DNA of 33,962 nucleotides from Acidimicrobiales bacterium (GTDB lineage: Bacteria > Actinomycetota > Acidimicrobiia > Acidimicrobiales > RAAP-2): the NCBI GenBank assembly GCA_017883135.1, contig JADGOE010000032.1, positions 1-33,962 of the forward strand. The letters are read 5' to 3'. Of the stretch, positions 1 through 33,962 are shown in pieces. Numbering within the stretch: the stretch's first letter is position 1; every line of letters starts with the position of its first letter. Below the pieces are notes generated by a model. The model did not search any database. It saw only the letters and a list, made by a program, of their open reading frames with translations, and had not been told where the DNA came from. Made by a program: the position numbers and the translations under genes.

Positions 1-462
1 AAAGTAGATGCCAACCAGGCGGGTAACGCCAACTACAGCGCCGCAACCCAGGTGCAGCAGTCGATCAGCATCGGCTACCCGGCGCCCATCGGCTACTGGC
101 TGGTGGCCTCCGACGGCGGCATCTTCTCCTTCGGTGACGCGGCGTTCCACGGGTCGACCGGCGCGCTGAACCTCAACAAGCCGATCGTGGGCATGGCCTC
201 CACCCCCGACGGCCAGGGCTACTGGCTGGTGGCCTCCGACGGCGGCCTCTTCTCGTTCGGTGATGCGGTCTTCCACGGGTCCACCGGCGCACTGACCCTC
301 AACAAGCCGATCGTGGGCATGGCCTCCACCCCCGACGGCCAGGGCTACTGGCTGGTGGCCTCCGACGGCGGCCTCTTCTCCTTCGGTGACGCTGTGTTCC
401 ACGGGTCCACCGGCGGGACGAACCTCAACAACTCGATCGTGGGTGTCAGCTCGACCCAGTAG
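1..462 (+). CDS. Surface/secreted repeat protein, C-terminal part (5' end outside window)
   Basis: The reading frame is open from base 1, so the gene begins upstream. The first ~25 codons ([18 protein letters not shown]) look like the end of a bacterial Ig-like domain. Then come three copies of a 42-residue unit, each starting [10 protein letters not shown] and containing FSFGDA, FHGSTG and a [12 protein letters not shown]-like end; the last copy is shortened and stops with SSTQ. I associate this unit with large secreted or cell-surface proteins of Acidimicrobiia-like actinobacteria; its aromatic/glycine pattern suggests a beta-propeller-like or other beta-repeat fold, which is inference. No sortase motif or membrane anchor follows the repeats. 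Ligand and function are unknown. The frame and its end are certain; the role is not. Confidence 0.85.
91..459 (+). repeat. Three tandem 126-bp (42-aa) coding repeats
   Basis: Units begin at 91, 217 and 343; the last is truncated by the stop codon. The copies are nearly identical at nucleotide level, including third codon positions, which points to recent duplication or gene conversion. Confidence 0.9.
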
Positions 463-730
463 CCGGGCGCTTCGCTGTCGCCGCGGATTGCAGGCGACCG
501 AGGCGGTTCGCTCAACCAGATCCGAGACCGAAGTGTGCCACTGGTCGCGAGGGTTCCTGCCCTTGAACGGCATCTTGGCGGCCGTCAGCTGACACGCGTG
601 TGGACCATTTGCACCTACTACAGGTTTCGATACGGTTGTCCTGTGCCGGTCATCCGGGGATCATCCGATCGAAGCGTGCTGGTCTTGACGAGTTCAGGCG
701 ACGCACCAATCCGAAGTTCCTCACGCTTCC

Positions 731-1678
731 CTAGGCGAAGTAGGCCGTGCAAGAGGCCCCGACTAGTATACAGTAGATCGAGAACGGCCAAAGGGTACGG
801 GTCTCGAACCAGTGGAGCAGGAAGCGGATCGAGAGGTAGGCGGCCACAGCGGCGGCGATGCTGCCGACCAGGATCTGGCCCCGGATTCCGTTGCCCAATG
901 GACCGAAGAGGTCGGGAATCTTCAGCAGCCCCGCCGCCAGGATGATCGGCGTGGCCAGCAGGAACGAGAAGCGTGCCGCATCCTCATGATCCAATCCCCG
1001 CAGCAGACCAGCGGCCATGGTGACGCCGGACCGGCTGATACCGGCGAAGAGCGCCAGGATCTGCGCGAGCCCGATGGTAAGGCCGTCCCGTAGGCGCATC
1101 GTCGCCAGGCGCCGGTCGGCGGGGACCGTGGCTGGCTGCTCTCCCTCGGCGCCGAACGGCGACCCGGATGCCTGTAGGGGGGCTGAACCGGTTCCGGCCG
1201 AGGGAACTCCCCGTCTGCGGCGCAGCAGCTCGGCGCCGGCCAGAATCACGCCGTTCACGGTGAGAAAGATGGCCGCCGCCAGCGGCTTGGCGAACAGCGT
1301 CCGGAAGGAATGCTCCAAGAGGAAGCCGGTGAGTCCTACCGGAATGGTGGCCACAATCAGCAGCCAGGCTATGCGCTCGTCGGCGGTCTCGATGGAGCGA
1401 GTCCGGAGCGACCGGAAGAACCCGCGGACGATGGCTACCCAGTCTCGCCAGAAGTACAGTAGGAGGGCGCCCGCGGTGGCGACGTGGAGACCGACCACGA
1501 AGGCCAGGTAGAACGATTCAACGGCCGATTGGCCGTTGACCAGGTTGTGCCATCCGAAGAGCGCCGGGACCAGGACGCTGTGCCCGAGACTCGAGACCGG
1601 AAAGAGCTCGCTCACCCCCTGGAGCAAGCCGATCACGATCGCTTGGAAGCAGGACACCGCCGTAGGCCTCTCGATCAT
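731..1678 (-). CDS. uppP: Undecaprenyl-diphosphatase UppP (BacA family)
   Basis: This integral membrane phosphatase removes a phosphate from undecaprenyl diphosphate so that the lipid carrier for peptidoglycan and other surface polymers can be reused. The 315-residue product carries both family motifs: QGVSELFPVSSLGH (residues 20-33, with the conserved Glu24) and GISRSG (residues 213-218, with the Arg). Multiple hydrophobic helices run through the protein. A Gly/Pro/Ala-rich hydrophilic stretch at about residues 155-195 interrupts the middle and is longer than I expect for the family. The ATG start puts the first motif at the usual distance from the N-terminus. A TAGGGT box (minus strand, 1701-1696) could serve as a -10 with an 11-nt leader; no clear ribosome binding site is seen. 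UppP also confers bacitracin tolerance in other bacteria. Confidence 0.95.
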   Translation of the reverse strand: MIERPTAVSCFQAIVIGLLQGVSELFPVSSLGHSVLVPALFGWHNLVNGQSAVESFYLAFVVGLHVATAGALLLYFWRDWVAIVRGFFRSLRTRSIETADERIAWLLIVATIPVGLTGFLLEHSFRTLFAKPLAAAIFLTVNGVILAGAELLRRRRGVPSAGTGSAPLQASGSPFGAEGEQPATVPADRRLATMRLRDGLTIGLAQILALFAGISRSGVTMAAGLLRGLDHEDAARFSFLLATPIILAAGLLKIPDLFGPLGNGIRGQILVGSIAAAVAAYLSIRFLLHWFETRTLWPFSIYCILVGASCTAYFA

Positions 1679-2018
1679 CTGAGTTGGAGAACCACACCCT
1701 ATTCGGCTGCTTCGCAGAACGTGGATCAGTTGAGTCGGATTGAAGGCGGCCCTCTTGCTCAGCTGAACCTTGGGACTACGTCAACCGAAGAGCGATGGGT
1801 GCCCCGGAAAGCCCGGGACTGTGACCGACTGCGGCAGATGCACGGCAGGGTTCCTAACGGATACCAACCGAGTGCAAGAGCATCAAGGTGCTGTTTGCCA
1901 ATGCCGTGTTCTGTGCCACCACAACTGCGGCCGGTGCACTTCCGATGACCGATGGAGCTCCGCCGTCGAGGTTGCCGGTTTGAACACCCGTCTGCACGCA
2001 CCAAGTCCTGTTCAGCCA
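1679..2018. other. Gene-free stretch between uppP and a putative lipoprotein gene
   Basis: Short open frames exist on both strands, but none has a convincing start, codon pattern or recognisable product. It probably holds the uppP promoter near 1696-1701. Nothing else is evident. Confidence 0.5.
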
Positions 2019-2402
2019 TCAAGACGGAGACTTCACCGGACCGGCACCGGTAAGGGTCACGAAGGTCTGAGGACCTTCGTCGACAACATGAGCGGCAGGC
2101 TGGGGGTTGCCGTAGAACGAGGCGGCCGAGGATGACGTCGGGAACTCGAAGAGTGCGACGATCTGGCCGAGTTCCTCCTCGTAGGTGATGACTTGCGGAG
2201 TAGTGGTGCCAGCCAAGTCAACATGAGCTTTGGAAGCCGTGACGGGGTGCCACGAAGCCGATGTCCCGGGAATCCGCTTTCCAATGAGTGCATCGACCCC
2301 GGGGGACCATGCGCTTGACCCACTACCGCAGGCAGCCGGCAGAACCGACAGGCACGCAAGTCCCAACGAGTCCATGCGTGAATGGACCTTGTGCATTCTC
2401 AC
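2019..2402 (-). CDS. Small putative exported lipoprotein, function unknown
   Basis: The 127-residue product starts with a basic N-terminus, a short hydrophobic segment and LSVLPAACGSGSS, which resembles a lipoprotein signal with Cys at about residue 25. The lipobox is not ideal because Pro sits at -3. The rest is a compact domain without recognised motifs, with a hydrophobic strand-like stretch (QIVALFEFPTSSSAASFYG). The start is GTG at 2402 or ATG at 2396. It is followed by uppP on the same strand but 340 bp away, so co-transcription is uncertain. Weakly supported as a real gene by its signal-like N-terminus and protein-like composition. Confidence 0.55.
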   Translation of the reverse strand: MRMHKVHSRMDSLGLACLSVLPAACGSGSSAWSPGVDALIGKRIPGTSASWHPVTASKAHVDLAGTTTPQVITYEEELGQIVALFEFPTSSSAASFYGNPQPAAHVVDEGPQTFVTLTGAGPVKSPS

Positions 2403-2572
2403 TTCGGCCCTTCCCGAGGTCGACCGAACCGTATCGCAGGGATGCAGAGGGATGAGAGGCCGCCCTTGAACCGGCAGCGAGGGTGGTCCGAGTCGGACCG
2501 AGTCGTTTGCGGCATGATGACCCTGTGGGCTATCCGCGGGAGTTCATCGACCGGGCCAGACAGAAGGTCCGG

Positions 2573-3559
2573 GTGTGCGACTCTGTCCGCATGATCCTGG
2601 TGGTCCTGATGGCCACCGCTCTGTGGAGTCCAGGGCAAGCCGGGGCCGGAGCGCAGACGGTTGCATCCTCGACGGCGCCCGCGGGCAGGTGCGCGAGCGG
2701 GCCCTGTCCGCTCAATATCGGGGGCACGTTCGTCTGGCATGACACCAACACGAGCGTGTCCGGGCAGTTCGAGGGGAGCCTCGTGCTATTTCCCCGCATC
2801 GCCCAGGTGCCGTGCGCCGCCGGGGCCGCTGCCGACACCTCACGTGCCCAGGGAGCCAGCACACCAGGCGGCCCGCCTCACCCCGGTTTGATCGTGCCGT
2901 TCCCGTTTACCGCACCTGGACCCGGTCGACCGCTGGCGGCCTACATAGACGTGGCCGTCTACCACGGACCCGGTACGTACACTAACGCCTCGTTCGCTCA
3001 CCAGACCTACGCATATCCGGCCGGTGTCCACTACCAGACGAGCCCGGTCGAGAGCCCGGGCGCGGCATGGTCGATCACGACGGCGGCCGACGGCTCGGGA
3101 AGCCTCACGTACTCCGGACCTGACCAGAACCCCGGTCCCCTCGGACCGAAGGTCCAGATCAACCTGAACATGTCGTGGAGGTGCAACGACCGGGCGACCC
3201 CTCAGGGCGTCGCCCAAACGTCGGCTGCTCCCACGACGACCCTACCGGGCCCCCCCGCCTCCACCCCGACGGCAACTGACCGGACACCCGTCGACGGTCA
3301 ACGTGGTGCTCATCGTCGTGTCAGCGGTACTTCTGGTCGCCGTCCTCGCGATCCTCGGGTTTGTCCTTCGTGCCCGCCGCCGACGCGGGCGCCCACCTTG
3401 CGACTGCCAAGTGGCCATCTCGGTCGATGGACCGAGCCAGATCGGGGTGCGCGAGTGTGCGCGCCCGGCGCACTCGGTCATCACCGGCCACCTCGCGACA
3501 GAGGTCCTCAGCGGGGACGGAATCGAGGAGCGACATGTCACGGCTCTGCTGCGAGCTGA
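2573..3559 (+). CDS. Exported protein, extracellular part of a probably frameshifted membrane protein
   Basis: From a GTG at 2573 (preceded by AGAAGG, 5-nt gap) or the ATG at 2591, the product begins with a signal-peptide-like segment (MILVVLMATALWSPGQAGAG). An extracellular domain of about 190 residues follows (aromatic, Gly/Thr-rich, with a few Cys), then a Thr/Pro/Ala linker (TSAAPTTTLPGPPASTPTAT). After about base 3256 this frame turns into Arg/Pro-rich sequence typical of an out-of-frame shadow, while the next frame continues with a transmembrane helix. The true end of this coding part is therefore probably near 3250-3256, where a run of seven C occurs, with the protein continuing in the frame of 3303-4289. 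The family is not recognised. Confidence 0.6.
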   Translation: MCDSVRMILVVLMATALWSPGQAGAGAQTVASSTAPAGRCASGPCPLNIGGTFVWHDTNTSVSGQFEGSLVLFPRIAQVPCAAGAAADTSRAQGASTPGGPPHPGLIVPFPFTAPGPGRPLAAYIDVAVYHGPGTYTNASFAHQTYAYPAGVHYQTSPVESPGAAWSITTAADGSGSLTYSGPDQNPGPLGPKVQINLNMSWRCNDRATPQGVAQTSAAPTTTLPGPPASTPTATDRTPVDGQRGAHRRVSGTSGRRPRDPRVCPSCPPPTRAPTLRLPSGHLGRWTEPDRGARVCAPGALGHHRPPRDRGPQRGRNRGATCHGSAAS

Positions 3560-4289
3560 GTGCACCGGTGGCGGTACCGCAGAGATTGCGAGTGTGGCCT
3601 GGAGCGTTCGGCAAACGGACGCGGACCACCTCACGATCACTGCCGCCGCCCGGATCCTCATCCACTGCGAAAGTGAGGGGGAGACGGAGACGACGGCGAC
3701 AGGCCAGTTCGTAGTCACCCTCGTCGTGCACCCCTGTTGTGGGCCCGACATCACGGACGCATTCCTTGCCACGGTGAACACGACGTTCGATCGTCTGATC
3801 GCCGATCGTCCGCTCTCGCCGACCTTGTTCATGACCGCCAACGGCTTCCGGATGATCTGTCGCCCGCTCGCACCTGGCACCTTCACGCCCGGCGGGTGCC
3901 CGTCGAGCAAGGAATGTGCCGATACCGTGACCATCGTCGGGCGTTGTGTCGACTGCTACGTGCCCGACAACCTCCTGTTCGGGGCCGTTGCCGGCTGGCT
4001 GGATCTTCCCCTCGCCGAACTGGAGATCATGGGCTGGGGGGCCAAGCTGGCAAAGACACTCGGCGAGGTCGTGCCCGGCCATGTCATCTCCGAGCAGCTG
4101 TGGAACGAGGGCCATGCCTTGGGTCGACGGGCTCGTGAGAACCGCAGACAGGGCCGCCAGTACCACCTTGACCGGGCCACCCTCGAGCGCGCCCTGCGGG
4201 TCGCGCAGAGCCGCGACGATTGCGGCACCTGCGACCAACCGGCGAAGACCCCCTTCTTCATCGACTTCGGGCAAGAGCCCTGGCGCTGA
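3303..4289 (+). CDS. Cys-rich single-pass membrane protein, probably the C-terminal part of the same gene
   Basis: The 328-residue frame opens with a strong transmembrane helix (VLIVVSAVLLVAVLAILGFV) followed by RARRRRGR, so the positive-inside rule puts the rest in the cytoplasm. The soluble part has several paired cysteines (PPCDC, PCC, GRCVDC, DDCGTC), suggesting metal binding or disulfides. A region near residues 215-245 (VPDNLLFGAVAGWLDLP) is weakly reminiscent of N-x-x-[FY]-G-A-V segments in some polymorphic toxin domains; I do not assign that function. As annotated it would overlap the preceding frame by 257 bp, which is implausible. Reading through the C7 tract with one base fewer gives one protein: signal peptide, extracellular domain, linker, helix, Cys-rich domain. 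The GTG at 3303 is therefore probably not a true start. Confidence 0.6.
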   Translation: MVLIVVSAVLLVAVLAILGFVLRARRRRGRPPCDCQVAISVDGPSQIGVRECARPAHSVITGHLATEVLSGDGIEERHVTALLRAECTGGGTAEIASVAWSVRQTDADHLTITAAARILIHCESEGETETTATGQFVVTLVVHPCCGPDITDAFLATVNTTFDRLIADRPLSPTLFMTANGFRMICRPLAPGTFTPGGCPSSKECADTVTIVGRCVDCYVPDNLLFGAVAGWLDLPLAELEIMGWGAKLAKTLGEVVPGHVISEQLWNEGHALGRRARENRRQGRQYHLDRATLERALRVAQSRDDCGTCDQPAKTPFFIDFGQEPWR

Positions 4290-4402
4290 CGGCAGCGAGG
4301 CCGGTCACTCGTACCAGCGGGACCGTTGCAATCGTCGAATTCGACATTCGGCCAAAGCGCGTCGTGACAGATGGGTGGCCCCTATACCGGGAGGGGGGAC
4401 AC

Positions 4403-4831
4403 CTATCCCCGTGAGGACGTTCGCCTACCGGAAACGAGTGAGCCAATCGAGAGGCCAAGACACAGTGGAGCGTAGACCCGTCGGTCCAAACGAACGAACC
4501 TCTCCGAGTTGCTACCAGGAGAGATCAGAGCCGTCTTCCCTGTGAAGCCCAAAGCGCTGCGGAATCCGAGGACACCGGCCATGCCGAGAAGCGACGATCG
4601 GCGAAGAGACTGAGGCAACGGGACCACGTTGGTGACCAGCGCTGCTCCAGTGGTGAGCGCACCTGCGACGGCAAAGCAGGCCATCGGTGGTGGAACAGCA
4701 GAGGAACCGACAACTGCATCCGCCAGCTCGCGACGACTGCGAAAGGGAAATGATGATCCAAATCCCCACGTCAAGTGCAGCGCGGCCAACGCGGCGAGCA
4801 CCCCTCCGGTCAATCGAGCTGTGATTCGCAC
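4403..4831 (-). CDS. DUF3995-family small membrane protein
   Basis: About 142 residues with four hydrophobic helices and the pattern of DUF3995 proteins: an early LAALHLTWGFGS, a central CFAVAGAL helix, then GMAGVLGFRSALGFTG and a late FVRLDRRVYAPLCLGL. The function of this family is unknown. I chose GTG at 4831 because it puts the first helix near the N-terminus; the longer open frame to 4930 would run into the neighbouring VOC gene and adds a non-conserved Arg/Pro stretch. It lies 47 bp downstream of the VOC gene on the same strand. Confidence 0.72.
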   Translation of the reverse strand: MRITARLTGGVLAALAALHLTWGFGSSFPFRSRRELADAVVGSSAVPPPMACFAVAGALTTGAALVTNVVPLPQSLRRSSLLGMAGVLGFRSALGFTGKTALISPGSNSERFVRLDRRVYAPLCLGLSIGSLVSGRRTSSRG

Positions 4832-4878
4832 TGCACCGAGAGTACTTGCCCGGAACGCCGGTGTTCCGCCCCAGGTTG

Positions 4879-5259
4879 TCAGACGGGGATCAGCTCGATC
4901 CGGTTGCCGAACGGGTCGCCCACGTACCACTGGGGCCTTCCCGGCACATCTTCAGTCCGGCGGACCGGGTGGCCCGAACGGTCGAGTGATCGGCACAGCC
5001 CATCGAGGTCGGACACCACCAGGGCCGGATGGGCTTTGCGGGCCGGACGGAAGTCCTCTTCGACGCCGAGGTGGATCTTGACCGGCCCACGCTCGAACCA
5101 GCAGCCGCCACGCGCCGCCAACTCGGGCGGCTTGGGCACCCGGGTGATGCCGAGCAGACCCTCGAAGAATCCTTGAGCGAGGGACTCGGCCCCGGGACCG
5201 GCCGGCATTGCCAGCTGGACGTGGTCGATCGCCTCCACCCGGTGGCTCGGAGCGTTCAC
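4879..5259 (-). CDS. VOC/glyoxalase-fold protein (first of two)
   Basis: A 126-residue single VOC module pair (beta-alpha-beta-beta-beta twice). It starts with EAIDHVQLAMP, whose His is a typical metal ligand, has KIHLGVE in the middle and closes with the family signature GDPFGNRIELIPV with its metal-ligand Glu. Such proteins include glyoxalases, dioxygenases and resistance proteins; the substrate cannot be told from sequence. The GTG start lies 6 bp after the stop of the next VOC gene, so the two are almost surely one operon. Confidence 0.85.
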   Translation of the reverse strand: MNAPSHRVEAIDHVQLAMPAGPGAESLAQGFFEGLLGITRVPKPPELAARGGCWFERGPVKIHLGVEEDFRPARKAHPALVVSDLDGLCRSLDRSGHPVRRTEDVPGRPQWYVGDPFGNRIELIPV

Positions 5260-5265
5260 GGTGGG

Positions 5266-5745
5266 TCACCCACTGTTGTGGCCCCGTCCCGACGGCTCGA
5301 TGTCACGCAGGTCACGCAGGTCGCGCAGGTCGCGGCGCAGCGGATGGTCGGCAGGCACTTCCACCAGGTGGATGCGCAGCCCGTCCGGATCATCGATCCA
5401 TGCTTCGATCAGTCCCCACGGCTCGAGTACCGGGGGCCGGACCACCCGCACCCCGCGACCGTCGAGCTCTGCGATGGCTGCATCGATGGACCGCACCTGC
5501 AGCCACAGCGCCAGTGAGCCTCCGCCGTCGGCTGCCCGGCCGTCCGCGGGTCCGTGGGTCGGCCCCGGTCGGAGCCCGGTGCCCGCCACTTCGATCAATC
5601 CTCCTCCGGCGAAGAAGACGACGCCCCGACCGGCGCCGCGTCCGAATTCGCGAGCCACCGGAAGGTCGAGGCCCTCCCCGTAGAAGGCGAGGGAGCGATC
5701 GAGGTCACGGGGGTGGATGATGGTTCTGCTGGTCAGTACTTCCAT
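5266..5745 (-). CDS. VOC/glyoxalase-fold protein (second of two)
   Basis: A 159-residue VOC protein: HPRDLDRSLAFYGEGLDLPV near the N-terminus, FFAGGGLIEVAG as the central metal-site strand, and WIDDPDGLRIHLVEVP at the end, a standard DPDG-x-[RN]-[IL] closing motif. The start is ATG at 5745, with GGGGAGG about 8 nt upstream; an upstream extension to 5832 is non-conserved in character. The C-terminus carries a short LRD repeat from a 9-bp tandem repeat. It shares little identity with its neighbour, so the two are probably not a recent duplication. Substrate unknown. Confidence 0.85.
   Translation of the reverse strand: MEVLTSRTIIHPRDLDRSLAFYGEGLDLPVAREFGRGAGRGVVFFAGGGLIEVAGTGLRPGPTHGPADGRAADGGGSLALWLQVRSIDAAIAELDGRGVRVVRPPVLEPWGLIEAWIDDPDGLRIHLVEVPADHPLRRDLRDLRDLRDIEPSGRGHNSG
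5302..5334. repeat. 9-bp tandem repeat in the VOC gene tail
   Basis: Two identical copies of gtcacgcag (5302-5319), one variant gtcgcgcag and a partial copy. On the minus strand it encodes LRDLRDLRD. A likely slippage site that changes the length of the C-terminal tail. Confidence 0.8.
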
Positions 5746-5841
5746 GCGGTCGACCTCCCCGGACCGGGCGCGGTCCTGCCCACTACGGTGCCACGCGATG
5801 TCGGCGGTTGCCAGCGCCACTGGGCCCAGCAACCCATCGGC

Positions 5842-6270
5842 TCAGTAGGTGGTGGAAGAGCTCAGGGCCCCGGTGCTGGTCCGAGCCGCTTCGAGCATCT
5901 GCTGTCCGGCCACCAACACGGAGAGATCTCCCCGAACCCGGATCCGACCGGCGTTCAACGCCTCGGCAGCTGCCAGCTTGCCCTTGGACATGGCCACAGC
6001 GTCCTCGTAGGACAGGGCGATGGTCACTTCGGCCTGGTCATCGCCGTCCCCGGCATCTTCGAGGGTGGAGCGCGACAGTCGGAGGGTGCCGTCATCGACA
6101 TGCAGGATGACCCTGAGGTCACCGTCGGGCGTATCACGCACCTCTTGGACCACGGTGAATCGTCCACCGGCGGCCGCCAACCCGGTATCGGCGCCCAATC
6201 CGGGCAGAACCACGCCGACCAGGGCGGAGTTGAACTCCTCGACCCAGGACGGGCTCAGGAACCGCGGCAC
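5842..6270 (-). CDS. SCP2-like (sterol carrier fold) protein
   Basis: About 142 residues from GTG at 6270: FLSPSWVEEFN at the N-terminus, RFTVVQEV, LRVILHVDDGTLRLS, then TIALSYEDAVAMSKGKLAAAEALNAGRIRVRGDL, whose last part is the typical SCP2 ending (SYEDA...G...G.I.V.GD...L). SCP2-fold proteins bind lipids or act as accessory domains; the ligand here is unknown. It lies 22 bp after sdhB on the same strand and may be the last gene of that operon. The longer frame to 6357 overlaps sdhB and is Arg/Pro-rich, so it was not used. Confidence 0.8.
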   Translation of the reverse strand: MPRFLSPSWVEEFNSALVGVVLPGLGADTGLAAAGGRFTVVQEVRDTPDGDLRVILHVDDGTLRLSRSTLEDAGDGDDQAEVTIALSYEDAVAMSKGKLAAAEALNAGRIRVRGDLSVLVAGQQMLEAARTSTGALSSSTTY

Positions 6271-6292
6271 AGCGCAGCCCCCGCCGGCCGGC

Positions 6293-7261
6293 TCACTCTG
6301 GAGGTGCCTCGTCGGCACCGGTCGCCGAGGCAGATGCGACGTCGCCAGACGGCGCACCGACCATCGCAGCGATTCCGAGCTCCGGAGCGGGGATCCCGTG
6401 GACCTCGAGCTCCGGCTGCACCGCGGCAGGCCCGGTCGCCGGCGCGTCGGCCGTTGCCTCTACCGGGGTGCGCTTCCTTCTCTTGAGGATCTTCCGTCCC
6501 AGCCACGCCACCGGGTCGTAGGACGCGTCCACCACCCGTTCCTTCAACGGGATGATGGCGTTGTCGGTGATCTTGATGTGCTCGGGGCAGACCTCGGTGC
6601 AGCACTTGGTGATGTTGCACTTACCCAAGCCCTGCTCCTTCTGGAGGAGCTCGCGCCGGTCGTTGACGTCGAGCGGGTGCATCTCCAGCTCGGCGGAGCG
6701 GGCGAAGAACCGTGGGCCGGCAAATGCGGTCTTGTTCTCCTCGTGGTCACGGATGACGTGACAGACGTCTTGGCACAGGTAGCACTCGATGCACTTGCGG
6801 AACTCCTGGCTTCGCTCGACATCGATCTGCTGCATCCGGTAGCCACCGGCCAGCACCTCGTCGGCCATCTTGGGCCGGGGCTCGAAGGGCGGGATGCGCT
6901 TTGCCACTTCGTAGTTGTAGGAGACGTCGGTGACCAGATCCCGCAGGATGGGGAACGTCCGCATCGGGGCGACAGTGACGGATTCGCCGGGAGGGAGGGC
7001 GTCCATCCGGGTCATGCACATGAGCGCCGGACGTCCGTTGATCTCCGCGGAGCAGGAGCCGCACTTGCCGGCCTTGCAGTTCCACCGGCAGGCCAGGTCC
7101 GGTGCCTGCGTGGCCTGTACCCGGTGGATGACATCGAGGACCACCTCGCCCTCCTGGGCGGGCATCACGTACTCGGCGAACTCACCACCGTCTGCGTCAC
7201 CCCGCCACAGGCGCATGGTGACCTCTCCACTCGCTGTGTTACGGATGATTTCCTCGGCCAT
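6293..7261 (-). CDS. sdhB: Succinate dehydrogenase iron-sulfur subunit (Sdh1 type)
   Basis: This subunit carries electrons from the flavoprotein to the membrane subunit through three iron-sulfur clusters. All ligands are visible: [2Fe-2S] Cys58, 62, 67, 70 (CRWNCKAGKCGSC) and Cys82; [4Fe-4S] Cys157, 160, 163 (CIECYLC) with Cys167; [3Fe-4S] Cys215, 221, 225 in CNITKCCTEVCPEHI. The core ends near residue 260; a further ~60 residues (Ala/Pro/Glu-rich, low complexity) make it longer than usual for the family. The ATG overlaps the sdhA stop (TGATG), and GAGGAGG sits 7 nt before it, so the two are translationally coupled. Gene order and composition match Rv0247c of M. tuberculosis. Confidence 0.95.
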   Translation of the reverse strand: MAEEIIRNTASGEVTMRLWRGDADGGEFAEYVMPAQEGEVVLDVIHRVQATQAPDLACRWNCKAGKCGSCSAEINGRPALMCMTRMDALPPGESVTVAPMRTFPILRDLVTDVSYNYEVAKRIPPFEPRPKMADEVLAGGYRMQQIDVERSQEFRKCIECYLCQDVCHVIRDHEENKTAFAGPRFFARSAELEMHPLDVNDRRELLQKEQGLGKCNITKCCTEVCPEHIKITDNAIIPLKERVVDASYDPVAWLGRKILKRRKRTPVEATADAPATGPAAVQPELEVHGIPAPELGIAAMVGAPSGDVASASATGADEAPPE

Positions 7262-9102
7262 CAGCTCGCCTCCTCGAACAGTGCTTTGAGCTCATCGGGC
7301 ATCACCGGAACCGGTTCTGGGGTGACGGTGATCGACCGGACCGACGGAGTGCCCCCGACGCCGGCAGCGGCAGCTCCGGGGTCGGGGATCCTCTCCACGA
7401 AATTGACCGTCCCCATGTCGGCCTCGGGCTTCGGGTAGTCATTGCGTGTGTGGCCGCCACGACTCTCCTTCCGGTTGAGGGCACCCATGGCTGTGCATCG
7501 GGAGATGGTGAGCATCGAGGGGAGGTCGGTGGTCAGGTTCCATCCGGGGTTGTAGCGGAGCCCCCCGCTCAACGACACACGGCTTGCCCGCTCCTCGAGC
7601 ACCTCGATCTTGCCCAGCGCTTCCTCGAGTTCGGAACCGGTCCGGATGATGCCGACCAGGCTCTGCATGGTCTCTTGTAGATCCTGTTGGATGTCGTAGG
7701 GATTCTCGCCGCCCTCCCGATCGAACGGAGCGGTGGCTGCGGCAATGGCCGCATCGATCTGCGCGTGGTCGACGGTGACCGGTCCGTTCCGGCCCGAGGC
7801 GAATTCGCCGGCCCCGATTCCGGCACGGCGCCCGAACACCAACAGGTCGGAGAGGGAGTTGCCGCCGAGCCGGTTGGATCCGTGCATGCCCCCGGCCACC
7901 TCGCCGGCGGCAAACAGGCCGGCAACGGTCGTTGCCGTGGAGTCGGCCTCCACCCGGACGCCACCCATCACGTAGTGGCAGGTCGGGCCCACCTCCATCG
8001 GCTCGGTGGTGATGTCCACCCCGGCCAACTCCTTGAACTGGTGGTACATGGAGGGCAGGCGGCGCCGGATGTCCTCGGCCGTCCGCCGGGTGGCGATATC
8101 GAGGAAGACCCCGCCGTGAGGACTGCCCCGGCCGGCCTTGACCTCGCTGTTGATCGACCGGGCCACCTCGTCACGGGGGAGCAGCTCGGGCGGCCGGCGG
8201 CCGGCGGTGTGGTCGTCGTACCACTTGTCCGCTTCGTCCTCCGAGTCGGCGGTCTCGTCCTTGAACATCGGGGGGACGTAGTCGAACATGAAACGGTTGC
8301 CCTCCGAGTTGCGCAGGACGCCGCCGTCACCCCGGACCCCTTCGGTGACCAGGAGCCCGCGCACCGACAGGGGCCACACCATGCCGGTGGGATGGAACTG
8401 CACGCACTCCATGTCGATCAGGTCGGCTCCGGCCCACAGGGACATGGCATGCCCGTCGCCGGTGGACTCCCACGAGTTGGAGGTGTACATCCAGCTCTTC
8501 CCGATCCCGCCGGTGGCCACCACCACCGCCTTGGCTGTGAACGCCACGAACTCCCCCGAAGGCCGCCAGTAGCCGACCAGGCCCGAGACGGTGCCATTCG
8601 CGTCGTGGAGGAGGCGGAGCACCTTGAGCTCCATGAAGACCTCGATCCCGTCGGCCACGGCCTTCTGTTGCAGCGTCCGGATCAACTCGAGCCCGGTCCG
8701 GTCACCGACGTGTGCCAACCGGGCGAAGCGGTGGCCCCCGAAGTCGCGCTGGAGGATCAGCCCGTCCTTGGTCCGGTCGAACAGGGCACCCCATTCCTCG
8801 AGCTCGCGCACTCGATCGGGCGACTCTTGGGCATGGAGCTGGGCCATGCGCCAGTTGTTGAGCATCTTGCCGCCCCGCATGGTGTCGCGGAAGTGGACCT
8901 TCCAGTTGTCCTCGGGGTGGACGTTGCCGAGCGCGGCTGCGACGCCACCTTCGGCCATCACCGTGTGGGCCTTGCCCAACAGCGACTTGCACACCAACGC
9001 GGTGCGCAGCCCCATGGACCGCGCTTCGATCGCCGCCCGCAGGCCGGCACCGCCGGCACCGATGATGACGACGTCGAAATCGTGGGTCTCGTACTCAGCC
9101 AT
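7261..9102 (-). CDS. sdhA: Succinate dehydrogenase flavoprotein subunit (Sdh1 type)
   Basis: This subunit oxidises succinate to fumarate with covalently bound FAD in the TCA cycle and respiratory chain. The 613-residue product has the dinucleotide-binding N-terminus DVVIIGAGGAGLRAAIEA, the His of the FAD linkage in KAHTVMAEGGVAAA, VQFHPTG, and the active-site region HGSNRLGGNSLSDLLVFGRRAG. I use ATG at 9102 (AGAGGGG about 10 nt upstream) rather than the longer frame to 9171, which overlaps sdhC. It lies 16 bp after sdhC and overlaps sdhB by one base. Corresponds to Rv0248c of M. tuberculosis. Confidence 0.96.
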   Translation of the reverse strand: MAEYETHDFDVVIIGAGGAGLRAAIEARSMGLRTALVCKSLLGKAHTVMAEGGVAAALGNVHPEDNWKVHFRDTMRGGKMLNNWRMAQLHAQESPDRVRELEEWGALFDRTKDGLILQRDFGGHRFARLAHVGDRTGLELIRTLQQKAVADGIEVFMELKVLRLLHDANGTVSGLVGYWRPSGEFVAFTAKAVVVATGGIGKSWMYTSNSWESTGDGHAMSLWAGADLIDMECVQFHPTGMVWPLSVRGLLVTEGVRGDGGVLRNSEGNRFMFDYVPPMFKDETADSEDEADKWYDDHTAGRRPPELLPRDEVARSINSEVKAGRGSPHGGVFLDIATRRTAEDIRRRLPSMYHQFKELAGVDITTEPMEVGPTCHYVMGGVRVEADSTATTVAGLFAAGEVAGGMHGSNRLGGNSLSDLLVFGRRAGIGAGEFASGRNGPVTVDHAQIDAAIAAATAPFDREGGENPYDIQQDLQETMQSLVGIIRTGSELEEALGKIEVLEERASRVSLSGGLRYNPGWNLTTDLPSMLTISRCTAMGALNRKESRGGHTRNDYPKPEADMGTVNFVERIPDPGAAAAGVGGTPSVRSITVTPEPVPVMPDELKALFEEAS

Positions 9103-9118
9103 TGGTCCGATACCCCTC

Positions 9119-9943
9119 TTAGAAGTGGAAGCCGTAGTCGTGGATCGTCCCGCTGGCCACCAGCCGCACATAGAAGTCGGTGAAGGCGACGAAAAGCAGG
9201 CTCATCCATGCGAACAACATGTGCCGGGCATTGAGGGGGGTCAGGGCCTTCCAGATCCTGTGGCGAATGGGTGACCTGGAGAACTGCTTGACCCCACCGC
9301 CACACAGATGGCGGCACGCGTGGCAGCTGAGGGAGTATGCCCACAGGAGCAAGGCATTGAGCAACAGCACCGCGGTCCCCACACTGAACCCGATGCCGTT
9401 GCCCGGTTGCCGGAAGGCCACGAAGGCGTCGATGGTGAGGATCACGTTGAAGATAAGGCCGGCGTAGAAGAAGTACCGATGGATGTTCTGGAGGAGCAGG
9501 GGGAACCGCGTCTCGCCGCTGTAGGAGCCGTGCGCGTCGGATACAGCGCAGGCCGGCGGCGCCAACCAGAACGACCGGTAGTAGGCCTTGCGGTAGTAGT
9601 AGCAGGTCATCCGGAACCCGAGTGGGAAGATCAAGATGAGCAGGGCGGGGGAGATCGTCCACCAGGTGATGATCGTGCCTGGATGGCTGCCGGGCACACA
9701 GCTTTCGGTGAGGCACGGCGAGTAGAACGGTGAGATGAGATCGCGGTGGAGGGCCGCCCCTACGTAGTAGCTCTTGTTCACGAACGCCGCCCAGCTGGCG
9801 TAGGCGACGAACGCGGTCAGGACGGTCAACGTGACGACCTGTTGGATCCACCATCGGTCCTGGCGAAGGGTCGGGACGGTGGGACCGCCCCGCACTCCTC
9901 CCAGTACGACCGGTGTGGCTGTCGCTTCCTCCAAACTGGTCAC
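9119..9943 (-). CDS. sdhC: Succinate dehydrogenase membrane subunit with a Cys/His cluster motif (Sdh1 type)
   Basis: The 274-residue product has about five transmembrane helices and the size and place of the Rv0249c-type anchor. It passes electrons from SdhB to menaquinone. A striking motif is CHACRHLC (Cys207, His208, Cys210, His212, Cys214) at the end of a helix. From memory, the structure of M. smegmatis Sdh1 showed a membrane-embedded Rieske-type [2Fe-2S] cluster in SdhC, and this motif could supply its ligands; that link is inference. Start is GTG at 9943 with AGGGAG 7 nt upstream. It is the first gene of the sdhC-sdhA-sdhB(-SCP2) run and is divergent from the ATPase gene. Confidence 0.9.
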   Translation of the reverse strand: MTSLEEATATPVVLGGVRGGPTVPTLRQDRWWIQQVVTLTVLTAFVAYASWAAFVNKSYYVGAALHRDLISPFYSPCLTESCVPGSHPGTIITWWTISPALLILIFPLGFRMTCYYYRKAYYRSFWLAPPACAVSDAHGSYSGETRFPLLLQNIHRYFFYAGLIFNVILTIDAFVAFRQPGNGIGFSVGTAVLLLNALLLWAYSLSCHACRHLCGGGVKQFSRSPIRHRIWKALTPLNARHMLFAWMSLLFVAFTDFYVRLVASGTIHDYGFHF

Positions 9944-10108
9944 GTCGCTTCTCCCTCATTTGGCCTCGCGGGGCCACTTCGCGCGCGGGCCTGAGCACCC
10001 AGTCGTCGACGGACCATCATCTTTCCATTCTTGGGCCATAGTTGCGAAACAGGTGCCATCCGGCAGGTGCGGACGGGTTGTGGTGCTCCACCACGGGATC
10101 CTCCAGCG

Positions 10109-10114
10109 TAGGCT
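10109..10114 (+). promoter_or_regulatory. Putative -10 box TAGGCT for a leaderless ATPase gene
   Basis: TAGGCT ends 7 nt before the ATG at 10122, so transcription would start at about the A of the start codon. No ribosome binding site is seen. The same hexamer and spacing occur at 26950. No convincing -35 box. Confidence 0.55.
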
Positions 10115-10121
10115 CGGCTCC

Positions 10122-11642
10122 ATGACCATGCCGGACAGTTCCGATCACCCTGAAGCACCGCTGGGTGCCCTTGATCTCTCGACCAGGCTGACCCCGCCAC
10201 CGGACATCACGACGCTCGGACGGCTGCGCCAGGCGGGGTGGAGCTCGATTCCGGTGGCCGAGGAGATCCGGCGCAACGCCTCGGCCCGCATCGCCGCAGG
10301 TCAGCCCCTGGTCAGCGGCGTGCTGGGCTTCGAGGACACGGTGCTGCCCCAGCTGGAGAATGCGGTTCTGGCCGGTCACGACGTGATCCTCCTGGGGGAG
10401 CGTGGCCAGGCCAAGACCCGCATCATCCGCTCGATGGTCGGCTTGCTCGACGAATGGCTCCCGATCGTGGCCCACTCGGAGATCAACGACGACCCCTTCC
10501 ACCCGATCTCCCGGTTCGCAAAGGACCTGCTGGCCGAAGCCGGTGACGACCTGCCGGTGTCTTGGGCCCATCGCAGTGACCGGTATGGCGAGAAGCTGGC
10601 CACCCCCGACACGTCGATTGCCGATCTCATCGGAGAGGTGGACCCGATCCGGGTCGCCGAGGGTCGGTATCTCTCCGATGAGCTGACCATCCACTACGGG
10701 CTGGTCCCACGCCTCAATCGGGGCATCTTCGCCGTGAACGAGCTTCCCGACCTGGCCGAGCGCATCCAGGTCGGCCTGCTCAACGTCCTGGAGGAACGGG
10801 ACGTGCAGATCCGCGGCCACAGGGTCCGTCTGCCGCTCGACATCGTGCTGGTGGCCACAGCGAATCCGGAGGACTACACCAATCGCGGCCGGATCATCAC
10901 CCCACTGAAGGACCGGTTCGGTGCGCAGATCCGCACCCACTACCCGCCCGATGCCGCCACCGAGTTGAGGATCGCCGAGTCGGAGGCCCACCTTCCGGGC
11001 CGGTCGGACGTCGGTCGTGCCGGAGGTGGCGCCAACGGCATTTCGGGAAGGCCGGGGGTCGTGATGCCCGAGTTCATGGCCGAGGTCGTGGCCGAGCTGA
11101 GCCAGTTGGCCCGCGAGAGCCCACACGTCAATCAACGCTCCGGCGTGTCGGTGCGTCTGACTATCGCCAATTACGAGACATTGGTGGCCAACGCCACCCG
11201 CCGCGCGCTCCGCAACGGAGAGTCCGAGGCGGTGCCTCGGATATCGGACCTCCAGTCGCTGATCTCTTCGACCCAGGGGAAGGTGGAGATCGAGTCACTC
11301 GAAGAGGGGCGGGAGGAGACCATCCTGTCGCACCTGGTGTCGGCGGCTGTGTTGCTTGTGTTTCGCCGGCGGGTGGTCTTTGCCGATCCCCAGGCGGTGG
11401 TCGGGGCGTTCACCGCCGATACCGTCGTGCATGCCGGTGACGACCTGCCGGCTTCGGCCTACGAGGGCATCCTGGTCCAATTGCCGGCCTTGTCGGCCCC
11501 GGTACTCGCATTGACCCGCGGATCCGAGGACCCCGGTGTGGTGTCCAGCGCCGTCGAGTTCCTGTTGGAGGGATTGCACCTCACCAAACGCCTGAACAAG
11601 GAGGCAGCAGGCGCCCGGGCAACCTATCGGGGCCGAGGATGA
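10122..11642 (+). CDS. MoxR/ChlI-like AAA+ ATPase
   Basis: A 506-residue ATPase of the group resembling magnesium chelatase subunit I. The AAA core holds GERGQAKT (residues 92-99) as a Walker A variant with Ala where Gly is usual, a Walker B variant VNELPDL (Asn206-Glu207 in place of Asp-Glu), then LLNVLEERDVQIRG, sensor-1-like VATANPEDYTNRGR and PLKDRFGAQIRTHYP. The C-terminal ~150 residues are alpha-helical. It overlaps the following VWA gene by 4 bp (ATGA), as such pairs usually do: the ATPase is thought to remodel a target recognised through the VWA partner. Closest remembered counterpart is Rv0958 of M. tuberculosis. Not likely a true chlorophyll enzyme, as no other such genes are present. 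The start at 10122 is backed by the leaderless promoter. Confidence 0.88.
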   Translation: MTMPDSSDHPEAPLGALDLSTRLTPPPDITTLGRLRQAGWSSIPVAEEIRRNASARIAAGQPLVSGVLGFEDTVLPQLENAVLAGHDVILLGERGQAKTRIIRSMVGLLDEWLPIVAHSEINDDPFHPISRFAKDLLAEAGDDLPVSWAHRSDRYGEKLATPDTSIADLIGEVDPIRVAEGRYLSDELTIHYGLVPRLNRGIFAVNELPDLAERIQVGLLNVLEERDVQIRGHRVRLPLDIVLVATANPEDYTNRGRIITPLKDRFGAQIRTHYPPDAATELRIAESEAHLPGRSDVGRAGGGANGISGRPGVVMPEFMAEVVAELSQLARESPHVNQRSGVSVRLTIANYETLVANATRRALRNGESEAVPRISDLQSLISSTQGKVEIESLEEGREETILSHLVSAAVLLVFRRRVVFADPQAVVGAFTADTVVHAGDDLPASAYEGILVQLPALSAPVLALTRGSEDPGVVSSAVEFLLEGLHLTKRLNKEAAGARATYRGRG

Positions 11643-13672
11643 CCTGGCGTTTCGACTACCGCCGATGGGACGGAACCCAGGACTCGTCGGTCGACGACAC
11701 CGACGCGGTCCTCTCGCAGTTGACCGACGACCTGCTGGCCAACGGCGACCTCCACGAGGCGCTCCAGCGGATGCTCAACCGGGGCTGGCAGACGCCCGAC
11801 GGCGAGCAGGTGCAGGGGCTCCGCGATCTGCTGGACCAGCTGCGCCTCGAACGGGAGGAGCAGCTGGAGCGCGGTGACCTCGGTGGGGCCTACCGCGAGG
11901 TGGCTGCAGAGCTGCAGCAGGTGCTGGCAGAGGAGCGCACCGGCATCGAGCAGCTCCAGGCCGATGCCCAGGCCTCGGGTGACCAGCGCCGGCGTGAGGT
12001 CACCGACGAAGTTGCCGTCGAACGGCGCATGCAGCTCGATCTGTTGCCGAGCGACCTGGCGGGTACCGTGCGCGGGCTGCAGCAGTACGAGTTCGTCTCC
12101 TCGGAGGCCCGCCAACACTTCGAAGAGTTGGTCGAGCGCCTGCGGGAGGAGGTCGCCCGGACCTACTTCGAACAGATGTCCGACGCACTGTCCGACCCCG
12201 ACCCGGCCCAGCTCGAGCGCCTGCGGGAGGCCTTCGACGGGTTGAACCGAATGGTCGAGCAGCGTGAGGCCGGCGAGCCCATCGACCCCAGCTTCGAGTC
12301 GTTCATGGAGCAGTTCGGCGATCTGTTCCCGGGCCATCCGTCCACCCTCGACGAGTTGCTCGAACAGTTGGCGGCCCGCATGGCGGCAGCCCAGGCGATG
12401 TGGAATTCAATGTTACCCGAGCAGCGGGCACAGCTCCAGGGCCTGGCCGAGTCCCTTCTGGAGGATCTCGACCTGCGGTGGCAGGTGGACCGGTTGGCCG
12501 GCAACCTGCAAAAAGCGTTCCCCCAAGCCGGATGGGAGCAGCGCTTCCGCTTCAGCGGTGACCAACCGATGGGCATGGGCGAGGGAGCCGATGCGGCGGG
12601 ACGCCTCCGCGACCTCGACGACCTCGAGGCGTATCTCCGTGCCGCGAATTCGCCGGCGGCGCTGGCGGAGGTCGACCTCGACAAGGTGGCCCGCAACCTG
12701 GGCGAGGATGCCGCTCGGTCTCTTGATCGGCTTGCCAAGCTGGCTAAGCAGTTGAGCGATGCCGGCCTCATCGACCAGCGAGAGGGGCGCTTCGAGCTCA
12801 CCCCGAAAGGCATCCGACGCATCGGCCAACAGGCGCTCTCGGATCTCTTCTCGCAGCTGACCAAGGACAGGGTGGGAAGCCATGCCACCACCTGGGTGGG
12901 AACCGGGCATGACCGGGAGGAGACCACCAAGCCATACGAGTTCGGTGATCCGTTCAATCTCGATCTGTCCCGCACGGTGCACAACGCGGTCCGCAGGGCC
13001 GGCAGTGGAGTCCCGGTGCGACTCCACCCGGACGACTTCGAAGTGATCGAGACCGAGGCGCTGGCGCGGTCAGCCACCGTGCTGCTCCTCGACCTGTCCC
13101 TGTCCATGCCGATGCGGGACAACTTCGTCCCCGCCAAAAAAATGGCGATGGCGCTCCACATGCTGATCGCGTCGCAATTCCCCCGGGACTACCTGGGCCT
13201 CGTCGGGTTCTCCGAGGTGGCCCGGGTGATCGAGCCCGAGGACCTGCCCACCGTGAGCTGGGACTATGTCTACGGGACCAACCTGCAGCACGGACTGATC
13301 CTGGCCCGCAAGATGCTGGCCCACCAGCCCGGCACCAAGCAGATCATTCTGGTCACCGACGGCGAGCCGACCGCCCACATCGTTCCCTCCGACGGGGGGG
13401 TCGGCTACGACGTGTTCTTCAACTACCCGCCGGTCCCCGAAACGCTCGAGGTCACCCTGGCCGAGGTCATGCGGTGCACCAAGGCCGGCATCACCATCAA
13501 CACCTTTCTGCTCGATCCCGACCGCAGCCTCCGAGGCTTCGTGGAGCAGCTGGCCCGGATCAATCGTGGCCGGACGTTCGCCACCTCACCGGGCGAGCTC
13601 GGCGACTACGTGCTGGTCGATTTCTTGAAGCACAAGACGACCCACCGGACCCGCGGCCGCCGCGCCGGCTGA
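11639..13672 (+). CDS. VWA-domain protein, partner of the MoxR-like ATPase
   Basis: 677 residues. The N-terminal two thirds are helical, charged and Glu/Leu/Gln-rich (coiled-coil-like) with a winged-helix-like stretch near residues 365-400 (LSDAGLIDQREGRFELTPKG). The C-terminal von Willebrand A domain (about 475-665) has an intact MIDAS: DLSLS at 485-489, the later Asp in VTDGEPT (Asp574), and GTNLQHGLILARKML between. It is a cytoplasmic protein, as no signal or helix is seen. Overlap of start and stop (ATGA) with the ATPase gene shows translational coupling. Size and arrangement match Rv0959 of M. tuberculosis. The client of the pair is unknown. Confidence 0.88.
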   Translation: MTWRFDYRRWDGTQDSSVDDTDAVLSQLTDDLLANGDLHEALQRMLNRGWQTPDGEQVQGLRDLLDQLRLEREEQLERGDLGGAYREVAAELQQVLAEERTGIEQLQADAQASGDQRRREVTDEVAVERRMQLDLLPSDLAGTVRGLQQYEFVSSEARQHFEELVERLREEVARTYFEQMSDALSDPDPAQLERLREAFDGLNRMVEQREAGEPIDPSFESFMEQFGDLFPGHPSTLDELLEQLAARMAAAQAMWNSMLPEQRAQLQGLAESLLEDLDLRWQVDRLAGNLQKAFPQAGWEQRFRFSGDQPMGMGEGADAAGRLRDLDDLEAYLRAANSPAALAEVDLDKVARNLGEDAARSLDRLAKLAKQLSDAGLIDQREGRFELTPKGIRRIGQQALSDLFSQLTKDRVGSHATTWVGTGHDREETTKPYEFGDPFNLDLSRTVHNAVRRAGSGVPVRLHPDDFEVIETEALARSATVLLLDLSLSMPMRDNFVPAKKMAMALHMLIASQFPRDYLGLVGFSEVARVIEPEDLPTVSWDYVYGTNLQHGLILARKMLAHQPGTKQIILVTDGEPTAHIVPSDGGVGYDVFFNYPPVPETLEVTLAEVMRCTKAGITINTFLLDPDRSLRGFVEQLARINRGRTFATSPGELGDYVLVDFLKHKTTHRTRGRRAG

Positions 13673-13881
13673 CGGCGCCACACCGCTGGGGGATCGAGTC
13701 GGATCGCCCCAGGGCGACCTTCCTCCGAGCATCTGAAGCGGTCAAACTCGAGGTCGGGTTGGAAGGTCGAGAGCTAGCCCCGCCAAGGCGAGAATCGACT
13801 TCGCCGGCCAACGACCTTCAAGTTTGGAGAACAACGGGACGACAACAGTCCTACAAGCTGCGCGAGCGCCAGGAGACCGGA

Positions 13882-13926
13882 ATGTCGAATTCCGTCGCGT
13901 CACGATCCCAATTTCAGAGCCGATGA
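13882..13926 (+). CDS. Possible 14-codon leader peptide upstream of the GGDEF-EAL gene
   Basis: ATG at 13882 has AGGAG at 13871-13875 and encodes MSNSVASRSQFQSR. Its TGA (13924-13926) overlaps an ATG at 13923 that is in frame with the downstream cyclic-di-GMP gene (ATGA), the classic form of translational coupling. The downstream ATG has no ribosome binding site of its own. It could be chance in 45 bp. Confidence 0.4.
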   Translation: MSNSVASRSQFQSR

Positions 13927-16205
13927 AGCCGGGGATGATGGCGATGCCGGAATCCGGCACCAAGGCGGAAGCCCCACGCTCCAGGCTGAATCCAACCCTC
14001 TTGGCGTACCTGATCGGACCCGTCGCGCTGGTGGCCATCGTGGCCCTGATGCGATTCGGGGTTGTCGTGCGCGAGCCGCTGTGGCTGTGGCTGGCTGTCT
14101 TCGCCGCGGTTCCGGTCACCAGTCTCGTGATGGACAACCTCTATGATCGTAGACCTTCCCTGCTGCGCCTGAATGCACGTGTTGCCGTGCAGGCTGCCGG
14201 TGTGACGACGGTCATCTACCTCAGCGGATGGGGACCGGTGCTGTCTGGGGCGTTTGCGTTCCTTGCCCTCGAGAACATCGCACACGCCGGATCGCGGGCG
14301 TGGCGGATCACGGCGTTCTGGAGCCTGATGGGCATTGCTGTCGGCCAGGTGGCGATTTGGCAAGGGCTGGCACCGTCGATCCTGTCTGCGTCACAAGCCA
14401 ATGCGATGGCGCTGATGGGAGCATTCGTCTTGTTCTTCATCATCCGCATGGCAGGTGCGACCATGGAGCAGAAGGAGGACGCGGAGTCCTCGATGCGGTT
14501 GAGCGAGGACCGCTTCCGCTCCCTGATCCAGAACTCCTCCGACACCACCCTCGTCGTCGACGACGAGGGATTCTGCACTTTCGTCAGCCCCGCGGTCACC
14601 CAACTGTTGGGACTGGACCCGGGCGATCTGGTCGGCCGCCGATCCACCGACTTCATCCACCCTGACGACCAAGACCGCGTAAGGCTTCAACTCGGGTCCG
14701 AGTTCCACGCCACACCTGGGACCGTTCTCATCCAGTATCGCATGAAGCGGAGCGAAGGCGGATGGCGCGATGTGGAGGCCGTTGTCACCAACCAGCTCGA
14801 CCGACCATCGATCGCGGGCTACGTCGCCAACATCCGTGACATCACCGAACGCAAGGAGTTCGAAGCGCTCTTGGCCCACCGAGCCCTTCACGATCCACTC
14901 ACCGGCCTGGCAAACCGGCAACTCATACTGGACCGGGCCGAGCAGATGCTGGTCCGATCGCGGCGAACCTGTGATCCGGTTGCTGCCTACTTCATCGATC
15001 TCGACAACTTCAAGGACGCGAATGACTCGTTGGGCCACGAAGCCGGCGACAAGCTCCTCCAAGCAGTTGCCGGTCGACTCGTCGCGATGTTGCGTGCGAG
15101 CGACACCGTCGGGCGTCTGGGAGGCGACGAGTTCGTGATTCTCGCAGAAGGCGTTTCCCTGGCCTCGGGGTCGACATTGGTGGCCGAACGGATCCGAGAG
15201 GTACTGCGCAATCCCTTCTGCATCGAGGGATACGAAGGACTGCCGATCACGGTCACCGCGAGCATCGGCATCGCATCTGGAGACAGGCCGTCGGCCCAGG
15301 AACTCCTCCGTGATGCAGACATTGCACTCTATCGGGCAAAGGCGGCCGGTCGAGGCTGCTCTGTGCTGTTCGAGCCTGCGATGCAGTCCGCAGCCCATGA
15401 TCGCATCGAGCTGAAATCAGAACTTGACTCAGCCTTGGCCAACGATCAGTTCTTCCTTCTCTACCAACCTATCTTCGACCTCGAAAGCGTTCGGATCCGG
15501 GGGGTCGAGGCCCTGATCCGTTGGCGACACCCGACTCGGGGCGTGTTGCCTCCGGACCTGTTCATTCCGGTCCTCGAGGACAGCGGGATGATCGTCGATG
15601 TCGGTCGGTGGGTGTTGGATCAAGCCTGTGCTCAGGCTGCCTCGTGGTATGACCAAGGCTTCCGGATGACGATGTCGGTGAACGTCTCGATGCGGCAGCT
15701 CGAGTCGGACGCGCTTGTTGATGACGTTCGACGGGCGCTCACCGAGAGCCATCTCGCACCGAGTTCACTGATCATCGAAGTCACCGAGTCGTCGCTCATG
15801 CGGGATGCCAACGCTACGGTGACGCGCCTCAACAGGCTCAAGGAGATCGGAGTGCTGATCGCCATCGATGACTTCGGCACCGGCTACTCGTCCCTGGCCT
15901 ACCTGCGCCAATTTCCGGTCGATGTGCTCAAGATCGACCGCTCGTTCGTCGCGACGATGGATGGGGCGCCGGAGTCGAACGCCCTCATCCACACGTTGGT
16001 CGAGCTGGGCCGAACGCTTGGGCTCGAGACCCTGGCGGAAGGAATCGCAGAGAGCTCGCAGCTGGACGGTCTGCGAAACGAGCTCTGCGACAGGGGGCAG
16101 GGGTTCATCTTCTCGCGGCCGGTGGAGCCCGAGGCAATCGAAGCGTTCCTCTTCCAGTCCGACGCCGAAGGCTCTCTCGGCCGGGCGGGGTCGGTTCGGA
16201 GCTGA
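13923..16205 (+). CDS. Membrane PAS-GGDEF-EAL cyclic-di-GMP signalling protein
   Basis: 760 residues from ATG 13923. Order: about five or six transmembrane helices (residues ~26-185), a PAS domain (~195-310, ending NIRDITERKEFE), a GGDEF domain with intact GGDEF (400-404) and an RxxD inhibitory site (Arg391-Asp394), then an EAL domain with GVEALIRW (EAL at 529-531), VTESSLM and DDFGTGYSSL. Both the diguanylate cyclase and phosphodiesterase signatures are intact, so it may make or degrade cyclic-di-GMP, or switch between the two in response to the PAS/membrane input. A TTG at 13824 would add 33 residues, but the ATG is favoured by its overlap with the small upstream frame. It converges with adenosine deaminase. 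Targets are not in the window. Confidence 0.92.
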   Translation: MKPGMMAMPESGTKAEAPRSRLNPTLLAYLIGPVALVAIVALMRFGVVVREPLWLWLAVFAAVPVTSLVMDNLYDRRPSLLRLNARVAVQAAGVTTVIYLSGWGPVLSGAFAFLALENIAHAGSRAWRITAFWSLMGIAVGQVAIWQGLAPSILSASQANAMALMGAFVLFFIIRMAGATMEQKEDAESSMRLSEDRFRSLIQNSSDTTLVVDDEGFCTFVSPAVTQLLGLDPGDLVGRRSTDFIHPDDQDRVRLQLGSEFHATPGTVLIQYRMKRSEGGWRDVEAVVTNQLDRPSIAGYVANIRDITERKEFEALLAHRALHDPLTGLANRQLILDRAEQMLVRSRRTCDPVAAYFIDLDNFKDANDSLGHEAGDKLLQAVAGRLVAMLRASDTVGRLGGDEFVILAEGVSLASGSTLVAERIREVLRNPFCIEGYEGLPITVTASIGIASGDRPSAQELLRDADIALYRAKAAGRGCSVLFEPAMQSAAHDRIELKSELDSALANDQFFLLYQPIFDLESVRIRGVEALIRWRHPTRGVLPPDLFIPVLEDSGMIVDVGRWVLDQACAQAASWYDQGFRMTMSVNVSMRQLESDALVDDVRRALTESHLAPSSLIIEVTESSLMRDANATVTRLNRLKEIGVLIAIDDFGTGYSSLAYLRQFPVDVLKIDRSFVATMDGAPESNALIHTLVELGRTLGLETLAEGIAESSQLDGLRNELCDRGQGFIFSRPVEPEAIEAFLFQSDAEGSLGRAGSVRS

Positions 16206-16223
16206 TCGCGACAGTCGGGATGC

Positions 16224-16243
16224 CCCGACCACCGGTCGTCGGG
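16224..16243. terminator. Palindrome between convergent genes, possible bidirectional terminator
   Basis: cccgaccaccggtcgtcggg has 10-bp arms with one mismatch and lies between the converging GGDEF-EAL and adenosine deaminase genes. There is no T run, so termination is only suggested by position. Confidence 0.35.
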
Positions 16244-16250
16244 CGTCGGC

Positions 16251-17246
16251 TCAGACCCCGTCGCACCACGATGCGATCGCCCTCATCGCTCGGGTCTTCA
16301 GGTCTGGCGGAGCGCCGCTGTGCTCGAGCGACGAGCGTGCACAGTCGGCCAACGTCGCGTCGTCGAAACCAAGCCGATGGCGGCAGAGCTCGTACTCGTC
16401 GAGCAGTCCCACTCCGAACAGCAGGGGATCGTCGGCATTGATGCTGCAGGGAACTCCTGCTGCGAGCAGGTGGGGTAGGGGGTGTTCTTCGATCGTGGGG
16501 ACGACCGACAACACCAGGTTCGACGTCGGGCAGACGTCCAAGCAGATCTGGTCGCGGGCCAGCCGGGCGACGAGATCGACGTCGACGACAGCTTGGACCC
16601 CGTGCTGGACCCGATCCGCGCCCAGCACGTCGATGGCGCCCACTACCGACGCGGCGCCGCCATGTTCCCCTGCGTGGGGTGTGCTCAGGAGCCCTGCCTC
16701 CCTGGCGATCGCGAACGCCCGCTCGAAGACCTCGGGAGGCGCGGCCAACTCGTCGTTGGCCAACCCGAATGCCACCACACCCTTGCCGGCGAAGTCCGCA
16801 GCCACGTGGGCAAGGTCGGCTGCTTCCCCAGGGGGGTGGGTCCGATTGGCGGTGACCACCCAGCCCACCCCGACGCCGGTGACCCTGCCGGCCTCGGCTG
16901 CGGCGGCGATCAGCGACGACATCTCGGCGGCACGAGAGCCGTGGCCTCGGTTGCCGGTCGGGTGCACGGAGATCTCGATCCACACGGCGCCATCCCGGGC
17001 GGCGTCCTCGAGCACCTCGCCGACGAGCCGGGCCAAGTCGTGACCAGACCGGAGCACGCCACACGCAGCGGCGTACAGCTCTTGGAAATCAGCGAAGGTG
17101 GCGAATCGCGGGCCGATCTCCGGTATCGGCACGGCGTAGCCGACAGAGAGCTCGTGCAAGGTCGCCGGCCGCATCGCCCCTTCCAGATGGACGTGAAGGT
17201 GGGCTTTGGGAAGGTCGACGAGGGTGCGGTGAACGGCGGTGGGCAT
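16251..17246 (-). CDS. add: Adenosine deaminase
   Basis: Hydrolytic deaminase of adenosine (and probably deoxyadenosine) to inosine for purine salvage; zinc enzyme with a TIM-barrel fold. The 331-residue product shows all the hallmarks: zinc His18 and His20 in KAHLHVHLEGAMRP, GLANDE, the HAGE motif in TPHAGEHGG, RVQHGV, CPTSNL, and the metal/catalytic Asp pair in INADDP. The start is ATG at 17246, with AAGGAG 6 nt upstream; the open frame further up is Arg/Pro-rich and not conserved in character. Substrates such as 6-aminodeoxyfutalosine are handled by close relatives, so strict adenosine specificity is inferred. Confidence 0.92.
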   Translation of the reverse strand: MPTAVHRTLVDLPKAHLHVHLEGAMRPATLHELSVGYAVPIPEIGPRFATFADFQELYAAACGVLRSGHDLARLVGEVLEDAARDGAVWIEISVHPTGNRGHGSRAAEMSSLIAAAAEAGRVTGVGVGWVVTANRTHPPGEAADLAHVAADFAGKGVVAFGLANDELAAPPEVFERAFAIAREAGLLSTPHAGEHGGAASVVGAIDVLGADRVQHGVQAVVDVDLVARLARDQICLDVCPTSNLVLSVVPTIEEHPLPHLLAAGVPCSINADDPLLFGVGLLDEYELCRHRLGFDDATLADCARSSLEHSGAPPDLKTRAMRAIASWCDGV

Positions 17247-17622
17247 GGCTGGCTCCTTGCGCGCGAAAAGTCGAGTGGACTTTCGCCGCAAGCCGGGACC
17301 ATCAGACCCTTCCCCAACGGGCCAGCTTGTGACGTGCTCAGGGTAGCGGCGCCCGGCGCCGGGGACAACTGGCAGCGTTCGCGGGAGCCGTCGACGAGCA
17401 GCCCGGGCTCCGCCGCGTGTCGTGGGGAGGCGGGTGCTGGCCTTCGGAATCACTACCCGCCGGCCGGCCGAGCTGCGACTCCGCAAACATTGCGCCCCTG
17501 TTCACAAGCAGGTTTTTCTTGCGTTTCCCTCTCGGATAGTGAAGGATGACATATCTGTAGTTACATCAGTGCTATGCGGTTTCGTCCGGAACCGCGTGGC
17601 CGAGTGGGAGGGAGGCCTGTCA
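17247..17622. other. 376-bp divergent region between add and whiB
   Basis: Gene-free. The add-proximal part is GC-rich; bases ~17500-17580 are distinctly AT-rich and probably carry the whiB promoter (candidate hexamers include ttacat at ~17559 and tatgcg at ~17573). CGCAA-ACA-TTGCG at 17482-17494 is a small inverted repeat, with another TTGCG at 17519-17523. No coding frame is convincing. Confidence 0.45.
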
Positions 17623-17901
17623 ATGGACATGGTGTCATTGATGTACGGACCCCAAGAGCGGACCTGGCAGACCAAAGCCAACTGTATGGGTGTCGATCCC
17701 GACCTCTTCTTTCCGGAGCGGGGGGCCTCCACCCGCGAGGCGAAAGAAGTGTGCCGTGGCTGCGTGGTCCGTGAGGACTGCCTCGAGTACGCCCTGGCCA
17801 ATGGCGAGAAGTTCGGAATCTGGGGTGGGCTGTCCGAGCGGGAGCGCCGCCGCCTGCGCCGCCAGCGTGCCATGCAGCGCAGGGCCACCACCGCCTCCTG
17901 A
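17623..17901 (+). CDS. whiB2: WhiB-family regulator, WhiB2/WhmD type
   Basis: A 92-residue iron-sulfur transcription factor. Four cluster cysteines are in place: Cys21, Cys44, Cys47 (CRGC) and Cys53; then the turn FGIWGG and the basic helix LSERERRRLRRQR. The segment FFPERGASTREAKEVC and CLEYAL...EKFGIWGGLSERERRRL closely resembles WhiB2/WhmD proteins, which act with the primary sigma factor in septation and, in streptomycetes, sporulation; that role is transferred from the family. ATG at 17623 has GGGAGGGAGG about 8 nt upstream; the longer frame from 17422 runs through the AT-rich promoter region and was rejected. Confidence 0.93.
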   Translation: MDMVSLMYGPQERTWQTKANCMGVDPDLFFPERGASTREAKEVCRGCVVREDCLEYALANGEKFGIWGGLSERERRRLRRQRAMQRRATTAS

Positions 17902-17911
17902 CCCACGGCGG

Positions 17912-17938
17912 GGCCGGCCTCAGCTGGGAGAGGCGGCC
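17912..17938. terminator. Hairpin at the whiB2/ftcD convergence
   Basis: ggccggcctc and gaggcggcc can pair with one bulged base, across the 3' end of the formiminotransferase gene, just after whiB2. No T run follows. Position between convergent genes suggests a terminator. Confidence 0.35.
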
Positions 17939-18837
17939 TGCATGCCTTCGAGCCGGCCCTCGATGGTCCGCTCCTCGCTGAGATCGAGCTCCGCCCAGCG
18001 ATGGCGGGGCACGGCTGCCAGCACCGCCGCCGGAGCGAGTCCGACCAACTCGGCTCGTTGCACCGAGCAGCCTTTCGTCTCCGCGCCGGACGCCACCGCG
18101 TCGAAGACGTCGAGGACGGAGACGGTGGCCGGGTCGATCAGATTGAAGCTGACCTGTGCACCGACCTCCACGGCCAGGCCCAGGCTGCGTACGGCCGGTC
18201 CGCGCAACTCGTTCGCCAGCGAACGTGCCACCGCCAACGCCTGGGTGCGCTCTTCGTCGGGAGCGCTGCCGGATGGACCGGCGATCCAGAGGTTGTAGGC
18301 CACCAACACCGGCCTGGCGCCGACGGCCGATGCGCCTGCGGTGGGATGGGGCACCGGCGGACCGGTGTCTGGTGCCAACGTTCGGAAGGCTGTTCGGCGT
18401 ACCTCGGGCAACGAGCGCTCGGGGCCGTACAGGAAGCAGGGCACCTGCAACGTGGTCCCGGCCCAGTCGGCAAAGCGATCTCTTGCGTCGAGCACGTCGG
18501 ACCACGCATCATCCGGCAAGGTGGTCGCTGCCGTCGCTCGTCCGCCGGCTGGAAGCGGCACGAACGGAACCACATCGGCAGCTCCCAGACGCGGATGGAT
18601 GCCGGCATGGGTTCGCAGATCGATGCGTGCGACGGCCTCGGCGACCACTTGGCGGGCCGCCGCTTCCACGGCGCCCAGCTCGCCGCCGAGCGTCAGTACC
18701 GAGCGGTGGTGCTCCGAGTCAGAATGGACATCGAGCACCGCGCGCCCGCCGGCGATACGCACCGCATCAATGGTCTGCCTGTTGCGCCCTTCGCTGATGT
18801 TGATGACGCACTCGGCGACAACCTCGGTGGCGGGCAC
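17920..18837 (-). CDS. Glutamate formiminotransferase (FTCD N-terminal domain family)
   Basis: 305 residues resembling the formiminotransferase half of FTCD, which moves the formimino group of N-formimino-glutamate to tetrahydrofolate in histidine degradation. Signature pieces: ECVINISEGRN at the N-terminus, DVHSDSEHHRSVLTLGG, THAGIHPRLGAADVVPFVPL, and PCFLYGPE. The cyclodeaminase domain is absent, and no other histidine-degradation gene lies nearby, so the cellular substrate may differ. Start is GTG at 18837, 22 bp after the whiB gene on the same strand, suggesting one transcript. Confidence 0.85.
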   Translation of the reverse strand: MPATEVVAECVINISEGRNRQTIDAVRIAGGRAVLDVHSDSEHHRSVLTLGGELGAVEAAARQVVAEAVARIDLRTHAGIHPRLGAADVVPFVPLPAGGRATAATTLPDDAWSDVLDARDRFADWAGTTLQVPCFLYGPERSLPEVRRTAFRTLAPDTGPPVPHPTAGASAVGARPVLVAYNLWIAGPSGSAPDEERTQALAVARSLANELRGPAVRSLGLAVEVGAQVSFNLIDPATVSVLDVFDAVASGAETKGCSVQRAELVGLAPAAVLAAVPRHRWAELDLSEERTIEGRLEGMQAASPS

Positions 18838-18859
18838 ATCAGGACCGGCGAGTCACGCC

Positions 18860-19102
18860 TCAGACGGAGACGGTGTGCCCGACCCGACGACGGCGGAGCA
18901 TCCGGCGGCGTTCGCGCTCGGACGTCCCGCCCCACACGCCGTGGTCGACGCGCTCTTCGAGTGCATATTGGAGGCATGCCTCCGACACGTGGCACTCCGC
19001 GCAGATGCGCTGGGCAGCTTGTACGCCCACGCCGTCACTCGGAAAGAAGATGGTGGGAGAGAGCTCCTTGCACCTTCCCACGCTCATCCAGTCCGTTTCC
19101 AT
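18860..19102 (-). CDS. WhiB-family regulator (second copy, subtype unclear)
   Basis: An 80-residue WhiB protein with Cys11, Cys34, Cys37 (CAEC) and Cys43 for the iron-sulfur cluster, the turn HGVWGG, and TSERERRRMLRRRR as the basic end. It lacks the EKGGSTREAK segment of WhiB2 and does not fit a named subgroup with certainty. Start ATG at 19102 with GGAGGG immediately upstream; extension to 19186 is unlikely. It probably leads a transcript with the formiminotransferase gene and is divergent from htrA. Confidence 0.9.
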   Translation of the reverse strand: METDWMSVGRCKELSPTIFFPSDGVGVQAAQRICAECHVSEACLQYALEERVDHGVWGGTSERERRRMLRRRRVGHTVSV

Positions 19103-19197
19103 GTTCCCTCCGTCGATCTCGAGAATGCAGCGGTAGGTGCTGAGTATGAGGTGCGCCCACCCTGATGCCGCCGCCATCCGTTGCACAGCTAGTGTCG

Positions 19198-19226
19198 CAT
19201 TTCAGGGCGTCGGGTAGTGTGAAATG
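19198..19226. promoter_or_regulatory. Inverted repeat around the htrA -10 region
   Basis: CATTTCA (19198-19204) and TGAAATG (19220-19226) form 7-bp arms 15 nt apart. A TAGTGT -10-like box (19215-19220) lies between and touches the second arm; another TAGTGT lies at 19190-19195. An operator at this promoter is possible but unproven. Confidence 0.4.
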
Positions 19227-19237
19227 AGCCGGTATTG

Positions 19238-20836
<1,599 letters not shown>

Positions 20837-20873
20837 GATCCTCGGTGCCGCAATCCCAGGAGGAACAACTGCC

Positions 20874-21239
20874 ATGACCCCGGTCACCGACGAACAGACG
20901 CCCCCCGAGGAGGGCGAAGAGCCCCAACCCCCGGTCGGCCACGTCCGGGTCGTCTACCTCGGGCCGGTGGCACCCCACTGGGAGGTCCGCTCCGACTACG
21001 GAGACGATGCCCTGATCGAGGAGTTCCGGCGCCGGACCATGGCCCGGCTGGTCTTGTTGCCGCCTCACGACCCCCAGTACCGGCGCAATCGCGAGCGGGT
21101 GATCCGCGATGCGGAGCGGGAGAACATCCTCCTCGAATGGGACTTGGGAGTACCCGAGGAGGAAGTCGTCGCCGCTCCCGTGGAGAACGCGGGCGCCGAC
21201 ACCCCGGCAGCTGAAGTCGTACCGCCCGCCGAAGCCTGA
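20874..21239 (+). CDS. Small acidic protein of unknown function
   Basis: 121 residues. A strong ribosome binding site (AGGAGG, 10-nt gap) supports the start. The ends are Pro/Glu-rich and likely disordered. The middle (~22-95) looks folded: VRVVYLGPVAPHWEVRSDYGD, FRRRTMARLVLLPP and RRNRERVIRDAERENILLEW. No family was recognised. It lies 37 bp after htrA on the same strand, and could share its transcript. Confidence 0.7.
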   Translation: MTPVTDEQTPPEEGEEPQPPVGHVRVVYLGPVAPHWEVRSDYGDDALIEEFRRRTMARLVLLPPHDPQYRRNRERVIRDAERENILLEWDLGVPEEEVVAAPVENAGADTPAAEVVPPAEA

Positions 21240-21274
21240 TCCGCCGCGAGGGTCGGGCTCTGCCTTCGGGGAGG

Positions 21275-22537
21275 TCAGTCGTTGATGGGACCGTCGAGCT
21301 CGGGAAGGCTGATGCGTTCCAACCACAGGCCGGGTGCATCCACCTCCGGTGGCGTCGGGAGGTTGCGGGCCGACGACCAAAGCCGCGACAGCCCTTCGTC
21401 CCCAGCACGCTCGAGGACTCCGTCGATGAAGGACCGGCCCCGGTCGACTTGGGTCTGATCGAGGTCGAGGCCGAACAGCGCTCCTGCTGCTTCTTCCCCC
21501 TTGCCCCGTTGGATGCGGCGGCGGTACCACGCCTCGGCCAGCTGGGTGTGGGAGCCGACGAGGTTCCGACCGACCTGGTCGGCCACATGATCGGCGTAGG
21601 CGTCGATGACCACGGCCAGCGCTGTCAGTTGATCGGAAGATCGCCGCGACTCGGGGGTCAGCAGTTCGCCGAGGAGTGCCTCCGGATCGCCGAACATTCC
21701 CTGGAGCGACTCGAGATCCATCCCCCCCGGAGCATCGATGGCATCGGGGTTGCCGAGCCCTCCGAGGCGCGCGGCAAGGTCTTGTTGGGCCGCGGCCGAC
21801 GACACGGCCAGCGCCATCAGCAGCTCTTCCATCCGCGCCCTGATCGGCGGCCTGGTCAACACGGTGTTGGTGGCCAGCTCGCGTGCGCATACCCAGATGA
21901 GGGCCTCCTCCTCGGGCAGGCTCCAGTCCTCGGCAAAGGAGCTGATGTTGGAGGTGACCAGAAGGAGCTCGTCCGAAGGTGCCCAGGGAAGCGCCAACGG
22001 GTACTGGCCGAGTGTCCGCTGGGACAGGTGCCCCACCACTGAACCGACCTGCAGCCCGAAGAACATCGGCCCGATGGCGGTCGCCCACTGACCGATGAGA
22101 CCGGCCAAGCCACCCGTCGGATCATCACCGAGCGGCTCCGGCGGCTCCGGCGGCTGAGCCGGCTCGGTCGGAGGGGCGGAGGCGGTAGACGGGTTGGGTG
22201 CGGCCATGGCCGCGAGCACGGGGCGCCACGACTCGAGTGCGCGGATCGTCCAGTCACCTCTTCCTACGGGCACACAGGTCAATCGGCGTCCATCCGGCGT
22301 GACCGGCATGCCGGTGACCTCGATCACATTGAGCTCGGCCACCCGCGAGAGCTGCTCGACCTGAATCCTCTGGATGGGCTCCACGTTGGGCTCGGTCGCC
22401 CCTCCGGTCGCCACGTTGAGCGCGAACGACCGCGTCATCTCCCATTGGTCGGGAGCGTTGGTCCCGAGCATGTTCATCAGGTCACCGAGCAAGGATTGGA
22501 ATGGGTTTCCCGCGTCCTCGGGTTCGGGCGGTGCCAT
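21275..22537 (-). CDS. DUF2342-family protein with degenerate zinc motif
   Basis: 420 residues. The overall pattern is that of the actinobacterial DUF2342 'zinc-dependent metalloprotease/putative hydrolase' family (e.g. Rv3195): an N-terminal half ending in LSQRTLGQYPLALPW, WVCARELATNTVL in the middle, then DAYADHVADQVGRNLVGSHTQL, RRRIQRGKGEEAAGALFGLDLDQTQVDRG and LPTPPEVDAPGLWLERI at the end. Where relatives have HExxH after WVCL, this one reads RELAT (219-223): both zinc His are lost, Glu220 kept. It is thus probably not a working peptidase. Start ATG at 22537 is supported by a leaderless -10; it lies 9 bp after the pseudo-HtrA gene. Confidence 0.82.
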   Translation of the reverse strand: MAPPEPEDAGNPFQSLLGDLMNMLGTNAPDQWEMTRSFALNVATGGATEPNVEPIQRIQVEQLSRVAELNVIEVTGMPVTPDGRRLTCVPVGRGDWTIRALESWRPVLAAMAAPNPSTASAPPTEPAQPPEPPEPLGDDPTGGLAGLIGQWATAIGPMFFGLQVGSVVGHLSQRTLGQYPLALPWAPSDELLLVTSNISSFAEDWSLPEEEALIWVCARELATNTVLTRPPIRARMEELLMALAVSSAAAQQDLAARLGGLGNPDAIDAPGGMDLESLQGMFGDPEALLGELLTPESRRSSDQLTALAVVIDAYADHVADQVGRNLVGSHTQLAEAWYRRRIQRGKGEEAAGALFGLDLDQTQVDRGRSFIDGVLERAGDEGLSRLWSSARNLPTPPEVDAPGLWLERISLPELDGPIND

Positions 22538-22543
22538 GCCCTC

Positions 22544-22549
22544 ATGCTA
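22544..22549 (-). promoter_or_regulatory. -10 box TAGCAT for the DUF2342 gene, made from the upstream stop codon
   Basis: On the minus strand TAGCAT spans 22549-22544 and ends 6 nt before the ATG at 22537. Its first three bases are the TAG stop of the preceding gene. It fits leaderless transcription. Confidence 0.5.
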
Positions 22550-23905
22550 CGACGATGACTCATCCCCCGGTGCATCGGTCCCCACGGAACCCAGCACGAC
22601 GGAGCTGGTGAGCGTGGTTCCTGCCCGTTGGTAGGTCACGTCCAGCGCAGTTCCGGGTGGGTCGGGATAGAGCCTGGTGCGGAGTTCGGCGATCGAGTGC
22701 ACCTGGTACCCGTCGATCCCGACGACGACATCTCCGGGCTCCAACCCGCCGGCCGCCGCGGGACTGCCACTTCGGATCGCGCTGATGTGGGCACCCTCGG
22801 CGGCCGATGGCCGGGTGGCGGGGAGGGACGAGGTGGTTGACGAAGCACCCGGTGAACCGAGTGCAGGGGTGACGGTGGCCACCACCGGGGAGGTGGTGCT
22901 GTCGCTGCCGGCGACGCCCAACCAACCATGATCCACGGTTCCCGAGGAGACCAGTTGGCGGGCGACGCCCAGTACGACTTCAGCCGGCAGGAAGACCGAC
23001 AGGGTCGACGCCCCTGACGGCATCACTTCTTCGAGAATGCCCGAAACGTCGCCGTTCTTGGCGAGGAGCGGGCACCCGATGTCGAGGGTGGCCAAGGGCG
23101 TGGAGACGACCGTTGCGGCGAAGGAGGAGGTGACAGCCCCGACACTGAGGGGTATGCCCACAGAATGCACGGTTCCGACGTAGGCGCGGGCCAACGCCGT
23201 GAGTGCCCGCGGCCCGGGCTCCATGGCCACTGCCATGACCACCGTCCCGACGGAGAGGTCACCGTCGTTGAAGATGGCCGCCGGCAGGTCATCGGCGATA
23301 CGAAGCACACCTACGCCCGAGTTCCGGTCGACGCCGACCACGGCAGCGGGTTGGCGGGTCCCATTGGGCTCGACGGCAGTGATCGACCTGGCACCGACGA
23401 GGGCCTTGGAGGCGGTGACGATGACGCCTCCCGACTCAGCCACAAGCCCGGTGGTGACGGACGTTCCGGTCCGCCTTACGACGACGAGGGCCACGGTCGA
23501 AGGGCGGATGGAGGTCAGTATGGCCTGCTCGGCAGAGCTGGCCACTGGAGCCATGCCGGCCTCGGTGGTCGGTGCGCCGGTCAACGACCCCACACCCGGG
23601 ATCGTCGACGGTGTGCTCTGGTCGGCCCTGCCCGTGCTGGCCATCACCAGACCGGCGGTCACCAGGACGAGGACGAAGCATACGGTGGCCCCACCGACGA
23701 CCCAGGGCCCCGTTCGCGTATGGCTGAGGGCCGGCGGGGCTCCGTCGAGAGACGACAACGCGTAGCCGGGCACCGACGACGCCGACTCGGACGGATGACG
23801 CCACAGCCGGTCATCCGGCGGGATCCACCCGCGGAACCGGTTGCCCTCGTCGAACCAGTCGTCGTCAGGATCGCCCCCCGACACCTTCTGATCCTCGTCG
23901 TCCAC
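22547..23905 (-). CDS. HtrA-fold PDZ membrane protein lacking the catalytic triad
   Basis: 452 residues from GTG 23905. The N-terminus has an acidic stretch and WIPPDDRLWRHPSE, then one transmembrane helix (~67-90), a degenerate trypsin-like domain (~125-330) and a PDZ domain (~375-450; GSPAAAGGLEPGDVVVGIDG). The expected His site reads VTASKALV (163-170), the Asp site NSGVGVL (195-201) and the Ser site LDIGCPLL (274-281), so all three catalytic residues appear replaced. It may sense or bind misfolded proteins or act as a scaffold. GTG 23905 is chosen because TAACCT ends 7 nt upstream; the longer frame to 24007 would run across the promoter region shared with the divergent mreB. Confidence 0.8.
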   Translation of the reverse strand: MDDEDQKVSGGDPDDDWFDEGNRFRGWIPPDDRLWRHPSESASSVPGYALSSLDGAPPALSHTRTGPWVVGGATVCFVLVLVTAGLVMASTGRADQSTPSTIPGVGSLTGAPTTEAGMAPVASSAEQAILTSIRPSTVALVVVRRTGTSVTTGLVAESGGVIVTASKALVGARSITAVEPNGTRQPAAVVGVDRNSGVGVLRIADDLPAAIFNDGDLSVGTVVMAVAMEPGPRALTALARAYVGTVHSVGIPLSVGAVTSSFAATVVSTPLATLDIGCPLLAKNGDVSGILEEVMPSGASTLSVFLPAEVVLGVARQLVSSGTVDHGWLGVAGSDSTTSPVVATVTPALGSPGASSTTSSLPATRPSAAEGAHISAIRSGSPAAAGGLEPGDVVVGIDGYQVHSIAELRTRLYPDPPGTALDVTYQRAGTTLTSSVVLGSVGTDAPGDESSS

Positions 23906-23912
23906 GGGCCCG

Positions 23913-23918
23913 AGGTTA
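23913..23918 (-). promoter_or_regulatory. -10 box TAACCT for the pseudo-HtrA gene
   Basis: Minus-strand TAACCT (23918-23913) ends 7 nt before GTG 23905 and matches TAnnnT, consistent with a leaderless start. Confidence 0.45.
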
Positions 23919-24015
23919 CTGATGGCGGCATCCTTTTGGGCGTCGCCTCGTCCGATGCGGTGGCCGGCAGGGACGGCGACCGTTGGCTCCACTCCGGCTC
24001 GGGACACCGTGGCCC

Positions 24016-24021
24016 TACGAT
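24016..24021 (+). promoter_or_regulatory. -10 box TACGAT for mreB
   Basis: TACGAT ends 6 nt before GTG 24028. No ribosome binding site is present, so a leaderless transcript is likely. Confidence 0.5.
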
Positions 24022-24027
24022 GACGGG

Positions 24028-25032
24028 GTGGCCCGGGACCTCGCGATCGACCTCGGCACGGCCAACACCCTCGTCTTTGCCAAGGGGCGGGGGATCGTGT
24101 TGAACCAGCCGACGGTCATCGCCCTCAACACCAGGACCCGCGAGGTTCTGGCAGTGGGCAACGAAGCGTGGCAGATGATCGGGCGGACCCCTGGCTACAT
24201 CGTGGCGGTCAGGCCACTGCGTGAGGGTGCGATCACCGACTTCGACATCACCGAGCGAATGATCCGGCTCCTCCTGCGACGAGCCGGTGTCACCAAGTTC
24301 AATCGACCCAGGGTGCTGATCTGCGTACCATCGGCGATCACCTCGGTGGAGCGCCGCGCAGTCAAAGAGGCAGCCCGCCGTGCCGGCGCGTCGGCGGCCC
24401 ACCTGATCGAGCAGCCCATGGCGGCAGCCATCGGGGCCGGCCTCGACATCCACGAGCCGGTGGGCAACATGGTGGTCGACGTGGGTGGTGGCACCACGGA
24501 GACAGCGGTCATCTCGCTCGGCGGAGTAGTCGCCTCGAGGGCAATTCGTTGCGGCGGATTCGACATGGATGCGGCCATCCAGCAGTACGTGCGCCACGAG
24601 CACGGGATCGCCATCGGCGAACGCACCGGCGAGGAGCTGAAGCTGGCCATCGGCTCCGCGCTCCCGTACACCGACGAAGTGAAGGCGGAGGTCAGGGGTC
24701 GCGAGGTGACCACCGGTCTCCCCAAGACGGTGGTCCTGTCGCCCGAAGAAGTGAGGTACGCGCTGGCCGAGCAGGTCGACTTGATCGTCGACACCGTGAT
24801 CGGCTGCCTCTCCGAGTCGCCGCCCGAGCTGGCCCAGGACATCATCTACGAGGGCATCCACCTGGTGGGTGGGGGAGCCTTGCTCCGGGGCCTGGCCAAC
24901 CGGTTGGCCGACGAGACCGAAGTGCCGGTCCACCTGGTGGCCACCCCGCTCGAGTGTGTGGTGCTCGGCGCCGGAATGTGCCTCGACTCCTTCGACAGCC
25001 TCCGGCCGATCTTCGCCGCGGCGGAGTCCTGA
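24028..25032 (+). CDS. mreB: Rod-shape determining protein MreB (actin homologue)
   Basis: 334 residues of the bacterial actin fold. Phosphate-1 loop DLGTANTLVF at the N-terminus, PTVIALN, CVPSAITSVERRAVKEA, HLIEQPMAAAIGAGLD, the phosphate-2 loop VVDVGGGTTETAVISLGG, GGFDMDAAI, and IHLVGGGALLRGLANRL near the end all match MreB/Mbl. It polymerises under the membrane to guide wall synthesis. It stands alone here: no mreC, mreD, rodA or pbp2 next to it, unlike the usual mreBCD order. Start is GTG 24028. Divergent from the pseudo-HtrA gene and convergent with a HEAT-repeat gene. Confidence 0.95.
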   Translation: MARDLAIDLGTANTLVFAKGRGIVLNQPTVIALNTRTREVLAVGNEAWQMIGRTPGYIVAVRPLREGAITDFDITERMIRLLLRRAGVTKFNRPRVLICVPSAITSVERRAVKEAARRAGASAAHLIEQPMAAAIGAGLDIHEPVGNMVVDVGGGTTETAVISLGGVVASRAIRCGGFDMDAAIQQYVRHEHGIAIGERTGEELKLAIGSALPYTDEVKAEVRGREVTTGLPKTVVLSPEEVRYALAEQVDLIVDTVIGCLSESPPELAQDIIYEGIHLVGGGALLRGLANRLADETEVPVHLVATPLECVVLGAGMCLDSFDSLRPIFAAAES

Positions 25033-25069
25033 GCGCCCCGGGTCCCCGGTCGACAAAGGGCAGAGGTGC

Positions 25070-25690
25070 TCACTCGACGGCCAAGAGGTCCTCGGCCACC
25101 TGGCGGACCTGCCAGTCGCGATCGTCGAGGCAGTGGCGGAGTGCGGCCTCGACCGTGGGCCCCTCGAACGCGGCCAGGGCGACCGCCGCCCGGCGCCGGA
25201 TGGATGGCTTGTCCCCGAACGCTTCGAGTACGGCCGGCAGGCCGGCGGGATCGCCGATCGCCCCGAGGGCGGCCACCGCGGCCTCCCGACAGAGGGGGTC
25301 GGAGTGTCCCGACGCGGTGGAGGCCAACTCGGTGAGTGCGGGTACCAACGACCGATCCTCCCGTTCGCCCGATGCCCAGGCGGCCATCTCCACCACCGAG
25401 GAGTCGGTGTCGTCCAAGGCGGCGGCGAGGTCCACGTTAGGGAACCGCGCCGCCAATTCGCAGGCTCGACGCCGCACCAGGGGAACCTCGTCCTCCAGAC
25501 CTCGGCGGAGGTCGCCGTCGGTCAGGACCCCGAGCCGGTCGAGGGCACCGAGGGCGGTGGCCCGGACCGACGCAGAACCGTCGGCCATCCCAGCGCGCGC
25601 GGTGGGCTCGTCTCCGAGGTGGCCGGAGAGCGCCACGGTCCGTCGGCGCTCGGTGACGCTCCGAACTGGAGGTTCCGTGGCAGGCTTCAC
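25070..25690 (-). CDS. HEAT-repeat protein
   Basis: About 206 residues made of helical repeats: SVRATALGALDRLG, LVRRRACELAARFP, SVVEMAAWASGE, LCREAAVAALGAIGDPAGLPAVLEA, SIRRRAAVALAAFE, and WQVRQVAEDLLA at the end. These HEAT/PBS-lyase-like repeats serve protein binding; no catalytic residues are seen. The GTG at 25690 is chosen because repeats begin soon after; upstream codons are antisense to the divergent PDZ-Lon gene, whose ATG is at 25700, leaving only 9 bp between the two starts. Partner unknown. Confidence 0.78.
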   Translation of the reverse strand: MKPATEPPVRSVTERRRTVALSGHLGDEPTARAGMADGSASVRATALGALDRLGVLTDGDLRRGLEDEVPLVRRRACELAARFPNVDLAAALDDTDSSVVEMAAWASGEREDRSLVPALTELASTASGHSDPLCREAAVAALGAIGDPAGLPAVLEAFGDKPSIRRRAAVALAAFEGPTVEAALRHCLDDRDWQVRQVAEDLLAVE

Positions 25691-25699
25691 CTCACCACT

Positions 25700-26926
25700 A
25701 TGACCGACGACAGCGACATGCCGCCGGCCGGCCCTGGCCCCTCGGCCACGGAACCTTCCGGCGGCGCCATGGCGCCTCCGTCCCCCGTACCTGGAGGAGC
25801 TCCGGCTCAGGTTCCCGAACTCCACTACGAGGCGACCGAACAGGAGCTGACCGGCACGACGGCCCGGAACAGGAGGCTGTGGCCGTGGGTACTTCTCGTC
25901 ATCGTTGTGATCGGACTGGCCGTGGCCTCGCGGATCAACCTCGACTACTACGCCGTTCAGCCTGGTACTGCGCAGTCCGTGCAGCAGTTCATCACCGTGC
26001 CGCCCGCCAAGAGCCATCCGATCAGCCATCCGGTGTTGTTGACCGATGTCGAGATCGGGCGGGTCTCGGCGCTTTCCTATCTGTTCTACAAGCTGCAGAG
26101 CAACACCACACTCGAACCGCTGGACAACGTCACCGGTGGGATGCCACCCTCCGAACTGGACGCGCAAGGGCAGCTCGAGATGTCCCAGGCCGAGTCCTAC
26201 GCGAAGACCGCAGCACTGCGGCAGCTCGGCTACACGGTGACAGCCACCCCCGTGGGCGCGGTGGTGTCCGGAACCTTCATCGGCACGCCGGCCTACCGCG
26301 CCCTGAACGTGGGTGATGTGATCTCTTCCGTCGACGGGGTGGTGACCCCAACTGCGGTGAGCCTGATGACGACCTTGAGGAAGCACCACTCGGGAGAGAC
26401 CGTCAGCCTCAGCGTGCACCGGGGGGGCACGGGTACCCCGACCTCGGTGCCGGTGACGCTCAAGACCGCGGTGGTGGACCTCGGTGGCGGCTACACGGTG
26501 ACGGTGGACATGGGCATCGTTCCCCAGGACCAGGTCGACTACACCTACCCCTTTCCGGTCACCATCAACGTCACCAACATCGGAGGCCCGTCGGCCGGGC
26601 TGGCGATGACCCTCGGCGTGATCGACGCGCTGTCCGAGGGGTCACTCACCGGCGGTCGCACGGTGGCCGCCACCGGCACCATCGACAGCTCCGGCAAGGT
26701 GGGCGACGTGGGTGGAGTACCTCAGAAGACCGTCGCGGTGGAGAACGCCGACGCTTCGATCTTCCTCGTTCCGCCTGGGGAGTACAAGGACGCGATGTCC
26801 AAGGATCGATCCGGCCTGAAGATCTATGCGGTCTCGACGCTCGATCAGGCCTTGGCGGTGCTGGCCGCCCACGGGGGCACCGTGCCGGCGGCTCTGACCG
26901 GTCACCTGCCGCCCGTTGCGGGATGA
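25700..26926 (+). CDS. PDZ-Lon (YlbL-type) membrane serine protease
   Basis: 408 residues: a Pro-rich cytoplasmic start (1-50), one transmembrane helix (~61-77), a helical region with SQAESYAKTAALRQLGY, a PDZ domain (~175-260; ALNVGDVISSVDGV) and a C-terminal Lon (S16) protease domain with Ser298 in GGPSAGLAMTL and Lys343 in GVPQKTVAVENA. The Ser-Lys dyad is intact, but no AAA+ domain is present, so it is not ATP-driven. Same family as Rv3194c, which in mycobacteria sits next to UPF0182 Rv3193c, as nearly here. The bacillary YlbL is linked to degrading a cell-division inhibitor. The start could be 25700 or 25718; no clear ribosome binding site is seen. Confidence 0.9.
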   Translation: MTDDSDMPPAGPGPSATEPSGGAMAPPSPVPGGAPAQVPELHYEATEQELTGTTARNRRLWPWVLLVIVVIGLAVASRINLDYYAVQPGTAQSVQQFITVPPAKSHPISHPVLLTDVEIGRVSALSYLFYKLQSNTTLEPLDNVTGGMPPSELDAQGQLEMSQAESYAKTAALRQLGYTVTATPVGAVVSGTFIGTPAYRALNVGDVISSVDGVVTPTAVSLMTTLRKHHSGETVSLSVHRGGTGTPTSVPVTLKTAVVDLGGGYTVTVDMGIVPQDQVDYTYPFPVTINVTNIGGPSAGLAMTLGVIDALSEGSLTGGRTVAATGTIDSSGKVGDVGGVPQKTVAVENADASIFLVPPGEYKDAMSKDRSGLKIYAVSTLDQALAVLAAHGGTVPAALTGHLPPVAG

Positions 26927-26949
26927 CCGGATTCGGGTACCGACAGTCG

Positions 26950-26955
26950 TAGGCT
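26950..26955 (+). promoter_or_regulatory. -10 box TAGGCT for the DivIVA-like gene
   Basis: TAGGCT ends 7 nt before ATG 26963, identical in sequence and spacing to the box at 10109. It decides the start at 26963 over the ATG at 26981. Confidence 0.55.
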
Positions 26956-26962
26956 CTCGCCC

Positions 26963-28771
26963 ATGCCCGAGGAACGCCGGATGACCATTACTTCCTCACC
27001 CCACCTGGCACCCGATGATGTTGCCCGTCACACGTTCGCCTCGGTGCGGCGGGGCTTCGATCCCACCGAGGTCCGCGACTACCTCGAATCGATCGCCATC
27101 GGACTCAGGGGAATTGCCGATCGTGAACGCCAGCTGCTCGAGGAGTTGGCCGACGCCGAGCACCGGGCGGCCAATCCGGTCCTCGACGAGCCCACGCTGT
27201 CAGCGGCGCTGGGTCACGAGACCGGCCGGGTGATCCACAGCGCGCACGAGGTCGCCGCTGAGATGTTGGCCAGGGCCGAGGCGGAGGCGAACCGGCTCAT
27301 CACCGAAGCAAACGAGGATGCCGAACAGAGCAGCGCCCGTGTTGAAGCCCAGGCCGCGGAGCAGAGAGCCCAGGTCGAGGCGGAGGTCAACGAGCTCCGC
27401 GAGCGGACCCACCAGCAGGTGTCGGCGGCACAGGAGTCAGCGCACCGCGCGGCCGAGGAGCTGCTCACTCAGGCCCGACAGGAGTGTCGGGCCATGGTCG
27501 ACGAGGCGCAGCAGCTGAGGGCGCGGGTTCTGGCCGACCTGTCCCGGCGCCGGAAGGTCCTCCACGCGCAGATCGAGCAGCTGCGCGCAGGGCGCGAGCG
27601 GCTGGCCGAGACGATCAACGACGTTCGCCGCTCGGTCGATGTCATCGCCGATGATCTCTTCACCGCAGAGGACGACGCCCGGCTCGCAGCCGAGGCCGCC
27701 GGGCGCGAGGTGGTGAGCCGTCCAGACGACGGCACGCCCGAGGAGTTGGCCGCGATGCTGCTGACCGACGAGGCCGAGGCTGCAGCCCGCCCGGCACAGC
27801 CCGACGGCCCTGCTGGCGACGTCCCGCCCGGGGGAACAGCTACCGCGGATGCGGACGAACGGGGGGAGGCTCCGGGTGAGAGCACCACCGGCGCGACCGA
27901 GGCGCCGCCCGCAGAGGCGCCGCCCGCAGAGTCCGTCGATGCTCTGTTCGCCAAAATCCGGGCGGCACGGGACGAGCCCGAGGCCGGCGGCCGCGATCAG
28001 GATCCAGGGCCGGACACGGCTGATGCGGCGGGGTCGGAGGTCGGGCCCGAGGAGACCGACGACGAATCGGGCGACGAATCGGGCGACGAGCCACCTGAGG
28101 AACAGAGCCCGGTCGTGGCGCGTCGCGACGAGCTGGTCGACCCGATCGTCAACGCTCTGGCCCGACGTCTGAAGCGAACCCTCCAGGACGATCAGAACGA
28201 TCTCCTCGACCGTCTGCGTTCCAACGGATCCCACTGGTCGATCGGCCTCCTCCCCGAGGAGACCGAACACGTCGCCGCGTACGCCACGGCCGCGGTACCC
28301 GCGTTGGAGGAGGCGTCCGAGGCCGGGGTCTCCTTTGCCGGACCGGGTTCGGCCCATGGCCCTGACGCCGATGCCCTGTTGGGAATCGCCCACGAACTGG
28401 CCACCGCGCTGGTGGGCCCGCTGCGGCGCCGCCTGTCCGGTGGTGAGGAGCTCGCCGGTGCAGAGGAGTCGGTGGTGGCCGAGTACGTCGGCTCGGCATT
28501 CAGGGAATGGAAGGGCGAGCGCATCGGGCGACTGGCCGGCGACCATGTGGTGGCCGCGTTCTCGCTGGGCTCGATGTCGGCAATCGAAGGCGAGTCGTCT
28601 GCCCAGCTCAAGTGGGTGGCCGTCCCCAGCTCGGGTGACGAACCCTGTCCCGACTGCGAGGACAACGGGCTGAACGGGTCGCAACGACCGGGTGAGGCTT
28701 TCCCTACCGGGCACGCTCATCCCCCTGCCCACCCCGGGTGTCGGTGCGTCGTCGTGCGCTCGGCCACCTAG
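26963..28771 (+). CDS. DivIVA-domain coiled-coil protein with phage-head-like Cys/His C-terminus
   Basis: 602 residues. The N-terminus (~10-60; LAPDDVARHTFASVRRGFDP, then EVRDYLESI) is a DivIVA domain, which binds curved membranes at poles and septa. A long Ala/Glu/Arg/Gln coiled coil follows (~60-240), then an acidic, Pro-rich linker (~250-375) with short repeats (EAPPAEAPPAE; DESGDESGDE). A folded C-terminal domain (~385-602) ends with PCPDCEDNGLNG, FPTGHAHPPAHPGCRC. This C-x2-C ... GH-x-HPP-x-HPxCRC tail is like that of phage Mu gpF/minor head proteins. No phage genes surround it, so it is a chromosomal fusion. It may organise polar growth or division. 9 bp separate it from the UPF0182 gene. 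Confidence 0.82.
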   Translation: MPEERRMTITSSPHLAPDDVARHTFASVRRGFDPTEVRDYLESIAIGLRGIADRERQLLEELADAEHRAANPVLDEPTLSAALGHETGRVIHSAHEVAAEMLARAEAEANRLITEANEDAEQSSARVEAQAAEQRAQVEAEVNELRERTHQQVSAAQESAHRAAEELLTQARQECRAMVDEAQQLRARVLADLSRRRKVLHAQIEQLRAGRERLAETINDVRRSVDVIADDLFTAEDDARLAAEAAGREVVSRPDDGTPEELAAMLLTDEAEAAARPAQPDGPAGDVPPGGTATADADERGEAPGESTTGATEAPPAEAPPAESVDALFAKIRAARDEPEAGGRDQDPGPDTADAAGSEVGPEETDDESGDESGDEPPEEQSPVVARRDELVDPIVNALARRLKRTLQDDQNDLLDRLRSNGSHWSIGLLPEETEHVAAYATAAVPALEEASEAGVSFAGPGSAHGPDADALLGIAHELATALVGPLRRRLSGGEELAGAEESVVAEYVGSAFREWKGERIGRLAGDHVVAAFSLGSMSAIEGESSAQLKWVAVPSSGDEPCPDCEDNGLNGSQRPGEAFPTGHAHPPAHPGCRCVVVRSAT

Positions 28772-28774
28772 GCT
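28769..28774 (+). promoter_or_regulatory. -10 box TAGGCT for the UPF0182 gene, overlapping the upstream stop codon
   Basis: TAGGCT ends 6 nt before GTG 28781; its TAG is the stop codon of the DivIVA-like gene. It would allow a leaderless internal transcript. Confidence 0.5.
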
Positions 28775-28780
28775 GCAGGC

Positions 28781-31708
28781 GTGCGAATCCCGAGCGACAT
28801 GCCCCCGGCCTCGCGCCCTGCCCGGCGCGGGCTGCGCCGTTGGATCATCGTGGGCCTGGTCGTCTTGGTGGTCGTCATCGCTTCGCTACGAACGTTCGCC
28901 ATCTTCTACACGGACGCGCTCTGGTTCTCGTCGGTGTCCTTGCACTCGGTGTGGGTCAAGCTCTTCGAGATCAAGGCCGGCTTGCTGGTGGTCTTCGGCG
29001 TGGTCTTCGCGGTGTTGCTGCTGGCCAGCCTGATCGTGGCCGAACGCCTGGCCCCCAAGGGCCCCTCGCTCGACGCCGAGGACGAGTTCGTGAAGCGGTA
29101 CCGCGAGGTGATCGGCCCGTATGCCCGTTGGCTGCGGGCGGGCGTAGTCGTCGTGCTGTCGCTCATCGTCGGGTCCCAGGCGGTCGGGCAGTGGCGGAAC
29201 TGGATCCTGTTTCGCAACAGCACCCCCTTCCCCGCCACCGACCCGCAGTTCCATCGCAACGTCGCCTACTACGTGATGACCCTTCCGTTCCAGCAGTTCC
29301 TGATCCACTGGGCACTGGTGGCCCTGTTCGTCGTGCTGGTGGTCACCGTCCTCAGCCACTACCTCAACGGCGGCATTCGGATGCAGGGCTCCCGGCCGAG
29401 GGTCCGCCCGGCGGTCAAGGCCCACATCTCGGTCATCCTCGGCCTGCTGGCCCTGGTCAAGGCGGTCGGCTACTACCTGGCCCGCTTCAATCTCGACCTC
29501 TCGTCCAACGGCTACGTCCAGGGCGCCGGCTACACCGACGTGCACGCCCGCCTGCCGGCCCTCCAGCTCCTCATCCTGGTGTCGTTGGCAGCGGCCATCC
29601 TCCTCATCTACAACATCCGCCGCCAGGGCTGGGCGCTTCCGATCCTGGGTGTCGGCCTGTGGTTCCTGGTGGCGTTGAGCGCAGGCACCATCTACCCGGC
29701 GGCCGTGCAGGCCCTCAAGGTGAACCCTGCGCAGAACACGTTGGAGCGCCCGTACATCCAACGCAACATCGACGCCACCCGGTCGGCCATGGGGATCGCC
29801 GGCGTTCAGAGCATCCCCTACCCTGCGTCGTCGACGCTGACCGCCTCCCAGCTGTCGGCCAACAGCGACACGTTGGCCAATGTCCGGCTGTGGGACCCCA
29901 ACCAGACCCAGCCAACCTTCGACAAGCTGCAGGACATCCGCTCCTACTACCAGTTCAACAGCCTGGCCGTGGACCGATACACGGTAAACGGGTCGGAGAG
30001 CCCGGCCGTCGTCGGGGTCCGTGAGATCAACGACCAGGATCTCCCGTCTTCCTCGTGGGTGAACACCACTCTGCAGTACACCCACGGCTACGGGATGGTG
30101 GTGTCGCCCGCCAATGCCACCACCAGCAATGGCGATCCGGTGTTCGCTGTCGGCGACGTGCCCCCGGTCTCCAACAGCGGGCTCCCCACGGTCAGCCAAC
30201 CCTCGGTCTACTTCGGCCTCAACAACACGGGATATGTGGTGGCCAACACCAAACAGCCCGAAATCGACTTTCAGCTGACAAATGGGACCAACGTCGAAAC
30301 CCACTACTCGGGCGCCGGCGGGGTACAGCTCTCGTCCTTCTTCGACCAGGCAATGTTCGCGCTCCGCTTCAGTGATCTGAACCTGATCATCTCCAATCAG
30401 ATCACCAGCCAGTCTCGTTTGATGTTCGACCGCGGCGTGCAGGCACGGGTGTCCAAGGCCGCACCGTTCCTGAACCTTGACGCCGACCCCTACCCGGCAC
30501 TGATCGGGGGGCACATCGAATGGGTGCAGGACGCATACACGACCTCCGACAACTATCCGTACTCGCAGAACGCCGACACCGGCGCCGTGGCCCAGGGAAG
30601 TGGCCTCGCGGGGAACTTCAACTACGTCCGCAACTCGGTCAAAGTGGTCATCGACGCCTACACGGGTCACATGACCTTCTACGTCATGGATCCGAGCGAT
30701 CCGATCATCCGCACCTACGAGAAGGCCTTCCCGGGGATGTTCACCCCGGCATCGAAGATGAGCGCCGAGCTCAAGGCCCACTTGCGCTATCCCGAGGACA
30801 TCTTCGCCGTCCAGGCCACGACCTACGGGAAGTACCACATCACCCGAGCCCAGAGCTTCTACAGTGCCGCCGACGCCTGGGCGCTGTCACCGTCGCCGGG
30901 ATCGGGATCTCCCTCACAGGCCCTCGCCACCACGTTCACCACCAATGCCCAGGGCCAACAGGTGTCTACCGGCCAACTGGTCCGAATGGCGCCGATCTAT
31001 CAGGAGATGCGCGCCCCCGGGCAGGCCCAGCAGTCGTTCACGTTGCTCGACGCGTTCGTCCCGGTGTCGCAACAGAGCCAGATCCAGACGCTGTCCGGAT
31101 TCATGATCGCGGGTTCCGACCCCGGCCACTACGGAGAGCTGCAGATGTTCGTGACGCCACGGGACAGACCGGTCAACGGACCGTCCATCGTGGCCGCCCA
31201 GATCGACGCCAACCCGGATGTGTCCCAACAGATCACGTTGTTGAATTCCAACGGCTCCTCGGCGTTGCTCGGCAACGTGCTCATGATCCCGGTGGCCGAC
31301 TCGCTGCTCTACATCCAACCCCTGTACGTGGAGTCGTCGCGGAACGCCTTCCCCGAACTGCAACGTGTGATCGCCGTCTACGGGAAGCAGGCCGCGATCA
31401 AGCCGACGTTGGCCGGTGCTCTGACCCAGGTCTTCCAGGCCCCGGTTTCGACGACGCCGGGGACGGAGAGCGGCCCCGGGACCCTGTCTCCCCAGGTGCG
31501 GGCCCTCTTGGACCAGGCCCAGACCGCCTACCAGCAGTCCCAGACCGACCTGAAGGCAGGCAACCTGGGTGCGTACCAGTCCGACATCAACACGCTCGAG
31601 GCCCTCCTCCAGGATGTGCAGGTGCTGACCGGGGGCACGGTCGCCACCACGACGACCACGACGACCACCTCCCCGGCGGCGGGTACCGCCGCCTCCGGGG
31701 CGGGTTGA
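28781..31708 (+). CDS. UPF0182-family large membrane protein
   Basis: 975 residues. The N-terminal ~310 residues hold about seven transmembrane helices (first: IIVGLVVLVVVIASLRTFAI), followed by a very large soluble domain, probably outside, and a Thr-rich low-complexity C-terminus. Diagnostic segments include LERPYIQRNIDATRSAMGI, VRLWDPNQTQPTFDKLQDIRSYYQF, WVNTTLQYTHGYGMVVSP and MAPIYQEMRAPGQ. The family is widespread in actinobacteria (Rv3193c) and its function is unknown. Start GTG 28781 is supported by the -10 box. Its place after PDZ-Lon and DivIVA-like genes suggests an envelope role. Confidence 0.93.
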   Translation: MRIPSDMPPASRPARRGLRRWIIVGLVVLVVVIASLRTFAIFYTDALWFSSVSLHSVWVKLFEIKAGLLVVFGVVFAVLLLASLIVAERLAPKGPSLDAEDEFVKRYREVIGPYARWLRAGVVVVLSLIVGSQAVGQWRNWILFRNSTPFPATDPQFHRNVAYYVMTLPFQQFLIHWALVALFVVLVVTVLSHYLNGGIRMQGSRPRVRPAVKAHISVILGLLALVKAVGYYLARFNLDLSSNGYVQGAGYTDVHARLPALQLLILVSLAAAILLIYNIRRQGWALPILGVGLWFLVALSAGTIYPAAVQALKVNPAQNTLERPYIQRNIDATRSAMGIAGVQSIPYPASSTLTASQLSANSDTLANVRLWDPNQTQPTFDKLQDIRSYYQFNSLAVDRYTVNGSESPAVVGVREINDQDLPSSSWVNTTLQYTHGYGMVVSPANATTSNGDPVFAVGDVPPVSNSGLPTVSQPSVYFGLNNTGYVVANTKQPEIDFQLTNGTNVETHYSGAGGVQLSSFFDQAMFALRFSDLNLIISNQITSQSRLMFDRGVQARVSKAAPFLNLDADPYPALIGGHIEWVQDAYTTSDNYPYSQNADTGAVAQGSGLAGNFNYVRNSVKVVIDAYTGHMTFYVMDPSDPIIRTYEKAFPGMFTPASKMSAELKAHLRYPEDIFAVQATTYGKYHITRAQSFYSAADAWALSPSPGSGSPSQALATTFTTNAQGQQVSTGQLVRMAPIYQEMRAPGQAQQSFTLLDAFVPVSQQSQIQTLSGFMIAGSDPGHYGELQMFVTPRDRPVNGPSIVAAQIDANPDVSQQITLLNSNGSSALLGNVLMIPVADSLLYIQPLYVESSRNAFPELQRVIAVYGKQAAIKPTLAGALTQVFQAPVSTTPGTESGPGTLSPQVRALLDQAQTAYQQSQTDLKAGNLGAYQSDINTLEALLQDVQVLTGGTVATTTTTTTTSPAAGTAASGAG

Positions 31709-31788
31709 CCTGGGCGTGGGCCGCGGTCGCCCGTCTAACTGTTTGGCGGTTGGCGGAGGGCGGCGAACGGAGCAGGTCGGCAGGCTGC

Positions 31789-31794
31789 TAGATT
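31789..31794 (+). promoter_or_regulatory. -10 box TAGATT for the initiator tRNA
   Basis: TAGATT ends 12 nt before tRNA position 1, giving a start about 6 nt upstream of the mature 5' end. A -35 box is not evident. Confidence 0.45.
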
Positions 31795-31806
31795 CTCAAG
31801 TCGCGA

Positions 31807-31883
<77 letters not shown>

Positions 31884-31899
31884 AGTAATAATCCCAAGT

Positions 31900-31935
31900 C
31901 AGAGGGGGTCAGGCCGCTCGGCCCGGCCCCCTCTG
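31900..31935. terminator. Strong hairpin downstream of the tRNA
   Basis: CAGAGGGGG (31900-31908) pairs perfectly with CCCCCTCTG (31927-31935); a smaller GGCC/GGCC pair lies in the loop. There is no T run on the plus strand. It could end the tRNA transcript or lie in the att region. Confidence 0.5.
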
Positions 31936-31953
31936 CCATGGAGAAAAGTATGG

Positions 31954-31975
31954 ATTTGTCATCAATTTGTCATCA
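31954..31975 (+). repeat. Perfect 11-bp tandem repeat next to the att site
   Basis: ATTTGTCATCA occurs twice without spacer (31954-31964, 31965-31975), AT-rich in a GC-rich genome. Its place ~70 bp from the tRNA end suits arm-type binding sites of the integrase or excisionase. Confidence 0.75.
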
Positions 31976-31990
31976 GTGCGGAATTTGGCC

Positions 31991-32242
31991 ATGAGTGTGG
32001 ACGAGTTGGCGAAGCGTCGGCGGGAGAAGCTCGTTGAGCGTCTGATGTACTTGCTGAAGACGTACAGAACGGTCGTATTGGGGATCGATGAGGTCGAAAA
32101 TGTTCCCGAGTGGCGTAGTGCCGCTCGGGAAGCTGGTCGTCGGCTCAAGATTCACGTCAGTACCGGCGTATCCGGGGATGGAACCAAAGTCTGGGCGACT
32201 GAGGAGCCTGAGACGTTTCCGTCATCCGATCCCGCTGGCTGA
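31991..32242 (+). CDS. Small hypothetical protein of the integrative element
   Basis: 83 residues from ATG 31991: a charged N-terminal helix (MSVDELAKRRREKLVERL), a short hydrophobic strand YRTVVLGIDEVE, then WRSAAREAGRRLKIHVSTGV and KVWATEE. Small proteins with a similar WR.AAR.AGR pattern occur, from memory, in actinobacterial mobile elements; function unknown. A TTG at 31967 would lengthen it by 8 residues but starts inside the tandem repeat. It converges with the integrase with a 3-bp gap between stop codons. Confidence 0.6.
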   Translation: MSVDELAKRRREKLVERLMYLLKTYRTVVLGIDEVENVPEWRSAAREAGRRLKIHVSTGVSGDGTKVWATEEPETFPSSDPAG

Positions 32243-32245
32243 ACT

Positions 32246-33430
32246 TCAGCCCGTTTGATCGGGAAGGAGCCCTTCCTCATCTTCAGTTCCGAAGATGAGG
32301 GCTGCAACCTGTTCCGCTGCTGCCTCATGCAGCGAGGGGACAGGGTGGGTGTAGATGTCGAGGGTGAAGGCAACGTTTGCATGCCCAAGACGCTGCGAGA
32401 TGACAATCGACGGTACTCCCGCTGCCAGCCCCAACGTTGCGTACGTGTGCCGCAGGTCATGCAAGCGGATCCGGGGTAGTCCCAACTTGGCGACGGTTCG
32501 ATCGAAACACTGACTGAAGTAGTCAGGGTGCGTCGGTGAGCCGTCGAGTTTTGGAAAGACCAGATCGTGATCGATGTACGCTGCGCCAATCGCGGCACGT
32601 TCCCCGAGTTGGCGAATCCTGTGAGCCTCGAGCACTGCGACCGTGGTGTCGTCCAAGGCAAGTAGCCGACGGCCCTTGGCAGTCTTCGGTGTGCCAAACA
32701 TCAGCTCGTAGTTCACGCTGATGACCGTCTGGCGAACCGCGAGATGCTTGGTGACCGAGTCGATGTCCGACCAGCGAACGCCGAGTACCTCGCCGCGACG
32801 CATGCCCGTGGTCGCAGCCAAGGTGTAGGCAGCTTCCAGTCGGTGGCCACTGAGGCCCTTCAGGAAGATGCGGACCTGATTGCCATTCCACGTGCGTAAG
32901 CCTTCGGTCCTAGAACGATTGATCCGGGGTGGATCTGCGGCGTCGGCGACGTTCCGGTGAACGAGTTGCTTGCGCTGTGCATCCTTGAGCGCCTTATGGA
33001 GCAGGTTGTGAATCGATCTCACCGTCTTGGGCGATAACCCTCCGGGCTTGCCGACACGGCCGTTACTGAGCAGTTCGACATAGAGCCGATCGAGATGGCC
33101 ATGAGATAGCTGCTGAAGCTTGATACCCCCGAGCGTCGGCATGACGTGAAGCGTGATCTCGCACTGGTACCGGTGCCAGGTACTCGGCCGAATCGAGTGT
33201 TGGACGATGGGGAGCCACTGGTCATTGAGGTACTCACCTAGCGTCAGCTTCGTTGGTTCGACGTAGTCCCCGGTCTGCACCGATGTGACCGTGCTGCTCA
33301 GGTACCGCTGAGCCTCCTCCTTGGTCCCAAAGCCGCCCTTGGAGCGCTGGCGCCTCTTCCCCGTGCTGTCTGGCATGTAATAGTAGGCGGTCCAGGTTGA
33401 GCCGCGTTTCTTGATGAAGCTTCCTTGCAT
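32246..33430 (-). CDS. int: Tyrosine recombinase / integrase
   Basis: 394 residues. N-terminal arm-binding domain (~1-60; GTKEEAQRYL), SAM-like core-binding domain (~62-165; LTLGEYLNDQWLP) and C-terminal catalytic domain with all active residues: Arg211 (TGMRRGEV), Lys249 (TPKTAKGRR), His324 and Arg327 (LHDLRHTYA), His350 (RLGHAN) and the nucleophile Tyr360 (LDIYTH). It should insert the element at the adjacent tRNA-fMet and, with the excisionase, remove it. It lies two bases past the xis stop, so the genes are one operon read towards the tRNA. Confidence 0.96.
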   Translation of the reverse strand: MQGSFIKKRGSTWTAYYYMPDSTGKRRQRSKGGFGTKEEAQRYLSSTVTSVQTGDYVEPTKLTLGEYLNDQWLPIVQHSIRPSTWHRYQCEITLHVMPTLGGIKLQQLSHGHLDRLYVELLSNGRVGKPGGLSPKTVRSIHNLLHKALKDAQRKQLVHRNVADAADPPRINRSRTEGLRTWNGNQVRIFLKGLSGHRLEAAYTLAATTGMRRGEVLGVRWSDIDSVTKHLAVRQTVISVNYELMFGTPKTAKGRRLLALDDTTVAVLEAHRIRQLGERAAIGAAYIDHDLVFPKLDGSPTHPDYFSQCFDRTVAKLGLPRIRLHDLRHTYATLGLAAGVPSIVISQRLGHANVAFTLDIYTHPVPSLHEAAAEQVAALIFGTEDEEGLLPDQTG

Positions 33431-33432
33431 CG

Positions 33433-33708
33433 CTACACCTCGTCTTCTTCGTCTGTGCCCGGCGGCTCAAGCAACCGGATCAGAGCCAGAGACGGAATGC
33501 GGATGAGCCGCCCGACTCGGAGAACCGGCACCGGGAAGGTGCCTTCCTTGATCGCCTTGTAGCCCGTACTCCGATCGATGTGAAGGAGCAGGAAGGCTTC
33601 GTCGGCAGTAATGACCGGTCGCTCGCTCAGGGAGAGACGAAGGGCCTGTAACCGCGACGTCCCAGCCGAGATTGGATGGGGCGCCTGGTTGTGGGTGGTG
33701 TCAGTCAT
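33433..33708 (-). CDS. xis: Excisionase-like helix-turn-helix protein
   Basis: 91 residues with a winged-helix excisionase/MerR-like domain (~32-80): VITADEAFLLLHIDRSTGYK, then EGTFPVPVLRVGRLIRIPS, the usual pattern of DNA-binding excisionases. The N-terminus is polar, the C-terminus acidic. ATG 33708 has AAAGGAG 7 nt upstream. Sits between immA-like and int genes on the same strand. Confidence 0.88.
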   Translation of the reverse strand: MTDTTHNQAPHPISAGTSRLQALRLSLSERPVITADEAFLLLHIDRSTGYKAIKEGTFPVPVLRVGRLIRIPSLALIRLLEPPGTDEEDEV

Positions 33709-33724
33709 AGAAGACTCCTTTCAC

Positions 33725-33962
33725 TCATGGTGTTGGGTCGAGGGTTGGTGGACTTGCGGCCATCAGGCCGATCTGGAGCAGGCGCACCTGCACCGCCGTC
33801 CAGGACGTTTCGAAGCGTTGGGCAAGGCGCCTCGGGTCATGCATGCCGAGGTCGAAGTAGTAGTGGCGCATCCAGTGAGCCGGCATGAGCAGGCATGCGG
33901 CGAAGTAGTCGCAGACCTGCTCGGCTCGCTCACGGGCCGAGATTCCTTCGAGGTCCGGGTAG
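33725..33962 (-). CDS. ImmA/IrrE-family metallopeptidase, C-terminal part (5' end outside window)
   Basis: Only the last 78 codons are in the window. The peptide runs YPDLEGISARERAEQVCDYF, AACLLMPAHWMR, then RLAQRFETSWTAVQVRLLQIGL and ends shortly after. The E(Q)..DYFAA.LLMP segment followed by a helical RLA..F..S..AV..RL..LGL is the typical second half of ImmA/IrrE proteins; the HExxH part would lie beyond the edge. In ICEBs1-like elements ImmA cleaves the element repressor and triggers excision. It ends 16 bp before xis. Confidence 0.8.
   Translation of the reverse strand, partial: YPDLEGISARERAEQVCDYFAACLLMPAHWMRHYYFDLGMHDPRRLAQRFETSWTAVQVRLLQIGLMAASPPTLDPTP

Follow-up and report, generated by a model that had tools for sequence, protein, structure and literature searches.

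An HtrA-like membrane protein without a catalytic triad, encoded beside a second MreB in Acidimicrobiia

The window analysed here, a stretch of 33,962 nucleotides on contig JADGOE010000032.1 of an Acidimicrobiales bacterium, encodes two relatives of the HtrA proteases, one of which lacks all three catalytic residues, and this raises the question of what such a protein is kept for. Its gene lies at 22547..23905 (-) and gives 452 amino acids when read from an inner GTG at 23905; at its longest the open reading frame covers 22547-24007 (-), and the start codon is uncertain, with no ribosome-binding site that is clear by eye before 23905. Sequence, profile and predicted fold together identify the product as an inactive HtrA-like membrane protein. 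A motif, WIPPDDRLWRHPSE (residues 27-40; 23786..23827 (-)), which stands out in the sequence and by its conservation in syntenic genes, is followed by a membrane helix (residues 73-89; 23639..23689 (-)), helical in the model and hydrophobic in sequence, by a trypsin-fold domain without triad (residues 123-326; 22928..23539 (-)), delimited from the AlphaFold2 model and its structural matches, and by a PDZ domain (22583..22927 (-); Pfam PDZ_2, 2.1e-12, and model). The preliminary description of this DNA had listed the PDZ domain, the helix and WIPPDDRLWRHPSE as retained, and all three are present. Judged from its sequence, the protein probably crosses the membrane once, with a putatively cytoplasmic N terminus, a topology that fits the retention just ahead of the helix of Arg64, an arginine in 76 of the 85 inactive relatives described below. 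The WLG carboxylate-loop sequence of the PDZ domain occupies residues 328-330 (Gly330 is kept in 81/85 and Leu329 in 79/85 of the same relatives), and the model has a low-confidence insert within this domain at residues of about 340-369.

The relationship to HtrA is evident at the level of profile and of fold. The NCBIfam profile degP_htrA_DO matches the protein at E 8.2e-26 (90.9 bits), far short of the curated cut-off of 416 bits, which the active HtrA of the window likewise fails to reach (262.3 bits), and DegQ (4a8a) matches it at E 7.8e-20. The Pfam scan returned the PDZ domain and no trypsin model; at E 1 it gave only PDZ and DUF6288, and no helix-turn-helix domain. The AlphaFold2 model, computed from a 54-sequence alignment (of our alignments, A1 comprises 23 selected sequences and A2 comprises 54), has a mean pLDDT of 79.5, with 259 of the 452 residues at or above 90. 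Superposition on DegP, the check that had been proposed for an HtrA fold, gave the best structural match (3otp_D; VIA Z 33.3, rmsd 2.5 over 286 residues), while Foldseek listed 8f0a at E 1.1e-23, DegP and DegQ being the best solved matches to the model. A trypsin-like fold followed by a PDZ domain, the arrangement of the HtrA/Do (S1C) family, is therefore found in this protein by profile and model, and the claimed fold is upheld.

The catalytic sites are another matter. On alignment with the HtrA at 19235..20836 (+), whose H252, D283 and S366 motifs are intact (Pfam Trypsin_2, 5.1e-30; NCBIfam; alignment), the His site is taken by Lys167 (23405..23407 (-)), the Asp site by Gly197 (23315..23317 (-)) and the Ser site by Ile276 (23078..23080 (-)). 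The replacement of the whole triad had been read earlier from three short site strings, all of which we find in the protein. Because it has no His-Asp-Ser triad, it is to be regarded as a non-peptidase homologue, not as an HtrA protease, and the reading of an inactive HtrA at the membrane is correct.

To place this protein among its relatives, we drew on two samples. A search of 61 genomes (its own and 60 relatives) gave matches in 59, from which 50 loci were taken, the window included; 47 of them hold a syntenic HtrA-like gene, meaning one that precedes a Zincin_2 gene or abuts an mreB-like gene, and the other three (L044, L045, L048), which have none, are outside the 47. A motif-based scan of contigs yielded 339 stretches and 250 relatives, and the best 80 of these 250 were analysed as loci; their titles name Acidimicrobiia or actinobacterial MAGs, except for one "bacterium" and two "Acidobacteria", and several end early at contig ends. 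The 98-row alignment consists of the window protein, the best 80 of 250 and 17 other syntenic WRHP[S/A]E genes that are not copies, 7 syntenic genes with RxW[L/T]HPSE being excluded. The strict motif is present in the 80 loci and in the alignment by construction and proves nothing there, a restriction that does not touch gene order.

Triad loss is the rule in this family and more than chance, since the full triad is absent in 85 of the 98 aligned members and His-Asp-Ser is found in 13. Among the 85, all three residues are lost in 49, the Asp alone is kept in 28, the Ser alone in 4, Asp and Ser in 3 and the His alone in 1, and as many as 58 different triplets occupy the catalytic positions. The serine site is unconstrained: its column exceeds 98.9% of the 367 columns in variability, and the residues flanking it are also among the most variable. 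The His site exceeds 66% of columns, and the Asp site, exceeding 22%, is moderately variable, with Gly in 45/85 and Asp in 31/85 inactive relatives. The protein as a whole is under purifying selection, with dN/dS of 0.17-0.43, by a simple counting estimate, in nine close inactive pairs (three of them inside one trio) and 0.21 in one intact pair. Together with the triad states and the variable catalytic columns, these values indicate that selection holds the protein and not its active site. As to how often the triad was lost, inactive rows form a single group in 0 of 200 bootstrap trees of 46 rows (chosen from 107), where 5 changes are needed, and the trees overall require 5 to 6 changes of triad state. 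Repeated loss is favoured by these sequence trees over a single loss and not proven, since the AU test does not formally reject the latter (p 0.057), and the starred branches compel no more than one change.

Of all features of the family, the motif and the membrane helix vary least. RxWxHP[S/A]E precedes the helix in all 47 syntenic genes, 40 of them with the WRHP form and 7 with Leu or Thr for that Arg, and this count was not selected for the motif, as the set had been picked by whole-protein match and position. In the organism's own genome the RxWRHP pattern has 11 DNA matches against 8 for a reversed control, and reading the 11 shows the gene of the inactive HtrA to be the only in-frame RxWRHPSE. 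Across a class sample of 198 genomes the strict motif occurs in 29 and the control in 0. Among 20 MreB2 genomes without the strict pattern, 14 have an HtrA-family gene beside MreB2, with a looser motif in 13 of the 14, and the HMM found no family gene at the other six of these 20 loci. A further 14 genomes of the window's own taxonomic family, several of them small, have the gene in 12, with W-x-H-P-[S/A]-E in 11 of the 12, while it was not found beside MreB2 in two. Inspection of open reading frames in seven gaps at MreB2 loci lacking the family gene turned up no clear candidate. Outside the class, the looser motif matched in 7 of 296 genomes of the phylum and the reversed control in a similar number; three of the seven matches adjoin an mreB-like gene, the remaining four resemble noise, and we therefore claim no spread of the motif beyond the class.

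Parts of the protein other than the motif and helix can be lost altogether. Two relatives among those 12 from the window's taxonomic family, one of 219 amino acids (L204:1408-2064 (-)) and a 250-amino-acid open reading frame (L197:1-750 (+)), have motif, helix and PDZ domain and no trypsin-fold domain: the family profile matches just their motif-helix part and PDZ, and Pfam finds PDZ and no trypsin domain. Conversely, L166, L167 and L180 have the motif and a weak trypsin domain (Trypsin_2; under the cut-off in L166) without a PDZ match. Enzyme site, trypsin domain and PDZ domain are each dispensable somewhere in the family. A 93-amino-acid open reading frame beside MreB2 in L169 (3000-3278 (-)) has RTWRHPTEI without membrane helix or protease part, and could represent a remnant or a disrupted gene.

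Across a divergent intergenic region beside the gene (23906..24027), 122 bp long if both GTG starts are right, lies an MreB gene at 24028..25032 (+) (Pfam MreB_Mbl, 4.9e-130), here called MreB2 and by adjacency a candidate partner. It is the second MreB of this organism, since another contig carries a canonical mreB and, after it, mreC, an open reading frame without Pfam match and a PBP2-like gene; G000:C80:9030-10070, within a frame of 627 amino acids, gives a weak third match of MreB/actin-like type (70.4 bits). On the other side, 9 bp downstream and on the same strand, is a gene for a Zincin_2 protein (21275..22537 (-); Pfam PF10103, 8.2e-59), and this one gene separates the inactive HtrA from the active one, which is on the other strand; the proximity of the two HtrAs pointed out in the preliminary description is thus real. 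Further along are a DivIVA-domain gene (26963-28771; Pfam) and a gene for a phage-type integrase (32246-33430 (-)). A HEAT-repeat open reading frame (25070-26419 (-)) overlaps, on the opposite strand, a long YlbL/Lon-type one (24869-26926 (+)), the true start of which probably lies further in.

These neighbours differ in constancy. The divergent mreB-like gene adjoins the family gene in 46 of the 47 syntenic cases, the sole miss being at the contig end of a 3.3-kb contig, and among the best 80 of 250 loci it is found on the opposite strand, no farther than 1577 bp from the motif, in 79, the missing case being that same contig. It also stands beside the strict motif in 29 of 29 genomes of the class sample, 28 of which have, by positions, a close relative of the window's MreB alongside, and G224 a more diverged one. 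In the best 80 of 250 loci, Zincin_2 is nearby in 70 (no more than 300 bp away in 49 and no more than 30 bp away in 39), a YlbL-type gene is present in 54 and another HtrA in 17. In loci of other genomes that cover everything between the gene and FTCD, the mreB-like gene is present in 22/22 and the HtrA neighbour in 9/22. The active HtrA is thus a facultative neighbour, and we rejected it as a conserved partner on the strength of these last counts (9/22, and 17 of the best 80 of 250). A Zincin_2 gene within 300 bp accompanies 48 of 70 inactive members and 1 of 10 intact-triad members in the best 80 of 250 loci (for instance L064 and L021 of G002), a link that may reflect shared ancestry only.

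What could such a protein do? The preliminary description had offered a receptor or a regulator of proteolysis, and a membrane receptor or anchor is our best guess too. We give about an even chance to the view that this is a repurposed, membrane-anchored HtrA, kept as a non-enzymatic anchor or receptor whose cytoplasmic motif docks a partner, most likely MreB2. The extracytoplasmic trypsin-fold and PDZ domains would bind something without cutting it, the usual ligands of PDZ domains being C-terminal peptides, and the RxWxHP[S/A]E segment would dock a partner inside the cell, most likely the actin-like MreB2, whose gene is the divergent neighbour. In this way the inactive HtrA would couple MreB2 both to the membrane and to a signal from outside the cytoplasm, a task that RodZ performs in a different manner for canonical MreB. 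MreB2 is the first candidate because it is the most constant neighbour, and its identification as the partner, taken by itself, is a tentative step with the chances somewhat against it: the proximity may stem from a shared promoter region or a frozen gene order, the mreB-like gene also occurs without the family gene, and Zincin_2 and YlbL-type genes are nearby as well.

Other readings draw on some of the same observations. Regulation of the active HtrA, the second half of the earlier suggestion, is possible and not favoured, given an HtrA neighbour in 9/22 covered loci against 22/22 for the mreB-like gene; it would make the protein a regulatory subunit that forms mixed oligomers with its catalytic neighbour or presents substrates to it, which we consider unlikely. 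In its favour, HtrAs are oligomeric, one with an intact triad is at hand in the window, and such genomes hold HtrAs elsewhere (in this one a second at G000:C36). In the account of MamO and MamE in PMC4794232, MamO is an inactive HtrA that promotes proteolysis by an active one; this role, as described there, relies on a C-terminal transporter domain that the window protein lacks. Also against a regulatory subunit are the location of the conserved motif on the presumed cytoplasmic side, where the catalytic domain of an HtrA is not expected, and the two relatives, L204 and L197, that lack the domain which would form the trimer. Rather unlikely, too, is that the motif docks the Zincin_2 or the DivIVA-domain protein, the mreB-like gene being a mere divergent neighbour. 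The tight spacing of the Zincin_2 gene, at 9 bp here and within 30 bp in the 39 loci counted above, and the presence of a DivIVA-domain gene in the window speak for it, and GpsB, a DivIVA relative, offers a precedent, being docked by short cytoplasmic segments of cell-wall enzymes; its binding of cytoplasmic mini-domains is described in PMC6335420. A close Zincin_2 gene, however, goes with inactive and hardly with intact-triad members, whereas the two groups do not differ in their motif.

That the protein still cuts with other residues is very improbable. Cys278 (23072-23074 (-)), two residues past the serine site, is shared by 7 of the 8 nearest sequences (14/85 overall), and D193 never varies in the aligned set; but this holds just as much for the 13 intact-triad members, so D193 is probably structural, and the surroundings of the serine site are among the most variable positions. 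The only histidine of the protease domain, H247, occurs in 2/85 inactive relatives, among which no histidine of this domain is conserved, and a working triad of other residues, named beforehand as the finding that would overturn the inactive reading, is thereby made unlikely. A decaying pseudogene or an artefact of gene calling would account for the lost catalytic residues and is scarcely credible, given that reading frames are open and synteny is preserved throughout the order, that dN/dS is low and that the fold is confidently predicted.

The preferred reading, that of a non-enzymatic membrane anchor or receptor, can be set beside known systems. With DegS, DegP and DegQ the protein shares the trypsin fold and PDZ domain, and its anchoring by one helix recalls DegS; it differs from them in lacking the catalytic His, Asp and Ser, in the RxWxHP[S/A]E carried by its long, putatively cytoplasmic N terminus, and in scoring far under the curated NCBIfam cut-offs. 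RodZ, which spans the membrane once, has been proposed as a link between MreB and the extracytoplasmic side. The window protein would resemble it in both respects, its own MreB link being putative, whereas it has no helix-turn-helix domain in the Pfam scan and its extracytoplasmic part is HtrA-like. MamO, as characterised in PMC4794232, is likewise an HtrA relative that lost proteolysis and was kept for a non-catalytic role, and inactive HtrA copies are described there as having arisen more than once in magnetotactic bacteria. In contrast to the family studied here, with its mreB-like neighbour and cytoplasmic motif, MamO has a transporter domain and is a metal-binding protein whose gene lies among those of the magnetosome. 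The metal site of MamO is a surface di-histidine; of histidines in the protease domain, the 85 inactive relatives described above conserve none (H247 in 2/85). At a threshold of E 1 the NCBIfam MamO profile gives no match to the window protein; 27 of 54 members of the family match it at E 0.001 or lower, 5.8e-17 being the strongest.

Inactive homologues are not new as such, a 2008 survey having counted 42 putative ones among 966 prokaryotic serine proteases, by the totals it states (PMC2605481). In the open-licence literature, preprints aside, we found no paper whose title or abstract describes this actinobacterial family, no occurrence of the string WRHPSE in what was searched, and no paper joining Acidimicrobiia and MreB; as far as these searches go, the family is new, and so are the motif it carries and the association with a second MreB. 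In the widest form of our proposal, which we put forward as doubtful, a former HtrA would have become in Acidimicrobiia the dedicated membrane anchor or sensor of a stand-alone second MreB through RxWxHP[S/A]E, eroding stepwise from intact triad to dead fold to domain loss while the motif was kept. If true, this would bring together two seldom-connected fields, envelope proteostasis and the actin-like cytoskeleton, and would provide a bacterial pseudoprotease lineage with intact, dead and domain-less forms at one syntenic place, and the short motif would give a handle on the purpose of the second MreB in these mostly uncultured actinobacteria.
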